Assembly (NCBI GenBank): GCA_016703645.1
Contig: JADJBR010000010.1
Location: forward strand, 659,514 to 723,513
Length of the DNA: 64,000 nucleotides
Reading direction: 5' to 3'
From: Zoogloea sp.
Lineage (GTDB): Bacteria; Pseudomonadota; Gammaproteobacteria; Burkholderiales; Rhodocyclaceae
Below the pieces are notes generated by a model. That model did not search any database. It was not told the origin of the DNA and saw only the letters and a program-made list of their open reading frames with translations. Within the stretch, counting starts at the first letter, position 1. Every line of letters starts with the position of its first letter. Position numbers and translations under genes: made by a program. This document shows, in pieces, positions 1 through 64,000 of this stretch.

Positions 1-437
1 CCAAGATCGCCACCATTGGCCTCGGCATCGTCGCCGTGCTGCTGGGCATCCTGTTCGAGAAGCAGAATATCGCCTTCCTCGTCGGCCTGACCTTCGGCAT
101 CGCCGCCTCCACCAACTTCCCGATCCTGATCCTGTCCATGTATTGGCGTGGCCTCACGACCCGCGGCGCGCTGCTGGGCGGTCTGGCCGGCCTGATCTCG
201 GCGGTGACCTTCGTGGTGCTGTCCAAGGCCGTATGGGTGGTGGTGCTGGGCAATGCGCAAGCCATCTTCCCGTACGAGCAGCCGGCTCTGTTCTCGATGC
301 CGCTGGCCTTCTTCTTCACCTGGCTGTTCTCGGTCACCGACTCGAGCGCCCGGGCCAAGATCGACAAGGCAGGCTTCGACGACCAGTACGTGCGTTCCCA
401 GACCGGCATCGGCGCCGCCAGCGCCAGCGCCCACTGA
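1..437 (+). CDS. actP: Cation/acetate symporter ActP, C-terminal part
   Basis: This is the C-terminal end of a sodium:solute symporter, the family that takes up acetate and other short carboxylates with Na+ across the inner membrane. The gene begins before the window; the first whole in-frame codon is at position 3. About 144 residues remain, with three hydrophobic segments. The stretches ASTNFPILILSMYWRGLTTR, NAQAIFPYEQPALFSMP and the tail QTGIGAAS closely resemble the end of E. coli ActP as I recall it. The gene is followed by a strong terminator at 480-507, so it is the last gene of its transcript. The family call is firm; acetate specificity is inferred from the C-terminal similarity. Confidence 0.93.
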   Translation, partial: KIATIGLGIVAVLLGILFEKQNIAFLVGLTFGIAASTNFPILILSMYWRGLTTRGALLGGLAGLISAVTFVVLSKAVWVVVLGNAQAIFPYEQPALFSMPLAFFFTWLFSVTDSSARAKIDKAGFDDQYVRSQTGIGAASASAH

Positions 438-479
438 GGCACGACACAAGTCTTACCTTCCTCCCCCTCGAGGAACTTT

Positions 480-507
480 CGGGCGCCCACGGGCGCCCGC
501 TTTTTTT
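480..507 (+). terminator. Rho-independent terminator of actP
   Basis: A perfect 9-bp GC-rich inverted repeat (cgggcgccc at 480-488 and gggcgcccg at 491-499) is followed by seven T at 501-507, about 43 bp after the actP stop. Confidence 0.9.
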
Positions 508-675
508 GGCGCTCCGGCCGCAGCACACGCACCGACCAATGGGCCAAGCGGACGCAGCCGCCCCTGAACAGGCGCGGCATTGAATTGGGGAGAACGCGGA
601 AAAAGGTGTTAGCGGGACACCGAATGATGACCCGCCGAGGGGGGAACGCCCCCTGCCCCGCTCACGGGACGAGAA

Positions 676-1332
676 TCAGCCCCGGCAGTACTGGAGCAGG
701 CGTCCCCGGTAGGGGCTGCCATCGTCCAGGGGGGTATCGATGGGGGTTTCGGTCAGGCTGAAGCCGGCCAGGGCCATGGCCTTGTTGAAGGCCGAGCGGT
801 TGCTCCGGTTCGGATCAACGATCAAGACCTCGGCCACCGGGGCCGCGTGGAACTGGATGAAGCCTGCGAGCTGCCCGGGGTGGCTGCGCTCGTACAGCAC
901 ATCACTGCCGATGATCAGGTCGAACTCTCCGAGCAGCGGGTTGCTGCGCGCCCAGTTTCCGGTCTGGTACTTCAGCTCGGGCAGGTCATTGAGCAGGAGA
1001 TTGGCATCGAGGAAGCGGGAGGCCAGGGGATGGCAATCACTGGCGGTGACGTCGCCAAGACGCCTGTGGATCACCAGGCTCGCAAGCGCCAGCCCGCAGC
1101 CGATCTCCAGGATGCGACGCCCACCGAGTTCACGTACCTGCATCAGGTCGGCCAACTTGCGTGCCGAAGGCCAGACCTGGCCGAAGAGGGGCCAGGTCGC
1201 TGGCGAGATTCCCGCCGCCTCGGCCTCTCCCAAGGGATCGGAATATTGCTGGCCGTCGAGCAGGGAGCGGATTTCAAGATCCGCGCCGCCGGCCACGCCC
1301 ACCTGCTGGAACTTCACTTCATAGCCGGGCAT
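676..1332 (-). CDS. Class I SAM-dependent methyltransferase (METTL21/lysine-methyltransferase-like)
   Basis: A 218-residue Rossmann-fold methyltransferase. SAM motif I is LEIGCGLALASL, about 80 residues in, followed by an acidic strand end (TASDCHP) and the segment IIGSDVLYE, typical of the METTL21/nicotinamide-methyltransferase-like group that methylates protein lysines. The substrate cannot be told from sequence. It lies directly behind infA on the minus strand. A TTG at 1345-1347 overlaps the infA stop codon and could be a coupled start, but the ATG at 1332 gives the usual family start, so I chose that. No signal peptide or membrane segment is seen, so it is probably cytosolic. Confidence 0.8.
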   Translation of the reverse strand: MPGYEVKFQQVGVAGGADLEIRSLLDGQQYSDPLGEAEAAGISPATWPLFGQVWPSARKLADLMQVRELGGRRILEIGCGLALASLVIHRRLGDVTASDCHPLASRFLDANLLLNDLPELKYQTGNWARSNPLLGEFDLIIGSDVLYERSHPGQLAGFIQFHAAPVAEVLIVDPNRSNRSAFNKAMALAGFSLTETPIDTPLDDGSPYRGRLLQYCRG

Positions 1333-1343
1333 GTGAGCCGGGC

Positions 1344-1604
1344 TCAACGGCGACGCTGGGGCGCCGGACCGCTGCTGCCGCGGCCTTCGAGATGCCGGAA
1401 GGTGATGCGCCCCTTGAAGAGATCATAGGGGGAGAGTTCGAGGGAAACCTTGTCGCCGGCGAGGATGCGGATGTGGTGCTTGCGCATCTTGCCACCCGTA
1501 TAGGCCACCAGCATGTGACCGTTGTCCAGGGTCACACGGAAGCGCGCATCGGGCAGCACCTCCATGACAACACCCTGCATTTCAATGAGATCTTCCTTGG
1601 CCAT
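1344..1604 (-). CDS. infA: Translation initiation factor IF-1 (first copy)
   Basis: IF-1 binds the ribosomal A site and helps IF-2 and IF-3 assemble the 30S initiation complex. The protein begins [11 protein letters not shown], contains the OB-fold core [20 protein letters not shown] and ends with a basic tail (PQRRR). It is 86 residues, longer than the 72 of E. coli IF-1 but similar to the second copy here at 26862. The start at 1604 is chosen because AGGAG lies 8 nt upstream; the in-frame ATG at 1610 is only 2 nt from it. It follows cspA with a terminator-like hairpin (1622-1655) in between, and the methyltransferase gene follows immediately. Confidence 0.95.
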
Positions 1605-1621
1605 GGCCATGTCTCCTGATA

Positions 1622-1655
1622 GATGAAAAAGAAAAAGCCCGGCATGAACCGGGCT
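1622..1655 (-). terminator. Terminator between cspA and infA
   Basis: On the minus strand a 7-bp stem (AGCCCGG / CCGGGCT, plus-strand 1636-1642 and 1649-1655) is followed by a T-rich run (TTTTTCTTTTT). It ends cspA mRNA, but lies only about 20 nt before the infA ribosome-binding site, so infA needs read-through or a promoter inside the hairpin region. Confidence 0.75.
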
Positions 1656-1750
1656 CATTCATGAGGAGGCGGGCCTGAAAGAATCTCAGAAACACGTCAC
1701 CTGGCAGTGCTCCTGCCCGGCAGGGATGCCGGACAGGCTTCACGCGGCGA

Positions 1751-1957
1751 TTACTCGGCCGGGCGGATGTTGGAAGCTTGCTGACCCTTGGGGCCGGTGG
1801 TGACGTCAAACGTCACGCGCTGACCTTCGGTCAGGGTCTTGAAGCCGGAGCCTTGAATTGCGGAGAAGTGGGCGAAGAGATCTTCACCGCCAGCTTCCGG
1901 GGTGATGAAACCGAAGCCCTTGGAATCATTGAACCACTTCACGGTACCAGTTGCCAT
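1751..1957 (-). CDS. cspA: Cold-shock protein (CspA family)
   Basis: A 68-residue single-domain cold-shock protein, the normal length for the family. It starts [10 protein letters not shown], carries RNP1 (KGFGFITP) and RNP2 (LFAHFSAI), and ends with the usual NIRPAE-like tail. These proteins bind single-stranded nucleic acid and melt RNA secondary structure. An AAGGA site lies 8 nt before the ATG. The gene stands upstream of infA on the same strand, with a terminator between them. Whether expression is cold-induced cannot be told; the family also contains constitutive members. The leader is potentially long, as the next gene upstream is divergent and over 300 bp away. Confidence 0.95.
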
Positions 1958-2271
1958 TTTGAATATCCTTTAAAAGAAAAAGCAGGGACGTGCCCTGAGG
2001 GTAGGGCGAAGCTCAAGACGGCGGGGTGATGAAGGGAGGACTGCCGCAGGACTGCGGGTACTGAACCACACAACAACAACACTACTTGAAGATCGCGAGC
2101 CGTACTGTGCACTGTATCGGCCCCTAAAGCAATCACTATTTGGACCGTGGTCGTGGCCAGGCCAGGCGGGAAAAGCCGCTTGCGGCTACCCTTTGGGCGC
2201 CGCACGCCGATAGAATCATGACGTGCAACTTCTTGCCCCCGCCCACCCTAACGCGCCGGAGACACCACGCC
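1958..2271. other. Divergent intergenic region (314 bp)
   Basis: This region separates cspA (minus) from the solute-binding protein gene (plus) and must hold both promoters. A perfect hairpin sequence (ccgcag at 2044-2049, ctgcgg at 2052-2057) lies in the expected cspA leader. I could not identify convincing -35/-10 pairs or a gene here. Confidence 0.5.
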
Positions 2272-3168
2272 ATGCCGACAGCCACACCCCGTTCCCCCCG
2301 CCAGCCACACCGCCCCCACCTGTTTGTGGCGGGGCTGCTGTGCGCAATCGCCACACTTGCTGCAGCCCAGAGCCCCGACAGCCCCGGAACCCTTCGCAAG
2401 CTGAAGGACGGCGGCGTGATCAATCTGGGCTACCGGACTGATTCAGCCCCCTTCTCCTTTGTCGGTGACGACAAGCGCCCCACCGGCTACTCGGTGGAGC
2501 TATGCCAGGAAGTGGTGGGCGTACTGCGCCAGAACCTGGGGCTGCCCCAGCTACGCGTCCAATGGGTTCCGGTCACCTCCGCCACCCGCATCGAGGCCGT
2601 GGTGAGCGGGCAGGTGGACCTGGAATGCGGCACCACCAGCGCAACCCTGTCGCGCATGGAGAAGGTGGACTTCTCCAACCTGATCTTCGTGGATGGCACC
2701 GGCCTGCTGGTGCGCAGCAATGGCGGCGTAAAGCGGGTCGCCGATCTGGCCGGGCGCAAGGTTGCGGCCACCCGCGGTAGCACCGGCGAAGACAACCTGC
2801 GCCGTGCCCTTGCCCAGCGCGGCATCACGGCGGAGGTGCTCAGCGTGGATTCGGAAGTGGAGGGCTTGAAGGCCGTTGAGGCCGGCACAGTGGACGCCTA
2901 TGCCAACGACCGGCTGATCCTCATCGGCCTGGGGCGCAAGGCCAAGGACGCCCAGGCCCTCGGACTGGTGGACGAGGACATCTCCATGGAGCCCTACGCC
3001 CTGATGATGCGCCAGGACGCCGCCTTCCGGGTCGCGGTCAATCGGGCCATCTCGACGATCTACCGCAGCCCGGCCATTGATGGACTTTACGAGCGCTGGT
3101 TCGGCGGCTTCGGCAAGCCCGGAGCCCTGCTCGGCGCCATGTACTACCTTGGCGCCACCCCGGAGTAA
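2272..3168 (+). CDS. Amino-acid ABC transporter solute-binding protein (GltI-like)
   Basis: A 298-residue periplasmic binding protein of the SBP_bac_3 family, which captures polar amino acids such as glutamate/aspartate for an ABC importer. A signal peptide covers about residues 1-32 (hydrophobic LFVAGLLCAIATLAAA with cleavage near AAA-Q). Family-typical segments include INLGYRTDSAPFSFV, GYSVELCQEV, LECGTTSAT and GSTGEDNLR. I chose the ATG at 2272 because it gives an intact signal peptide and has GGAG about 10 nt upstream; in-frame starts further upstream would bury it. No permease or ATPase gene is adjacent, so it is an orphan binding protein or serves a transporter elsewhere. The exact ligand is not determined. 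Confidence 0.88.
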   Translation: MPTATPRSPRQPHRPHLFVAGLLCAIATLAAAQSPDSPGTLRKLKDGGVINLGYRTDSAPFSFVGDDKRPTGYSVELCQEVVGVLRQNLGLPQLRVQWVPVTSATRIEAVVSGQVDLECGTTSATLSRMEKVDFSNLIFVDGTGLLVRSNGGVKRVADLAGRKVAATRGSTGEDNLRRALAQRGITAEVLSVDSEVEGLKAVEAGTVDAYANDRLILIGLGRKAKDAQALGLVDEDISMEPYALMMRQDAAFRVAVNRAISTIYRSPAIDGLYERWFGGFGKPGALLGAMYYLGATPE

Positions 3169-3171
3169 GCC

Positions 3172-3606
3172 ATGCACAAAGGCATCAGGGGTTTCTTCCG
3201 CTTCGTGGGCAGTGTCGCCCTCGTCTTCTTTCTCGGCGCCTGCGCCACCGGGGGCAGCCCCCACGGCGGCCCCAGCGGCACCGGTGTGGTGATGAGCATC
3301 GCCGAATCGGAAGTGGGCAGCCGCACCGGCAGCATCGTCGGGGCAATTGGCGGTGCCATCGTGGGGTCTGTGGTGGGGGGACAGATCGGCAGCGGCTTTG
3401 GCCGCACGGTCGCCTCCACAGCCGGCAGTATCGGCGCGTCGATGATCGGCAGCAGCATGGGATCGCGGATGGCGGCGGACCGGGAGTGGACCATCACCGT
3501 GCGCTTCAGCGACGGGATCGACCGGGACATCAGGTCGAAGACGCCGCCTGAGGTCCGCCCGGGCGACAAGGTCAGCGTGGATAATGGGGAGATCCGGCGC
3601 CACTGA
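3172..3606 (+). CDS. Glycine-zipper outer-membrane lipoprotein
   Basis: A 144-residue predicted lipoprotein. The N-terminus has a basic start, a hydrophobic stretch and a lipobox LGAC near residue 24. Residues about 50-100 form a glycine-zipper region (repeats of GxxxG such as GSIVGAIGGAIVGSVVGG), as in SlyB and the rickettsial 17-kDa antigen family, which insert into or stabilise the outer membrane. The C-terminal part (WTITVRFSDG, PGDKVSVDNGEIR) is a small beta domain often found in this family. It starts 3 bp after the solute-binding protein gene and is probably co-transcribed with it, though no functional link is evident. Confidence 0.82.
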   Translation: MHKGIRGFFRFVGSVALVFFLGACATGGSPHGGPSGTGVVMSIAESEVGSRTGSIVGAIGGAIVGSVVGGQIGSGFGRTVASTAGSIGASMIGSSMGSRMAADREWTITVRFSDGIDRDIRSKTPPEVRPGDKVSVDNGEIRRH

Positions 3607-3758
3607 CCCGGTGATCTGCGACAATCCACCACATTCCGCCCCTGCGGGGGAGAGGCTACATTCTCGCTCTGGCCGGCAGGTGCCCCCCCCCCCGGGCGCA
3701 TGCGCACACCTCGACACCTGCCGGCCTTCCTGACCGTCGCTCCGGGGAAAATCGCCCG

Positions 3759-5021
3759 ATGCCCCTTCCCCTGTCCACCCACACACCCTCCAGCCCCGCC
3801 GACGCCCTGCGGCGCCTGCTCAACCTGCGCTGGCTGTCCATCGGCGGCATGCTGGCCGTGGTGGTGTCCGTGCCCTGGCTGCTCGACATCCCCCTGCCCG
3901 CGCGGCCCCTGCTGCAGGTGGTGGCGGCCCTGATCGCCATCAACTTGCTGTCCCTGGTCCGCGCCAGGCGTCTGAGCGATCTGCACCCGGCGGAACTGTT
4001 CCTGCAGCTCAGCATCGACCTGGGTGCGTGGAGCGTCTTCCTGTATTTCACCGGGGGAGCGACCAACCCCCTGATCTCCCTGCTCCTGCCCCTCGTTGCC
4101 ATCGGCGCGGCAACACTCAGCGCACCCTACGCCTGGGCCGTGGCGGCCGAGGCCGTGACCGCCTACTCGATCCTGTGGGACTTCAACGAGCAGCTCGATA
4201 TCTACGATTCCGGACTCGCGGTGCATTGGCACCTGGCCGGCATGTGGCTCACCTTCGCCCTCTCGGCCGGCGTCATCGTGTGGTACGTGGTGCGCATGAC
4301 CGCCGCCATCCGCAGCCGCGACCACGCCCTGGCCGAAGCGCGCGAAGCCCGTCTGCGCAACGAGCGCATCGTGGCCCTTGGCAATCTGGCCGCTGGCGCC
4401 GCCCACGAACTGGGCACGCCCCTGGGCACCATGGCCATCGTTGCCGGCGAACTGGCCCGCAACCCTGCCCTGGATGACGACGTGCGCGCCGATGCCGAGC
4501 TCCTGCGCGAACAGGTTGGGCACTGCAAGGCCATCCTGGGCAATCTGACCCTGCGCGCCGGCAGCCTGCGTGCCGAAGGGGGTGAAGTGCTACCCACCGA
4601 CATCTGGCTGCGCGGCATCATCGAACGGTGGCGCAGCCTGCGACCCCACGTGCCGCTGACCACCATCTGCCAGTGCGGCGACCCGCCCCCCAGCCTGGTG
4701 GCCGATGCCACGCTTGAGCAGGCGATTCACAACATCATCAACAATGCCGCCGATGTGAGCCCCGACGGCGTCGAGTGCGAGGTCGGGGTCGAAGAGACGC
4801 AGATCGTGGTGCGCATACTCGACCGTGGCCCCGGCATTCCTCCCGACTTTCGCCCCGAGGCAGACCTCCGTCAGGACGGCAACGGCGACGGTCTGGGCAT
4901 TGGCCTGCTGCTGGCCTTCGACGCGGTCGAGCGCTGCAGCGGCCGCATCACGTTTGCCTCTCGTCCCGGTGGCGGCACCATCGCCACGCTCACCCTTCCC
5001 CTTTCAGCCCTTCGCCCATGA
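3759..5021 (+). CDS. regB: Redox-sensing histidine kinase RegB/PrrB family
   Basis: A 420-residue inner-membrane sensor kinase with about six hydrophobic segments (residues 25-180) and a cytoplasmic kinase core. Residues 99-104 read GGATNP, matching the quinone-binding GGxxNP signature of RegB. The H-box AAHELGTPLG has the phospho-acceptor H216. C256 in the segment EQVGHCKAIL corresponds in position to the redox-active cysteine of RegB. The ATP-binding lobe shows NIINNAADVSP, DRGPGIP and GLGIGLLL. Its stop overlaps the start of the response regulator by 4 bp (ATGA). In other Proteobacteria this pair adjusts respiration, denitrification and carbon or nitrogen fixation genes to redox state; that role is inferred here. 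Confidence 0.9.
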   Translation: MPLPLSTHTPSSPADALRRLLNLRWLSIGGMLAVVVSVPWLLDIPLPARPLLQVVAALIAINLLSLVRARRLSDLHPAELFLQLSIDLGAWSVFLYFTGGATNPLISLLLPLVAIGAATLSAPYAWAVAAEAVTAYSILWDFNEQLDIYDSGLAVHWHLAGMWLTFALSAGVIVWYVVRMTAAIRSRDHALAEAREARLRNERIVALGNLAAGAAHELGTPLGTMAIVAGELARNPALDDDVRADAELLREQVGHCKAILGNLTLRAGSLRAEGGEVLPTDIWLRGIIERWRSLRPHVPLTTICQCGDPPPSLVADATLEQAIHNIINNAADVSPDGVECEVGVEETQIVVRILDRGPGIPPDFRPEADLRQDGNGDGLGIGLLLAFDAVERCSGRITFASRPGGGTIATLTLPLSALRP

Positions 5022-5563
5022 CCTCGCAGGACGCCCCCCACATACTCGTCATCGATGACGACCCCGCCTTCAACCGCGTGCTCACCCGCGCCCTGGCCCA
5101 GCGCGGCTTCAAGGTCTTCGGCGCCCAGGAGCCCGAAACCGCCCTGGATCTCGCCCGGGCACACGAGCCCGAATATGTGGTCCTCGACCTCAACATCGCA
5201 GGCAGCTCCGGCCTGCGCCTCATCGAGCCCCTGCTGGGGGTCAATCCCGACTGTCGCATCCTGGTGCTGACCGGCTACGCCAGCATCGCCACCACCGTGG
5301 ACGCCATCAAGCTGGGCGCCACCCAATACCTCGCCAAGCCCGCCGATGTGGATGCCATCCTGAAGGCCCTTCATGCCACGGATGTGATCATCGCGGAAGA
5401 GGAGATGGCGTCCGGCCCCATGTCGGTGGATCGGCTCGAATGGGAGCACATCCAGCGGGTACTCGCGGAGAACGATGGAAACATCTCGGCCACCGCCCGT
5501 GCGCTTAAAATGCACCGTCGCACATTGCAACGGAAGCTGGCCAAGCGGCCGGTCAAGGAATGA
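5018..5563 (+). CDS. regA: Response regulator RegA/PrrA family
   Basis: A 181-residue two-domain regulator. The receiver domain (about 1-120) has the acidic pocket DDD at 13-15, phospho-acceptor D57 in VVLDLN, the conserved T in VLTGYAS and K in LAKP. The C-terminal Fis-type helix-turn-helix (GNISATARALKMHRRTLQRK) is characteristic of RegA/PrrA/ActR. It starts inside the kinase stop codon (ATGA) and its own stop overlaps the next start in the same way, so regB, regA and hslR are translationally coupled. It should bind GC-rich promoters after phosphorylation by the upstream kinase. Its targets are unknown; the norCB and norEFQ genes in this window are plausible but show FNR-type boxes instead. 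Confidence 0.92.
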   Translation: MTSQDAPHILVIDDDPAFNRVLTRALAQRGFKVFGAQEPETALDLARAHEPEYVVLDLNIAGSSGLRLIEPLLGVNPDCRILVLTGYASIATTVDAIKLGATQYLAKPADVDAILKALHATDVIIAEEEMASGPMSVDRLEWEHIQRVLAENDGNISATARALKMHRRTLQRKLAKRPVKE

Positions 5564-5961
5564 AACCAACGGAAGACCACGACGCCCGCGTCCGCCTCGA
5601 CAAATGGTTGTGGGCAGCACGCTTCTTCAAGCACCGCACCCAGGCCACCGAAGCCGTGGACGGGGGCAAGATCCAGCTCAACGGCATCCGCGTGAAGCCC
5701 GCGCGGGACGTGAAGATCGGCGACCGGATCGACATCCAGATCGCCGAGACGCATTTCTGCGTGATGGTGAAGGGCATTGCCGACAAACGCGGCAGTGCCC
5801 CCATGGCCCAGGCGCTCTATGAGGAAACGGCCGAAAGCAGTGCGGCCCGGGCGGCGGCCAGGGAGCAGCACAAGCTTTCCGCCACACCCGGCGCCGATCT
5901 CCACGGCCGCCCCACCAAGCGCGACCGGCGGCAGATCGGGCGCATGATGGGTGGAGACTGA
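5560..5961 (+). CDS. hslR: Ribosome-associated heat-shock protein Hsp15 (S4 domain)
   Basis: A 133-residue RNA-binding protein. The S4 domain at about residues 10-70 reads VRLDKWLWAARFFKHRTQA and GKIQLNGIRVKPARDVKIGD, the Hsp15 signature. The C-terminus is basic (GRPTKRDRRQIGR). In E. coli Hsp15 binds stalled free 50S subunits carrying nascent chains so they can be recycled. It is translated from an ATGA overlap with regA, an unusual partnership for a redox regulator. It is convergent with the OmpA-type gene, with 20 bp between their stops. Confidence 0.93.
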   Translation: MKPTEDHDARVRLDKWLWAARFFKHRTQATEAVDGGKIQLNGIRVKPARDVKIGDRIDIQIAETHFCVMVKGIADKRGSAPMAQALYEETAESSAARAAAREQHKLSATPGADLHGRPTKRDRRQIGRMMGGD

Positions 5962-5980
5962 ACGCCCGTCACCACGGATC

Positions 5981-7249
5981 TCAGCAACCGATCACCTTGA
6001 ATTCGACACGGCGATCCAGCGCATCGCTGGCGTCATCGCGCCCGTTGCCGATCATCGTCTGCCGGGAGCCCGCACCGCTGGCAATCATGCGTTTTGCCAA
6101 TCCGGCAGACTCGGCGTCCAGGCGGTTTCGGACGTATTCCGCCCGCAGCAGGGACAGACGCTCGTTCAGCGGCTCCGGTCCGGTCGGACTGGTGTGGCCG
6201 GCCACCTCCAGACAGGCGCCGGAACTCGCCGCCCGCATTGCGATGGTCTTCAACCATACCGGGTAGGGGCCACTCAGCCTCGCGTCCTGCACGAAAGCGG
6301 TCGAACCCGGCCGGAACAGGAACTTGACCGCCAGGCGCCGGTGCTCCAGCCCGAAGTCGACGATGCCGGCAAAGGCAGCCGCGGCCTGCTCCCGACGCCC
6401 GAGCTTCCAGTTGGTGAGGTAAAGGCCATTGAGTGCGCGCAACTGTCTGCCCGACGGCATGGCCAGCACACTTGCGTAGAGGTCAAGCGCCTCGCGGTAG
6501 CGTCCCGCATCGTAGTTCTGGATGGCCTCGGCCGTGAGGGCTGCGGCCAGGATGCGGTCCAGGTACAGCGGATTGATCGGATCCCCCGCCTTGGTTCCCT
6601 GGCAGGTCCGGATGTAGCCGTCCGTCGCCGGGTCGTCGGACCACGCCGGCGTGTCCCTGAAGAAGGGCAGTGGCGTTGGATCAACCCCCTCCGGCAAAGC
6701 GAAGGCCAGGCCCTTGCCAACCAGCTTGCCGCTACGCAGATCCGCCAGGGCAAGGCAGATGCGGTAGGCTTGGCGCTCGCCGGACGCCTGCCTCTGGGCG
6801 TTGACACCGGTCAGTGTGCCGATCAGCACCAGCGGGCCGCGGGCCACATTGGCGGCCGAGAAGGGCTGCACGTCATATTGCGGGTAGTGCTCGCGCATCA
6901 TCTGGACAAGACGCTCGCCCATCGACCGGGTTGCCACCGACTGGGTGCCGGTGACCCCATCGATCAAGGGGTCGATCACCACAGGGTAGCGTCTCCCCGG
7001 TGACGAACCTTCCACAGGCAGCCTGGCGTTTTTGAACAGGGCCGCCGCGGCACTGAGCACCGCGGTGTCGTAGGCCTGGATCGGAGGAGGCACGGCGGGG
7101 GCCGACGTGGGCCGGAGCACCTGGCCCGACCCCTCCGGCGGGGGAGATGGCGCTGGATCCACGCCGCTGCACCCCCCTGTCACCAGCACGGCAAACAACA
7201 GAGCCCCCCACATGCGGCGGCCACCGGACGAGCGTGAGAGCATGTTCAT
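5981..7249 (-). CDS. OmpA-domain lipoprotein paired with TIR protein
   Basis: A 422-residue exported protein. The N-terminus (hydrophobic GALLFAVLVTGGC, candidate lipid-anchored C27) looks like a lipoprotein signal, though the lipobox is not perfect (TGGC). A Pro/Ser-rich linker follows. The middle part (VVIDPLIDGVTG, VLIGTLTGV, ADLRSGKLVGKG) resembles periplasmic lipoproteins that bind partner proteins. Next comes a TPR-like stretch (NYDAGRYREALDLYASVLAM). The C-terminus is an OmpA-like peptidoglycan-binding domain (VAGHTSPTGPEPLNERLSLLRAEYVRNRL and DRRVEFKV). The start overlaps the stop of the TIR gene (ATGA), so the two are translationally coupled. It probably anchors a complex to the cell wall. 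Exact function unknown. Confidence 0.78.
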   Translation of the reverse strand: MNMLSRSSGGRRMWGALLFAVLVTGGCSGVDPAPSPPPEGSGQVLRPTSAPAVPPPIQAYDTAVLSAAAALFKNARLPVEGSSPGRRYPVVIDPLIDGVTGTQSVATRSMGERLVQMMREHYPQYDVQPFSAANVARGPLVLIGTLTGVNAQRQASGERQAYRICLALADLRSGKLVGKGLAFALPEGVDPTPLPFFRDTPAWSDDPATDGYIRTCQGTKAGDPINPLYLDRILAAALTAEAIQNYDAGRYREALDLYASVLAMPSGRQLRALNGLYLTNWKLGRREQAAAAFAGIVDFGLEHRRLAVKFLFRPGSTAFVQDARLSGPYPVWLKTIAMRAASSGACLEVAGHTSPTGPEPLNERLSLLRAEYVRNRLDAESAGLAKRMIASGAGSRQTMIGNGRDDASDALDRRVEFKVIGC

Positions 7250-8142
7250 TGCCGGCACTCCTTCTGGAAATAGTGCCGGGTTTCGTCCGAGAGCGATTCT
7301 CCCAGCTGAATCCGGGCAACAAGATCGGCGCACCGGGATGTCCTGGCAGAGGCCCTGTCCACACGGGCCGCGGGCGTCCGCTCCTTGGTGTTGGCCATCG
7401 CACCGACCACCACCGGCGCAGGCCGGGCCGGCACGGACGGGGCGGGTGGCAACGGGTCGATCCGCGCGGGCGCAGGCGGGGGAGCCACAACAACCCGTGG
7501 TACCGGTGTGGTGGGCTCCACCTGGGGCGCAGTGGGCTCGGCCAAGCTGCCCCCAGCCGGGGCCGGCCGAAGGACGTAGACGGCACCGGACGCGAGCAAC
7601 ACCGCCGCCGCAATGGCTGCCACCAGCAGAACGGGCCGCGGCCGCCGACCCGGCACCGCATTGCCGCCAACCTGGTCGGCGGGATCATAGGCCGGCGCCG
7701 CATCTCCCGGCCGAACCGGGTCTTCCAGCGACTGGCCCCCAAGGGAGTCGGGTTTGCCCAGAAGGCGTTCAAGATCCGCAACGAGCAGACGCATACCCTC
7801 GAATTCGAGGCTGCCGTCCCAGTGGGTCAGGTCGGCCGCCTGGATCTCGCGGAAGCCGGCCGGTGGCCGGACCGCCTCGATCAGGACCGGGACGAGCTTG
7901 CCCTGGCGTCGCCCCTCCGTGGCCTCTTCATACACCCACTCGCTCTCGATCGAGCGTGCCGACCACAAAACGACCATGCAGCGCATCCGCTCGAGAGCAC
8001 GCTCAAGCACGTTGCGCCAAGTGTCCCCCGCCGGGATGCGACGATCCCACCACACCGTCCAGCCGGCGGACTCCAGCATCGCGGCGATACGGCGCGCCTC
8101 GTCCCTGTCCTTCTCCGTGTAACTCAGGAAGATGTCCGCCAT
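7246..8142 (-). CDS. TIR-domain transmembrane protein
   Basis: A 298-residue protein with an N-terminal TIR domain (about 1-130): MADIFLSYTEKD, WTVWWDRRIPAGD, VVLWSARSIESEWVYEEA and KLVPVLIEA. W69 and E73 match the W-x3-E spacing of the catalytic glutamate in TIR NADases. A single membrane segment lies at about 171-191, followed by a Pro-rich linker and a C-terminal periplasmic part with two cysteines (C271, C296). TIR should therefore be cytosolic and the tail periplasmic. I chose the ATG at 8142 because it begins exactly at the TIR fold and has GAGG 6 nt upstream. It overlaps the downstream OmpA-type lipoprotein by 4 bp. A role in defence or stress signalling is inference. Confidence 0.85.
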   Translation of the reverse strand: MADIFLSYTEKDRDEARRIAAMLESAGWTVWWDRRIPAGDTWRNVLERALERMRCMVVLWSARSIESEWVYEEATEGRRQGKLVPVLIEAVRPPAGFREIQAADLTHWDGSLEFEGMRLLVADLERLLGKPDSLGGQSLEDPVRPGDAAPAYDPADQVGGNAVPGRRPRPVLLVAAIAAAVLLASGAVYVLRPAPAGGSLAEPTAPQVEPTTPVPRVVVAPPPAPARIDPLPPAPSVPARPAPVVVGAMANTKERTPAARVDRASARTSRCADLVARIQLGESLSDETRHYFQKECRQ

Positions 8143-8332
8143 ACCTGGCCTCATGGAACAGCTTGCAAGTCCGGGGAACGAGATCTTCGGTTTCCCTTGC
8201 ATCGTCGGCACACGCATGCATCAACAACAGGAGACCTACGCGCGACGGGGGGCGCCCAGGGGGCAATCTCACCCCGCCTGCATTCACTCTAGCACGCATT
8301 CCCCGGGGCAGAAGGGCCGGGCGGCCTCGCCC

Positions 8333-9205
8333 CTACAGGCCGATGGCCAGGGCCAGGGGCAGGAAGACCAGCGCGGCCACGTTGCCGATCAGCACGATGG
8401 AGGCCACCTTTTCCGGCTCCTGGTGATAGCGCTCGGCAAAGATGTAGTTGAGCACCGCCGGCGGCAGGGCGCCAAAGACCAGCAGCAGGGCCCGCTCCCG
8501 TTCGGGCAGGGGCACCACCAGCATCACGGCCGCCGCCAGCAGCATGCCGATCAGCGGACGGGCCGCGGCACCGATCAGGCCGAGGCGGATCTCACCGATG
8601 CGCGACTCGGTGAGGCGTACCCCCAGGGCAAAGAGCATCAGGGGAATGGAGATCTCGCCGAGCATGCGGATGGCGGTCATCGCCGGCCCCCACACCTCAA
8701 AACCGCTGAGCCCCACCGCCAACCCTGCCAGGGTAGCCAGCACGGAAGGCACCTTCCAGATGCCGCCGAGCTTGATCCGGTGGTCCAGCAGCCAGGCGCC
8801 GAACGAGAAGTGCAGCAGGTTGGAGACCATGAACATCACCACCGCCGGTGCCAGGGCCTGCTCGCCGAAGGCCAGCACGGCCAGGGGCAGCCCCAGGTTG
8901 CCGCAGTTGTTGAACATGATCGGCGGCACCAGGGTCTTGGGGGCGATGCCCAGACCTCGAGCCACCGCCAGGCCAAGAAAGCCGGAGCCGATCACCACCG
9001 CGAGGGTGGCGACCAGCAGGGGCAGGAATTCGGTGATGTGGAAGGACTTGTTGGCCAATGCCCCGAAAACCAGGGCCGGCACGAACACGTCCATGTTCAG
9101 CTTGTTGGCGTGGGAGAGGTCGGGCTTTGCCCGGCGACCGACCAGAAAGCCGATGGCGGTGATGGCAAACAGCGGAAAGAGGATGGAGACGATGCGCAAC
9201 AACAT
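8333..9205 (-). CDS. AEC family transporter (auxin efflux carrier-like)
   Basis: A 290-residue inner-membrane protein with about ten hydrophobic segments arranged as two five-helix halves, the architecture of the AEC/malonate-transporter family. Family landmarks are the N-terminal LFPLFAITAIGFLVGRR, the central MFNNCGNLGLPLAVLAFG and the C-terminal ALPPAVLNYIFAERY. Substrates of bacterial members include malonate, malate and other organic acids, but none can be assigned here. It lies downstream of hslU beyond a double hairpin (9258-9295), so it may have its own promoter. Confidence 0.88.
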   Translation of the reverse strand: MLLRIVSILFPLFAITAIGFLVGRRAKPDLSHANKLNMDVFVPALVFGALANKSFHITEFLPLLVATLAVVIGSGFLGLAVARGLGIAPKTLVPPIMFNNCGNLGLPLAVLAFGEQALAPAVVMFMVSNLLHFSFGAWLLDHRIKLGGIWKVPSVLATLAGLAVGLSGFEVWGPAMTAIRMLGEISIPLMLFALGVRLTESRIGEIRLGLIGAAARPLIGMLLAAAVMLVVPLPERERALLLVFGALPPAVLNYIFAERYHQEPEKVASIVLIGNVAALVFLPLALAIGL

Positions 9206-9257
9206 GGCCGGAAACCCTTGCGTCCGGACAGGTGCCGGTGGAGACCCGATTGATCAG

Positions 9258-9295
9258 GCCGGCCCCGGAGGGGGCCGGCAGCGGGGTTTTCCCCG
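9258..9295 (-). terminator. Tandem hairpins after hslU
   Basis: Two perfect stems follow the hslU stop on the minus strand: CGGGG-AAAA-CCCCG (9282-9295) and a 9-bp stem gccggcccc/ggggccggc (9258-9266, 9271-9279). There is no T-run, so termination would be weak or Rho-assisted; an mRNA-stabilising role is equally possible. Confidence 0.5.
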
Positions 9296-9298
9296 AGC

Positions 9299-10636
<1,338 letters not shown>

Positions 10637-10706
10637 GGGAACATCCTGGGTGCAGCGGGTCTTTCCACCGGTCACGCAATGCCGCCCCGCGGAAGGGCGG
10701 CCGGGG

Positions 10707-11246
10707 TCACGGCTTCAGCACCTCGATGGTGTGGCAATGATTGGTGTAGATGCACAGGTCACCGGCAATGGTCAGGGATTTCTTGACCACTTCTTCGGGC
10801 GTCAGCTCGGTGTTCTCGATCAGCCCCCGGGCCGCCGCCTGGGCATAGGCACCACCACTGCCGATGGCCACGATGCCCTGTTCGGGTTCGAGCACGTCGC
10901 CGTTGCCGGTGATGATCAGGGAGTTGTCCAGATCGGCCACGGCGAGCATGGCTTCGAGACGACGCAGGGCGCGGTCGGTGCGCCAGTCCTTGGCCAGTTC
11001 GACGGCGCTGCGCACCAGGTTGCCCTGGTGCTTCTCGAGCTTGGCCTCGAAACGCTCGAAGAGCGTGAAGGCATCGGCCGTGCCGCCGGCAAAGCCCGCC
11101 AGGATGCGATCCTGGTAGAGCTTGCGCACCTTGCGGGCGCTGGCCTTGATGACGATGTTGCCCAGGGTGACCTGCCCGTCGCCGCCAAGGGCCACGTGCC
11201 GGCCGCGCCGGACCGAGAGAATGGTGGTGCCGTGATATTGTTCCAT
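10707..11246 (-). CDS. hslV: ATP-dependent protease peptidase subunit HslV
   Basis: A 179-residue proteasome-like peptidase. The N-terminus reads [15 protein letters not shown]7 would become the N-terminal catalytic threonine after removal of a short propeptide. Further landmarks are [29 protein letters not shown] and [16 protein letters not shown]. The ATG at 11246 has no Shine-Dalgarno sequence; the bases upstream are instead a consensus sigma-32 -10 box, placing the predicted transcript start within a few bases of the ATG. The mRNA may therefore be leaderless. hslU follows 70 bp downstream. Confidence 0.97.
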
Positions 11247-11253
11247 CGGGCAG

Positions 11254-11281
11254 ATATGGGGATTCAAAAAGGGATTTCAAG
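11254..11281 (-). promoter_or_regulatory. Sigma-32 heat-shock promoter of hslVU
   Basis: On the minus strand CTTGAAA (11281-11275), a 13-bp spacer and CCCCATAT (11261-11254) match the RpoH consensus CTTGAAA-N13-15-CCCCAT exactly. The -10 box ends 7 bp before the hslV ATG. Confidence 0.88.
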
Positions 11282-11319
11282 CCCGCTGGCGAGGCCTGCC
11301 CGGGCCGGACAGCCGAGCG

Positions 11320-12543
11320 TCAGCCGCGCAGTTCGATGCGGGCCACTTGATGCAGGCTCATCACCTGCATCAGGGCGGCAACCATGGAATTGACGCCCTT
11401 GAACACCACCAGCCTGCCCTGGGCATGGAGCTGGGAAACAATATTGAAGAGGGTGCCGGCCGAGACGAAATCCATGCGCCGAAGCAGACTACAGTCCACC
11501 TCCACCTTGGTACGGCCACCGGCAAACGCGGTGATCTTGCGAAGCACTTCGGTATTGGGGCCGATGACTTCGCCCTCGAGGCGGTAGATGTCGCTGAGCT
11601 GAACATCCAGGATCTGCGCATTCGTCTGACTTGCCGTGAGCTCGGGGGGCGGCTCCCACGACGGGGGAGACTCCTCGAAGGTCATGGCGTAATCGACGGC
11701 CAGCTCCTCAAAGCGATCCTGCTGCTCGGTGTACTGGAGCACTTCCAGCAGCAGCAACCACACCGGCTTCTGCTCGACCTTGCCGGGCGTGACCACGCCG
11801 CCCAGAACGGCAGCGAGATGCCCCGCCCCCACCAGGGACAGCTTGATCTTGGCCTTGCGCAGCCCTCGCACGGCCCGCAGCAGGAGCTCGGCTCCGGCAT
11901 TGTCCACACCACGCAGGCGGCTCAGATCGATACGCAGGGCACCATTGCGCATGCCGATCTGGATGAGCTGCGCAAACTGCCCGGCGGCCTGACCGCTGAG
12001 GACACCCGAAAGATTGACCGTCTGCACCTTTGCCTCAGTGCCCACGACACCCTTGGGGGAGAGGTCCAGCCAGGCGGGTGGCGAACGCTCAAATTCGGTC
12101 GCGTAGCTCAGGCTGAGAGCTTCAAAGCGCTCCCGGTGCCCGGTCAGGCGCAACAGATCGAGGAGCATGCCCCACAGGGTAAAGCGCGCATCCACGCCCG
12201 TGCTCGTATCCAGGGCGTGCTCAAGGACGGAGCGGGCCTCGTCGTAGCCACCGTTGGCGTAGAGGATGGCGGCCTCTTCGGCCGACGGAGACATCTCATC
12301 GACGCCCTCCTCCACATGCACCCTGTCGGCACACTGGGCGAGCACGCGCTTGACGTCGCCACCGGCAATCGTGAAATCAAGGGACGAGGTTTCGCCGCGA
12401 GGCTTGCCGGGCGCCTGGGACAGGGGCGGGGGAGGTGGCACCGATGGGCGGGCACTCCCCTGGGCCGGGTCGGCAGCGACCCGTGGACGCGGTGCTGCGG
12501 TTCCGGCAGGTGCAGGCTTCTTGCCGAAAAACGGTAGCGCCAC
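11320..12543 (-). CDS. STAS-domain protein upstream of hslVU
   Basis: A 407-residue soluble protein with a Pro/Ala-rich N-terminal linker (about 10-55) and two related halves. Each half has a helical segment (DARFTLWGMLLDLLRLTGHRE / KPVWLLLLEVLQYTEQQDR, then ERSPPAW / EESPPSW) followed by a STAS-like fold (VNLSGVLSG...IDLSRLRGVDNAG; VQLSDIYRLEG...VDCSLLRRMDFVSAG). STAS domains mediate regulatory protein contacts, as in anti-anti-sigma factors. I chose the GTG start at 12543 because AAAAGGAGG lies exactly 7 nt upstream; the in-frame ATG at 12564 lies upstream of that site. It precedes hslV in the same orientation. Function unknown. Confidence 0.75.
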   Translation of the reverse strand: MALPFFGKKPAPAGTAAPRPRVAADPAQGSARPSVPPPPPLSQAPGKPRGETSSLDFTIAGGDVKRVLAQCADRVHVEEGVDEMSPSAEEAAILYANGGYDEARSVLEHALDTSTGVDARFTLWGMLLDLLRLTGHRERFEALSLSYATEFERSPPAWLDLSPKGVVGTEAKVQTVNLSGVLSGQAAGQFAQLIQIGMRNGALRIDLSRLRGVDNAGAELLLRAVRGLRKAKIKLSLVGAGHLAAVLGGVVTPGKVEQKPVWLLLLEVLQYTEQQDRFEELAVDYAMTFEESPPSWEPPPELTASQTNAQILDVQLSDIYRLEGEVIGPNTEVLRKITAFAGGRTKVEVDCSLLRRMDFVSAGTLFNIVSQLHAQGRLVVFKGVNSMVAALMQVMSLHQVARIELRG

Positions 12544-12613
12544 TCCTATCCCTCCTTTTGTCATGTTCCGGAATTAGACAGGATATCACTCTACAAAGCT
12601 TGTGCAGGCTGAT

Positions 12614-13405
12614 TTACAAGCGGTCGGATTTCACACCCGGGACAAGGAAAATGACAACCAGAAACACCGCACAAACGGGACCGAACGGCTGGTCGAAGGC
12701 GAGGGAAATGGCAAATGCGGCCGTGTATCCGGCCGTACCGATCGCTGCGGCCAGACCGAGCCCGGCCCGCCAGCTACTGCCGAAGCGATAGGCCACCAGC
12801 GGGGGAACGAAAACCAGGGCGAAGGCAGCCATCACCCCGATGCTGACCGTGGCGAGGGCGATCACCACCCCGGCCAGGAGATCGAAGAGCATCAGACCGG
12901 GCCGCGCATCCAGCCCCCGGGCCTGGTGAAATTCCGGAAAGAAACGCGCGAGCAACAGGGACCGGTTGAGGCGCGCCAGCACCGGAAGCACCCCGGCACA
13001 GATGAGGGCAACGGCCAGCAGGTGTCCCTCGCCGGTGAAATAGAGCTGACCATCGAACAGGGCATGCCCCGCCTGCTCGGCGAGGGGATGATTGGCCACC
13101 AGGAGCACCCCCGCGCCCCAGGCCAGAAGCATCATCAGCGCATAGGCATTGGCGCCCGCCGCCGCCGCAAGCCCCTTGGCAAGGGATGCCAGCAGGGCGG
13201 CAATCGCTCCGCCGGCCAGCATCGGCCAGCCGAGCACCATCGCCAGGAGCGCCCCCGCCGAGGCCATCTGGGCAAAGGCCAGGGCAGCCAGCCACTCGCC
13301 ACGCAAACGCAGGTACATGCCGATCAAGGGCAACAGTCCGGCAAGCAGCAGCCCGGTCAGGAAGGGCACCCGGAACAGGGGGTCAACAAGCAGATCGAGA
13401 TTCAT
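12614..13405 (-). CDS. znuB: Zinc-type metal ABC transporter permease (ZnuB-like)
   Basis: A 263-residue ABC-3 family permease with about eight membrane segments, the family-normal size. It starts MNLDLLVDPLFRVPFLTGLLLAGLLPL and contains the cytoplasmic coupling region (PEFHQARGLDARPGLMLFDLL) and the helix pair LATVSIGVMAAFALVFVPPLVAYRF. It is the last gene of a znuA-znuC-znuB series in which neighbours are 5-15 bp apart, so it should form the channel for the ion delivered by the binding protein. Zinc rather than manganese or iron is inferred from the adjacent G3E GTPase and the form of the binding protein. Confidence 0.85.
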   Translation of the reverse strand: MNLDLLVDPLFRVPFLTGLLLAGLLPLIGMYLRLRGEWLAALAFAQMASAGALLAMVLGWPMLAGGAIAALLASLAKGLAAAAGANAYALMMLLAWGAGVLLVANHPLAEQAGHALFDGQLYFTGEGHLLAVALICAGVLPVLARLNRSLLLARFFPEFHQARGLDARPGLMLFDLLAGVVIALATVSIGVMAAFALVFVPPLVAYRFGSSWRAGLGLAAAIGTAGYTAAFAISLAFDQPFGPVCAVFLVVIFLVPGVKSDRL

Positions 13406-13418
13406 CGGCGAGACTCCA

Positions 13419-13988
13419 TTACATCGCCCCCACCTGGATCACCCGGGTGCATACCCGATCAATCAGTGGCAGATCGTGGGAGACGATGACGAAGCCCTGA
13501 TCCGCGTGGCCCCGGCCGAGCCAGTCGGCAAGATAGTCCACCCCGGCCTGGTCAAGATTATTGCTGGGCTCGTCGAGCAGCACGATATCCGCCGGGGCCG
13601 TCAGACAGGCCCACAGGCGCAGGAACTGGAGCTGGCCACCGGAGAGGCGATCCAGCCGCCAGTCGAGACGGTCAAGCAGCCAGGGCGGCAAGCCGGCCGG
13701 CGAGGCGCCGGTCAGGGCCAGCAGCTCCCGCCCGGTAAGGGGCACACCGCGCAGATCGGCAAAGCCCTGGGCCTGGTGGGAGATGGCCAGACCCGTCACC
13801 TTCTCGACCTGCCCGCCAAACACCTTCACCCCACCCCACAGGGCCTTCAGCAAGGTGGACTTGCCGGCACCATTGGGGCCGGCAAGTCCGAGGATCTCAC
13901 CCCGGCGCAAGTCAAAATCCAGCGGGCCGGCCACAGGAACGCCATAGCCCGCCACCAGCCCGGTCACACGGAGCAGAACCTCTTCCAT
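13419..13988 (-). CDS. znuC: Metal ABC transporter ATP-binding protein (ZnuC-like)
   Basis: A compact ATPase of about 189 residues with all ABC motifs: Walker A GPNGAGKST, signature LSGGQ, Walker B IVLLDEP, and the switch histidine in VSHDL. It is shorter than ZnuC of E. coli (251 residues) and lacks that protein's C-terminal extension. The ATG at 13988 is taken as start; two GTG codons just upstream directly follow the znuA stop and are alternatives. It powers import by the neighbouring permease. Confidence 0.85.
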   Translation of the reverse strand: MEEVLLRVTGLVAGYGVPVAGPLDFDLRRGEILGLAGPNGAGKSTLLKALWGGVKVFGGQVEKVTGLAISHQAQGFADLRGVPLTGRELLALTGASPAGLPPWLLDRLDWRLDRLSGGQLQFLRLWACLTAPADIVLLDEPSNNLDQAGVDYLADWLGRGHADQGFVIVSHDLPLIDRVCTRVIQVGAM

Positions 13989-13994
13989 CACCAC

Positions 13995-14903
13995 TTACCT
14001 GAGCCCGCCCAGCAGACGCTGCACGGTATCGTCGAAAAGGCTCACCAGATCGGCCGCAGTAGGGCTGCCTCCCACGGTGAAGGGCAGGACGACCACCGGG
14101 ATGCCGGCCCGATCCCCGAGCCAGTCGGATGCCGTCGGGCGGGAATAGGCGGCGCGCAGGATCATCCGGGCCGGCGTCGCCTTCTGGCGCTCCAGCAGCC
14201 CGGCCAGATGGGCACTGCCCGGCTCGACCCCTGGCTTGGGTTCGAGCGCGCCCAGCTCCTTGATACCCAGCCAGTCGGCCAAGTAGGCAAAGGAACGGTG
14301 CTGGACCCACACGGGAACGCCCCGCAAGGGTGCGGCAGCCTGCTCCCAGCGGACCATGGCCACTTTCCAGCGCTCGCTGAAGCGGGCAAGGTTGGCGCTG
14401 TAAGCGCCCGCTCCGGCGGGATCCACGCGACTCATGCGACCGGCCAGGGCCTCTGCAACCTTGAGAACGTTGCGCGGATCGGTCTGGATGTGGGGATTGC
14501 CGCCGGGATGCACGTCCCCGTCGGCCCGGTCCAGACGGACCGGCACCTCGATCAGGCGTACCGCACTGGCGGCCTCGAAGTAAGCGGGCTGACCGGGCTG
14601 GATGGCGGCATTGCCCGACTCCCGCAGCACCACGGGCAACCAGCCGATCTCCAGGTCGGCGCCCGTGGCGACCACCAGCTGACTTGCCCGGGCGCGGGCG
14701 ATCAGGGAGGGCTTGGCCTCGATGCGATGGGGATCCTGGAGGGCATTGGTGGCGGAGAAGACCTGGACCCGTTCGCCGCCGATCTCCTTCGCCAGCGCAG
14801 CCCACTCGGGCACCGTGGCAAAGACGTTGAGGGCTGCCGCAGCGGGCAGGGCGAGTACCGCGAGGAGCAGCGCGGCAAGATGGAACATCAGTTTGGAATA
14901 CAT
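13995..14903 (-). CDS. znuA: Zinc-type metal ABC transporter substrate-binding protein (ZnuA-like)
   Basis: A 302-residue periplasmic binding protein of cluster 9. Residues 1-24 are a signal peptide (LAALLLAVLALPAAAA). Three histidines in family positions, H59 (DPHRIEAKPS), H138 (NPHIQTDP) and H202 (VQHRSFAYL), are consistent with metal ligands. It lacks the long His-rich loop of E. coli ZnuA. The start at 14903 has GAGGAA 7 nt upstream. It begins 12 bp after the porin gene and is followed within a few bases by the ATPase gene. Zinc is the most likely ion; manganese cannot be excluded from sequence alone. Confidence 0.86.
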   Translation of the reverse strand: MYSKLMFHLAALLLAVLALPAAAALNVFATVPEWAALAKEIGGERVQVFSATNALQDPHRIEAKPSLIARARASQLVVATGADLEIGWLPVVLRESGNAAIQPGQPAYFEAASAVRLIEVPVRLDRADGDVHPGGNPHIQTDPRNVLKVAEALAGRMSRVDPAGAGAYSANLARFSERWKVAMVRWEQAAAPLRGVPVWVQHRSFAYLADWLGIKELGALEPKPGVEPGSAHLAGLLERQKATPARMILRAAYSRPTASDWLGDRAGIPVVVLPFTVGGSPTAADLVSLFDDTVQRLLGGLR

Positions 14904-14914
14904 GGACGGATTCC

Positions 14915-16372
14915 TCAGAACTTGTGGGCGCCGTGGGCACCGAGACTCATGATGTATTGCAGCCAGACCTGGTTGTCGCTCTCCCCGTTGCGGGACTTGT
15001 CGCGGGCCAGTTGCAGGCGCAGACGCGAGAACTCCGACGGAGACCAATCGACCATGGCCGACTGACGACTGGGGTTGTAGGCCGCCAGGAGGGGCAGGCC
15101 CGCCGGATCCAGACTGCCCAGATCGGCGGTGCCGCTGCGCAGCCAGTCGCCACGCACCCCGACACGCCAGTGCGGCATGAACTGATAGACGGCCTGGAGA
15201 TAGCTGCCGGACTGACGGAACCGGGCCGCTGAAGTGGCTTCGGCAAGGCCACCCACGTCGTAATTCAGGTCACCGGTCTCGCGCCGCTGGAAGTACTCAC
15301 CCTGCACCTTCAGGTTGGTCACGCTGCTGTTGCCGTTGGGCGCCCACTTGTAGACGAAATCGGCGATCCAGGTCTGACTGCGGCCGGAGAAGCTGTGGGC
15401 AAGGGCCGTGCCGGTAGCGTCGGCGCCGTCCTCGAAACCCCGCTCCCGCGGATTGGTGCGCACGTGGGACAGGCCCACCTGCCATGCCGATGAGGTGCCG
15501 ATGTCGCCCCCCAGGTGTGCGAAGGCCGTCCACAGGCCGGCGCCATTGCGGTTGCGCTCGGCGCCGGGGAATTTCTGCCCGCTGGCCACTTCCGTCCCGA
15601 GTTCGAGGAAGAGATCCGTCGGTGCAACCCAGCGCAACTGCACGCCGTCATTCTGCAGGCGATAGCCGAAGAAGGCCTTGTAGGCCAGCGGCGCGTCAGC
15701 AAAATCCCATTCGTGAGGGTGCTGCTGGTTGAGGTAGCCAACGCCGGACAGGAAGCGCCCGGCCTTCACCTTGAGGCCCGAGGTCAGACCCAGGGTTTCC
15801 ACGTTCACTTCCTCGACCTCGACCACCCCTTCACCGTCATCCTCGGCCAGCGCGAAGCGGGCGTTGGCGCGGAACAGGTGGTCCACGTTGGCCGAGAAGG
15901 CCAGTTCGGACTCGCCGAGGGAGAAGCCCTTGCGCGGGGGACCGACCTCACCGCCCGAGGGGATGAAGCCGTCGATGCGGTAGGCGGACGGATCACGCTG
16001 GAAGCGGGTGAACTTGCTGTCGATGATCAGGGAGACGGACGGATTGAAGGCACTCTCGGAAGCGGGTCGGCGAGCCACGCGGTCGGCAGTGGCCTGGGCC
16101 TCGGCAGCCCGGGCCTCGACCTTGGCCACCGACTGGACGGCGGTGCTGGCCGTGGAGCCGGCGGCAGCGGCGGCCGTGGCCGCACCGGCGGCACGCTGCT
16201 CGGTCTCGGCCAGCCTGCGCTCGAGGGCCTCGATGCGCTGCTGGTAGGAATCACGCAGCTCCTTGAGCTGCTGGCGGAGTTGCTTCAGGTCGGCATCAGA
16301 GGCCGCGGTGGCGACCGCCGGGAAGGCGGCAGCAAGGGCGACGCAAAGCGCGCCGGGACGAAGGTATGACAT
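14915..16372 (-). CDS. Outer-membrane porin-like protein of the zinc cluster (LbtU-like)
   Basis: A 485-residue outer-membrane protein. It has a signal peptide (about 1-23), then a long coiled coil (about 24-95, LKQLRQQLKELRDSYQQRIE onward, with an Ala-rich section), then a beta-barrel domain starting near NPSVSLIIDSKFTRF. Barrel landmarks are GFSLGESELAFSANVDHLFR and repeated aromatic-ended strands, and the chain ends in Phe (HGAHKF), the signal for barrel insertion. The coiled coil plus SLII opening resembles LbtU-type siderophore porins and porins found next to zinc-import genes. Its position 12 bp before znuA suggests passage of zinc or a zinc chelate. The substrate is inferred. Confidence 0.75.
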   Translation of the reverse strand: MSYLRPGALCVALAAAFPAVATAASDADLKQLRQQLKELRDSYQQRIEALERRLAETEQRAAGAATAAAAAGSTASTAVQSVAKVEARAAEAQATADRVARRPASESAFNPSVSLIIDSKFTRFQRDPSAYRIDGFIPSGGEVGPPRKGFSLGESELAFSANVDHLFRANARFALAEDDGEGVVEVEEVNVETLGLTSGLKVKAGRFLSGVGYLNQQHPHEWDFADAPLAYKAFFGYRLQNDGVQLRWVAPTDLFLELGTEVASGQKFPGAERNRNGAGLWTAFAHLGGDIGTSSAWQVGLSHVRTNPRERGFEDGADATGTALAHSFSGRSQTWIADFVYKWAPNGNSSVTNLKVQGEYFQRRETGDLNYDVGGLAEATSAARFRQSGSYLQAVYQFMPHWRVGVRGDWLRSGTADLGSLDPAGLPLLAAYNPSRQSAMVDWSPSEFSRLRLQLARDKSRNGESDNQVWLQYIMSLGAHGAHKF

Positions 16373-16454
16373 GGCTCGGATCTCCTGGGATCGGTCCGGA
16401 AACGGGGGAAGCGGCGCAGGCGGGGCCAGCACCGGTGTTCACGACGAGGACGGG

Positions 16455-16814
16455 TCAGGGAGATGCAGGAGGGCCCCTGGCCTGGGGCCGGGGCAGGCGC
16501 AATGCGCCGGGGACAAGCTCGGCGCCCGTCGGCAGGGCTGTGGGCACACCCTGGACGGCCAGCACCGGAAACGCCGACGGCAACATCGTGCCCAGATCCG
16601 CCACCACCAGGCACAACAGGCATGCGTCGTGGCGCTCGGCCGCGGGCACGCCGCCATCCGGTGTCGCCTGTCGCGCGACGTCCTCGGCCCGCGCCAGGGT
16701 GGCCAGGTCGCCCAGGTGACCGACAGCATGGGCCGTGGCAAAGACCTGCGCACACACCAGCAGCACAGCCAGCGCACTGCGCAGCAGGTACAAGGAGCGG
16801 GCCGACAGCCTCAT
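16455..16814 (-). CDS. DUF2946-like small protein with His/Cys motif
   Basis: A 119-residue protein with one hydrophobic N-terminal segment (about 8-29), either a signal peptide or a membrane anchor. Downstream is a candidate metal-binding motif H62-x2-C65-x2-C68. This layout (export signal plus a short Cys/His cluster) recalls the DUF2946 proteins found beside metal-handling genes. The start at 16814 overlaps the stop of the G3E GTPase gene by 4 bp (ATGA), which fixes the start and couples the two genes. It may pass or sense metal in the periplasm; that is inference from position. Confidence 0.62.
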   Translation of the reverse strand: MRLSARSLYLLRSALAVLLVCAQVFATAHAVGHLGDLATLARAEDVARQATPDGGVPAAERHDACLLCLVVADLGTMLPSAFPVLAVQGVPTALPTGAELVPGALRLPRPQARGPPASP

Positions 16815-17878
16815 GCGGCACACACCGGGACGACCGGGCAGAAACAGGCGAAGGCCTGATCGACCACCTCCCGCGACAGCTCACGGACAATGAACACCAG
16901 GCGGGTGCGGCGCACCTCATCCGGCCAGGCCGGCAGCGCCGCATCGGGATAGCGGAGGTGGTGAACGCACTGGACCACCCGAGGCCGCTCCTCGCCCCGG
17001 ACATGGACGATACCCTTCACCCTCAGCAGGTGCTCGCCCTTCACGCTCTGCAACAGGTCGAGGGCGGACGAGAAATCGCCCCAGGACACCGGCGCATCGA
17101 AGCGCACCACGAAGGCATGGACCGATGCGTCGTGACGGTCGATGGCCCCTGCCGAGCCGCGTGACCGCGGCGCGTAGGGATGAAGCACCGCCTGCGCGGC
17201 CACGGTTTCATCAGCCAGCCAGCGCGCCACATCGGCACTCTTGCTGCCGGGATTCCACAGGCCGCAATCAAGAACGGTCTCCGGGGCGACAACGCCCTCT
17301 GCCACATGTTGTTGCGGCGCCCCGGGATTGAGGCTGGCCAGCTGCGCCCCCAAGCCCTCCAGCGCCGGGCGGCTGGCCTGATCGCACTTGGTGATGAGCA
17401 GACGGTCCGCCATCGCCACCTGCTTGACCGCTTCCGGACGGCTCGCAAGCTGGCGGGCACCGAACACGGCATCCACCACCGTGATCACTCCGTCCAGGCG
17501 GAAACGCTCGGCGATGAAGAAATCCTGCATGAGGGTGAAAAGAACCGGCGCAGGATCGGCCAGGCCGGAGGTTTCGATGACGACTCGCGAGAGGGCGGGC
17601 AGATCGCGGCGCAGGCGCCGCATGAAGAGATCGCGGAGCGTCCGGGCCAGATCGCCGCGGACGGTACAGCACAGACAGCCGGATTCGAGGAGAACGAGGT
17701 TCTCGTCGATGTTCTCGACAAGAAGATGATCGATCGGCACGGCACCGAACTCGTTCATCAGGACCACGGTGCCCGCCAGCTCGGGCCGACGCAGCAGATG
17801 GTTAAGGACAGTTGTCTTTCCCGCTCCGAGAAAGCCGGTCAGCAGGGAGACGGGGATGCGCGGCGCCGGGGCGATCAT
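16811..17878 (-). CDS. G3E-family GTPase (COG0523, CobW/ZNG-like metal chaperone)
   Basis: A 355-residue GTPase. Walker A is GFLGAGKTT (15-23), the metal-binding CxCC motif is C68-L-C70-C71 (SGCLCCTVRGDL), and the nucleotide-binding motifs include ETSGLADPAP and TKCD. The C-terminal CobW domain (VKGIVHVRGEERPRVVQCVHHL) ends the protein. COG0523 members deliver or sense zinc, cobalt, nickel or iron; zinc is suggested by the downstream porin and ABC importer. The ATG at 17878 starts right at the P-loop domain. It follows dksA by 34 bp and overlaps the next gene by 4 bp. No ribosome-binding site is obvious, so read-through from dksA may matter. Confidence 0.88.
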   Translation of the reverse strand: MIAPAPRIPVSLLTGFLGAGKTTVLNHLLRRPELAGTVVLMNEFGAVPIDHLLVENIDENLVLLESGCLCCTVRGDLARTLRDLFMRRLRRDLPALSRVVIETSGLADPAPVLFTLMQDFFIAERFRLDGVITVVDAVFGARQLASRPEAVKQVAMADRLLITKCDQASRPALEGLGAQLASLNPGAPQQHVAEGVVAPETVLDCGLWNPGSKSADVARWLADETVAAQAVLHPYAPRSRGSAGAIDRHDASVHAFVVRFDAPVSWGDFSSALDLLQSVKGEHLLRVKGIVHVRGEERPRVVQCVHHLRYPDAALPAWPDEVRRTRLVFIVRELSREVVDQAFACFCPVVPVCAA

Positions 17879-17912
17879 GGAATGAGTAGCCGTCCCGGCG
17901 GAGCCGGAGGGA

Positions 17913-18347
17913 TTACTCCCCGTACAGCTTCTGGGTACGTTCACGACGCTCTTGAGCGTCGATGGAGAGCGTTGCCGTGGGGCGGGCCAGCAGGCGGCCG
18001 ATGCCGATCGGGTCGCCCGTTTCCTCGCACCAGCCGTACTCACCCTGGGCAATACGCGTCAGGGCCTCATCGATCTTCTTGAGCAGCTTGCGCTCCCGGT
18101 CCCGCACGCGCAATTCGAGGGCATGCTCCTCCTCCACCGTCGCGCGGTCGGCCGGATCGGCAACCAGCTCGTTCTCACGAAGGTTGGCCCCCGTGCTGGC
18201 GGCATTCTCCAGCAACTCGTCGCGCATCCTGGTCAGGCGGATACGGAAGAACTCCAGCTGGACCGGATTCATGTAATCGTCTTCCGGCATGGCCAGAATT
18301 TCCGCTTCGGTCAGCAGCTTCTCATTGCTTGTCGTGGTTGCAACCAT
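17913..18347 (-). CDS. dksA: RNA polymerase-binding transcription factor DksA (cysteine-poor form)
   Basis: A 144-residue DksA, which enters the RNA polymerase secondary channel and, with ppGpp, retunes rRNA and amino-acid promoters. The coiled-coil tip carries the essential acidic pair D64 and D67 (DPADRAT). The zinc-finger region reads YGWCEETGDPIG and TATLSIDAQE: of the four cysteines of E. coli DksA only C107 remains, the others being T110, S128 and A131. It therefore should not bind zinc in the usual way. This form is common in alpha- and betaproteobacteria and is also seen in P. aeruginosa DksA2. An AGGA lies 7 nt before the ATG. The zinc-cluster GTPase follows directly. Confidence 0.95.
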   Translation of the reverse strand: MVATTTSNEKLLTEAEILAMPEDDYMNPVQLEFFRIRLTRMRDELLENAASTGANLRENELVADPADRATVEEEHALELRVRDRERKLLKKIDEALTRIAQGEYGWCEETGDPIGIGRLLARPTATLSIDAQERRERTQKLYGE

Positions 18348-18655
18348 GTCTCATTCCTCCCATGAATCGAATGTCGGGCACCTGGACCCTGCCCGGCCCT
18401 GCTTTCCGCCGGTTTCTCGACTCTTACAAGTCCCGCTGGGGCATTTTGCCGCAAACCGCATTGCGGCACGCGTGCATCCGTTCTCTGAACTATGCACGAA
18501 ACGCACCAGCCTGCGCTCAAGGCCGCGATTCTATGCACAGGATCGCTGCAATTACAACGTCCCGCCCGCAAACCTGAACATCGAGCCCAACATTCTGAAA
18601 CACTGAATAAAGTCCTGGACTTCGGAAGAGGGGGGTCGTACTGTAAAATGTTGCG
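18348..18655. other. Divergent intergenic region between dksA and ybgC (308 bp)
   Basis: It holds the candidate dksA promoter (18528-18557) and a weaker ybgC candidate (TTCGGA at 18621-18626, TAAAAT at 18644-18649). The latter ends only 6 bp before the ybgC ATG, and no ribosome-binding site precedes that ATG. No gene or RNA is recognised. Confidence 0.5.
18528..18557 (-). promoter_or_regulatory. Candidate sigma-70 promoter of dksA
   Basis: On the minus strand TTGTAA (18557-18552), an 18-bp spacer and TAGAAT (18533-18528) match four and five of six consensus bases. The leader would be about 175 nt. Confidence 0.45.
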
Positions 18656-19096
18656 ATGCATGCATCGAATCATCCCGCACCAGCCAAGAGCAAACCGTTC
18701 TTTGCGCTCCCCGTCCGGGTCTACTACGAAGACACGGACGCCGCCGGCGTCGTGTACTACGCCAACTATCTCAAGTTCTGCGAACGAGCCCGCACCGACT
18801 GGCTGCGCGCGGTCGGCTTCGGGCAGCAGCGTCTGGCTGCCGAGCAGGATATCGTATTTGTCGTGCGGGCCGTGCAGGCCGACTACCTGCAGGCTGCGGT
18901 GCTGGATGACCAGCTTGAAGTCATCACCACCCTCGAACGCCTCGGCAGGGCCAGCCTTGTTTTCGCCCAGAAGATCCTCCGCGACAGCCAGGTCATCTTC
19001 GAGGCCCTGATCACCATCGCCTGCGTCAGCCTGGGCTCCCGCAAGGCCACCCCGATCCCCCCCGCTGTGCGCGCACAGTTCGCCACCCTGGTTTAA
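18656..19096 (+). CDS. ybgC: Tol-Pal-associated acyl-CoA thioesterase YbgC
   Basis: A 146-residue hot-dog-fold thioesterase. The active-site segment YYEDTDAAGVVYYANYLKF carries the catalytic aspartate of the 4-hydroxybenzoyl-CoA thioesterase class. YbgC hydrolyses acyl-CoA or acyl-ACP thioesters at the inner membrane and is the usual first gene of tol-pal operons. It ends 4 bp before tolQ. No Shine-Dalgarno sequence precedes the ATG at 18656, and no other in-frame start fits. Confidence 0.95.
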   Translation: MHASNHPAPAKSKPFFALPVRVYYEDTDAAGVVYYANYLKFCERARTDWLRAVGFGQQRLAAEQDIVFVVRAVQADYLQAAVLDDQLEVITTLERLGRASLVFAQKILRDSQVIFEALITIACVSLGSRKATPIPPAVRAQFATLV

Positions 19097-19100
19097 TCCG

Positions 19101-19775
19101 ATGAACGTCACCGAAGATCTCTCAATCCTGTCCCTGATCGCCAATGCCAGCCTGTTGGTCAAGCTGGTGATGGCCCTGCTGGGCACCGTGTCCTTCATGT
19201 CCTGGTACTGGATCTTCCGCAAATGGTTCGCCATCCGCGACGCCAAGAAGAAGACCGACCTTTTCGAACGCGACTTCTGGAGCGGCGGCGACCTGAACGC
19301 CCTCTACCAGAGCGCTGCCACCAGCCGCCATGAAGCAGCGGGCATGGAGCGCATCTTCGAGGCCGGCTACCGGGAATTCGCCAAGCTGCGCGGCAAGAGC
19401 CTCGACCACGGCGCCGTGATGGATGGCGCCCGCCGCGCCATGCGCGCCACCTACCAGCGGGAGGTGGACGACCTGGAAGCCCACCTGGCCTTCCTCGCCT
19501 CCGTCGGCTCGGTCTCCCCCTATGTGGGCCTGTTCGGCACCGTGTGGGGCATCATGAACGCCTTCCGCGGCCTCTCCAACGTGGGCTCCGCCACCCTCGC
19601 CCATGTGGCCCCCGGCATTGCCGAAGCCCTGGTGGCAACGGCCATCGGCCTGTTTGCGGCAATTCCGGCGGTGGTGGCCTACAACCGCTTCGCCCATGAC
19701 ATCGACCGCATCGCCATCCGCTTCGAGAGCTTCACCGAGGAGTTCCTGAACATCCTCCAGCGCCAGCTACGCTGA
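19101..19775 (+). CDS. tolQ: Tol-Pal system proton-channel subunit TolQ
   Basis: A 224-residue inner-membrane protein of the MotA/TolQ/ExbB family with three membrane segments: LLVKLVMALLGTVSFMSWYW near residue 15, VSPYVGLFGTVWGIMNAF near 140 and EALVATAIGLFAAIPAVVAYN near 175. The second and third carry the conserved Gly/Thr pattern lining the proton path with TolR. The large cytoplasmic loop between the first two is normal. TolQ and TolR use the proton gradient to energise TolA during cell constriction. tolR follows after 16 bp. Confidence 0.97.
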   Translation: MNVTEDLSILSLIANASLLVKLVMALLGTVSFMSWYWIFRKWFAIRDAKKKTDLFERDFWSGGDLNALYQSAATSRHEAAGMERIFEAGYREFAKLRGKSLDHGAVMDGARRAMRATYQREVDDLEAHLAFLASVGSVSPYVGLFGTVWGIMNAFRGLSNVGSATLAHVAPGIAEALVATAIGLFAAIPAVVAYNRFAHDIDRIAIRFESFTEEFLNILQRQLR

Positions 19776-19791
19776 CCGGAGCCCCGCCGCC

Positions 19792-20205
19792 ATGCGCCAA
19801 CGCCGCCTGATGAACCAGATCAACGTCGTGCCTTACATCGACGTGATGCTGGTACTCCTCGTGATCTTCATGGTCACCGCGCCGATGATCCAGTCCGGCT
19901 CGGTCAATCTGCCCAGCGTGGACAAGGTTCCGGCTCCGCCCACCGACGCCATGGTGGTGCAGGTGAAGACCGACGGCGAGCTCAGCCTCCGCCAGACCAG
20001 CGGGTCGCCCGAGAAGGCCCTCAACCGCAAGGACCTGATCAGTGAGGTGCAGTCCGCCGTATCCGCGAACCCGGGCCAGTCGGTGATCATCGCTGCCGAC
20101 AAGAACGTCAAGTACGAGCTGGTGATGAACACCCTCAACGACCTGCGCAACGCGGGTGTGAACAAGGTCGGCCTGCAGACGCAGGTCGGCAAGTCGTCCC
20201 GATGA
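19792..20205 (+). CDS. tolR: Tol-Pal system protein TolR
   Basis: A 137-residue ExbD/TolR protein: one membrane helix near residues 15-35 with the essential proton-carrying aspartate in NVVPYIDVMLVLLVIFMVT, then a periplasmic domain (SVNLPSVDK, IIAADKNVKYELVMNTLNDLRNAG). It works with TolQ as the motor of the Tol complex. The stop overlaps the tolA start by 4 bp (ATGA). Confidence 0.97.
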   Translation: MRQRRLMNQINVVPYIDVMLVLLVIFMVTAPMIQSGSVNLPSVDKVPAPPTDAMVVQVKTDGELSLRQTSGSPEKALNRKDLISEVQSAVSANPGQSVIIAADKNVKYELVMNTLNDLRNAGVNKVGLQTQVGKSSR

Positions 20206-21098
20206 ACCCAGCCATGCCCGCCAACGAGCGGGGCAAGTGGTCGTCCCTGGCACTGGCCGCCGGGGTGCACATCGCCCTCGGCATGTTCCTGTTCTACGGC
20301 GTGCGCTGGCAGAACCGCCTGCCCGACGCCGTCGAGGTGGAGCTAGTGAGTGCACCCTCGCCGGCCGCCGTGGTGGCACCTCCGCCGCCACCCCCAGCCC
20401 CCCCGCGTCCCGCGCCCCGACCGGCGCCTCCGGAGCCCGAAGACGAACCGGAGCCCACCCCGCCGCCACGCAAGCACCCGGACATCGCCATCAAGGCCCC
20501 GGAGCCCAAGAAGCCGCTGCCCAAACCGGTAAAGGAGGTCGAAAAGCCCCCCAAGCCGGAGCCCAAACCGGAGCCCAAACCCAAACCCGAGCCCAAGGCG
20601 AAGCCTGAACCGGTGAAGGTCGAGAAGCCGGTCAAACCGGTGGAAAAGCCCGTCAAAACCGACAAGAACGCCAAGGCCGATGCCGAGAAGGCCAGGGAGC
20701 TGGAAGACCGCCGCATGCGCGAGCTGATGGCGCGGGATTCGGAGAACGTCAGCCAGTCCAAGCAGCTCCAGGAGGAACTTGCCCGGGTTGCCGGGGCCAA
20801 AGCCAGCGCAGCTCGCAGCAAGGCCCAGGAAGCCTATGTGGAGAAGATCCGCGCCAAGGTGAAGGGCAACATCGTGCTGCCACCGGGTGTCAGCGGGGAT
20901 CCGTTCGCGATCTTCTACGTGGACCAGCTTCCCGATGGCTCAGTGATCGAGGTGCGCCTCAAACGTTCAACCGGCAATGCCCAGCTCGACGCCGCCATCG
21001 AGCGGGCCATCCAGAAGTCCAGCCCGCTGCCCAAACCGGACAAGCCGGAGCTATTCAACCGCACGCTGGAGCTGAAGTTCTACCCGCTCCGCGACTAA
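20202..21098 (+). CDS. tolA: Tol-Pal system protein TolA (TonB-like)
   Basis: A 298-residue protein spanning the periplasm. A membrane anchor lies at about residues 10-30 (SLALAAGVHIALGMFLFYGV). A long Pro/Lys/Glu-rich region (about 60-150, many KPEPKPEPK units) is followed by a charged helical stretch (about 155-215) and a C-terminal TonB-like domain (NIVLPPGVSGDPFAIFYV, PDGSVIEVRLKRSTGNAQLDAAIERAI). TolA transmits force from TolQR to TolB and Pal. It is shorter than the 421 residues of E. coli TolA, mainly in the helical stalk. The repeats are coding, not a DNA array. Confidence 0.95.
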   Translation: MNPAMPANERGKWSSLALAAGVHIALGMFLFYGVRWQNRLPDAVEVELVSAPSPAAVVAPPPPPPAPPRPAPRPAPPEPEDEPEPTPPPRKHPDIAIKAPEPKKPLPKPVKEVEKPPKPEPKPEPKPKPEPKAKPEPVKVEKPVKPVEKPVKTDKNAKADAEKARELEDRRMRELMARDSENVSQSKQLQEELARVAGAKASAARSKAQEAYVEKIRAKVKGNIVLPPGVSGDPFAIFYVDQLPDGSVIEVRLKRSTGNAQLDAAIERAIQKSSPLPKPDKPELFNRTLELKFYPLRD

Positions 21099-21119
21099 AC
21101 CCACGGTGAAACCACCCCC

Positions 21120-22406
21120 ATGAACCAACGCATCCTGACCTTCCTGCGCGGTACCGCCACCGCCTGCGCGCTGGCCCTTGCGTCCTCCCTGGCCCAGGCC
21201 CAGCTTTCCATCGAGATCACCGGTGCCGGTACCAACCGCATGCCGGTGGCCATCGCCAGCTTCGAAGGCGAGCAGACCCTGCCCCGTGCCGTCACCGACG
21301 TGGTGCGTGCCGACCTGGAACGCAGCGGCCTGTTCAAGATGGTCGAGCTCGGCCCCTCCCCCATGGGCGCCGACGCCCCGCCAGACTTCGGCCGCGTCCG
21401 CTCGCGGGGCGCCGATGCCTTCGCCGTGGGCACCGTTGCCCCGTCCGGCAGTGGCCGCTACCAGGTGCAGTTCCGCCTCTTCGATGCCGCCAAGCAGGTC
21501 AGCCTGGGCAGTCAGGCCATGGTGATGGCACCCAACCAGTACCGCACCACCGGGCACCGCATCGCCGACTTCATCTACGAGAAGCTCACCGGCGAACCCG
21601 GCGTGTTCTCGACCCGCATCGCCTACGTGCTCAAGTCCGGGCAGCGCTATGAGCTGCAGATCGCCGACGCCGACGGCAGCAACGCCCAGACCGCGCTGGC
21701 CTCCAAGGAGCCGATCATCTCGCCGGCCTGGTCGCCGGACGGCAGTCGCCTCGCCTATGTGTCCTTCGAAGCCAAGAAGCCGGTGGTGTATGTCCACTCC
21801 CTGGCCACCGGCCAGCGCAACGTGGCAGCCAACTTCAAGGGCTCCAACTCCGCCCCCGCCTGGTCGCCGGACGGCCGCCGACTTGCCGTCGTACTCACCA
21901 AGGACGGTCAGTCCCAACTCTACTCGGTGAACGCCGATGGCTCCGGCGTGCAGCGCCTGGCCTCATCATCGGGTATCGACACGGAACCAGCCTGGTCCAC
22001 CGACGGCTGGATCTACTTTACCTCCGACCGGGGCGGCAGCCCGCAGATCTACCGCGTACCCGCCGGTGGCGGCGATGCCCAGCGGGTGAGCTTCGAAGGC
22101 ACCTACAACGTCAGCCCGCGCCCCTCGCCCGACGGCAAGAGCCTTGTTTACGTCTCCCGCAACGGCGGGCGCTTCCAGGTCACCCTGCTCGACCTGAATT
22201 CCCGACAGACCCAGATCCTCACCGACTCGGCCAAGGACGAATCCCCCAGTTTCGCCCCCAACGGACGCATGGTGCTCTACGCCACCGAAGTGGGCGGCCG
22301 CGGCGTGCTGGCGGCCGTGTCGTCCGACGGTCGTGTCAAGCAGCGTCTGTCGGTACAATCCGGCGACGTGCGCGAACCCGCCTGGGGTCCGCAGCCGCGC
22401 AACTGA
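21120..22406 (+). CDS. tolB: Tol-Pal system beta-propeller protein TolB
   Basis: A 428-residue periplasmic protein with a signal peptide (about 1-27, ending SSLAQA). An N-terminal alpha/beta domain (VAIASFEGEQTLPRAVTDVVRADLERSG) is followed by a six-bladed beta-propeller whose blades show repeats of PAWSPDGSRLAYVS, PAWSPDGRRLAV and PAWSTDGWIYFTSDRGG. TolB binds Pal and the N-terminal tail interacts with TolA. Length is typical. It lies between tolA (22 bp upstream) and pal (62 bp downstream). Confidence 0.97.
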   Translation: MNQRILTFLRGTATACALALASSLAQAQLSIEITGAGTNRMPVAIASFEGEQTLPRAVTDVVRADLERSGLFKMVELGPSPMGADAPPDFGRVRSRGADAFAVGTVAPSGSGRYQVQFRLFDAAKQVSLGSQAMVMAPNQYRTTGHRIADFIYEKLTGEPGVFSTRIAYVLKSGQRYELQIADADGSNAQTALASKEPIISPAWSPDGSRLAYVSFEAKKPVVYVHSLATGQRNVAANFKGSNSAPAWSPDGRRLAVVLTKDGQSQLYSVNADGSGVQRLASSSGIDTEPAWSTDGWIYFTSDRGGSPQIYRVPAGGGDAQRVSFEGTYNVSPRPSPDGKSLVYVSRNGGRFQVTLLDLNSRQTQILTDSAKDESPSFAPNGRMVLYATEVGGRGVLAAVSSDGRVKQRLSVQSGDVREPAWGPQPRN

Positions 22407-22468
22407 CACCTACAAGACCTACACTCCATACCACCCCGCCCCTTGCGATTGCTCCCGGAGCCCACACC

Positions 22469-23026
22469 ATGAAGTACACCCGCATCACCCTGTCCCTGAT
22501 CGCCGTCGGCCTGCTGGCCGCCTGTTCCTCGTCCCCATCCACCGAAGGCCAGTCCGGCGCCGCCGTCGAAGACCGCTCCAGCGGCGCAGCCAGCTCCGGC
22601 GTTGACAGCAGCCGTGTCGTGCCGGTCGACGCCAACGGCGCCAGCGGCAAGAGCGCCTACCCTGAGCTCAAGGATCCCAAGAGCATCCTGTCCAAGCGCA
22701 GCGTGCTGTTCGATTACAACAGCTACGTGATCAAGGATGAGTACCGTTCGCTGGTTGAAGCCCACGCCAAGTTCCTGACCAGCCACCCGTCCGTGAAGAT
22801 GCTCATCCAGGGCAACACCGACGAGCGCGGCAGCCGCGAGTACAACCTGGCCCTCGGCCAGAAGCGCTCCGACGCTGTCAAGAAGGCGCTGACCCTGCTG
22901 GGCGTATCCGAGTCCCAGCTCGAATCCGTCAGCCTTGGCGAAGAGAAGCCCAGCTGCAGCGATGCCAGCGAAGCCTGCTGGTCCGCCAACCGTCGCGGCG
23001 ACATGCTCTATTCGGGTGAGTTCTGA
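22469..23026 (+). CDS. pal: Peptidoglycan-associated lipoprotein Pal
   Basis: A 185-residue outer-membrane lipoprotein. The signal ends in the lipobox LLAAC near residue 20, followed by a Ser-rich linker. The OmpA-like domain (about 80-185) contains VLFDYNSYVIKDEYRSLVEAHAKFL and the peptidoglycan-binding segment NTDERGSREYNLALGQKRSDAV. Pal tethers the outer membrane to the wall and is recycled by TolB. Its stop shares one base with the cpoB start (TGATG). Confidence 0.97.
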   Translation: MKYTRITLSLIAVGLLAACSSSPSTEGQSGAAVEDRSSGAASSGVDSSRVVPVDANGASGKSAYPELKDPKSILSKRSVLFDYNSYVIKDEYRSLVEAHAKFLTSHPSVKMLIQGNTDERGSREYNLALGQKRSDAVKKALTLLGVSESQLESVSLGEEKPSCSDASEACWSANRRGDMLYSGEF

Positions 23027-23781
23027 TGGTCCAGCGCCTTCTGCCCCGCTTGATGGCCGCGCTGCTGGCCGGGCTGTGTGTCGCCCCGGCGGCCCAGGCC
23101 GGCCTGTTTGATGACGAAGAGGCCAGGGCGCGCATCAATGCGCTGCGCAACGAGACGGGCAGCCGTCTCGACAAGCTGGAGGCAAGCGCCCGGGCCCAGC
23201 TCGAGCTTGCCAACCAGATCGAACAGCTGAAAGCCGAGATCGCCCGCCTGCGCGGGGAGAACGAAGTGCTCAGCAACGATCTGGTCAATGCCAACAAGCG
23301 GCAGAAGGACTTCTACGTCGATCTCGACAACCGCCTGCGCAAGGTCGAGGCGCCCGCCGCAGCCGCCACAGAGGTGCAGCCCCAGGCCGCTCCGGCGGCA
23401 GCCACCGATCCTGCGGCAGAGAGCCGCGACTACGAAGCGGCCCTCACGCAGCTACGTGGCGGCAAGTACAAGGAAGCAGCCGGCAGCTTCATCGCCTTCA
23501 CCAAGGCTTACCCAGGCAGCAGCTTCCTGCCCAGTGCCCACTTCTGGGCCGCCAGTGCCCTCTATCAGCAGAAAGACAACGTCGGGGCTGCCGAGCACTA
23601 CAGCAAGGTAGCCAGCCAATGGCCGGAAGACAGCCGGGCCCCCGATGCCCTCCTTGGGCTGGCCAGTACCCAGCAAGCCCGCAATGACAATGTTGGCGCC
23701 ACCCGCAGCCTCGAAAAGCTGATTTCCCGCTACCCGAGCAGCTCCGCCGCGCAGATTGCCCGGCAACGCCTGAAAAAGTAG
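23026..23781 (+). CDS. cpoB: Cell division coordinator CpoB (YbgF)
   Basis: A 251-residue periplasmic protein: a signal peptide (about 1-25, ending PAAQA), an N-terminal trimerising coiled coil (about 35-105, TGSRLDKLEASARAQLELAN onward), an Ala/Pro linker and a C-terminal TPR domain (RDYEAALTQLRGGKYKEAAG, then further repeats to the end). CpoB links Tol-Pal activity with peptidoglycan synthesis at the septum. It is the last gene of the tol-pal operon, followed by a 13-bp hairpin. Confidence 0.94.
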   Translation: MVQRLLPRLMAALLAGLCVAPAAQAGLFDDEEARARINALRNETGSRLDKLEASARAQLELANQIEQLKAEIARLRGENEVLSNDLVNANKRQKDFYVDLDNRLRKVEAPAAAATEVQPQAAPAAATDPAAESRDYEAALTQLRGGKYKEAAGSFIAFTKAYPGSSFLPSAHFWAASALYQQKDNVGAAEHYSKVASQWPEDSRAPDALLGLASTQQARNDNVGATRSLEKLISRYPSSSAAQIARQRLKK

Positions 23782-23788
23782 CGCCCCC

Positions 23789-23823
23789 ACCCGCCCCGGC
23801 CGCATCCGCGGGCCGGGGCGGGT
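23789..23823 (+). terminator. Strong hairpin after cpoB
   Basis: A perfect 13-bp GC-only-rich stem (acccgccccggcc at 23789-23801, ggccggggcgggt at 23811-23823) begins 8 bp after the cpoB stop. There is no T-run, so it may end the tol-pal mRNA weakly or protect its 3' end. Confidence 0.6.
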
Positions 23824-23836
23824 CACGCCATTCCCC

Positions 23837-24496
23837 ATGCCTTCTACTGGTCGCCTCCCCACCCTCCGCATCACCGAGATCTTCCACTCCCTCCAGGGTG
23901 AAACGTCCCGGGCCGGCCTGCCCACCGTCTTCGTGCGCCTTACCGGCTGCCCGCTGCGCTGCAGTTGGTGCGACACCGAATACGCCTTCAACGGCGGCAC
24001 CACCCGCAGCCTCGCCGACATTCTGTCCGAAGTGGCCTCGCACCACTGCCAGACCGTCTGCGTCACGGGTGGCGAACCCCTTTCCCAGAAAAACTGCCTG
24101 CCCCTGCTGACCGCCCTGTGCGACGCCGGCTACTCGGTCTCCCTGGAAACCAGCGGCGCCATCGACATCGCCGGCGTGGACCCGCGAGTCTCACGCATCA
24201 TGGATCTCAAGGCCCCCGGCTCCGGCGAGGAAGCCCGCAATCTGCTGTCGAACATTCCCCTGCTGACCCTGCGCGACGAACTCAAGCTGGTGCTGGCCAG
24301 CGAGGCCGACTACGAATGGGCCAAGGCGCGGATCGCCGAATACGGCCTCACCGAGCGCTGCCCCGTGCTGTTGGCGCCGGTACAGGGCCAGCTCCGGCCC
24401 GCCGAGCTGGCTGCCTGGATCCTCCGTGACCGCTTGCCGGTGCGCATGCAGGTCCAGCTCCACAAGATCATCTGGGGCAACGAGCCCGGCCGCTGA
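23837..24496 (+). CDS. queE: 7-carboxy-7-deazaguanine synthase QueE
   Basis: A 219-residue radical-SAM enzyme converting 6-carboxy-tetrahydropterin to 7-carboxy-7-deazaguanine in queuosine biosynthesis. The cluster-binding CxxxCxxC motif is C-PLR-C-SW-C in RLTGCPLRCSWCDTEYAF. Other QueE features are the N-terminal ITEIFHSLQGETSRAGLPT, CVTGGEPLSQ and the C-terminal VQLHKIIWG. queC follows on the same strand 69 bp later, so two consecutive steps of the pathway are linked here. Confidence 0.95.
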   Translation: MPSTGRLPTLRITEIFHSLQGETSRAGLPTVFVRLTGCPLRCSWCDTEYAFNGGTTRSLADILSEVASHHCQTVCVTGGEPLSQKNCLPLLTALCDAGYSVSLETSGAIDIAGVDPRVSRIMDLKAPGSGEEARNLLSNIPLLTLRDELKLVLASEADYEWAKARIAEYGLTERCPVLLAPVQGQLRPAELAAWILRDRLPVRMQVQLHKIIWGNEPGR

Positions 24497-24565
24497 CCCC
24501 GGCCCCGGTCCATGCCCCCTCGGCCGCCGGTCGACGTTACTATTTTCCGAAATCCCGGAGAAATC

Positions 24566-25249
24566 ATGACTACCCCACGCCCCCGCGCCCTCGTCCTGCT
24601 CTCGGGCGGGCTGGATTCCGCCACCTGTCTGGCGATTGCCCGCGCCGAAGGCTTCGACGCCTACGCCCTGTCGGTCGAGTATGGTCAGCGCCACGCCGCG
24701 GAGCTTGCCGCCGCCCAGCGGGTGGCCAAGGCCCTCGGGGCCACCGCCCACCGGGTCGCCCACGTGGACCTGGGTCAGTTCGGTGGCTCGGCCCTCACCG
24801 ACCCCGCCCTGGCGGTACCCATTGAAGGCCTCGAAGGTGGCATCCCGATCACCTATGTACCCGCCCGCAACACCATCATGTTGTCGATCGCCCTGGCCTG
24901 GGCCGAGGTGCTCGGCGCCGACCACATCTACGTGGGCGTCAACGCGGTGGACTATTCCGGCTACCCGGATTGCCGCCCGGCCTTCATCAGTGCCTTTGAA
25001 ACCATGGCCAATCTGGCCACCAAGGCCAGCGTGGAGGGGCACAAGCTGCACATCCACGCCCCGCTGATCGACCTGTCGAAGGCCGACATCATCCGCCGCG
25101 GCACCGCCCTGGGGGTGGACTACGGCCTCACAGTGTCCTGCTACCAGGCCGACGACGAAGGCCGGGCCTGCGGCCTGTGCGACGCCTGCCGCCTGCGCCG
25201 GGCCGGCTTCGAGGCCGCCGGCGTGGCCGACCCAACGCCCTACCGCTGA
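24566..25249 (+). CDS. queC: 7-cyano-7-deazaguanine synthase QueC
   Basis: A 227-residue ATP-dependent enzyme that makes preQ0 from the QueE product. The PP-loop [11 protein letters not shown] is near the N-terminus. Zinc-binding cysteines lie at the C-terminus ([21 protein letters not shown]). Also seen: [11 protein letters not shown] and [17 protein letters not shown]. The ATG at 24566 is chosen because GGAG lies 5 nt upstream and the protein then opens directly at the PP-loop domain. The transporter gene follows 14 bp later. Confidence 0.96.
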
Positions 25250-25263
25250 CCGGGGAAACCCCC

Positions 25264-26364
25264 ATGGATGCCCGCCTCCCCCTCGACATCGCCACCCTCG
25301 CATGGCTCGCCTTCGGCATCGGGGGTGTGTTCGGCTATGCCGCCCAGCGCAGCAACTTCTGCACCATGGGGGCCATTGCCGACATCCACATCATGGAAGA
25401 CTGGACCCGCCTGCGCATGTGGGCCCTGGCCGCCGCCACGGCGGTGGCCGGCACCACGGCCCTGCAGATGGGCGGCCTGATCGACGTGCATGGATCCATC
25501 TATACCGGCACCCGACTGATCTGGCTTTCCCACATTGTCGGGGGTCTGCTGTTTGGCATCGGCATGACCCTGGCGTCGGGTTGCGGCGCCAAGACCCTGG
25601 TACGCCTCGGAAACGGCAACCTCAAGTCGCTGGTGGTCTTCGTCTTCCTCGGCCTGTCCGCCTACATGACCCTGCGGGGCCTGTTTGGCGGCTGGCGCAG
25701 TGCCTGGCTGGATCCGGTGGCGATCACCCTCGACAGCCACCAGGATCTTCCCAGCCTCATCGCCGCCCGCTTCGCACTTGACCCACGCAGCGCTTGGCTC
25801 GCCTGCGGCGGCATTGCTGCAGGCGGCCTGGGCCTGTTTGCCCTTTCGAGCCGCGAGATGTGGCGCCCAGCGCCCCTATTGGGCAGCGTGGCCATCGGCG
25901 CCACCATCGTGGCAGGTTGGTATCTGAGCGGGCACCTCGGTTTCCTGCCCGAAGACCCCGAAACCCTTGAGCCGGCCTTCCTGGCCACCAACAGCGGGCG
26001 CATGGAGTCCCTCAGCTTCGTTGCCCCCCTGGCCTATACCCTCGATCTGCTGATGCTATGGACCGACAAGAGCCGCAGCATCAGCCTGGGCATCGCCCTC
26101 AGCCTCGGCGTGGTCGCCGGCTCCCTGCTGGCCGCCCTGCTCACACGGAGCTTCCGCATCGAGGGCTTCCGCGATGCCCCGGATCTGGCTCGCCACCTCA
26201 TCGGCGCCACACTGATGGGCTTCGGCGGTGTCACCGCCCTTGGCTGCACCATCGGCCAGGGTCTCAGTGGCCTGTCCACCCTATCCCTCGGTGCAGTCCT
26301 CACCGTCCTGGCCATTGCGGCCGGCGCAAGCCTGTCCATCAGGGTTCAGTTACAAAACGCTTGA
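25264..26364 (+). CDS. tsuA: YeeE/YedE family thiosulfate-type transporter
   Basis: A 366-residue inner-membrane protein with about nine to ten membrane segments, of the YeeE/YedE (TsuA) family. TsuA imports thiosulfate through a row of conserved cysteines; here the matching motifs are QRSNFCTMGA, LASGCGAKTLVRLGNGN and ALGCTIGQGLSG. The family also includes sulfur carriers for selenium or thiol-protein pathways, so thiosulfate is likely but not proven. It lies 14 bp after queC. Its stop codon overlaps the -35 box of the tRNA promoter. Confidence 0.83.
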   Translation: MDARLPLDIATLAWLAFGIGGVFGYAAQRSNFCTMGAIADIHIMEDWTRLRMWALAAATAVAGTTALQMGGLIDVHGSIYTGTRLIWLSHIVGGLLFGIGMTLASGCGAKTLVRLGNGNLKSLVVFVFLGLSAYMTLRGLFGGWRSAWLDPVAITLDSHQDLPSLIAARFALDPRSAWLACGGIAAGGLGLFALSSREMWRPAPLLGSVAIGATIVAGWYLSGHLGFLPEDPETLEPAFLATNSGRMESLSFVAPLAYTLDLLMLWTDKSRSISLGIALSLGVVAGSLLAALLTRSFRIEGFRDAPDLARHLIGATLMGFGGVTALGCTIGQGLSGLSTLSLGAVLTVLAIAAGASLSIRVQLQNA

Positions 26365-26388
26365 CGTACGATATAGCAGGGCTATAAT
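26361..26388 (+). promoter_or_regulatory. Sigma-70 promoter of the tRNA-Lys pair
   Basis: TTGACG (26361-26366), a 16-bp spacer and a perfect TATAAT (26383-26388) precede the first tRNA by 16 bp. The -35 box overlaps the stop codon of the transporter gene. Confidence 0.85.
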
Positions 26389-26404
26389 GCGCGTCTCTTC
26401 CGGG

Positions 26405-26480
26405 GGGTCGGTAGCTCAGTCGGTAGAGCAGCGGACTTTTAATCCGTTGGTCGCGAGTTCGAATCTCGCCCGACCCACCA
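26405..26480 (+). tRNA. tRNA-Lys (anticodon TTT)
   Basis: The cloverleaf folds fully: acceptor GGGTCGG/CCGACCC, D arm GCTC/GAGC, anticodon loop CTTTTAA, T arm GCGAG-TTCGAAT-CTCGC, discriminator A and an encoded CCA end. It reads AAA/AAG lysine codons. Confidence 0.97.
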
Positions 26481-26518
26481 GACTGCGGTGGGGCTAAAAT
26501 ACCGGCTCCCGAAAGAAT

Positions 26519-26594
26519 GGGTTGTTAGCTCAGTTGGTAGAGCAGCGGACTCTTAATCCGTAGGTCGAGTGTTCGAGCCACTCACAACCCACCA
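26519..26594 (+). tRNA. tRNA-Lys (anticodon CTT)
   Basis: A second complete cloverleaf: acceptor GGGTTGT/ACAACCC, anticodon loop CTCTTAA, T arm GAGTG-TTCGAGC-CACTC, discriminator A and encoded CCA. It reads AAG. It lies 38 bp after the TTT gene and shares its promoter. Confidence 0.97.
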
Positions 26595-26605
26595 AGATTG
26601 CAGAG

Positions 26606-26638
26606 ACAAGGCCACCCAACGCGGTGGCCTTGTTTTTT
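26606..26638 (+). terminator. Terminator of the tRNA-Lys operon
   Basis: A perfect 10-bp stem (acaaggccac at 26606-26615, gtggccttgt at 26624-26633) runs into six T (26633-26638). Confidence 0.92.
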
Positions 26639-26861
26639 GGCATGCAGGGGAGCGCCCTGCTGCCGTGAGTAAAACGCCTTTCATCTTCGCCTGCGATCCT
26701 GTTCGCGGGCACCCGTCGCCGGCCCGCCGAACCAAGCGCCGACATTCAATCGCCATCGCCCCTTGCGGCTGCGGCGCAAACTGGCCCACCAAGGCGGTGG
26801 CGGGCCGCGGCCGACACGCCCCACGCAGGGACGCCGCCCGGCCACCCAAAAGGAGCCCGAC

Positions 26862-27125
26862 ATGGCCAAGGAAGAACTGATTGAAATGCACGGCAGCGTC
26901 ACCGAAGTGCTGCCTGACGGTCGTTACCGCGTCACCCTCGACAACGGTCACACCCTGATTGCCTACTCCGGCGGCAAGCTCAAGAAGAACCACATCCGCA
27001 TCATCGCCGGTGACGAAGTCACCCTCGAAATGTCGCCCTACGATCTTTCCAAGGGCCGCATCACCTTCCGCCACCTGCCGGCCCGTCCCGGTGGGGCGCC
27101 GTCGCCGGCACCGCGCCGTTACTGA
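26862..27125 (+). CDS. infA: Translation initiation factor IF-1 (second copy)
   Basis: An 87-residue IF-1 with the same architecture as the copy at 1344: [34 protein letters not shown] and a Pro/Arg-rich tail (SPAPRRY). AAAAGGAG lies just upstream of the ATG, fixing the start. The two copies differ at many positions (KEDL/KEEL, MRKHHIR/KKNHIR), so they are paralogues rather than a recent duplication. Two infA genes are usual in Burkholderiales and Rhodocyclales. A strong terminator follows at 27140-27169, and no other gene shares the transcript. Confidence 0.95.
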
Positions 27126-27139
27126 ACGCTTGTCACAAG

Positions 27140-27169
27140 AGCCCCTGCCTGAAACGCAGGGGCTTTTTT
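27140..27169 (+). terminator. Terminator of the second infA
   Basis: An 8-bp stem gcccctgc (27141-27148) / gcaggggc (27156-27163) is followed by six T (27164-27169). Confidence 0.92.
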
Positions 27170-27346
27170 GTGGCCGCTGCACCGAACGGCAGCCCGTGCC
27201 GACGCCCCGATCATGCACATTCTTGACGGTACGCAAGCCCGGGCAGCCGGCGAGCGTTTATGGTGTTCCCCTGAGCCGGTGACATCGGGCCTCGACCGCG
27301 CCCGACTTGCTTCACGACCCCGGTTCGTCGTAAAGGAGATGCACCC

Positions 27347-27844
27347 ATGTTCACGCTTCAGCAGTTGCTCGCCCCACGGGGCCAGGACAACATCAAGACC
27401 TTGCAGGCGCTCTATGAAGGCAGCTTCGTGTGCGCCCAGCGGCTCATTTCCCTCAACCTTAAGGCCACCCGCTCCATCATGGAGAGCAACGTCTCGGGCA
27501 TCAAGGCCATGATGGCGGCCCAGGGCGTACCGGCCCTATGCGCAACCCAGTCGGAGATGGCTCACCAGCTCATCCAGCAGGCGGTCGGCTACGCCATCGA
27601 CTTCAACGAAGTGATCGCCGAGAACCAGCAAGGGCTTTCCGGCATGCTCGATGCTGGCTCCGGGAGCCCGCCACCAACCGGTGCCACTGTCGCGGAGAAG
27701 ACGCCGACCACGACCGCGGGAACAAAAGTGATGGTCGACGTGGTGAAGGCCATGCTCGACGCCGCCACGGCATCCCGCGACACCATGTTGGAGATGGCCC
27801 GGCAGGTGGACGCAAGTGTCGCGGAGCGCGCCGGAGCGAAGTGA
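27347..27844 (+). CDS. Phasin family protein
   Basis: A 165-residue, mostly helical, cysteine-poor protein of the phasin family, which coats polyhydroxyalkanoate granules. The helical core (about 15-95) includes NIKTLQALYEGSFVCAQRLI, LNLKATRSIMESN and GYAIDFNEVIAENQQGLSGML, followed by a Thr/Pro-rich linker and a second amphipathic helix (VKAMLDAATASRDTMLEMARQVDASV). AAAGGAG lies 8 nt before the ATG. It suggests that the host stores PHA; no PHA synthase is in the window. Confidence 0.85.
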   Translation: MFTLQQLLAPRGQDNIKTLQALYEGSFVCAQRLISLNLKATRSIMESNVSGIKAMMAAQGVPALCATQSEMAHQLIQQAVGYAIDFNEVIAENQQGLSGMLDAGSGSPPPTGATVAEKTPTTTAGTKVMVDVVKAMLDAATASRDTMLEMARQVDASVAERAGAK

Positions 27845-27887
27845 TGCCGTAACGAAGGCCCGCCGGGCTGCGATCAGAGAGCTGCGG

Positions 27888-28595
27888 CTACCAGACACCC
27901 TGCTCCGCCAGCTGACGGGTCGCCGCCTCGCTCCAGCCCCGATTGGCCGCAGGGCTTGCCGGGCTGGGATGGAGCACCCGCCCCACCTGCAAGGGCAGGC
28001 CGGCCAGGGCCAGACGGGCACGCTGCTCGGCCCACGCCCCCACGCCGATCACCCACTCGGGTCGGAGGCATTCCACCACCTGACGCAAATGCCCGTCACA
28101 GGCCGCCAACAGGGGCGCCTGCTCACCTGCGGGCAGCTTGTCGGGCGTGAGATTGCGCCCCCCCTCGAAGAACGCAAGGGGGCAGTAGTTGGCCACGAAA
28201 TGCTCGGCAAAAAAGGCCTCGGCAGTGCCAAAACGCTCGGCGAAGAGCCCCCAAAGACGCCGGCCACTCACCTCCGAGCGGTCACAAGCGAACCCTTCGA
28301 TGGGACGCTTGGGATTCTGGACCGCCGGCTTCAGCACCTCCGCTTCGATCCCCATCCAGTCACGCACGGCGGCGATCTCGCCAAAGGGCACCCCCGTCTG
28401 GACCATTCCGAAGGGCCCCGGATTCATGCCCACGAAGACCACCCGCTTCTGCCCCTGCCCGTAGCGCCGGAGATAGGCGGCATTGGGCGCCCAGGCATAG
28501 GTGAGCGGGTTATAGACATGGGACACCGGCGGCGCAAAGCGCAGACTGTCCAGGGTGTCGGAAAGGGTACGGGCGGCGGTCTCGAGGGGAGTCAT
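27888..28595 (-). CDS. SMUG1-type single-strand-selective uracil-DNA glycosylase
   Basis: A 235-residue family 3 uracil-DNA glycosylase, which removes uracil and oxidised pyrimidines from DNA. Motif 1 is GMNPGPFGM (56-64) with downstream TGVPFGEI; motif 2 is the C-terminal HPSPASPAANRGW. Both are SMUG1 signatures; family 1 UDG and family 4 iron-sulfur enzymes have different motifs. Bacterial SMUG1 is patchily distributed. The ATG at 28595 gives a normal N-terminus. It follows the AmpG gene by 26 bp on the same strand, so the two may be co-transcribed. Confidence 0.87.
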   Translation of the reverse strand: MTPLETAARTLSDTLDSLRFAPPVSHVYNPLTYAWAPNAAYLRRYGQGQKRVVFVGMNPGPFGMVQTGVPFGEIAAVRDWMGIEAEVLKPAVQNPKRPIEGFACDRSEVSGRRLWGLFAERFGTAEAFFAEHFVANYCPLAFFEGGRNLTPDKLPAGEQAPLLAACDGHLRQVVECLRPEWVIGVGAWAEQRARLALAGLPLQVGRVLHPSPASPAANRGWSEAATRQLAEQGVW

Positions 28596-28621
28596 GGCAC
28601 AGGATGCAGGACGGTAAAGGA

Positions 28622-29884
28622 TCAGGCACGGCCTTCCGGGCGCTCGTGCCAGGGCGCCACCCTGAACAGCAGGAGCATGCCCGGAACGGCCAGCACGCCG
28701 CACAACAGGAAAAAGTTGTACCAGCCCATGGCCTCCACCAGCCAGCCGGCCGAGGCGTTGATAAAGGTGCGCGGCATCGCCATCAGGCTTGTGAACAAGG
28801 CGAGCTGGGTGGCGGTATAGGCAGGATGGGTGGTGCGGGCCATGTAGGCCACGAAGGCGGTGGTCCCGAGCCCCACGCCCAGCGCCTCAAGTCCGATGAC
28901 CACGGCCAGAACCCCCAGGCGGGCGCTGTCGGACTCGGCAGGCCCCAGCCAGGCCAACCAGGCAAAGCCATAGATGGCCACCCACTGCACCACACCGAAA
29001 ACCCACAGGGCCCGGTTGATGCCCAGCTTGACCATCCACAGCCCCCCCAGCAGACCGCCGATCACACTCGGCCACAGGCCGGCGTTCTTGGCGATCAGAC
29101 CAATCTCGGTCTTGGAGAAACCCATGTCCAGGTAGAAGGGCGTGGCCAGCGCCGTGCACAGGGAGTCGCCAAGCTTGTAGAGAAATATGAAGGCCAGCAC
29201 CACCAGGGCCGACCGAACGCCATGGCGGCCAAAGAACTCGCGAAAGGGCTCAACCACCGCATCCCGCAGCGTGCGCGGCGCCCCCGCTGCGGTGACCGGC
29301 TCGCTCACCATCAGGGTCATGACCAGACCGGGCGCCATGAACAGGGCCGTCACCAGGAAGACCTGCTCCCACGGCAGATGGTCGGCCAGCACCAGGGACA
29401 GGGAACCGGGCACCAGCCCGGCCAGCTTGTACGCATTCACATGGATGGCATTACCGATGCCCAGCTCGATCTCCGGCAGCAACTCGCGCCGATAGGCATC
29501 CAGCACGATGTCCTGGGTGGCCGACAGGAAGGCAATCAGTGCCGTCAGACCGATGACCAACCCCAGATCGACGGTGGGCGAAAGGGTGCCGAGCCAGGCG
29601 ATGGTCCCCAGCAACAAGAGCTGGGTGGCCCCCATCCACCCCCGGCGGCGCCCCAGCAGGGGCAGCGCGTAACGATCCAGGAAGGGCGACCAGATGAACT
29701 TCCAGGTGTAGGGGAACTGGATCAGCGCAAAGGCACCGATGGCCTTCAGGGACAGCCCTTCGGTCTTCAGCCAGGCGGGCAGCAGGTTGAGCAGCAAATA
29801 GAGGGGCAGCCCCGAAGAGAAGCCGGTCAGCACGCAGATGAGCATGCGGCGGTTGGCGAGGGCACGCCAGGGAGAAGCGGTCAT
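28622..29884 (-). CDS. ampG: AmpG family muropeptide/MFS permease
   Basis: A 420-residue inner-membrane transporter with about 12-14 membrane segments. AmpG signatures include GFSSGLPLYLLLNLLPAWL, IQFPYTWKFIWSPFLDRYALPLLGRRRGW, SATQDIVLDAYRRELL and HVNAYKLAGLVPGSLSLVLAD. AmpG carries GlcNAc-anhydroMurNAc peptides from periplasm to cytoplasm for cell-wall recycling, and in some bacteria feeds beta-lactamase induction. Length is shorter than E. coli AmpG (491) but normal for the short subfamily. The start at 29884 is the first Met of the conserved N-terminus. Confidence 0.9.
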   Translation of the reverse strand: MTASPWRALANRRMLICVLTGFSSGLPLYLLLNLLPAWLKTEGLSLKAIGAFALIQFPYTWKFIWSPFLDRYALPLLGRRRGWMGATQLLLLGTIAWLGTLSPTVDLGLVIGLTALIAFLSATQDIVLDAYRRELLPEIELGIGNAIHVNAYKLAGLVPGSLSLVLADHLPWEQVFLVTALFMAPGLVMTLMVSEPVTAAGAPRTLRDAVVEPFREFFGRHGVRSALVVLAFIFLYKLGDSLCTALATPFYLDMGFSKTEIGLIAKNAGLWPSVIGGLLGGLWMVKLGINRALWVFGVVQWVAIYGFAWLAWLGPAESDSARLGVLAVVIGLEALGVGLGTTAFVAYMARTTHPAYTATQLALFTSLMAMPRTFINASAGWLVEAMGWYNFFLLCGVLAVPGMLLLFRVAPWHERPEGRA

Positions 29885-29996
29885 GGGGAGGCGTCGTTGG
29901 AACAAGCGCCCGATGATAACAATCGGTTACTTGATTCCGGCCGCCGGGCACCGAAAAATGCCGAGATCAGGGCAAAAATATAAAGAGGAGACACGC

Positions 29997-30311
29997 ATGC
30001 ACCACCTCACCGTCGTGTTCCGGGCTGACCGGGAATACGAATTCAACGTCCATGCCGAGGATGTGAACACCCTGTCCAAGGACGCCGCCAGGGAATGGCT
30101 GCAGGACGAATTTGACGCCCTCGAGTGCACACCCAGCAATCCGGTCGGCAAGGTGCTCATCCTCGATGTCATCCTCAACGTCGCCAAGTATGGTGGCGAA
30201 CAGCGCTTCGCCCAGGGCGGCGAATGGGCGCGCAAGTTCGCCGCGAGCGTCGCCGTGGTGCTTGACCGACCCGCAGTACGCATCGACATTCCCGGATTCG
30301 TGGTGGGCTGA
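29997..30311 (+). CDS. Conserved hypothetical protein (104 aa)
   Basis: I do not recognise this protein. It is 104 residues, acidic to neutral, without signal peptide or membrane segment. Predicted strands (LTVVFRADREYEFNV, GKVLILDVILNVAKYG, AVRIDIPGF) and a helix (SKDAAREWLQDEFDAL) suggest a small alpha/beta fold. AGAGGAG lies 6 nt before the ATG at 29997, so it is well set up for translation. It stands alone between the divergent ampG gene and a membrane methyltransferase gene. Confidence 0.7.
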   Translation: MHHLTVVFRADREYEFNVHAEDVNTLSKDAAREWLQDEFDALECTPSNPVGKVLILDVILNVAKYGGEQRFAQGGEWARKFAASVAVVLDRPAVRIDIPGFVVG

Positions 30312-30449
30312 GGAGCGCCCCTCAACGCCCCGGCGGGGCCGCCCGCCCTTTACCCAGGGCGCCCCCCGTGGGAGGATGGCCCTCCATTTCGGCCAGACAC
30401 TGCCCATGACCCGCCCGCAGCCCCTTCGTCTCACCGGAAGGCCTTCGCC

Positions 30450-30938
30450 ATGAAGCGCGCAGCCTGGTGGGAGGGGCAGCGTGGTGAAGGCTATGTGGTC
30501 ATTCAGGGGCTGCTGTTCGGCCTGCTTCTTTTCGGCCCCACGGGCGAGGGCACGCTGCCGCCTTGGCCTGCCCCGTTGGCAGGCCCCGCCAAAGCCTTCG
30601 GGCTGGCCTTGCTGGTGGCCGGGTTGGTCTGCGCCGTGGCGGCCGCCATCGGCCTCGGCCGCAATCTCACCCCCCTGCCCCACCCCCGGGACGACTGCGA
30701 ACTGGTTGAGAGCGGGCTTTATGGGTGGGTGCGCCACCCGATCTATTGCGGCCTGATCTGTGCCGGGTTCGGCTGGGCGTTCTTTGTGCAGGGCTGGCTG
30801 GCGCTGGGCTGGGCCTGCCTGCTGTTCGCCTTCTTCGACCTCAAGTCACGACGCGAGGAAGTGTGGCTGCTGGCCCGCTTCCCCGCTTACGCCGACTACC
30901 GCCGACGGGTGCGAAAACTGATTCCCCTCATCTACTGA
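30450..30938 (+). CDS. Isoprenylcysteine-carboxyl-methyltransferase-family membrane protein
   Basis: A 162-residue inner-membrane protein with about four hydrophobic segments and the ICMT/PEMT signature: GLYGWVRHPIYCGLI followed by RREEVWLLARFPAYADYRRRVRKLIPLIY (the Arg-His-Pro motif and the later Glu and Tyr bind SAM). Bacterial members methylate small lipophilic or thiol substrates, mostly unknown. There is no operon partner: the next gene is convergent. Confidence 0.8.
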   Translation: MKRAAWWEGQRGEGYVVIQGLLFGLLLFGPTGEGTLPPWPAPLAGPAKAFGLALLVAGLVCAVAAAIGLGRNLTPLPHPRDDCELVESGLYGWVRHPIYCGLICAGFGWAFFVQGWLALGWACLLFAFFDLKSRREEVWLLARFPAYADYRRRVRKLIPLIY

Positions 30939-30968
30939 AGGCAGGCGTCAACGCTCGTGCCCCTGTGC

Positions 30969-31907
30969 TCAGCCCAGTTCGGCCCGATTCCGCCCCAGGC
31001 GCTTGGCCTCATAGAGCTTGCTGTCCGCTGCGCGGAAGAGCGGCACCAGGCTCCCTTCGGCGCGGGCCGTCCGGGTGCCGCCGAGGGACAGGGTCACCAC
31101 CCCAAAATCCGCATTCCGGGCATGGGGAATGGCCGCGCCCCGCACGGCCGCCACCGCCGCCCCGGCCACCCGGGCACACGCATCCGGCGACACAGACGGA
31201 AGGATCATCGAGAACTCCTCCCCCCCATAGCGGGCCGCAAAGGCACCCTGGGCCAGGCCTGCCCCATTGGCCTTCTCGCAGACGTCCGCAAGGATGCGGG
31301 CAATCGCCCGCAAACAGTCGTCACCGGCCTGATGGCCATAGTGATCGTTGTAAAGCTTGAAGTGGTCCACGTCGAGCATCAGCAAGCCGAAGGAGGCACC
31401 GATGCGCGTTGCCTGTGCCCACTGCACATCCAGGCATGCGTCCATGTGGCGCCGGTTGTACAGGCCGGTCAGGCCATCGCAATTGGCCAGGGACGCGAGC
31501 TTGCGGTTGGCCCGGGACAATTCGGCCCGCAGGGATGCAATACGCGCCATCGCCTTCATCTTGGCCTCGAGCACCGCCTCGGGCACCGACTTGGCGATGA
31601 AGTCATCCCCTCCGGCCTCGATGGCAGTCACCAGATTTTCCGGGGTATCGGAGGCCGTAAGGAAGATGATCGGCGTCCACGCACAGTCTTCATTGGCTTC
31701 GAGGGCACGAATCCGCTCAGCCGCCTCAAAGCCATTCATCACCGGCATCTCGATGTCCATCAGCAGCAGGTCCGGTCGGGCATCCCTGAAACGGGCCACT
31801 GCGACCTCGCCATTCTCGGCAACGATGACCTCGTGACCGATGGTCGTCAGTCGCGCCCCGATCACCGACGCCACCGCCCGGGAGTCATCCACCAACAGAA
31901 TCCGCAT
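30969..31907 (-). CDS. Response-regulator diguanylate cyclase (REC-GGDEF)
   Basis: A 312-residue WspR/PleD-type enzyme. The receiver domain (about 1-120) has acidic DD at 7-8 and phospho-acceptor D51 (LLMDIEMPVMNG). The GGDEF domain (about 145-312) has DGLTGLYNRRHMD, LMLDVDHFKLYNDHYGHQAGD and the active site RYGGEEF. No RxxD inhibitory site is seen five residues before GGEEF, so product feedback may be absent. It makes cyclic di-GMP. The partner kinase is not adjacent. I prefer the ATG at 31907, which begins exactly at the receiver fold; an in-frame ATG at 31925 adds six residues. Confidence 0.9.
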   Translation of the reverse strand: MRILLVDDSRAVASVIGARLTTIGHEVIVAENGEVAVARFRDARPDLLLMDIEMPVMNGFEAAERIRALEANEDCAWTPIIFLTASDTPENLVTAIEAGGDDFIAKSVPEAVLEAKMKAMARIASLRAELSRANRKLASLANCDGLTGLYNRRHMDACLDVQWAQATRIGASFGLLMLDVDHFKLYNDHYGHQAGDDCLRAIARILADVCEKANGAGLAQGAFAARYGGEEFSMILPSVSPDACARVAGAAVAAVRGAAIPHARNADFGVVTLSLGGTRTARAEGSLVPLFRAADSKLYEAKRLGRNRAELG

Positions 31908-31928
31908 TTGTCCCCGCCTGAGCATTGT

Positions 31929-31944
31929 TATCACTAAAGTGATA
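31929..31944. promoter_or_regulatory. Perfect palindrome between diguanylate cyclase and norE
   Basis: TATCACT-AA-AGTGATA is a perfect 7-bp inverted repeat 22 bp upstream of the diguanylate cyclase start and 108 bp upstream of norE. It looks like an operator for a dimeric regulator; which one is unknown. Confidence 0.45.
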
Positions 31945-32003
31945 GTAACGCGGCAAAATCGAAAAACTTGAGGGCGCCGCATCGTTGGCCCGAAGTGCGG
32001 AAC

Positions 32004-32017
32004 TTGGGGCAGATCAA
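32004..32017 (+). promoter_or_regulatory. Candidate FNR/DNR box upstream of norE
   Basis: TTGGGGCAGATCAA matches 8 of 10 defined bases of TTGAT-N4-ATCAA, with a perfect right half. Its centre is 41.5 bp before the norE ATG, where a class II activator site would put transcription start at or next to the ATG. Confidence 0.4.
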
Positions 32018-32051
32018 GGTCAGCCGGACCGACCCCGGCGACACTCCGACG

Positions 32052-32648
32052 ATGGACGCCGCATCTGTTCCCGCACCCGCCTCCCCCGGCCCCGCCACCG
32101 CACCGCCGGGCGACCTGGCGATCTGGTTCTTCATCCTTGCCGAACTGCTGGCCTTTGGCGTGTTCTTTGCCGCCTACGCCTTCGCCCGGGCACACAACGT
32201 CGCCCTCTTCGACACCATGCAGCAGACCCTGGACCGGCAGGCCGGCGCCCTCAACACGGTACTGCTGATCTCCGGCAGCGCCTGCGTGGCACGGGCGGTC
32301 GAGGCCGTCGGTCGGGCCCGCTCCGCCACCGGCGCGCGCTGGCTGCTGGCGGGGATCGCCTGTGGCGCCGGCTTCCTGGTGGTGAAAGGCGTCGAATACG
32401 CCGCCAAGTTCGAGGCCGGCATCAACCTGTCCACCAACACCTTCTACATGTTCTACCTGTCCCTCACCTTCTTCCACTTCATGCACGTCATCCTCGGCAT
32501 GGTGATCCTGGTGGCCCTATGGGTGAAAACCCGCCAGGGCGCCTACGGGCCTGCCGACATGAACGGCATTGAAAGCGGCGCGGCCTACTGGCACATGGTG
32601 GACCTGGTGTGGATCGTCCTCTTTCCGCTGGTCTATGTGATGCGATGA
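32052..32648 (+). CDS. norE: NorE, cytochrome c oxidase subunit III-like nor accessory protein
   Basis: A 198-residue inner-membrane protein with five membrane segments, of the heme-copper oxidase subunit III family. Landmarks are LAIWFFILAELLAFGVFFAAY, VVKGVEYAAKFEAGI, TFYMFYLSLTFFHFMHVILGM and the C-terminal SGAAYWHMVDLVWIVLFPLVYVMR. NorE supports full activity of nitric oxide reductase. The identity is backed by norF and norQ following with ATGA overlaps. No ribosome-binding site is visible before the ATG at 32052. Confidence 0.88.
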   Translation: MDAASVPAPASPGPATAPPGDLAIWFFILAELLAFGVFFAAYAFARAHNVALFDTMQQTLDRQAGALNTVLLISGSACVARAVEAVGRARSATGARWLLAGIACGAGFLVVKGVEYAAKFEAGINLSTNTFYMFYLSLTFFHFMHVILGMVILVALWVKTRQGAYGPADMNGIESGAAYWHMVDLVWIVLFPLVYVMR

Positions 32649-32917
32649 ACACCCGACAGCTCAACACCGTGTGGGCCATCCTGCTTGTCGCCACCCTCGC
32701 CACCTGGACCATCGGCGAGGTGGGTGAGCACCTGGGCATCGCCGGCCCCCCGGCCATGCTCACCCTGCTGGCCATCAGCTTCGTCAAGGGGCGCCTCGTC
32801 GTGCTCGACTTCATGGGTTTGCGCGGGGTCAAATTCTTCTGGCGCGGCCTCGTGATCGGCTGGCTGCTCCTCGTATCGGCCCTCATCGCCATCGCCTACT
32901 GGATTGCCCTCAAATGA
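32645..32917 (+). CDS. norF: NorF, small membrane protein (oxidase subunit IV-like)
   Basis: A 90-residue protein with three hydrophobic segments (VWAILLVATLATWTI, AMLTLLAISFVKGRLVV, LVIGWLLLVSALIAIAYW), matching prokaryotic cytochrome c oxidase subunit IV/NorF. It starts in the norE stop (ATGA) and its stop overlaps norQ the same way, so the three are translationally coupled. NorF is needed for maximal nitric oxide reductase activity in Paracoccus. Confidence 0.82.
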   Translation: MNTRQLNTVWAILLVATLATWTIGEVGEHLGIAGPPAMLTLLAISFVKGRLVVLDFMGLRGVKFFWRGLVIGWLLLVSALIAIAYWIALK

Positions 32918-33711
32918 ACGCCCCCATGACCACCGAGATTCCCTTTTACGAAGCCGCCGGCAACGAGGTGGAGGTCTTCGAGCAAGCCTGGAAGAACCGC
33001 CTCCCCCTGCTCATCAAAGGCCCCACCGGCGTCGGCAAGACCCGCTTCGTCGCCCACATGGCCGCGCGCCTCGGGCTGCCCCTGTACACCGTCGCCTGCC
33101 ACGACGACCTCACCGCCGCCGACCTGGTGGGGCGGCACCTGCTGGGTGATGGGCAGACCGTATGGAGCGACGGCCCCCTGACCCGCGCCGTGCGCAAAGG
33201 CGGCATCTGCTACCTGGACGAAGTGGTCGAGGCCCGACGCGACACCACCGTGGTGATCCATCCCCTCGCCGACGACCGTCGCGTGCTGCCCATCGAACGC
33301 ACCGGCGAACTCCTTCACGCCCCCGACAGCTTCATGCTGGTGATGTCCTACAACCCGGGCTACCAGAACTTCCTGAAGGGCCTCAAGCCCTCCACGCGCC
33401 AGCGCTTCATCAGCCTGCGCTTCGACTTCCCCGCCGCGGCCCGGGAAGAAACCATCCTGCAAGGCGAGGCCGCCTGCGACCCAATGCTGGCCCGGCAGCT
33501 CGTGTCCATCGCCGGGCGCCTGCGCAGCCTGAAAGACGTGGACCTCGAGGAAGTGGTGTCCACCCGCCTGCTGGTCTATGCGGCCAAGCTGGTGAAGGTC
33601 GGCCTGGACCCGGTGGAGGCTTGCCGCTCGGCACTGGTGGAGAGCCTGACCGATGATGCCGACGTGGCCGACGCCCTGCTGGAGGTGGTGCGGGCCACCT
33701 TCGGACGCTGA
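32914..33711 (+). CDS. norQ: NorQ/CbbQ family AAA+ ATPase
   Basis: A 265-residue MoxR-type AAA+ ATPase of the CbbQ/NirQ/NorQ group. Walker A is KGPTGVGKT near residue 33; Walker B is CYLDEVVEARRD; sensor region is MLVMSYNPGYQN. A typical NorQ C-terminal helical part follows. With its von Willebrand partner NorD it inserts the non-heme iron into NorB. No norD follows; the next gene is a protease. NorD must be encoded outside the window. Confidence 0.9.
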   Translation: MNAPMTTEIPFYEAAGNEVEVFEQAWKNRLPLLIKGPTGVGKTRFVAHMAARLGLPLYTVACHDDLTAADLVGRHLLGDGQTVWSDGPLTRAVRKGGICYLDEVVEARRDTTVVIHPLADDRRVLPIERTGELLHAPDSFMLVMSYNPGYQNFLKGLKPSTRQRFISLRFDFPAAAREETILQGEAACDPMLARQLVSIAGRLRSLKDVDLEEVVSTRLLVYAAKLVKVGLDPVEACRSALVESLTDDADVADALLEVVRATFGR

Positions 33712-33718
33712 ACCCACG

Positions 33719-33734
33719 GGGCCGCACGCGGCCC
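33719..33734 (+). terminator. Hairpin after norQ
   Basis: A perfect 7-bp stem gggccgc/gcggccc begins 7 bp after the norQ stop. There is no T-run, so this is a weak terminator candidate. Confidence 0.4.
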
Positions 33735-33811
33735 TTGCATGCTGCGCGCCCTCTGCTAAACCTGAATACATATCCCCATGTCTTCAGGCGCAACCAAACA
33801 AGGAGGACAGC

Positions 33812-34645
33812 ATGGCCAAGCAAGCGAAAGGCAAGCCCGACACCGTACAAACAGCCGCACCGGATGAGGGGCCGATGCGCATCTGCTTTGAACGCATCAT
33901 TCCCGACGAACTGGACCCCGAGCTGCATGCACGGCGCAGCCTGCGCAGCGCCCTGGTGGACGCCTCATCCAAGCCCCTGACGGACGAGGAAGCCATGGGC
34001 AAGGCGCGCATGGCCGTGCGCCTGATCAAGCGATGGGCACCGGGCACCGTCCTGCGCTGCCGCTTTCTCGACGGATCACCGACAATGCGCAAGAAGGTCA
34101 AGGCCATTGCCCTGCAGTGGGAAAAGACCATCAACGTGAAGCTGAAGTTCGTCACTAGCGGCGGCGCCGAGATCCGGATCTCCTTCTACGCCGACGCAGG
34201 CTCGTGGTCAGCGGTCGGGCGTGACGCCCTCAACACCGCCTACTTCCCCCCGCACCAACCCACCATGAACTACGGCTGGCTGCGCGACAACACCGACGAT
34301 GCCGAATATTCCCGCGTGGTGCTGCATGAATTCGGACATGCCCTTGGCTGCATCCACGAACACCAGTCGCCAAAATTCTCCCGGATCTGGAACCGGGAAG
34401 CCGTGCTCAAGTACTTCCAGGGCCCCCCGAACTTCTGGAGCCCCGACGACATCGACCGCAACGTGCTCCGCAAGTACCCCATGGACGGCACCTCTGCCAC
34501 CGACTTCGACGACGCCTCCATCATGCTCTACGCCTTCGACGGACGCCTGTTCGCCGACGGCCGCGGCCCCACCAACACCAACGCAGCACTCTCGCCCAAG
34601 GACATCGTCAAGATGAAGGAGATGTATCCGAGGCTGGGGAAGTGA
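33812..34645 (+). CDS. Metzincin-type zinc metalloprotease without signal peptide
   Basis: A 277-residue protease with the metzincin zinc motif HEFGHALGCIHEHQ: ligands H172, H176 and H182, catalytic E173, and a Met-turn candidate in SIMLYAF about 50 residues on. The HEHQ after the motif and Met-turn form resemble the astacin-like (M12A) group. Astacins are normally secreted, but this chain starts with a hydrophilic Lys-rich segment and shows no signal peptide or membrane helix. AAGGAGG lies 5 nt before the ATG. It may act inside the cell or leave by a route not visible here. Substrate unknown; it follows norQ but need not be related. Confidence 0.82.
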   Translation: MAKQAKGKPDTVQTAAPDEGPMRICFERIIPDELDPELHARRSLRSALVDASSKPLTDEEAMGKARMAVRLIKRWAPGTVLRCRFLDGSPTMRKKVKAIALQWEKTINVKLKFVTSGGAEIRISFYADAGSWSAVGRDALNTAYFPPHQPTMNYGWLRDNTDDAEYSRVVLHEFGHALGCIHEHQSPKFSRIWNREAVLKYFQGPPNFWSPDDIDRNVLRKYPMDGTSATDFDDASIMLYAFDGRLFADGRGPTNTNAALSPKDIVKMKEMYPRLGK

Positions 34646-34717
34646 GGGGCGGATAGCCGCCGATCAGTGCCGTGACACTCGACGCCCTCATTCCGAAGCG
34701 CGGCCTGCAGGACGGAG

Positions 34718-34740
34718 CCGGGGGGCATCCAGCCCCCCGG
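34718..34740. terminator. Hairpin between convergent protease and mod genes
   Basis: A perfect 8-bp stem ccgggggg (34718-34725) / ccccccgg (34733-34740) lies 10 bp from the mod stop and 72 bp after the protease gene. It could serve both directions, though no T-run is present. Confidence 0.45.
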
Positions 34741-34750
34741 GCATATCGGG

Positions 34751-37327
34751 CTACCCCAGAGTCAGCACCTTGGTTGACTCCTCACCAAACTGGCTTACCA
34801 CCCGCACCGCCAGCCGCCTGCCGGGCCGGGCCGGAATGGGGTGGGAGACAAAACCATACACCCGGTCGAAGGCCTCGTCGTCCAGTTCGATCTTGAGGGT
34901 GTTCTCCACCTTCCTCTTGGTCTTGGCCTTGGCGAGGTCGGAGATGCCCTTTTGCCATTTGGCGAATTCGTCCTTGTCGCCACCGCAGAAGAAGACCTGG
35001 CGCACCATGAAGCTGGCACCGTCGTAGTCATCGTCTACCATCCAGTAGGCGATGTCGGCCACCGAGCGGGCTTTCACCTCATCCTTGATCGGGTCATAGA
35101 TGTCCAGGCCGCGAATTTCGACGCGGGCAGAATCGCCATCCCGGAGCACACCGATATCCGGCTCGCCAATGGTGACGAAAGTCGCCGCCTTCTTGTCCTT
35201 CTTGGTCAGGCCGGCCTGGAGGAGGTCGTCGTTCATGCGCACCTTGTCCACGCGGAAGGCGCCGGCACGCTGGTGCTGCACCGAATTTTCCACATCCGAT
35301 TCGAAGGCAAAGCCGAGGATCAGCAGCCACTGGGCATCGCCACGCGCCCGACAGGCCTTCACCGCCTCGTTGACCGCCGCCTTGCTCACCGGTGCAAACT
35401 GCGGGCCGAGGTGGATGTAGGCCTTCTGCTCACCGTCCGCCGTGTCGAAATAGCCTTCGGCATGCAGGTAATCGGCGGTCAGCGGGTCGATGCGCACGAA
35501 CACCGCATTCTCGTTTCTCGCGCCGTTCTTCACCCCGGCGGATTTGAGATGCTCGAACACCCGGCTCTGGAAAGCCTCCATACGCACCACATCCAGGCTG
35601 GCCTCATCGACCGCTTCCGGTGACAGCGGCTCAAAGCTCTGCAAGGTCTCCACGGTGAAAGGCCCGGCGATGCGCAGCTTCTTCTTGTCCTGAGTCGGCT
35701 GGTCGAACAGCGTCACCTCTTCCGGCGGCTCGTCGTTGGCCAGCGAACCCAGGGTGATGCGCTGCACCATCTTGTAATCGAAGCCGTGGCGCACATCCCA
35801 GACTTCCCGCTGCAGGCCGGCCTTTTCGTCCTTCAGCGTGTACCACGGGAAGGTGGCGGTCATCAGCCGCGTCTTGGCGATGTTGAGGGCAACGCGCGAG
35901 GTGTCGGTGGTGATCCAACGCCGGCCCCATTGCTCGGCAACATAGGCCGTGGTGCCGGAACCGCAGGTCGGATCGAGCACAAGGTCGCCGGGGTCGGTGG
36001 TCATGAGGATGCAACGTTGGATAACCCGAGAAACAGTTTGGACGACGTAGACCCGGGGATCTGCAGATGAGCCCCCTGTGGTCGTATCTGTCCAATTGTT
36101 TCCAAGCGGAAACACCGGAAAATCATCTAGAAAACGCTTGTATTTTAGGATTCGACCGGACGATACCAGTCGATCAAGCATTCCAAGGCGATCCAAGCCT
36201 TGAACCGTCGTTTTCCAGTTGTTGTTTGCTCCAGGGTGATGATCCTTACCTTGAAAATTGTAAGAAACGGTAGTGAACTGCCTAAAACCTTGCGAAACCA
36301 TCGAGTCATGTCGAAACACGCGTGCATCGCGAGGTATCAGGTTTGGATTGTCCTTCTCTTCTGAAGTGAGCGTTCTTTCACTACCATCAGGCAATTTGAG
36401 CCATACGTACTCACCGGCGCCTGGCCCTCCGACTGCTTTCGTCTGAAATAACGGTCGATATTTGACGCTGGGTTTGTTCTTCGCGTACCAGATCACGTAG
36501 TCTGAGACCGAAGAAAGCAAACCGCTGGTATCACCGGTTGTTTTTACGAATGTAATCAGAGAAAGAAAATTCTCACTCCCGAACACTTCATCCATAACGC
36601 ATCTCACCAGATGCACGTTCTCGTCGCTGATCTGCACGAAGCACGAGCCCGATTCGGCGAGGAGTTCCCTCGCCATCAGCAACCGGTCGCGCAGATAGCT
36701 TAAATACGAATGGATGCCCAGTTCCCAGGTGTCGCGGAAGGCCTTGATGACTTCAGGCTCGCCGGAGAGACTGGCGTCATCGCCATCCTTCACGTTACGG
36801 TCGCCAACGCGGATCTGCCAGTTGGAGTTGTATTTGATGCCGTAGGGTGGGTCGATGTAGATCATCTGCACCTGCCCCTTCATGCCCTCCCGCTCCAGGA
36901 GGCTGCCCATCACCAGCAGACTGTCGCCCTGGATCAGGCGGTTGGCCCAATCGTCGGCCTGCTTGTAGTAGTAGGCGGGTTTGTCGAGTTCGTCGACGTC
37001 ACGGTAGGCAGCAAAGGCGTCTTCGGCGAAGAGGTCGCCTTGCGGCCCAGCGGCAAAGCGATAGAGCCGCTGGATCAGTTTTTCCGGGGCGATGTGCTCG
37101 GTGCGGTAGAGGGAGCGGATGTCCAGGTCGAGCGCATCGTCGGCATCGTCCGCACCGTATTTTTCCAGCCAGTAGAGTTCCGGGTCTTGCCCGCGGGTGG
37201 TCACGGGGTTGAGCGGCAGCTCGGCCCTGCTCGGCTCATTGCTCTCGAAGCCGGCTTCTTCCTTGCTCGGAATGCGGGCGCGGGTGGCTTTCTTGTGCTT
37301 GAGGCTGTCGATTTTCTTGTCCGTCAT
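34751..37327 (-). CDS. Type III-like adenine-specific DNA methyltransferase (Mod)
   Basis: An 858-residue beta-class N6-adenine methyltransferase. The catalytic motif [16 protein letters not shown] (near residue 165) precedes the SAM motif [20 protein letters not shown] (near 475), the order typical of type III Mod proteins. Between them lies the target-recognition region, encoded by clearly AT-richer DNA (about 36070-36650). A long C-terminal part (about 560-858) follows. It should methylate one strand of its site and guide the partner Res. The ATG at 37327 overlaps the stop of the MazF-like gene by 4 bp. Mod is last in the operon, an uncommon order; classic type III operons put mod before res. 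Confidence 0.88.
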
Positions 37328-37680
37328 GAGCCGGCTCCTGTGCAACCGAGACGGGGACAAAGTTGGGCAAGAACTTCGGTGAGTTTGGCTTCCGCCAGGC
37401 GGCCATAGGCGCCATGTACGAAATTCCGGTTGAGGGTGGCGATTTGGTCGGTGCGTATCCAACTGGCTTTGGGGAGTCGTTGTCCGAGAAGATCGGCCGA
37501 GAGCAATGCAACGGTGGCTTGGTGGCCGGCTTGCGACGTAATGGGTAGCGCAGCAAAGTCACCGCGTGGGTTGGCGTCTTCAAGCACCAGAGCCGGGCGC
37601 CTTTTGCGCTTTTCTTCGTCAGCGTAGGGGTATGCAACGAGCACGATGTCGCCTTTGCAGATACGCAGTTCAGAGGTCAT
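37324..37680 (-). CDS. PemK/MazF-like protein embedded in restriction-modification operon
   Basis: A 118-residue protein of the PemK/MazF fold. The opening [37 protein letters not shown] and [15 protein letters not shown] match the toxin family, which cleaves single-stranded RNA. No MazE/PemI-like antitoxin lies next to it. The gene overlaps res at its start (ATG at 37680, or 37692, both inside the res end) and mod at its stop (ATGA), so all three are made together. Whether it is an active RNase, or a repurposed regulator or back-up effector, cannot be told. Confidence 0.83.
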
Positions 37681-40600
37681 TCCAGATTTCATCGTCTTCG
37701 TTGTTCCACAGTGCGTTCAGGGTGTGGGCCTGCATCTGCTGCCAGTCGCGGCGGGCAGCCTGTTCTTCCAGTTCGTCGACGATGCCGCCGATGATGCGTT
37801 CGAGTTCCGGCTTGATGTTGTCGATGTCGGTAATTTCGGCGAAGTGCCAGGGCGCCAGGCTCAATTTCCTGCGCATGTTGTTGACGGCGGGCAGCCAGCG
37901 TTCGTTGACTGCCCAGCGCTTGAGCTCCTTGTCCTTGTTAAAGCCGGTGATTTCGAGAATCAAATTGGCTGTTTCACCGCTTTCATGACGAATGCGGACG
38001 AGGTAGTCGGGTAGGTATTCGCGTTCCTTGCCGCCTTGAATGTAGGGAATGGCAAAGCCGAGGAAAGCGTTCTTGACGTAGCTTTCGACAGCCGGGATTT
38101 TTTCCAGCGTCTTTGCGGCGATCTGTTCCCAGGCGTCGGTATCGGCCACTACGAGGTTGATATGGCTTTTCTTGGTTGGCCATGTTTTCTTGCTGGTGTG
38201 GCCGAAGACGTGGGCGGTAGTGCCGAGCGGGTTGTAGTGGTTGAGGATGGGCAGCACGCGCTCCCGCTCCGCGGCATGGGCGATGATGCCGCGATTGATG
38301 CTCTCGACGATGGGCTGCGGGTCGTCGTAGATGACAAGGCGCTTGTAGATGGGATCGTCTTCACCCTTGAGCTTGAGCTTTTGCTCGTACCACTGGCCGA
38401 CAATCGTTTTGACCTGCTGAAAGAGACGCAGGTCGTTGCGCTGCTTTTCGTCGTGTACGCGCAGTAGGTATTCCTTGGTCAGCGTGTAGATGACTTGCTG
38501 GTCGCGCAGGTCTTCGAGCTTGGCGCGCAGGGTTTGGGTATCACCGGAGACAGCCGTGCCGAGGGTGGTTTCGACCGGCTGAGTGTTGGTGTCGACAAAG
38601 TAGTCCGGTGTCGCGGTGAAATCGGCCTTGAGTTCGCTGCTGTCAGTTTCGAGGCGATAGCCGATAAGGTTGGGAAAGCGGATTTCAAGCGATGAGCGCT
38701 CCGGCAACGCGCGCAGGAGGGCGTAATCCGGCACCTCGACCTGACTGCTCTTCCCGGCCTTGAACAACTTGAAGGGGACACCAATGATGTGAGCGTATTC
38801 GGGCGGGAATTTGCCGGTCTTGGGGTCGATGTAGTAGTGCCGGCGGCGCAGGGCCCGGCCGGCGACCTGCTCACAAAGCAGTTGCGAGCCGAAGGCGCGC
38901 AGCCCCATGACGTGGGTGACGGTATTGGCGTCCCAGCCTTCGGTCAGCATCGACACGGAAACCACGCAGCGAATGTGGGCACCGAGTGTATCGGGCTTGC
39001 CTACTGTGTTGACGACTTCACGCAGCAAATCCCCATCGGTGAGTTGTTCGATGCTCTTGTCGGGGTGACGTTGCCGGTATTCGCGCTTGAAACGTTCGAT
39101 TTCCGGGCCGAATACCTTCTTGAAACTGTCGTCGATCTGGCCGGAGTGTTCGAGGGCATCGCTGTCGATGAGCAGGGTGGGCGGACGATTCAGTGGCCGA
39201 CCGGTATTCGGGTCAAAATTTGAGAACAGCGGCAGCCGACCGGCTACGACGGATGTCTGGCCGTTTTCGTCAATGCGCTCGTAGCCGGCGATTTCCTTGA
39301 AAACCTCGCGCGACACCGTGGTGTTGTTACAGACGACGATGAAGACTGGCGGCGCCGTGAACATGTCGGCCTTGATTTCGCCCTTCTTGCGCTGGCCGCG
39401 CTCGTATTCTTCGTAGTGGTTATAGAACTGCTCGAGGGCTTGACGGACGATACCGGGCAGATGCGGCGCAGCCTCGAATTTGACCTCATCGTTGTCGGCA
39501 TCCTTGCGAGCCTTGCGCTGACCTTTTTTGGGTAACTCACCCTTGCAGTTCTCGTAGAGGTTCTTGAGGATGGGCTCGTCGATGGCGTGGCTACTGTCAT
39601 CGACCGGCAGGAAGGGAATCTTGACCAGACCCGACTCGATAGCTTCGATCAATCCGAAATCGCTGACCGTCCACGGGAACAGCGAATAGGCGGGATAGCC
39701 GGAACCCGAAAGGAAGTAGGGTGTGGCCGATAGGTCATAGACGGCACGCAGCTTGAAACGCTGCGCTACAGCACGGATGCCCGAGAACCAGACAGCAGCG
39801 CGTTCGTTCTCGGTTTCGGAGTTATCAAGTTCAGTGTCCTTGCCTTTGGCAAGCGGCAGGTAGCAGTGGTGGGCTTCGTCGTTGATGACAAGCAGTCGCC
39901 GACCCGGCTTGAAACTGCCGAGCACGCGGCGCAACACAAGATTTTCGTCTTCGCAGCTTTTAACCTTGTTGCCGTCTTCATCGAGCTTGCCGTCAAAGGG
40001 CGTCTTCTTGTTGCCCGAAAGCTGGCGCGGCAGAAATTCGTGGTAATTGGTCACGATCAGCCTATGGGCGAGTTCCCCAAGGGCCGCGCGGTAAGACGGC
40101 GGGAGCAGGTAGCGCTGACGGTAATAGTCTTGTGCATCCTGCGGACTGTCGTGGCGGGCATCCGGAATCAAAACTTTGAGCCGATCACGAATGGTGATGC
40201 CGGGCGCGACGACGAGGAAATAATCGCAGTAGCGGGTGTCGTTGCGGTATTCGCGTCGGTTGAGGTAGTGGTAGAGAATCAAGCAGGCCATGACAACCGT
40301 TTTGCCGCTACCGGTCGCCATCTTGAAGGCCTGACGGGGCAATTGATCGACGGGAGCGCCGCCCGCAGTTGCCTGACGCTGGCGTAACTGACTGAGAATG
40401 TGCGTCCCGGAATTGGATTTTTCAGCCACTTCGTTGAGCCAGATGGCGGTTTCAACGGCCTCCTGCTGGGCAAAAAAGAGCTTCTGGTGCGGCGCGCGCT
40501 CCGGATTGGCAAACCAATAGCCAAGCAGGTCTCGCGTTACCCGACTAGTGACACCCCGATAGGCGGACTGGCGCCAGTCACGGATCTGCTCACGCATCTG

Positions 40601-40819
40601 GTTAACAAGGTGTTCTCCGAACTCGCTCTTGAGATCGTTGAGGTCAAACATGCTGCCCTGCGCCTGCTGACCAAGTGGTACCTGTGGAACATCCGGCGTG
40701 AAGAGGCGGCGACCTTCACGAATATCCTTGTAATTCAGGTTTCCCTGAAGGTCAGTCGCGTAGTGGCGCTCCGGCTCGGCGTATGGCGCGTTCAGAATCG
40801 GATTTGCGTCTACTCTCAC
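37670..40819 (-). CDS. Type III-like restriction enzyme, DEAD/DEAH helicase-nuclease (Res)
   Basis: A 1049-residue superfamily 2 translocase-nuclease. Walker A is MATGSGKTVV (near 170), motif II is NDEAHH, motif III is LSATPYF, and motif VI is QVAGRALRR. The C-terminal nuclease region has YLPDYLVRIR then LILEITGF: the PD...E spacing fits a PD-(D/E)xK nuclease, but the usual lysine of E-x-K is threonine, with lysines only further on (NKDKELKR). The start is a GTG at 40819, directly after an in-frame stop, with GGAG about 10 nt upstream. It is first in an operon with the MazF-like gene and mod. Confidence 0.87.
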   Translation of the reverse strand: MRVDANPILNAPYAEPERHYATDLQGNLNYKDIREGRRLFTPDVPQVPLGQQAQGSMFDLNDLKSEFGEHLVNQMREQIRDWRQSAYRGVTSRVTRDLLGYWFANPERAPHQKLFFAQQEAVETAIWLNEVAEKSNSGTHILSQLRQRQATAGGAPVDQLPRQAFKMATGSGKTVVMACLILYHYLNRREYRNDTRYCDYFLVVAPGITIRDRLKVLIPDARHDSPQDAQDYYRQRYLLPPSYRAALGELAHRLIVTNYHEFLPRQLSGNKKTPFDGKLDEDGNKVKSCEDENLVLRRVLGSFKPGRRLLVINDEAHHCYLPLAKGKDTELDNSETENERAAVWFSGIRAVAQRFKLRAVYDLSATPYFLSGSGYPAYSLFPWTVSDFGLIEAIESGLVKIPFLPVDDSSHAIDEPILKNLYENCKGELPKKGQRKARKDADNDEVKFEAAPHLPGIVRQALEQFYNHYEEYERGQRKKGEIKADMFTAPPVFIVVCNNTTVSREVFKEIAGYERIDENGQTSVVAGRLPLFSNFDPNTGRPLNRPPTLLIDSDALEHSGQIDDSFKKVFGPEIERFKREYRQRHPDKSIEQLTDGDLLREVVNTVGKPDTLGAHIRCVVSVSMLTEGWDANTVTHVMGLRAFGSQLLCEQVAGRALRRRHYYIDPKTGKFPPEYAHIIGVPFKLFKAGKSSQVEVPDYALLRALPERSSLEIRFPNLIGYRLETDSSELKADFTATPDYFVDTNTQPVETTLGTAVSGDTQTLRAKLEDLRDQQVIYTLTKEYLLRVHDEKQRNDLRLFQQVKTIVGQWYEQKLKLKGEDDPIYKRLVIYDDPQPIVESINRGIIAHAAERERVLPILNHYNPLGTTAHVFGHTSKKTWPTKKSHINLVVADTDAWEQIAAKTLEKIPAVESYVKNAFLGFAIPYIQGGKEREYLPDYLVRIRHESGETANLILEITGFNKDKELKRWAVNERWLPAVNNMRRKLSLAPWHFAEITDIDNIKPELERIIGGIVDELEEQAARRDWQQMQAHTLNALWNNEDDEIWNDL

Positions 40820-40936
40820 TTTGGTTCAACTCCCCATCGTATGCTGATGGACAGGCAACTACGATCAGCGCCGTACGCCCGGCAGATTGATTTTAGCACC
40901 TGGGCATAAACACCCGTCGCCGAACAGGATAGGCCG

Positions 40937-44639
<3,703 letters not shown>

Positions 44640-44683
44640 GGATCTACCTCGGAGTGCGTAAAACACAGCCGGAGGCGACGGAT

Positions 44684-44735
44684 GCAAAAGCAAACGGCGC
44701 GGCAAACCCGGCTGGAAGGTTTGCGAGCGCCGTTG
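44684..44735 (-). terminator. Riboswitch-controlled terminator upstream of metH
   Basis: On the minus strand AACGGCGCTCGCAAACC (44734-44718) can pair with GGGTTTGCCGCGCCGTT (44709-44693) with few mismatches, followed by TTGCTTTTGC. The 5' arm contains GCGCTC, which the SAH aptamer uses in its pseudoknot, so ligand binding should prevent termination. Confidence 0.72.
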
Positions 44736-44789
44736 TTGATTGCCGAGCCTGGCCCACATGATCAGCAGGTCGCAGCGCTCCTCGGCAAG
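44724..44789 (-). ncRNA. SAH (S-adenosylhomocysteine) riboswitch aptamer of metH
   Basis: The minus strand contains the SAH riboswitch core: CCGAGGAGCGCTGCGACC, a variable stem, then CCAGGCTCGG closing helix P1 (TGCCGAG 44787-44781 with CTCGGCA 44747-44741), then AACGGCGCTCG. GAGCGC in the first segment can pair with the later GCGCTC (44730-44725) to form the pseudoknot. This class lies upstream of ahcY and metH in Beta- and Gammaproteobacteria and switches genes on when SAH accumulates. The aptamer begins right at the predicted transcription start. Confidence 0.9.
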
Positions 44790-44795
44790 CGGTGG

Positions 44796-44825
44796 ATTTT
44801 ACGGGGTTTTCGGGAAAATTGCCAA
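44796..44825 (-). promoter_or_regulatory. Sigma-70 promoter of metH
   Basis: On the minus strand TTGGCA (44825-44820), an 18-bp spacer and TAAAAT (44801-44796) each match five of six consensus bases. Transcription would begin near 44789, the first base of the riboswitch. Confidence 0.75.
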
Positions 44826-44949
44826 GCCCGGAGGGAGTGAAGGAATCGTAGCGAGCGGTTCGAGTTCGCCCCGAGAAGCGCAACCGTACAAAGGTACGGT
44901 GAGCATCGCAGGAGCGAAATCGGGCCGCGCAGTAGATTCATTCACCCTC

Positions 44950-45198
44950 TCAGGCGGCGGCCCGGGCAGAGGGCCCTTCAAGCAGCTCGCGCGCGTCATC
45001 CTTCCACCAGCCCAGGGCTGCGTAGTAGCCCTCCCAGACACAGCCGTTGCAGCCGCGGCCGCAGCAGGTGGTGGGTGGCGGTGGCGGCTTGCGATGGACC
45101 ACGCCGGCGGTGGCGAGCAGGGCGAGGATCGCGGCAATCTGGGCCTCCGCCTCGTTGAGGTCGGTGGGGCGGCGCTCGAAGGGGCTGGCAGGGGTCAT
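44950..45198 (-). CDS. Oxidoreductase-like domain small protein
   Basis: An 82-residue protein of the oxidoreductase-like (OXLD1-type) family. The conserved core is TCCGRGCNGCVWEGYYAALGWWKDDARELL, with four cysteines that could bind a metal or form disulfides. The N-terminal part (DLNEAEAQIAAILALLATAG) is helical. The ATG at 45198 gives the short N-terminus usual in bacteria. The biochemical role is unknown. It lies upstream of metH on the same strand but metH has its own promoter. Confidence 0.75.
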   Translation of the reverse strand: MTPASPFERRPTDLNEAEAQIAAILALLATAGVVHRKPPPPPTTCCGRGCNGCVWEGYYAALGWWKDDARELLEGPSARAAA

Positions 45199-45339
45199 TG
45201 GCAATCTCTGAAGTAGCCGGGAAGATAGCACTCCCCGCCCGCGGGGAGAAGCCAGTCCATCACACCCGGGTCACGCGCTTGTCATTGCCCGCCCATCCCC
45301 ATGGGCATAGAATCAAGCGCCCCACAACCGGAGCCGGCC

Positions 45340-46584
45340 GTGCCCCAAGTCCATTCCATCCTTTTCTTCGGAGAAGTTCTTCCCGGGCACGATGTCGTCA
45401 CCTGTCGGCGCCAGCTCCAGGCCCTGCTCAAATGCACGCCGGAAACCATGGATGGCGTGTTTTCCGGCCAGCGGGTGAGCCTGCGCAAGGGCCTGGGGGC
45501 AGACGATGCCCTGCATTATCAACAGCGGCTGGCGGCCATCGGGCTGCGCACCGCCATCGAGCCGCCCCTCCCATCGCCTCTCCCGCTCCCCCAAGCCCCC
45601 GTGGCAGCGCCCCCGGCGCCAGCGCCGGAGGTGGCGCCCATCGAGTTGATGACCTGCCCGGCCTGCGGTGAGCAGCAACCCCGCCGCACCCTGTGCCGCG
45701 CCTGCGCCACCGACATGCCGCGCTATACCGCCTCGCAGGCCCAACGACGCCAGCCTGACCCGGAGAAGGGGATGGCCGCCCGGCCCCAGGGCAGGGCCGA
45801 CCTGGCGCCCCCCCTCGCCGAAAGCGGCATCCTCGGCCTGGGCTTTCGCGGTCGCTTCGGCCGGCGCAACTTTTTGCTCAGCGGCCTGCTGGCCCTCGGT
45901 GGCACCTTTGCCCTGGCCGTCGTCGCCCTCACCCTGGGCGCGCCCGGCCTGCTGATCGGCGGCCTCGGCCTGCTTGTACTGGCGATTTACGGTACCCGCG
46001 GCACCGTCTTCCGTCTCCATGATCTGGGCCTCAGCGGATGGTGGACGGTGGTCACCTGGATCCCCTATGTCGGTGCCGTGGCGGCCCTGCTCCTGCTCGT
46101 GGTGCCCGGCCAGAAGGGCGGCAACGCCTGGGGTGGCCCCGCCCGACCGGTATCGGCCCTCGGGCTGCTGGGTGGCCTGGCCGCGACCGGGGCTGTTGCG
46201 TTCTTCGCCTTCGGCATGGTCGGCAGCCAGTTGCCCGCCCTGGAGGCCCTGCCCGGCCTGAACGGAACAACCGAAGCCGGGAAGGCGGCATTTGCCGCGC
46301 GCTACGACGCCGGTCGCGACCGCATCGTCATGTATTCCCTGAGCACCTGCGGCTTCTGTGCCGAAAAACGCCGCCAGTTCGACAGCATGGGCGTGCGCTA
46401 CAGCGAGTACATCATCGATCAGGACGCCGCCGCGGAGGCCCGCCTGAACGACCGCCTGCAGCGAGCGGGCCTGGGGAACGGGGCCATCGGTACACCCATC
46501 ATCGAGGTCAACGGCACCCTGCTCCCCAACAACCCGGGCTTCGGCGAGATCGGTCGGCATCTGAGCGGAGCGACAAAGGGCTGA
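45340..46584 (+). CDS. DUF805 membrane protein fused to a glutaredoxin-like domain
   Basis: A 414-residue multidomain protein. An N-terminal soluble part (about 1-85, VHSILFFGEVLPGHDVVTCRRQLQALLKC) is followed by a Pro/Ala linker and a zinc-ribbon-like CPACGEQQPRRTLCRAC. A DUF805 domain (about 170-290) has about four membrane segments and RGRFGRRNFLLSGLLAL, VFRLHDLGLSGWW. The C-terminus (about 320-410) is a glutaredoxin/thioredoxin fold with CGFC active site (YSLSTCGFCAEKRRQFDSMGV, then GTPIIEVNG). I prefer the GTG at 45340, which has GGAG 6 nt upstream; an ATG at 45301 has none. Function unknown; a redox step at the membrane is inferred. Confidence 0.78.
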   Translation: MPQVHSILFFGEVLPGHDVVTCRRQLQALLKCTPETMDGVFSGQRVSLRKGLGADDALHYQQRLAAIGLRTAIEPPLPSPLPLPQAPVAAPPAPAPEVAPIELMTCPACGEQQPRRTLCRACATDMPRYTASQAQRRQPDPEKGMAARPQGRADLAPPLAESGILGLGFRGRFGRRNFLLSGLLALGGTFALAVVALTLGAPGLLIGGLGLLVLAIYGTRGTVFRLHDLGLSGWWTVVTWIPYVGAVAALLLLVVPGQKGGNAWGGPARPVSALGLLGGLAATGAVAFFAFGMVGSQLPALEALPGLNGTTEAGKAAFAARYDAGRDRIVMYSLSTCGFCAEKRRQFDSMGVRYSEYIIDQDAAAEARLNDRLQRAGLGNGAIGTPIIEVNGTLLPNNPGFGEIGRHLSGATKG

Positions 46585-46639
46585 AGCATCAGCCCGGATG
46601 CATGGCAGAATCTGCCGGTCGGCATCCCGCACGCGCAAG

Positions 46640-47254
46640 ATGATCAGCATCTATCAGCTCAAACCCCGCTTCCAGGCCCTCCTCCGCCCCATCGTCGGCC
46701 GGCTGGCGGCGGCCGGCGTCACGGCCAACCAGGTCACCCTGGCCGCCATGCTGATCTCCCTGGCCCTCGGCCTGGGGCTGTTCCTCAACACCGCCAACAG
46801 CAGCGCCTTCCTGTTACTGCCCTTGTGGATGTTCCTGCGCATGGCCTTCAATGCGGTGGACGGCATGCTGGCCCGGGAGTTCGGCCAGCAGTCACCCCTC
46901 GGCGCCTACTTCAACGAGCTGTCCGACGTCATCTCCGACGCCGCCCTCTACCTGCCCTTCGTGGCCATCGCGCCCTTCGGCTGGGGCAGCGTGGGGGCGG
47001 TGATCTTCCTGTCCGCCGTCTCCGAGATGGCCGGCGCCCTCGGCCCCATGGTCGGCGCCCCCCGCCAATACGACGGCCCCATGGGCAAGAGCGACCGGGC
47101 TTTCCTGTTTGGTGCCCTCGGCCTGTGGCTGGGCGTCGCCGGCAGCCTGCCCGACGCGGCCCTGTGGATCATGCCGGCGGCGGCCCTGGCCATCCTCCTC
47201 AACACCATCAACCGCATCCGCAGCGGCGTCCGCCAGGCCCGCACAAACCCTTGA
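46640..47254 (+). CDS. ynbA: CDP-alcohol phosphatidyltransferase (YnbA-like)
   Basis: A 204-residue inner-membrane enzyme with about five to six membrane segments. The catalytic signature is DGMLAREFGQQSPLGAYFNELSD: the DG-x2-AR-x8-G-x3-D-x3-D pattern with the first of the last two aspartates replaced by Asn, as in YnbA-like members. Such enzymes move a phosphatidyl group from CDP-diacylglycerol to an alcohol acceptor. It opens a cassette whose other members match E. coli ynbC, ynbD and ynbB, so a special phospholipid product is likely. The acceptor alcohol is unknown. Confidence 0.82.
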   Translation: MISIYQLKPRFQALLRPIVGRLAAAGVTANQVTLAAMLISLALGLGLFLNTANSSAFLLLPLWMFLRMAFNAVDGMLAREFGQQSPLGAYFNELSDVISDAALYLPFVAIAPFGWGSVGAVIFLSAVSEMAGALGPMVGAPRQYDGPMGKSDRAFLFGALGLWLGVAGSLPDAALWIMPAAALAILLNTINRIRSGVRQARTNP

Positions 47255-47262
47255 GGTCAGCG

Positions 47263-49020
47263 ATGAACACCCCCCGCCCGGTCTCCGAACATCATTTCGA
47301 AACCCACGACGGAGTGCAGTTGTTCTACCGCCACTGGCCCGCGACTGCACCACGCCGGGGCGCCGTGGTGATGTTCCACCGGGGCCACGAACACTCCGGC
47401 CGCATCGCCCACCTGGCCGACGAGCTGGACCTGCCCGATTTCGACTTCTTCGCCTGGGATGCCCGCGGCCATGGCCACTCGCCCGGCGCCCGCGGGCATT
47501 CGCCGAGCTTCGGCACCTCGGTACGCGACGTACAGACCTTCGTCGATCACATCCGCGACCACCACGGCATCGCCCACGCCGACATGGCCGTGCTGGCCCA
47601 GAGCGTCGGCGCGGTGCTGGTGTCCACCTGGGCCCACGACTACGCCCCGCGGGTACGCTGCCTGGTGCTCGCCTCACCGGCCTTCCAGGTCAAGCTCTAC
47701 GTCCCCTTCGCCCGCCCGGGCCTGGCCCTGCTGAAAAAGCTGCGGGGCAACTTCTTTGTGAACAGCTACGTCAAGGCCAAATTCCTGACCCACGACCCGG
47801 CCCGTCAGCGCAGCTACAACAAGGATCCACTGATCGCCCGGGCCATCTCCGTCAACATCCTGCTCGGACTGTATGAAGCCGCCGAGCGGGTCGTCACCGA
47901 CGCCCAGGCCATCACCCTACCCACCCAGCTGCTCATCTCCGGCGCCGACTGGGTGGTCCATCACGGCCCCCAGCACCGCTTCTTCGACGGGCTCGGCTCG
48001 GCCGTCAAGGAGAAGCACGTCCTCGAGGGTTTCTACCACGACACCCTCGGCGAGAAAGACCGCAAGCTCGCCACCGACAAGGCCCGCGACTTCATCCTGC
48101 GCCAGTTCGACCACCCCGCCGCATCGGTGAGCCTGCTCGATGCCGACCGCCACGGCGCCACCCATGATGAATCCGAGGCCCTGGCCCGCCCCCTCTCTCC
48201 CCTCAGCCCCCGCGGACTGTACTGGGCCAGCTACCGCGCCAGCATGAAACTCGCCGGCCGCCTGTCGGAAGGCATTGCCCTGGGCCACCGTACCGGCTTC
48301 GATTCGGGCAGCACCCTCGACTATGTCTATCGCAACACCGCCACCGGCAGCGGCACCCTGGGCCGGGCCATCGACCGCAACTACCTGGATGCCATCGGCT
48401 GGCGCGGCATCCGCCAGCGCAAGCGCCACCTGGAAGAACTCCTGCGCCTGGCCCTCGGCCGCCTGCACACCGAGGGCCGCCCCCTGCGGGTACTGGACAT
48501 CGCCGCCGGCCACGGCCGCTATGTGCTCGAAGCCCTGACCGAAGCACCGCGCCGCCCCGAATCCATCCTGCTGCGCGACTTCAGCGACATCAATGTGCGC
48601 GACGGCGCCGCCCTGATCCGCGAGAAGGGCCTGGAGACCATCGCCCGCTTCGAGAAGGGCGACGCCTTCGACCGGGCCTCGGTGGCCGGCGTGTCACCCC
48701 GCCCCACCATCGGCATCGTCTCCGGCCTCTACGAGCTCTTCCCCGACAACACCATGGTGAGCCGCTCCCTCGCCGGCATGGCCGACGCCATCGAACCCGG
48801 CGGCCTGCTGCTGTACACCGGCCAGCCCTGGCACCCCCAGCTGGAACTCATCGCCCGCGCCCTCACCAGCCACCGGGGCGGCGAGGCCTGGGTGATGCGC
48901 CGGCGCAGCCAGGCCGAGATGGACCAGCTGGTGGATGCCGCCGGCTTCGACAAGCTCGAGCAGCGCATCGACGAGTGGGGCATCTTCACCGTGTCCCTGG
49001 CCCGGCGGCGCGCCCCATGA
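47263..49020 (+). CDS. ynbC: Alpha/beta hydrolase fused to SAM methyltransferase (YnbC-like)
   Basis: A 585-residue fusion. The N-terminal half (about 1-290) is a monoacylglycerol-lipase-like alpha/beta hydrolase: VVMFHRGHEHSGRIAHLADEL, WDARGHGHSPG, and the nucleophile elbow AQSVGAV. The C-terminal half (about 330-585) is a class I methyltransferase-like domain with VLDIAAGHGRYVLEAL and ATIGIV-like strand PTIGIVSGLYELF. The same two-domain layout is found in E. coli YnbC. GAGG lies 6 nt before the ATG at 47263. Its stop overlaps the next start (ATGA). It probably edits or methylates a lipid made by the cassette; that is inference. Confidence 0.82.
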   Translation: MNTPRPVSEHHFETHDGVQLFYRHWPATAPRRGAVVMFHRGHEHSGRIAHLADELDLPDFDFFAWDARGHGHSPGARGHSPSFGTSVRDVQTFVDHIRDHHGIAHADMAVLAQSVGAVLVSTWAHDYAPRVRCLVLASPAFQVKLYVPFARPGLALLKKLRGNFFVNSYVKAKFLTHDPARQRSYNKDPLIARAISVNILLGLYEAAERVVTDAQAITLPTQLLISGADWVVHHGPQHRFFDGLGSAVKEKHVLEGFYHDTLGEKDRKLATDKARDFILRQFDHPAASVSLLDADRHGATHDESEALARPLSPLSPRGLYWASYRASMKLAGRLSEGIALGHRTGFDSGSTLDYVYRNTATGSGTLGRAIDRNYLDAIGWRGIRQRKRHLEELLRLALGRLHTEGRPLRVLDIAAGHGRYVLEALTEAPRRPESILLRDFSDINVRDGAALIREKGLETIARFEKGDAFDRASVAGVSPRPTIGIVSGLYELFPDNTMVSRSLAGMADAIEPGGLLLYTGQPWHPQLELIARALTSHRGGEAWVMRRRSQAEMDQLVDAAGFDKLEQRIDEWGIFTVSLARRRAP

Positions 49021-50354
49021 ACACACCGGCGGCAGCAGCCCCGACGATCCCCTGGCAACGGGGCGTCGCCTGGCTGCTCTTCCTGGGGCCCTTCTTCTTC
49101 CTCAGCTACGGCTTCGCCAATTCCATGGCGGCCCGCTGGCAGGTCAGCGACAGTCTGGTTTACGACTGGGAGCGGCACATCCCCTTCCTGCCCTGGACCA
49201 TCCTGCCCTACTGGTCCATCGACCTGTTCTACGGCCTGTCCTTCCTGCTCTGCCGCACGGCCCTGCAGGTGGACCGCCACGCCCTGCGCCTGCTCACCGC
49301 CCAGCTCGTGTCGGTGGCCTGCTTCCTGGCCTTTCCCCTGCGCTTCAGCTTCTCCCGGCCTGATGCCGACGGCCTCTTCGGCGCCCTCTTCGACGCCCTG
49401 GCCGGCTTCGACCTGCCCTACAACCAGGCCCCCTCCCTGCACATCAGCCTGCTCGTCATCCTGTGGGTGCGTTTTGCCGCCGCCACCCGCGGCCCCCTGC
49501 GCGGGCTGGTGGATGCCTGGGCCGCCCTGATCGCCGTGTCGGTGCTCACCACCTACCAGCACCATTTCATCGACCTCCCCAGCGGTGCCCTGGTCGGCCT
49601 GCTGTGCCTGTGGCTGTGGCCGGATGAAGGCCCGACGCCTTTTTCCGCAGCCCGCTGGACGCATAGCCCCGAACGGCGCCGGCTGGCCGCCTACTACCTT
49701 GGTGGCGCCCTGGCCGCCGCCGGCCTGGGTGCCCTGCTCGGGGGCGGCGGGCTGGTGTTCCTGTGGCTGGGCATCGCGCTGGCCCTGGTGGCCCTCAGCT
49801 ACGCCCTGCTGGGGCCGGCGGGCTTCCAGAAGCGGGACGGCCGCCATGCCCTGGGTGCCGCCCTGCTGCTGGCCCCCTACACCCTCGGCGCCTGGCTCAA
49901 CTCGCGCCTGTGGACCCGCAATTCCCCGGCCCCGGGGCTGATCGCCGACGGTGTGTGGCTGGGCCGTCTGCCCGACAGCCGGGCCATGCAGACTGGCGGC
50001 TTTCGCGCCCTGCTCGATCTCACCGCCGAGCTCCCCGCGCCAAAGGGCGACTGGGCCTACATGCAAATACCCTTGCTCGATCTTGTCCCGCCCGACAGCG
50101 CCCGGCTGGAAGAGGCCGCTGCCGCCATCGAGGCGCTGCGCCAGCACGGCCCGGTGCTGGTGTGCTGCGCCCTGGGCTACTCCCGCAGCGCCAGCGCGGT
50201 GGCCGCCTGGTTGCTGGCCACGGGCCGGGCGAGCTCGGTGGATGCGGCGCTGGCGATCCTGCAGCAGGCCCGCCCCCGGGTCGTGCTGGGCCCCCACCAC
50301 CGCCAGGCCCTGGCCCGGATCAGCCCACCGCTGGAGTCCGCGGGTGGCGCCTGA
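49017..50354 (+). CDS. ynbD: PAP2-like phosphatase fused to dual-specificity phosphatase (YnbD-like)
   Basis: A 445-residue inner-membrane protein. The first part has about nine membrane segments with PAP2-type lipid phosphatase motifs (APSLHISLLVILW, and YQHHFIDLPSGALVG). The C-terminal domain (about 305-445) is a cysteine phosphatase with the P-loop VCCALGYSRSAS (C-x5-R). The combination matches E. coli YnbD. It could strip phosphate from a phosphatidyl-alcohol phosphate made by YnbA. It overlaps ynbC by 4 bp and the next small gene by 11 bp. Confidence 0.82.
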   Translation: MNTPAAAAPTIPWQRGVAWLLFLGPFFFLSYGFANSMAARWQVSDSLVYDWERHIPFLPWTILPYWSIDLFYGLSFLLCRTALQVDRHALRLLTAQLVSVACFLAFPLRFSFSRPDADGLFGALFDALAGFDLPYNQAPSLHISLLVILWVRFAAATRGPLRGLVDAWAALIAVSVLTTYQHHFIDLPSGALVGLLCLWLWPDEGPTPFSAARWTHSPERRRLAAYYLGGALAAAGLGALLGGGGLVFLWLGIALALVALSYALLGPAGFQKRDGRHALGAALLLAPYTLGAWLNSRLWTRNSPAPGLIADGVWLGRLPDSRAMQTGGFRALLDLTAELPAPKGDWAYMQIPLLDLVPPDSARLEEAAAAIEALRQHGPVLVCCALGYSRSASAVAAWLLATGRASSVDAALAILQQARPRVVLGPHHRQALARISPPLESAGGA

Positions 50355-50796
50355 CAAGACCCGCGACGCGGCAGCCAGCGCCGCCCTTGCCGCCGCCGCC
50401 CTGGCCCAGGGGCGCAGCCTGCATCTGCTCAGCCTGAGCCTGCTGCTGCCCGCCCTCGCCACCCTGCTGCTGGCCCCCGGCGGCCCGGCCCGCATCGCCT
50501 GCCTCGCCCTGAGTCTGGTGGCCGGCGCCATACAGGCCTACCATGCCACGCGCAGCGGCCTCGATGCAGCGCTGTTCGCCCACTGGGCCCAGTGCTGGAG
50601 CGCCGCCGCTGAGGTCGATGTCGATGCCGACCTGCAGGCCTTCGACCAGGCCCTGGGCAGCGCTTTCGGCCAAGCCGCGCGCAGTCCCCGGCCCCTGGCC
50701 GAGCGGGTGCGCGGCGCCCTGGGCCTGCTGCGACGCCAGGCCCTCGCCCTGGCCCTCCAGGGCCTGACCCTGTTCGCGGCCATGGTCGCGGGCTGA
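50344..50796 (+). CDS. Small membrane protein of the lipid cassette
   Basis: A 150-residue protein I do not recognise. Two close hydrophobic segments lie near residues 26-66 (LLSLSLLLPALATLLLAP, IACLALSLVAGAIQAY), and a third at the C-terminus (ALALALQGLTLFAAMVAG). An acidic stretch (EVDVDADLQAFDQALGSAF) lies between. The GTG start at 50344 is supported by GGAG 7 nt upstream and lies inside the end of ynbD. Its position suggests an assembly or scaffold role in the lipid pathway; nothing in the sequence names a reaction. Confidence 0.65.
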   Translation: MAPDKTRDAAASAALAAAALAQGRSLHLLSLSLLLPALATLLLAPGGPARIACLALSLVAGAIQAYHATRSGLDAALFAHWAQCWSAAAEVDVDADLQAFDQALGSAFGQAARSPRPLAERVRGALGLLRRQALALALQGLTLFAAMVAG

Positions 50797-50810
50797 ACCC
50801 GGAAAAGCCG

Positions 50811-51434
50811 ATGTTTGTCGACCGCCTCCTCGCCTCCGCCCTGTGCGGCTTTGCCCGCGCCCTGACCGGTGTCCGTGCCCTGTGGCTGGGCAGCGAGCCC
50901 GATGCCCGCCCCCGGGTGTACTTCGCCAACCACCGCAGCCACGGCGATTTCGTGCTGATCTGGGCGTCCCTGCCACCGCCCCTGCGCCGCCGCACCCGGC
51001 CGGTGGCGGGCGCCGACTACTGGCTGACCACGCCCCTGCGCCGCTTCCTGATCAACCGGGTGTTCCGCGGCGTGTGCATCGACCGCCGCCCCGGGCGCAG
51101 CGGCCCCAACCCGGTGGCGCAGATGGGCGAAGCCCTGACCGCCGGTGAATCCCTGATCCTCTTTCCCGAAGGCACCCGCAACATGGGTGATGGTCTGCTT
51201 CCCTTCAAGAGCGGCCTGCACCACCTGGCCAGGGCCCACCCCGAGGCCGAGCTGATCCCCGTATGGATCGAGAACCTGGGCCGGGTGATGCCCAAGGGCA
51301 GCCTGATCCCGGTGCCACTGTTGTGCACCTTGAGCTTCGGCCCGCCCCTGGCCCCCATCGACGGGGAGAGTCGCGATGCCTTCCTTGCCCGCGCCCGCAC
51401 CGCGCTCCTTGACCTGGCCCCGCCCGCCGACTGA
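50811..51434 (+). CDS. 1-acyl-glycerol-3-phosphate acyltransferase family (PlsC-like)
   Basis: A 207-residue acyltransferase with the catalytic NHRSHGD motif (H-x4-D) near residue 40 and the substrate motif FPEGTRNMGDG near residue 118. These define the PlsC/lysophospholipid acyltransferase family, which acylates glycerophosphate-type lipids at the inner membrane. The N-terminus is only weakly hydrophobic. It is 4 bp from the CdsA-like gene. As I recall it, E. coli ynbABCD has no acyltransferase, so this gene extends that cassette. Confidence 0.86.
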   Translation: MFVDRLLASALCGFARALTGVRALWLGSEPDARPRVYFANHRSHGDFVLIWASLPPPLRRRTRPVAGADYWLTTPLRRFLINRVFRGVCIDRRPGRSGPNPVAQMGEALTAGESLILFPEGTRNMGDGLLPFKSGLHHLARAHPEAELIPVWIENLGRVMPKGSLIPVPLLCTLSFGPPLAPIDGESRDAFLARARTALLDLAPPAD

Positions 51435-51438
51435 GCCC

Positions 51439-52382
51439 ATGAACGCCTCCCACGACCTCATCGCCGTCTTCGGCGGCATCTTCGGCCTGCTGGCCGTGTT
51501 CAGCCTGATCGGCGCCGGTCTCAAGTACCGGGTCGCCCGGGGTGAACCCCACGGTGTCATCGACAACCTCAACGCCCGCATCAAGGCCTGGTGGGCCATG
51601 ATCGCGCTGATCGGCGCGGCCATCTGGATCGGCCCCTGGGGCGTGATCGCCCTGTTCGCCTTCATCTCCTTCCAGTGCCTGCGGGAGTTCATCTCCCTCA
51701 CCCATACCCGGCTGGGCGATCACCGCGCCCTGCTGTGGAGCTTCTTCGTCTTCCTGCCCGCCCAGTACTGGCTCATCGCCACCCACTGGTACGGCCTGTT
51801 CTCCATCCTGATCCCGGTCACGCCTTCCTGCTGCTGCCCATCTCCTCGTCCCTGGGGGCCGACACCACGCGCTTCCTGGAACGGGCAGCCAAGGTCCAGT
51901 GGGGGCTGATGATCTGCGTGTATTGCCTGTCCCACGTGCCGGCCCTGCTCACCCTGGACATCGCCGGCTACGCCGGGCGCAACATGCTACTGATCGTCTT
52001 CCTGATCCTCACCGTGCAGTCCAGCGACGTCTTCCAGTACGTGTGGGGCAAGCTCATCGGCAAGCGCAAGGTGTCGCCGGCCATCTCCCCGTCCAAGACC
52101 GTGGAAGGCCTGGTGGGTGGCGTGCTCACCTCCACCGCCGTCGGTGCCGCCCTGTGGTGGATCACCCCCTTCACCCCCCTGGAGGCCGGGCTGATCGCCC
52201 TGGTCATCAACGTCATGGGCTTCTTCGGCGGCTTCGTGCTGTCGGCCATCAAGCGCGACCGGGGCGTGAAGGACTGGGGTGCCATGATTGAAGGCCACGG
52301 CGGCATGCTCGACCGGGTGGATTCAATCAGCTTCTCCGCCCCCATCTTCTTCCACATCGTCCGCTACGGGTGGGTGGCATGA
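51439..52382 (+). pseudogene. ynbB: Phosphatidate cytidylyltransferase (CdsA/YnbB-like), frameshifted
   Basis: CdsA-type enzymes make CDP-diacylglycerol, the substrate of the YnbA-like enzyme. The reading frame from 51439 runs through about 128 residues (MNASHDLIAVFGGIFGLLAV, FISLTHTRLGDHRALLWSFF) and breaks at about 51823, where one base seems missing in CCGGTCACGCC. The other frame continues with FLLLPISSSLGADTTRFLER and the CdsA signature SAIKRDRGVKDWGAMIEGHGGMLDRVDS to the stop at 52382. With one base restored it would be a normal protein of about 314 residues with eight membrane segments. This is probably a sequencing error. Confidence 0.82.
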
Positions 52383-53800
52383 GCGCATCTGCCCCGCTGC
52401 CCGACTGGCTGGCGCGCTTCCAGGCCCGCCTCGGCGCCGAACTCATCGAGACCCACATTTCCTGGGTCCTGCTTACCGACGGCTTTGTCTGGAAGCTCAA
52501 GAAACCCCTGAGTCTGCCCTTCCTCGACTACGGCACCGCCGAGCAGCGCCGTTTCTGCTGCCACGAAGAACTGCGCCTCAACCGGCGCCTTGCCCCGGGG
52601 CTCTACCTGGGCCTGGAGGAGGTGGACAACAGCGGCGAGTGCGCCGTGAAGATGCGGCGTTTTGCCGAGAGTCAGCGCCTGGATCACGTCTGTGACCGGG
52701 GCGGGCTTGGCCCCGATGCCCTCGACAGTCTGGCCCGGACCCTCCACGCCTTTCACCGGGGCGCCGCCGTGGCCGATGCCCGCAGCCCCTGGGGGGAGCC
52801 CGCCGAAGTCCTGGCGCCGGCCCTCGACAACTTCACCACGCTGCTCACCCTGCAACCGGCCGAGGCCAACCGTCTGGCACGCCTGCAGCGCTGGACGCAG
52901 GCCGAGTTCGACCATCGGCGCGGGGTGTTTGCCGCCCGCAAGGCCGAAGGCTTCATTCGCGAGTGCCACGGCGACCTGCACCTGGGCAACCTGGTGCTCC
53001 TGGACGGGCAGGTCGTGCCCTTCGACTGCATCGAGTTCAACCCCGCCCTGCGCTGGATCGATGTGGCCTCCGAGCTGGCCTTCACCTGGATGGACCTCCT
53101 CGACCGCCGCCGACCAGACCTCGCGGCCTGGCTGCTGAGCGCCTGGCTGGGGGAATCGGGGGATGTGGGTGCCGTACCGGTGCTGCGCTTCTACGCTGTC
53201 TATAAGGCCATGGTGCGGGCCAAGGTGGCCGCTCTGTCGGGCAAACCGGAGGGCATGGCGAGCTACCTGGACCTGGCCGAACGCCTGACCACGCCGCCGG
53301 CGCCGCGCCTGACCATCACCCATGGCCTGTCCGGCTCGGGCAAGACGGTGCGCAGCACCGCCCTGCTGATGGCTGACCCGGCAGCGGCCACCCTGCGCCT
53401 GCGCTCCGACGTGGAACGCAAGCGCCTCCACGGCCTGCCGGCCCTGGCCCACAGCCGGCCCGATACGCAAAGCGGCGGAATCTATACGGCGGAGGCCACC
53501 CGGCTCACCTTCGCCCATCTGGCCGAAGCGGCCGCAGGCATGCTTGATGCGGGCTGGTCGGTGATCGTTGATGCGGCCTTCCTGAAACGGGCCGAGCGGG
53601 ACACCTTCCGGAACATCGCCCTCGCTCGCGGTGCGGGCTTTGCCATCCTGGCCTGCTCCGCACCGGAAGACGAGCTGCGCCGCCGCCTGGAAGCACGCCG
53701 GGGTGACGCCTCCGAAGCCACGGTCGCGGTGCTTGAGCGGCAACTGGGCTGGATCGAACCCCTGGCCGCCGACGAACTGGCATACGTGCTACCGCCCTGA
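52379..53800 (+). CDS. Two-domain kinase: APH-like plus P-loop kinase (COG2187/COG0645)
   Basis: A 473-residue fusion. The N-terminal part (about 1-320) resembles aminoglycoside phosphotransferase-like kinases: WKLKKPLSLPFLDY with candidate ATP lysines, the catalytic loop ECHGDLHLGNLVLLDG and the metal site PFDCIEFNP. The C-terminal part (about 325-473) is a small P-loop kinase with GLSGSGKTV and a later VIVDAAFLKRAERD, as in zeta-toxin-like or gluconate-kinase-like folds. The natural substrate is unknown; resistance should not be assumed. It starts in the stop of the CdsA-like gene (ATGA), which ties it to the lipid cassette. Confidence 0.8.
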   Translation: MSASAPLPDWLARFQARLGAELIETHISWVLLTDGFVWKLKKPLSLPFLDYGTAEQRRFCCHEELRLNRRLAPGLYLGLEEVDNSGECAVKMRRFAESQRLDHVCDRGGLGPDALDSLARTLHAFHRGAAVADARSPWGEPAEVLAPALDNFTTLLTLQPAEANRLARLQRWTQAEFDHRRGVFAARKAEGFIRECHGDLHLGNLVLLDGQVVPFDCIEFNPALRWIDVASELAFTWMDLLDRRRPDLAAWLLSAWLGESGDVGAVPVLRFYAVYKAMVRAKVAALSGKPEGMASYLDLAERLTTPPAPRLTITHGLSGSGKTVRSTALLMADPAAATLRLRSDVERKRLHGLPALAHSRPDTQSGGIYTAEATRLTFAHLAEAAAGMLDAGWSVIVDAAFLKRAERDTFRNIALARGAGFAILACSAPEDELRRRLEARRGDASEATVAVLERQLGWIEPLAADELAYVLPP

Positions 53801-53854
53801 GGGCGAGCACAAGCCCTTGCAACTGCGGCATGAGGTTGGCGGGAGGAACTGTGG

Positions 53855-54013
53855 GGTCGAATTCATTGGCGCTGTTCGCGTTAAGTGTGGAAAGCGTTCT
53901 CGCCCCGATAGTTAGGGCTTGTGCCCTTACTTGCGGGCGTTCCGGTGTTTGGCGTGAGGTTGGCCGGGATTTCGCCCCGGCGGGCGACCTCCTTTCTTGC
54001 TTCGCCAAGAAAG
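53855..54013 (+). repeat. Left copy of a ~159-bp imperfect inverted repeat
   Basis: From ggtcgaattcattgg to ccaagaaag this stretch matches, inverted, 55909-56070 with clear similarity, nearly identical over TTCGCGTTAAGTGTGGAAAG. Its end carries a small hairpin (ctttcttg/caagaaag). The 400-bp gap 53801-54200 between the kinase gene and the transposase otherwise contains no gene that I recognise. Confidence 0.75.
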
Positions 54014-54200
54014 ATGATATGGACGCCTCCCGCCCACCTCCACCCACGAAATGACCGACTGCCGGTGCTGACACCGTCAAAGCGGTTCGGCAAGGGGGAA
54101 AGGCCCCTCCTGCGGTGCTGAAGGGGGGAACCTCGCGTCTGACGGCATCAAGTGCCAAAGTGGAGTTCCGAACAACCACCTGCGACGAGAGGTCCCCGAG

Positions 54201-55196
54201 ATGAATGCTACAACGTACGGCATGGATATCGCCAAGAACGTTTTCCAGGTTCACTGGGTTGATGGCAACACGGGAGAGATCTGCCGCAAGAAGCTCCCGC
54301 GCGGCAAAGTGACCGAATTCTTCGCCGTGCGTCCGGCCGGTCGGATCGCCATGGAAGCGTGCGGCGGCGCCCACCACTGGGGCGCACCCTCGGTCCGCTG
54401 GGCCATCAGATCGAATTGTTGCCCACGCACCAGGTCCGCCCCTTCATCAGCGGCAACAAGGATGACGCGGCCGACGCCCGGGGATCTGGCTGGCGGCCCA
54501 ACACGGAGACATCCGCCGGGTGGCGGTCAAGAGCAGCGAGCAGCAAGCCATGCTCAGCCTGCACCGCATGCGCACCCACTGGGTCAGCGTCCGGACAGCG
54601 ACGGTGAATGCCCTGCGCGGGCTGCTCTACGAATTTGGCGTGACCCTTCCCCGAGGTCGGCACTCAGGCCTGCGACAACTGGCCCAGCAACGGGCCGAGA
54701 TCAACGACGCCGTGCCGGCGGTCATGGTGCGGCTGGTGGACGATCAACTGCTCGCCCTTGCGGACATCGAACGGCACGTCCAAGCGATGGAAGAGGAGAT
54801 CAGCCTGATGCTCAAGAGCCAGGAAAGCGCCCGTCGTCTGCGTGACACCCCGGGGATCGGCGTTCTCGGCGCCACCGCCCTGGCAGCGACCCTGGGCGAT
54901 GGCACGAGTTGGCGCAACGGGCGTGAATTTGCCTGCTGCCTCGGTCTTGCTCCGGGTCATCGGGGCACGGGCGGCAAAGTGCGCATAGGAGCATCAGCAA
55001 GCGTGGGAACGCCTACCTGCGAACCCTGCTGATCAACGGCGCCCGCGCTTTGGCCAGCCGCGAGCACCCGGCCCCGTGGATCGTGGCGCTGCTGGGGAGG
55101 CGCCCCTTCAACGTGGTGGTGGTCGCCATCGCGCACAAGCTGGCACGCATCGCGTGGGCTTTGGTGGCGCATGGGCGGGCCTACGAAGCGAGCTGA
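54201..55196 (+). pseudogene. IS110-family (IS1111-like) transposase, frameshifted
   Basis: The pieces together read as one IS110-type transposase of about 330 residues. The N-terminal DEDD domain opens YGMDIAKNVFQVHWVD and contains AMEACGGAHHW; then LLPTHQVRPFISGNKDDAADAR; the C-terminal transposase domain has LRDTPGIGVLGATALAATLGD and SKRGNAYLRTLLINGARAL. The frame shifts at about 54382, 54480 and 54992, each explained by a single missing base. Either the copy is dead or the sequence has errors. IS110 elements lack ordinary terminal inverted repeats, and I could not define the element ends. Confidence 0.85.
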
Positions 55197-55730
55197 AAGC
55201 GTCAGCCCCCCCGGCAGCGAGTGCGGGCGCGGCGTAAGCCCGTGCTCCATGATCAAAGGCGTGGTGACGCCCCACAGTGTGCATAGGTGAGTTGATGACG
55301 TGATGGCAAAGCGGTCAGACCGTGGGTTGGCAAGGCAGATTGCCTCCTTGGGCGAGCCCGTGCAAAGCCCCAAAGAAAGATGAGCCCCAACCTCGCGAAT
55401 GACCATCAGGGCCCGCAGCGGACAAGCGTCCGGACTGCACCAACAGGCCGGATATAAGACCGCAATGAATCCGCCGAGCCAAAACTCAAAAACTTGCTTG
55501 TCACACGGGAGGCGTCCATATAAGAAGGCAAAGAACGCGACCCGGCCACCCCGGTCATTCGCTGCGCGAATGACTGCCCTGCGCTGCTCCCAACGGGCGG
55601 CCGGCGCGGAACTCGCCCTTCGGGCTCAGACAGCCGCGCCGGACTTCCCCGCCCGTTGCTGCGCTGCTCGGCGGCTCAGACGGGCTTTCACGCACACCGA
55701 GCCTTTACTGATACAGGGCTGGGCAACGGA

Positions 55731-55749
55731 CCGTTGATCACCTGCATTT
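55731..55749 (+). repeat. 19-bp direct repeat, copy 1 (second copy 58076-58094)
   Basis: ccgttgatcacctgcattt occurs here and identically at 58076-58094, just before the norB terminator. A related variant (gatgattacttgcattt) lies near 56096. Confidence 0.7.
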
Positions 55750-55908
55750 ACTTTCCCCTCTGGCGCGCCGACTGGAGGTGATGACGGGCGGAAACAGGGC
55801 TTCGCATGTCTGAGCCCGCAGGGCGAGTTTGCGAAGACCCCGCCCGACATTGCCGGAGGGAGGGAACCCCCGAAGGGGGCGCGACAGCGGGGTACGTTTC
55901 TTTGCCTT

Positions 55909-56070
55909 CTTTCTTGTCGTACAACAAGAAAGAAGGTCGCCCGCCGGGGGCGAGTCCTCGGCCAATGTGACGTAAGAGAACGGAAAGCCCGTAAGCAAGA
56001 GCTCAAGCCTTACCTGTCGGAGCGAAAACGCTTTCCACACTTAACGCGAACAGAGCCAATTCATTCGACC
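55909..56070 (-). repeat. Right copy of the ~159-bp imperfect inverted repeat
   Basis: The reverse complement of this stretch aligns with 53855-54013, including TTCGCGTTAAGTGTGGAAAGCGTT and GGCGGGCGACCT. The hairpin ctttcttg...caagaaag is longer here. The two copies enclose 1.9 kb with the IS110 remnant. Confidence 0.75.
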
Positions 56071-56169
56071 TCGGACGCCGATCAACGGCAGGCCGATGAT
56101 TACTTGCATTTCCGGTTCCCTGTCAGGCGACACCGCGAACTGCGGTTCTTGGGTTGATTTCACACGCGC

Positions 56170-56493
56170 TCAGCGCAGGGAGCCGACGTAGCGCTGGGTC
56201 GGGTGGGTGGCCTCCGGGCGGGCGGTGCGCAGGCGCTCCAGCAGGCCCGGCCCGCCGCGCTCGGTGGCCAGGTCAGCCTCGGGCGCGGGCGCGTCAAGCT
56301 CCATCGCCAGGCGCAGACGGGCGCTCAGCTCGGCCAGTTCGGGGTTGCCGGTGGCCATGGCCAGGCGCACCACCTCGCGGGCGTAGTCCTTATTCACGCG
56401 CATGTATTCCACATCGGTGATGCGGTTGCTGACCCGCCGCATCAGCAGATGGATCCGCCCGAGCAGACCGTAGATGACTGAATCGGATTCCAT
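56170..56493 (-). CDS. Hypothetical protein downstream of amt (107 aa)
   Basis: I do not recognise this 107-residue protein. It is soluble and mostly helical: GLLGRIHLLMRRVSNRITDVEYM, DYAREVVRLAMATGNPELAELSARLRLAM, then a charged, Pro-rich tail. No signal peptide. AAGGAG lies 5 nt before the ATG. It starts 36 bp after the ammonium transporter stop, so both are probably co-transcribed. The place is where glnK often stands, but this protein has no PII features. Confidence 0.68.
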   Translation of the reverse strand: MESDSVIYGLLGRIHLLMRRVSNRITDVEYMRVNKDYAREVVRLAMATGNPELAELSARLRLAMELDAPAPEADLATERGGPGLLERLRTARPEATHPTQRYVGSLR

Positions 56494-56529
56494 GAAAACT
56501 CCTTGGGGTCGGTTTGCCGGAAATGGCGC

Positions 56530-57818
56530 TCAGGCGATGGCCTCGCCGTGTTCGCTCAGGTCGAGCCCGTCGGTCTCGGTACGTACCCCCACGCAGGCCC
56601 ACCAGTCGGTCTATCACCATCAGCACAACCAAGGTCATGCCGCCGCTGTACCAGGGTCGCACCGATCCCGGCCACTGGGCCAGGTGTCGCCGCGCACACC
56701 GCCGATGGCCGGGCTGGCCAGCCAGCCCGTGAGCAGGGCGCCGATGATACCGCCGACGCCGTGGATGCCGAAGGCGTCGAGGGCGTCGTCACAGCGCAGC
56801 AGACGCTTCAGCACCGTGGCGCCGAGGTAGCAGCCCACCCCTGCGACAGCGCCGATCAGCAAGGCCGACGCAGGCGTGATGAAACCCGAGGCCGGCGTCA
56901 CCGCCACCAGCCCGCCCACCGCGCCGGAAACCAGCCCCAGGGCACTGGGACGGCCGCGGAGCAGCCATTCGCTACCCATCCACGCGACGGCCGCCGTGGC
57001 CGCCGCCAGCTGGGTGACCAGCATGGCCATGCCCGCCCGGCCATCGGCGGCGAGGCCAGACCCGGCATTGAACCCGAACCAGCCCACCCACAACAGAGCC
57101 GCCCCGGTCAGGGGTCAGGGCCAGGTTGTAGGGGTCATGGGCTGACGCCCGTAGCCGTTGCGCGGGCCGACATACAGGGCGCACACCAGCCCGGCCACGC
57201 CCGCGTTGATATGCACCACCGTGCCACCGCGGCGTAATCGAGCGCCCCCAGCACGGCCAGCCAACCGTCCGGCGCCCACACCCAATGGGCCACCGGGGCA
57301 TAAACCAGCACCGACCACAGGGCTGCAAACATCAGCACCGCGGCAAACTTCATGCGCTCGGCAAAAGCCCCCGGCACCAGCGCGGTGGTGATGATGGCGA
57401 AACTGAGCTGAAACATGGCGAACACCGACTCCGGAACCCCGCCGCTCAAGGCGGTCAGGCCCAATCCGTCGAGAAACAGGCGGTCCAGCCCGCCCACGAA
57501 AGCAGACCCCGGACGCATCGCGAGGCTGTAGCCGACGAGGCACCAGGTCAGGGTCACCACCGCGGCGATGGCAATGGTCTGGGTCATGGTGGCGAGCACG
57601 TTCTTGCGCCGCACCATGCCACCGTAGAACAAGGCCAGGCCCGGCAGGGTCATCAGCAGCACCAGGGCCGTGGCCACCAGCACCCAGGCCGTGTGGCCGG
57701 AATCCGCCGCGCGGGCGGCGGCCCCACCGTCGGCGAGGGCCGCGAAAGGCAGGAACAGGGCACCCAGGGACATGACGGGCGCGATACGAACGGAACCGGA
57801 ACAGCGGCTTCCTGGCAT
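56530..57818 (-). pseudogene. amt: Ammonium transporter Amt, frameshifted
   Basis: The pieces form a complete Amt/AmtB channel: signal-like N-terminus (MSLGALFLPFAALADGG), GLALFYGGMVRRKN, AVVTLTWCLVGYSLAM, FAMFQLSFAIITTALVPGAFAERMKF, GGTVVHINAGVAGLV (the pore histidine), VGWFGFNAGSGLAADG, GFITPASALLIG and FGIHGVGGIIGALLTG (the second pore histidine). The frame breaks at about 57230, 57140, 57112, 56686 and once more near the C-terminus, each consistent with one gained or lost base. The corrected C-terminus ends TDGLDLSEHGEAIA. Amt conducts ammonium into the cell. Because all functional residues persist, sequencing error is the likeliest cause. Confidence 0.85.
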
Positions 57819-58075
57819 GGGGGCTCTCTGAAAGGTGACACACGCCTCTGACGGGCGGATGTGCACCCGCAGCAAATCCTGTGCCGGGCGAAAACCCCGG
57901 TAAAACCCCTGCAGCGGCACCAGACGCGCCCAAGCCTGGCCCACTCTCGCCCTGCCAGGCACCAAGTCGGTGCTCCGATCAAGGGCATGTCCGTGACCGA
58001 CACTCGATAGGCGACTGAAGTCGCCTCTACACTTCGCCCCACGGCACAGCGCCTCTGCAGGAAAGGCCACACCAA

Positions 58076-58094
58076 CCGTTGATCACCTGCATTT
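58076..58094 (+). repeat. 19-bp direct repeat, copy 2
   Basis: Identical to 55731-55749 (ccgttgatcacctgcattt). Confidence 0.7.
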
Positions 58095-58099
58095 CCAGC

Positions 58100-58138
58100 C
58101 CCCCCCACAAACAACAAGCCCGGCATCGCGCCGGGCTT
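58100..58138 (-). terminator. Terminator of norCB
   Basis: On the minus strand a perfect 9-bp stem (aagcccggc/gccgggctt, 58116-58124 and 58130-58138) is followed by a T-rich GTTGTTTG tract, 26 bp after the norB stop. Confidence 0.82.
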
Positions 58139-58163
58139 GAGGGTATTGCGACGGTCAGGTGTT

Positions 58164-59474
<1,311 letters not shown>

Positions 59475-59900
59475 TTAGCCTTCGATGTTGGGCGGCCAGT
59501 TGGCAGTGTTGATCTCGGACGAGTACTTGAGGAACTCGACGAGGTCATTGAGCTGCTGTTCCGTCAGATGGAAGTTGGGCATCTGCCGACGACCCGGTGT
59601 GCCGGTGGGCTGGGACTGGATCCAGGCCTTGATGAACTCAGGCCCGCGGCGCTTGTAGACGTTGCCCAGTTCCGGGGCGAAGTAGGCGCCCTCACCCATC
59701 AGGGTGTGGCAACCGATGCAGTTGTTAACCTCCCACACCTTCTTGCCGGCGATGACCGACGGCGTGAGGTTGGCGTGGTTGTCCCGCTTGGGAATGGCCT
59801 GCATCGAGTCGAAGGTCAGCGCGAGGAACAGGAGCGCAAAGAAAACGGTGCCCCCGAAGAAGATGTTTCGCGCCATGGATTTTGTGAATGTCCCGCTCAT
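59475..59900 (-). CDS. norC: Nitric oxide reductase subunit C (cytochrome c)
   Basis: A 141-residue membrane-anchored cytochrome c. An N-terminal helix (about 12-30, IFFGGTVFFALLFLALTF) is followed by a periplasmic domain with heme site CIGCH (61-65) and candidate distal methionine in GRRQMPNF. It also has VIAGKKVWEVNN and GEGAYFAPELGNVYKRRG, NorC hallmarks. It passes electrons to NorB. AGGAGG lies 4 nt before the ATG at 59900. It is the one intact gene in this otherwise frameshifted region. A candidate FNR/DNR box lies 70 bp upstream. Confidence 0.95.
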   Translation of the reverse strand: MSGTFTKSMARNIFFGGTVFFALLFLALTFDSMQAIPKRDNHANLTPSVIAGKKVWEVNNCIGCHTLMGEGAYFAPELGNVYKRRGPEFIKAWIQSQPTGTPGRRQMPNFHLTEQQLNDLVEFLKYSSEINTANWPPNIEG

Positions 59901-59969
59901 GGAACCTCCTGGATGGCTTCGCTGCACGGCGCAGCTTGGGGCGGATGTTCCGGATCGGGGGTGGCGTCC

Positions 59970-59983
59970 TTGACTGCGGTCAA
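59970..59983 (-). promoter_or_regulatory. FNR/DNR-type box upstream of norCB
   Basis: TTGAC-TGCG-GTCAA is a perfect palindrome of the CRP/FNR nitric-oxide and anaerobic regulator type (consensus TTGAT-N4-ATCAA). Placed at -41.5 it would give transcription start near 59935, 35 nt before norC. It overlaps the end of the upstream kinase gene. Confidence 0.7.
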
Positions 59984-62050
59984 GGTGGCCGGGCAGGTGG
60001 CCCGGGCGCCACTTCAGTGGCTGGCGGGGGCGCCTTCAGCCAGTGCAGGACAGCAGCGAAGAGCACTTCGGATTGACGGGCTGGCAACAAAATCGTCCAT
60101 GCCGGCCTCAAGGCAGCAGGCACGATCCTCGCTGAAGGCATTGGCGGTCATGGCGATGATGGTACCGCCCCGCCGCCGGGCAAGCCGCCGCGTATCCGCC
60201 GGGTGGCCTCGAGACCATCCATGTTGGGCATCTGCACGTCCATCAGGATCAGGTCATAGGCCTGGCTGCCGACCCTCTCGAGGGCCTGGAGCCCATCTTC
60301 GGCGCAGTCCACCATGAGACCGGCATAGGCCAGCATTGTCGAGGCGATCTCCCGGTTGATGGGTTCATCTTCCACCAACAGGATCCGACGCCCGGCGTAG
60401 TCCCGCACGAGGGCGGCCTCCGCTTGGCTTGGCTGGGACGAGGACGCGCTGGCTCGACGATGCGCCGACGCACGAAACGGGCCAGAACCAGAAAGTACTG
60501 CCGCACCCCATCGTGCTTTCGGCCCCGGCCGTGCCCCCCCATCTGCTCGGCAAGCTTGCGCGTGATCGCCAGGCCAAGCCCGGTGCCCCATGCTTGCGGG
60601 TCATGGTGTTGTCGGCCTGCTCAAAGGGGCGCGAACAGGCGTGGCAAGGCCTCGGCAGCGATGCCCACCCGGTGTCCTCGACCTCGAAACGCAGCAGCGC
60701 GCTGTCGGCGGTGGCCTCGACTACGCCGATCCGCAGGGTCACGCTGCCCGACTCGGTAAACCTGACGGCGTTGGTGGCGTAGCTGAGCAAGGCCTGCTGC
60801 ACGGCTGTCGGGTCACCGACCAGATCGTCCGGCAGTGCCCCCAAGCACCGCACTTTCGGGAGCTGCCGGGCCTGGGCACGGCCCTGCAGCATGGATACGA
60901 CGTTGTCGGCGATGACACTGAGCCGCACGGGGGACTCGGCCAGACAGCCTTTGCCGGCCTCGATCTTGGAAAGCTCCAGCACGGCATTGACGATGTTGAG
61001 CAGATGCTCCCCCCCCACCAGCTTGTCGAGCTGCGCCCGCTGCTGATCGCTCAGGCCACCCCGCCGGATGAGATAGGCCATCCCGGTGATGGCATTGATC
61101 GGCGTCCTGATCTCGTGACTCATGTTGGCCAGAAAGGCGCTCTTCGCCACGTTGGCGGCCTCGGCCGCCCCCCTTGGCACGGGACAGTTCGGCAGTGCGG
61201 GCATCCACCAGTTGCTCCAGGCGGTCCCGGTGGCGCGCCAGCTCTTCCTGGGCGGCCTTGCTGAGGGTGATGTCGCGGGTGATCGAGAGCAGGCAGGGCA
61301 CGCCATTGAACTCCATCGGCGATACCGAGAACATGCCCCAGAAGATCTCTCCGTTCTTCTTGCGGAAGCGCGCTTCGGGAGCTGCAGCCGGGCATGGCTG
61401 GCACGCAGTTCTCGCTGAAGCGCCGCCGGTCATCCGGATCCGCCCAGATGCCCAAATCCAGCGAACTGCGGCCGACGAGCTCATCCCGGGCATAACCGGT
61501 GATGTCGAGGAAGGCCTGATTGACGTCCAGATACACCCCATTCGCCAGGGTCGTCACGGCAATGGCGTCCAGGGTCGTCTGGAAGGCCGTGCGATAGCGC
61601 CGTTCGCTGTCGGCCTGGGCCACCTGGAACTGGATGATGTCGGAGACGTCGCGGAAGTACCACACCCGCCCCGGCGCCCCCGCCCACTTGGCCCAGTGCC
61701 GTGGAGTGGCTCCTCAGGGTACGGCCGTCCAGCAGGAGAATATCGCTGATGTCCTCCCGCCACGGCTCCGCATCGAGACGGCCGACCCGGGCGCCGCGAA
61801 GCGATCAGGATCGGCCACCCGCAATAGGATCTGCGCCACCAGCGCGGTCTCCGGGGTACCTGACGGGGCGTCCAGCGCGCCGACCGGCTGGGGAATGCCC
61901 CATACGGTAAAGAAGCGTTCGTTCACCGAAACGACCCTTCGCTCCGGGTCCACGGCCAGGATACCGTCGGGCATGCCGTCGAGAATGGCCCGCTGCAAAG
62001 GCCTGCCGCGCCATTCCCGTCTTCGCGCTCCCGTTGTCCATCTCAACCAT
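59980..62050 (-). pseudogene. PAS-PAS hybrid histidine kinase with receiver domain, frameshifted
   Basis: The pieces form one long hybrid kinase. A short N-terminus (MVEMDNGSAKTGMARQ) leads to a PAS domain (ILDGMPDGILAVDPERRVVSVNERFF), a second PAS domain (TTLDAIAVTTLANGVYLDVNQAFLD), the H-box AFLANMSHEIRTPINAITGM, an ATPase domain (SYATNAVRFTESGSVTLRIG, FEVEDTG) and a receiver domain (RRILLVEDEPINREIA, LILMDVQMPNMDG). The frame shifts many times, each consistent with a one-base indel. No membrane segment is seen. It ends within the norC promoter region. Signal and target are unknown; neighbouring norCB is a possible but unproven connection. Confidence 0.75.
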
Positions 62051-62150
62051 ACGCACCCCAGATTTTCGGCCGCACCACCGACATCACGACAGTGAGCTTA
62101 CTCCGAGCCACGCTATCTGGCACGCCGCAGAGTGGTCAGGACGTTTGCAT

Positions 62151-64000
62151 CTATGTACCCATGCCGCCTCCGCGACGGACGCGAAACCGCCCGGTCAGTC
62201 CGAGCAGTGTCGCCGCCTGCTGTCTGAGCACAACCGATGCGTTGGCGCAGACTTCCGCATCCCCGCTGTTGCGCTGGGTGACCGCATCAATCTGACCCAG
62301 CCCCACCGCAACCTCGAGAAGCCGGTAGCCTGTTGCCGGGACGTGGCCGAGATCTCCGACAACAAGGTGGAAACCCGGGTCGTGGAACTCAGAATCTCGG
62401 TCAGTGCGCTCGCCGTCGTGTTGGCAATGGCGGCCCCCTGGCGGTCTTCCGTGGAGCCTTCGATCAGGCTGGCGGCCTTCTTGGCCGCCTCGGCACTACG
62501 GTTGGCAAGGTTGCGCATCATCGGCAACGACGGCAAAACCCCGCCCCTGCTCACCGGCCCGCGCCGCTTCAATGGCCGCGTTGAGTGCCAGCAGATTGGT
62601 CTGCTCGGTGATCTCCGTCGATCCATGGATGATCTCGGTGATGCTGGCGTCGGCCTGCTGGATCTCGCCCATGGAGCGGACCATCTGCCGGATGTGTTCG
62701 CTGACACTTACCGCGACAGCCTTTGCCGACTGGGACAGGTCATCAGCCATACCGGCATTCTGGGCATTCTGCTTGGTGTTCGCGGCCATCTTCTGCACGG
62801 TCGCCCCTGATTTCCGTTACCGAAGCCGCGGAAGCCGCAGCCCCCTCCGACAGACCCAGGCTCAGATCCGGGACCTGCTCGGCGCTGGTGGTGATTTTCC
62901 TTTGATCCGCGCTGCAAACGGCTGACGACATCGTTCAGATTGTCCACCATGCGTTGCAAGGCAATGCCAAGCGCCGATCACTCCGAAGCCAACTCGATCT
63001 GGATGTCAAGGTCGCCCTGGGAGATCCGGTCGGCAATGTCCGCCTGCAACTGCAACCGCGCACCATCTCATTCAGCGCAACGGCAAGCCTGCCCACTTCG
63101 TCGTCATTCTGGTAGGCCATGCGCCGGAAAATCCCCAGGCGAATGGTGTTGGCCAAACGCTCGGCCTCCTGGATCGGCCGGCTCAAGGAGCCCGCAGCAA
63201 ACCACAGGAAACTCGTTCCGGCACATGCCACGATGACCCCACCACCACCTGCCACCATACCGCGCTACGCGAGCGATCGGCCAGATCCCGATCCAGGGGG
63301 ATGGGCATCGGCGAGTACCACATCAGGACCTTGATCATCACCGACCAGGGCTTGCCCGTGCGGCTAAGGGCGACAGCCAGCGCTCGTGATCTGCCCTCTT
63401 GCCTGATCAAGGGAAGCCATGGGTCGCCCCCCCTGTATCTCGCTCAAAAGCGTCTGGGCGATAGCGCCGGGCACCGCCTCGGCAAGGGGCTTGCCGATCA
63501 GCTCGGGCTTCTCGCTGTCAGCCACGATCAAGCCCATGTTGCTGACAATGATGACCTCAGCCTTGCCGCCGAAGAGCCCGCGATCCGCCTGCAGGAGAGC
63601 TCCTGCACGGAAATCGAGGTTGTAGTCCGTCCCGGCCACTCCAAGGAACTTGCCATTCACTACGATCGGCACCGACAGCGTCGTCAGCCAAACCTGCTTG
63701 CCCTGGACGATATAGGGAAAGGGATCGAGCACACTCTCCTTGCCTGTATCCCGGGGGCCGATATACCAGCTCCCTTCAGCACCCCGTTTGGATGCTTGTC
63801 CATGGTGTCGTACTCGACCAGGGCTGGACGGCTATGTTGCCTTTCGCGTCCCGGTTCCAATAGGGCGGGAATCGACTGGTGCGCGCATTGTTGCCATCCC
63901 GCCCTGTACGGAACTGGTCGTCACGACCATCAAGGGCGTCCGCCTCCCAGCACGAATAGGTTCCGTTGAATTCAGGGTTGTGCTGCAGCACATTGAGGAG
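62151..64000 (-). pseudogene. Methyl-accepting chemotaxis protein with dCache domain, partial and frameshifted
   Basis: The gene runs off the right edge, so its start is missing. From the N-terminal side one sees a dCache-type periplasmic sensor (FPYIVQGKQVWLTTLSVPIV, NGKFLGVAGTDYNLDF), a membrane segment (GGGGVIVACAGTSFLWFAAG), a HAMP domain (SRPIQEAERLANTI, DDEVGRLAVALNEM) and the signalling tip region ([32 protein letters not shown]). The corrected C-terminus ends at a stop at 62151. Several one-base frameshifts break it. It would tune flagellar motors through CheA/CheW. The ligand is unknown; dCache sensors often bind amino acids or organic acids. Confidence 0.78.

Follow-up and report, generated by a model that had tools for sequence, protein, structure and literature searches.

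A gene for a TIR-domain membrane protein overlaps a gene for an OmpA-type lipoprotein in Zoogloea sp., and this raises the question of whether the two products form a unit that spans the cell envelope and, if so, what the TIR domain contributes to it. The locus was found in a 64,000-nucleotide stretch of DNA, termed here the window. The pair as given by the first-pass annotation, with its coordinates and ATGA overlap, proves exact to the base, and both open reading frames are on the minus strand.

The TIR protein

The TIR gene and the features of its product are:

7246..8142 (-), gene for TIR domain, membrane helix and tail; 298 amino acids plus stop (open reading frame call, PF13676 1.3e-25)
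7807..8133 (-), TIR domain, residues 4-112 (PF13676), with the catalytic-type E73 at 7924-7926
7576..7632 (-), single membrane helix, residues 171-189; hydrophobic segment with basic residues commoner on the N-terminal side
7363..7575 (-), Pro/Ala-rich unconserved linker, residues 190-260 (partner alignment and model)
7249..7344 (-), conserved C-terminal 'QLGE' tail, residues 267-298, with C271 and C296; helical hairpin (alignments, model and tail searches)
7246..7249 (-), ATGA overlap of the TIR stop and the lipoprotein start

In the Pfam profile search the match to TIR_2 (PF13676, E 1.3e-25) scores 90.7 bits, where the cut-off is 28. The W69/E73 catalytic pattern that was first noticed in the window protein is upheld by its relatives; both residues are invariant in the alignment of TIR partners (20 of 20 rows), and in alignment with AbTIR, E73 falls on the Glu of its WxxxE motif. 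The TIR fold is borne out as well. Residues 1-130 are modelled as a block with pLDDT 85-96, and structure comparison matches the prediction to the TIR NADases, namely the SPARTA, AbTir and SARM1 TIR domains. No PDB sequence matched the profile of the TIR-partner alignment at 1e-5, and PADLOC matches of the protein cover TIR stretches only, the best being SAVED_TIR (1.9e-11, residues 2-74). The fold and the catalytic-type residues indicate that the output of the window TIR domain is probably NADase activity.

The one membrane helix of the earlier description corresponds to a single hydrophobic segment (171-189), modelled as a helix at 171-190 with pLDDT about 70. Three basic residues precede it and one follows, and from its sequence the TIR domain would lie on the cytoplasmic side. 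A hydrophobic segment above threshold is present in 18 of 23 TIR partners and 20 of 23 kinase partners of related lipoproteins, and 17 of 19 caspase partners have one ahead of the caspase domain. The positive-inside pattern is mixed: among the TIR partners with a called helix (n = 18), basic residues before the helix are more numerous in 14, equal in two and fewer in two. The predicted periplasmic end of the protein is there as first described, but it is not a plain tail; it is a conserved and confidently modelled helical hairpin (block pLDDT 87-93, residues 271-298).

The lipoprotein

The lipoprotein gene encodes a signal peptide and three further parts:

5981..7249 (-), lipoprotein gene; 422 amino acids plus stop (open reading frame call)
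7169..7249 (-), signal peptide with lipobox-type end at C27, invariant in 22 of 22; residue +2 is Ser
6584..7081 (-), N-terminal alpha/beta domain, residues 57-222 (model)
6344..6571 (-), TPR-like four-helix segment, residues 227-302 (model and Pfam on relatives)
5984..6343 (-), OmpA-like domain, residues 303-422; GHTD Asp replaced by Ser354, Arg369 kept

Similarity of the N-domain to other proteins is faint (LpoB at E 0.0024 and FlgO at E 0.066, each with one member among 22). The TPR-like segment proposed earlier falls below the Pfam cut-off in the window protein itself, but TPR_2 is present at E<=1 in 12 of 22 relatives and the model places four helices at 227-302. The claim of an OmpA peptidoglycan-binding domain also stands in part. 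PF00691 scores 28.0 bits against a cut-off of 27.2 and the fold is that of an OmpA-like domain, but the usual Asp is absent. The diaminopimelate of peptidoglycan is held by an Asp and an Arg, D271 and R286 of Acinetobacter baumannii OmpA. With the window OmpA domain aligned to omp38 for assignment of the position, the GHTD-loop Asp is Ser in 65 and Arg in seven of 72 aligned sequences, and Arg369 is kept in all 72. A peptidoglycan anchor is therefore doubtful. Structure matches of the OmpA part include YfiB, the alignment of the lipoprotein covering residues 199-422.

The lipoprotein is presumed to reside in the outer membrane. One relative (L069) has Asp at +2; Asp at this position is an inner-membrane retention signal.

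Relatives and exchanged enzymes

Genomes of the same family contain 24 lipoprotein genes, in 19 of 150 genomes; one of these genes (G125) matches residues 91-380 only. Fourteen of the 24 have a partner gene with the tail within about 150 bp, the enzymes being TIR (3), kinase (7), caspase (3) and cyclase-like (1). A wider scan of GTDB used a pattern that sits in the OmpA part, so its 349 relatives may include proteins sharing that part only, and the 80 loci kept are those with a match covering at least residues 90-420 (five repeat places in the family set). The tail partners at these 80 loci are 20 TIR proteins, 17 kinases, 15 caspases and two of unassigned class; 20 loci are without a tail neighbour, and six, at contig ends or in N runs, are not assessable. 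Forty-six of the tails pass the tail model and eight more, seven Bosea-type caspase tails and L145, are below its threshold and were assigned by eye. Lipoprotein genes without a tail neighbour (20 of the 80 loci, 10 of the 24 family-set genes) stand in some cases by T6SS or caspase genes.

Co-occurrence of the TIR protein and the lipoprotein, which the first-pass annotation named as a check, is conserved, with 23 TIR-type loci (the window, two in the family set and 20 of the 80 in GTDB). The enzyme ahead of the tail nevertheless varies, being a TIR domain, a Hanks-type Ser/Thr kinase, a caspase, a class III cyclase-like domain or an AAA ATPase. The notion that TIR defines the pair is ruled out, as kinases, caspases, cyclase-like domains and an ATPase also occur with this tail and lipoprotein.

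Partner genes were taken as the longest open reading frame ending near the lipoprotein match, and classes were assigned by seed similarity, that of L244 by eye; Pfam was run on 14 partner entries representing 13 distinct proteins. The strict kinase pattern is present in 18 of 25 kinase partners; in five of the seven misses a looser look finds the motifs Lys, HRD and DFG, L122 and L125 being without HRD. Caspase His and Cys are found by pattern in 18 of 19 and by eye in L086. One TIR frame (L099) is broken, and the first Cys is missing from its tail. The cyclase-like domain of L089 is without a Pfam match. Its match to a mycobacterial structure is at 8.6e-5, and those to nucleotide cyclases are no better than E 0.35; the 1ybt chain bears the label lipJ hydrolase, but the part of it that is matched is a cyclase domain. 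On a quick tree of 103 rows the partner label changes 17 times, against a shuffled mean of 52.3, with two labels wrong (L143 and L155, where a caspase with tail was found downstream).

The tail as the common element

The 'QLGE' tail of about 30 residues is common to partners that have different enzymes in front. It is predicted from sequence to be periplasmic in both the helix-anchored and the secreted partners, and its two Cys may form a disulfide. The tail-lipoprotein family proposed here consists of a tail with two Cys and a Gly and an adjoining lipoprotein with N-domain, TPR and OmpA part, and the window pair has this make-up.

Searches with the tail alone lead back to the lipoprotein. In the family set all 14 matches at E<=0.001 adjoin one, 12 of these being training rows. 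Draws at class (369), phylum (398) and order (399) level, which overlap one another, gave six new matches, five of them beside a lipoprotein; the exception (G849) lies within an unrelated Bax/FlgJ-like protein and has neither Cys and no lipoprotein nearby. In 15 genomes picked for holding the lipoprotein, 7 of 7 tails adjoin one, two of the seven being training rows.

Tail and lipoprotein also diverge together. For pairs with different enzymes, r is 0.587 (1712 pairs), and none of 2000 within-class permutations is as high; the partial r of tail divergence is 0.69 with the lipoprotein versus 0.11 with enzyme class. The set comprises 70 rows; left out were those in which no tail was recognised and five others that are repeats or have a broken frame (L099, L110, L114, L118 and L155). 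Part of the correlation could reflect linkage, because the tail and the lipoprotein start are neighbours in the DNA.

A proposed modular relay

The window pair is, with somewhat better than even confidence, one version of a modular trans-envelope relay in which the lipoprotein is fixed and the enzyme exchangeable. An outer-membrane lipoprotein of alpha/beta, TPR and OmpA-like parts would bind the two-Cys hairpin tail of its partner in the periplasm. At the far end of the partner would be the exchangeable enzyme, with TIR, kinase, cyclase-like and AAA ATPase domains cytoplasmic behind one helix; in the caspase version the enzyme would itself be periplasmic, as a secreted protein. Changes in the envelope would alter the contact between lipoprotein and tail and thereby switch the enzyme, probably by bringing copies together, and in the window, clustered TIR domains would cleave NAD+. 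The basis of the relay is the gene coupling, the constancy of tail and lipoprotein, the exchange of enzymes, the predicted topology, the TIR fold and the catalytic-type residues. We infer the direct tail-lipoprotein binding, the signal, the direction of control and the NADase activity.

Observations counted against the relay are the loss of the OmpA Asp in 72 of 72, the mixed positive-inside pattern, the Asp at +2 in L069, the loci without tails, G849 and the lone lipoproteins.

Alternative explanations

The pair may be looked at as a dedicated anti-phage abortive-infection system, with the lipoprotein sensing damage from phage injection or lysis and the TIR domain depleting NAD+. This is possible but rather unlikely. 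Points in its favour are the TIR and caspase outputs, of a kind typical among immune effectors, the swapping of effectors, as is typically seen in defence systems, and presence that varies among close relatives. At the site marked by Hsp15-like and AEC-type genes, whose anchor gene is present in 22 of 23 genus genomes, 12 genus loci were inspected; the site is empty in eight (L225, L227, L229-L234), holds the lipoprotein alone in L224 and L226 and an unrelated cassette in L228, and has the pair only in the window's L223. In one genus locus that lacks both genes, the DNA to either side is 96-97% identical over 1.2-1.5 kb, with 90% within the Hsp15-like gene. A fixed housekeeping operon is ruled out by this distribution. 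The lipoprotein reading frame stays open without the TIR gene in two of the 12 loci, and therefore the lipoprotein may be able to act without it.

Several findings argue against the anti-phage explanation. A location near defence genes, raised by the first-pass annotation, did not materialize as any clear defence neighbourhood: at E<=1e-15, PADLOC matches among the 124 neighbour proteins of 19 TIR-type loci are few (mad3 model three, phospholipase-effector models two, mad2 one), and the idea of a defence island finds no support here. PADLOC matches of the TIR protein are themselves confined to TIR stretches, searches with the lipoprotein found nothing in 50,697 phage records and a single match in 72,556 plasmid records, and kinases are a frequent output. 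The absence of the usual peptidoglycan-binding Asp from all 72 OmpA domains also speaks against anti-phage action as a proven role.

A pair for envelope-stress or cell-wall homeostasis, with no role in defence and with TIR, kinase and cyclase as regulatory outputs, is likewise a rather unlikely reading. It is consistent with the frequent kinase output, with the faint resemblance of one relative's N-domain to LpoB and with the response of the closest working analogue, YfiBNR, to cell stress (PMC4887326). A core regulator, however, is at odds with the patchy presence (19 of 150 family genomes) and the empty sites, and caspases are proteases. There is a small chance that the tail is a localisation anchor only, with the enzyme held to the wall through the lipoprotein and no signal passed on; a conserved tail on an unconserved linker would suffice for this, but signalling or death enzymes would make little sense tethered for good without control. 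Very improbable is a lipoprotein that is mainly a T6SS accessory anchor with tail proteins as T6SS regulators, for although its OmpA part resembles TagL and genes named by eye adjoin it (tssJ- and tssK-like in L075 and L140, tssK-like in L074), these T6SS-linked lipoproteins have no tail partner, and no T6SS family is among the best 25 of 84 Pfam families in the 124 neighbours of TIR-type loci.

The modular relay is the preferred reading. Should the tail prove to be a docking plug, envelope control of unrelated enzymes, including caspases and TIR NADases, would be explained by one lipoprotein family. The family would be a candidate receptor for some of the numerous bacterial TIR and caspase proteins that are still orphans, and with about five outputs on one sensor it would make a natural domain-swap system. 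More tentatively, and with less than even confidence, it may represent a new receptor class of Gram-negative design, in which a fixed outer-membrane lipoprotein and a docking tail serve plug-in immune- or signalling-type enzymes, whether on the cytoplasmic or the periplasmic face of the inner membrane, and are triggered by envelope damage.

Comparison with known systems

The envelope unit of lipoprotein and tail partner is apparently undescribed; no work on the pair was among the open-licence PMC papers listed by the literature searches. AbTir, the SPARTA TIR and SARM1 have the fold in common with the window protein, and AbTIR also the WxxxE Glu, but to our knowledge none has a single membrane helix and a periplasmic tail. 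ThsB of Thoeris shares the TIR domain and gives weak profile matches to the window protein (best 24.6 bits). No ThsA was found by PADLOC at E<=1e-15 among the 124 neighbours of the 19 TIR-type relatives (window neighbours judged by eye), and we know of no lipoprotein partner of ThsB. The LpoB- and FlgO-type lipoproteins, faintly similar in the N-domain, are as far as we know without TPR and OmpA parts or a tail partner.

Some iSTAND/VMAP conflict systems have OmpA, PEGA, PASTA or Sel1 domains behind a membrane helix, and variable effectors (Kaur et al. 2020; PMC7159879). They differ in centring on vWA-MoxR-STAND NTPases, and the sections consulted of that paper do not describe a lipoprotein with a 'QLGE' tail (PMC7159879).

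Zorya resembles the pair in joining an envelope part that binds peptidoglycan, an inner-membrane step and cytoplasmic effectors that vary with type (PMC11890865). However, ZorAB is a MotAB-like ion motor, whereas the pair is one lipoprotein and one single-pass protein. The parallel with Zorya drawn at first does not extend to the parts: the ZorB profile matches the lipoprotein in the OmpA stretch only (22.7 bits), and the ZorA model has no PADLOC match among the 124 neighbours of 19 TIR-type loci. Zorya has ZorA and a ZorB with a membrane helix; the lipoprotein has a lipobox-type Cys (22 of 22).

YfiB, an OmpA-type domain alone, is among the OmpA matches of the lipoprotein model, and in this lies the likeness to YfiB-YfiR-YfiN (YfiBNR) of Pseudomonas aeruginosa. 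YfiBNR, which responds to cell stress, is the closest working analogue; it differs in having three proteins and a GGDEF enzyme as output, and no exchange of that output is described in the sections consulted (PMC4887326). The tail-lipoprotein pairs are not built with YfiR and a GGDEF YfiN, and the partners that carry the tail are TIR, kinase, caspase, cyclase-like and ATPase proteins.

The TIR protein and its lipoprotein

Two genes of the window overlap by an ATGA, in which the first ends and the second starts, and are read as the following open reading frames:

8142–7246, minus strand: TIR-helix-tail protein, 298 residues
7249–5981, minus strand: OmpA-type lipoprotein, 422 residues

Profile searches find a TIR_2 domain in the first protein (90.7 bits; cut-off 28) and an OmpA domain in the second (28.0 bits; cut-off 27.2). 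Residues 171–189 of the TIR protein form a hydrophobic segment, with three basic residues before it and one after. The first-pass annotation of a TIR protein with a membrane helix, overlapping by ATGA an OmpA lipoprotein, is thus borne out. The closest named lipoprotein relatives in a GTDB scan are from Dechloromonas- and Azonexus-type bacteria (68–76% identity).

The top PDB matches of the TIR model (Foldseek) are TIR domains, including SPARTA, AbTir, MyD88 and SARM1, and E73 aligns with the glutamate of the AbTIR WxxxE motif. From sequence and model, the domain is likely an NADase. A TIR_2 search of the genome (G000; 4.99 Mb, 10 contigs) gives 19 matches at E ≤ 0.001, of which 18 exceed the curated cut-off, a large TIR repertoire for a 5 Mb genome.

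One lipoprotein, many enzymes

The simplest account of the pair, and one we consider moderately probable, is a modular trans-envelope relay. The lipoprotein and the conserved C-terminal segment of its partner, here termed the tail, would form a fixed sensor side, and the output enzyme would be exchanged between bacteria.

In the 150 same-family genomes, own genome included, 24 lipoprotein genes in 19 genomes match beyond the C-terminal part (that of G125 over residues 91–380 only); the remaining matches, which start at residue 263 or later, are not counted. A tail-ending protein lies within ~150 bp of 14 of the 24, with a Ser/Thr kinase (seven), caspase (three), TIR (three: G000, G112, G139) or cyclase-like domain (one) ahead of the tail. 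The GTDB scan, with a single pattern located in the OmpA part, gave 349 relatives; the best 80 span Rhodocyclales, Burkholderiales, Competibacteraceae, Accumulibacter, Skermanella, Bosea and Bradyrhizobium, and five of the 80 are places already counted in the family set. Classified tail partners are present at 52 of these 80 loci (20 TIR, 17 kinase, 15 caspase), and at two more the front is cut by a contig end; no tail neighbour was found at 20, and six could not be assessed. The tail model made 46 of the calls and inspection by eye eight (seven shorter Bosea-type caspase tails and L145). The TIR–lipoprotein coupling proposed earlier therefore recurs (20/80 GTDB and three family-set loci), but the enzyme is not always a TIR.

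For the partners sampled with Pfam, the kinase, caspase and TIR assignments hold, and that of L222 has AAA_22 (1.8e-15). Two tail proteins, L089 and L244, look cyclase-like; the cyclase-like part of L089 has no Pfam match, and in the structure search a mycobacterial chain ranks first (8.6e-5), with nucleotide cyclases coming only at E 0.35 or worse. The TIR frame of L099 is interrupted, and L240 has, by eye, a hydrophobic segment and tail without an enzyme. The partner precedes the lipoprotein in most pairs; L143 and L155 have the lipoprotein first.

Lipoproteins without a tail partner often still adjoin enzymes. A WD40-caspase gene is directly downstream in L077 and L079 (Pfam) and in L158, L164, L161 and L175 (by eye); those of L077, L079, L158 and L164 are large. 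By eye, Bradyrhizobium L152 and L154 have a convergent caspase-like gene, and tssK- or tssJ-like genes lie beside L074, L075 and L140. With L076, these three form one lipoprotein clade without a tail partner, 3/4 of which adjoin these T6SS genes. Among the neighbours listed for L117, L131, L157 and L176, as examples, there is no such enzyme or T6SS gene. At L141 (2905–4536 and downstream), a 97-residue secreted tail-like protein, a lipoprotein and a cyclase-like gene stand in a row (by eye).

Topology and the tail

Between enzyme and tail, 18/23 TIR and 20/23 kinase partners have a hydrophobic segment that passes the threshold; in 17/19 caspase partners it lies ahead of the caspase, as expected of signal peptides. 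The tail is therefore predicted to be periplasmic in both designs, and so in the same compartment as the lipoprotein. The positive-inside check is mixed: of the 18 TIR partners in which a helix was called, 14 have more basic residues before it, two equal numbers and two fewer. Asp follows the lipobox Cys in one of 22 lipoproteins (L069); the other 21 have another residue there, which fits outer-membrane sorting. By eye, five other TIR proteins (L091, L092, L093, L095, L097) have a hydrophobic segment after the TIR, quite different C-terminal parts and no tail; receptors built as TIR, helix and periplasmic domain may be a broader type.

Forty aligned tails have the consensus RCADLLxRxQLGExLS...KEC, with two Cys and one Gly invariant. 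C271, G281 and C296 are conserved in a 20-row TIR alignment, and the linker ahead of the tail is not. The predicted structure has helices at 261–279 and 286–296 (block pLDDT 87–93 over 271–298) after a linker mostly below 70. We infer a disulfide between the two Cys.

Tail matches, taken by themselves, mostly lie next to the lipoprotein. All 14 from the family set (E ≤ 0.001) adjoin one of its 24 lipoproteins; since 12 were training rows, this speaks for exclusiveness and is not independent discovery. Overlapping wider draws (369 class, 398 phylum and 399 order genomes) gave six new matches, five adjoining a lipoprotein:

New tails beside a lipoprotein
G181: kinase, one ORF in between
G910: tail only
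G958, two matches: kinases
G1253: cyclase-like

The sixth and weakest (G849, 2.2e-4) is internal in an unrelated Bax/FlgJ-like protein and lacks both Cys. In 15 genomes picked for holding a lipoprotein, 7/7 tails adjoin one (two training rows, one at the chosen locus, four at another lipoprotein copy). Only 2/369 class-draw genomes, the window's own included, have a tail, and the unit is therefore rare.

Co-variation and exchange

Tail and lipoprotein distances correlate over 70 pairs (r 0.72 overall; 0.59 over the 1712 pairs where enzymes differ), and none of 2000 within-enzyme-class permutations attains this (mean 0.15). The partial r of tail distance is 0.69 for lipoprotein vs 0.11 for enzyme class, so class adds little. 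A CxxCxC tail variant occurs in six pairs of three enzyme classes (caspase, cyclase-like, kinase), and all six lipoproteins fall within one nine-row set on the tree. DNA linkage could be the source of part of this co-variation. On the lipoprotein tree, which was built by a quick method, has some long branches and carries two wrong labels (L143, L155), the enzyme labels require 17 changes. Starred branches force at least two for TIR, six for kinase and four for caspase; enzyme exchange therefore happened repeatedly.

Genomic setting

On one side of the pair is an Hsp15-like gene with an S4 domain, and on the other a transporter gene of AEC type; both were named by reading the sequence. Twelve genus loci were inspected. 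Besides the window's own, eight have these flanks nearly adjoining and no pair, two have an open lipoprotein ORF without a TIR gene, and one carries an unrelated insert. In L225, one of the eight lacking the pair, DNA identity is 96–97% over 1.2–1.5 kb on either flank and 90% within the Hsp15-like gene. The pair is an accessory locus. In a genus-mate (L228, 220–1520), the same intergenic site is taken up by the unrelated cassette, one ORF of which looks peptidoglycan-binding/peptidase-like by eye; this may be a spot for insertions.

The expectation of defence genes nearby was checked for TIR-type loci. The 124 neighbours of 19 such relatives give few PADLOC matches at E ≤ 1e-15 (mad3 three, phospholipase-effector models two, mad2 one), and their Pfam families are mixed metabolic and regulatory. 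A lipoprotein relative is held by one of 72,556 plasmid records and none of 50,697 phage records.

Comparison with known systems

As judged from sequence, the proposed relay may serve phage defence or envelope homeostasis. It belongs to neither YfiBNR nor Zorya, and has likenesses to both. YfiBNR has an outer-membrane OmpA-type lipoprotein that controls an inner-membrane enzyme (PMC4887326), and an OmpA-type lipoprotein would likewise govern an inner-membrane enzyme here. Zorya places differing effectors behind an envelope part (PMC11890865), as the proposed relay would also do.
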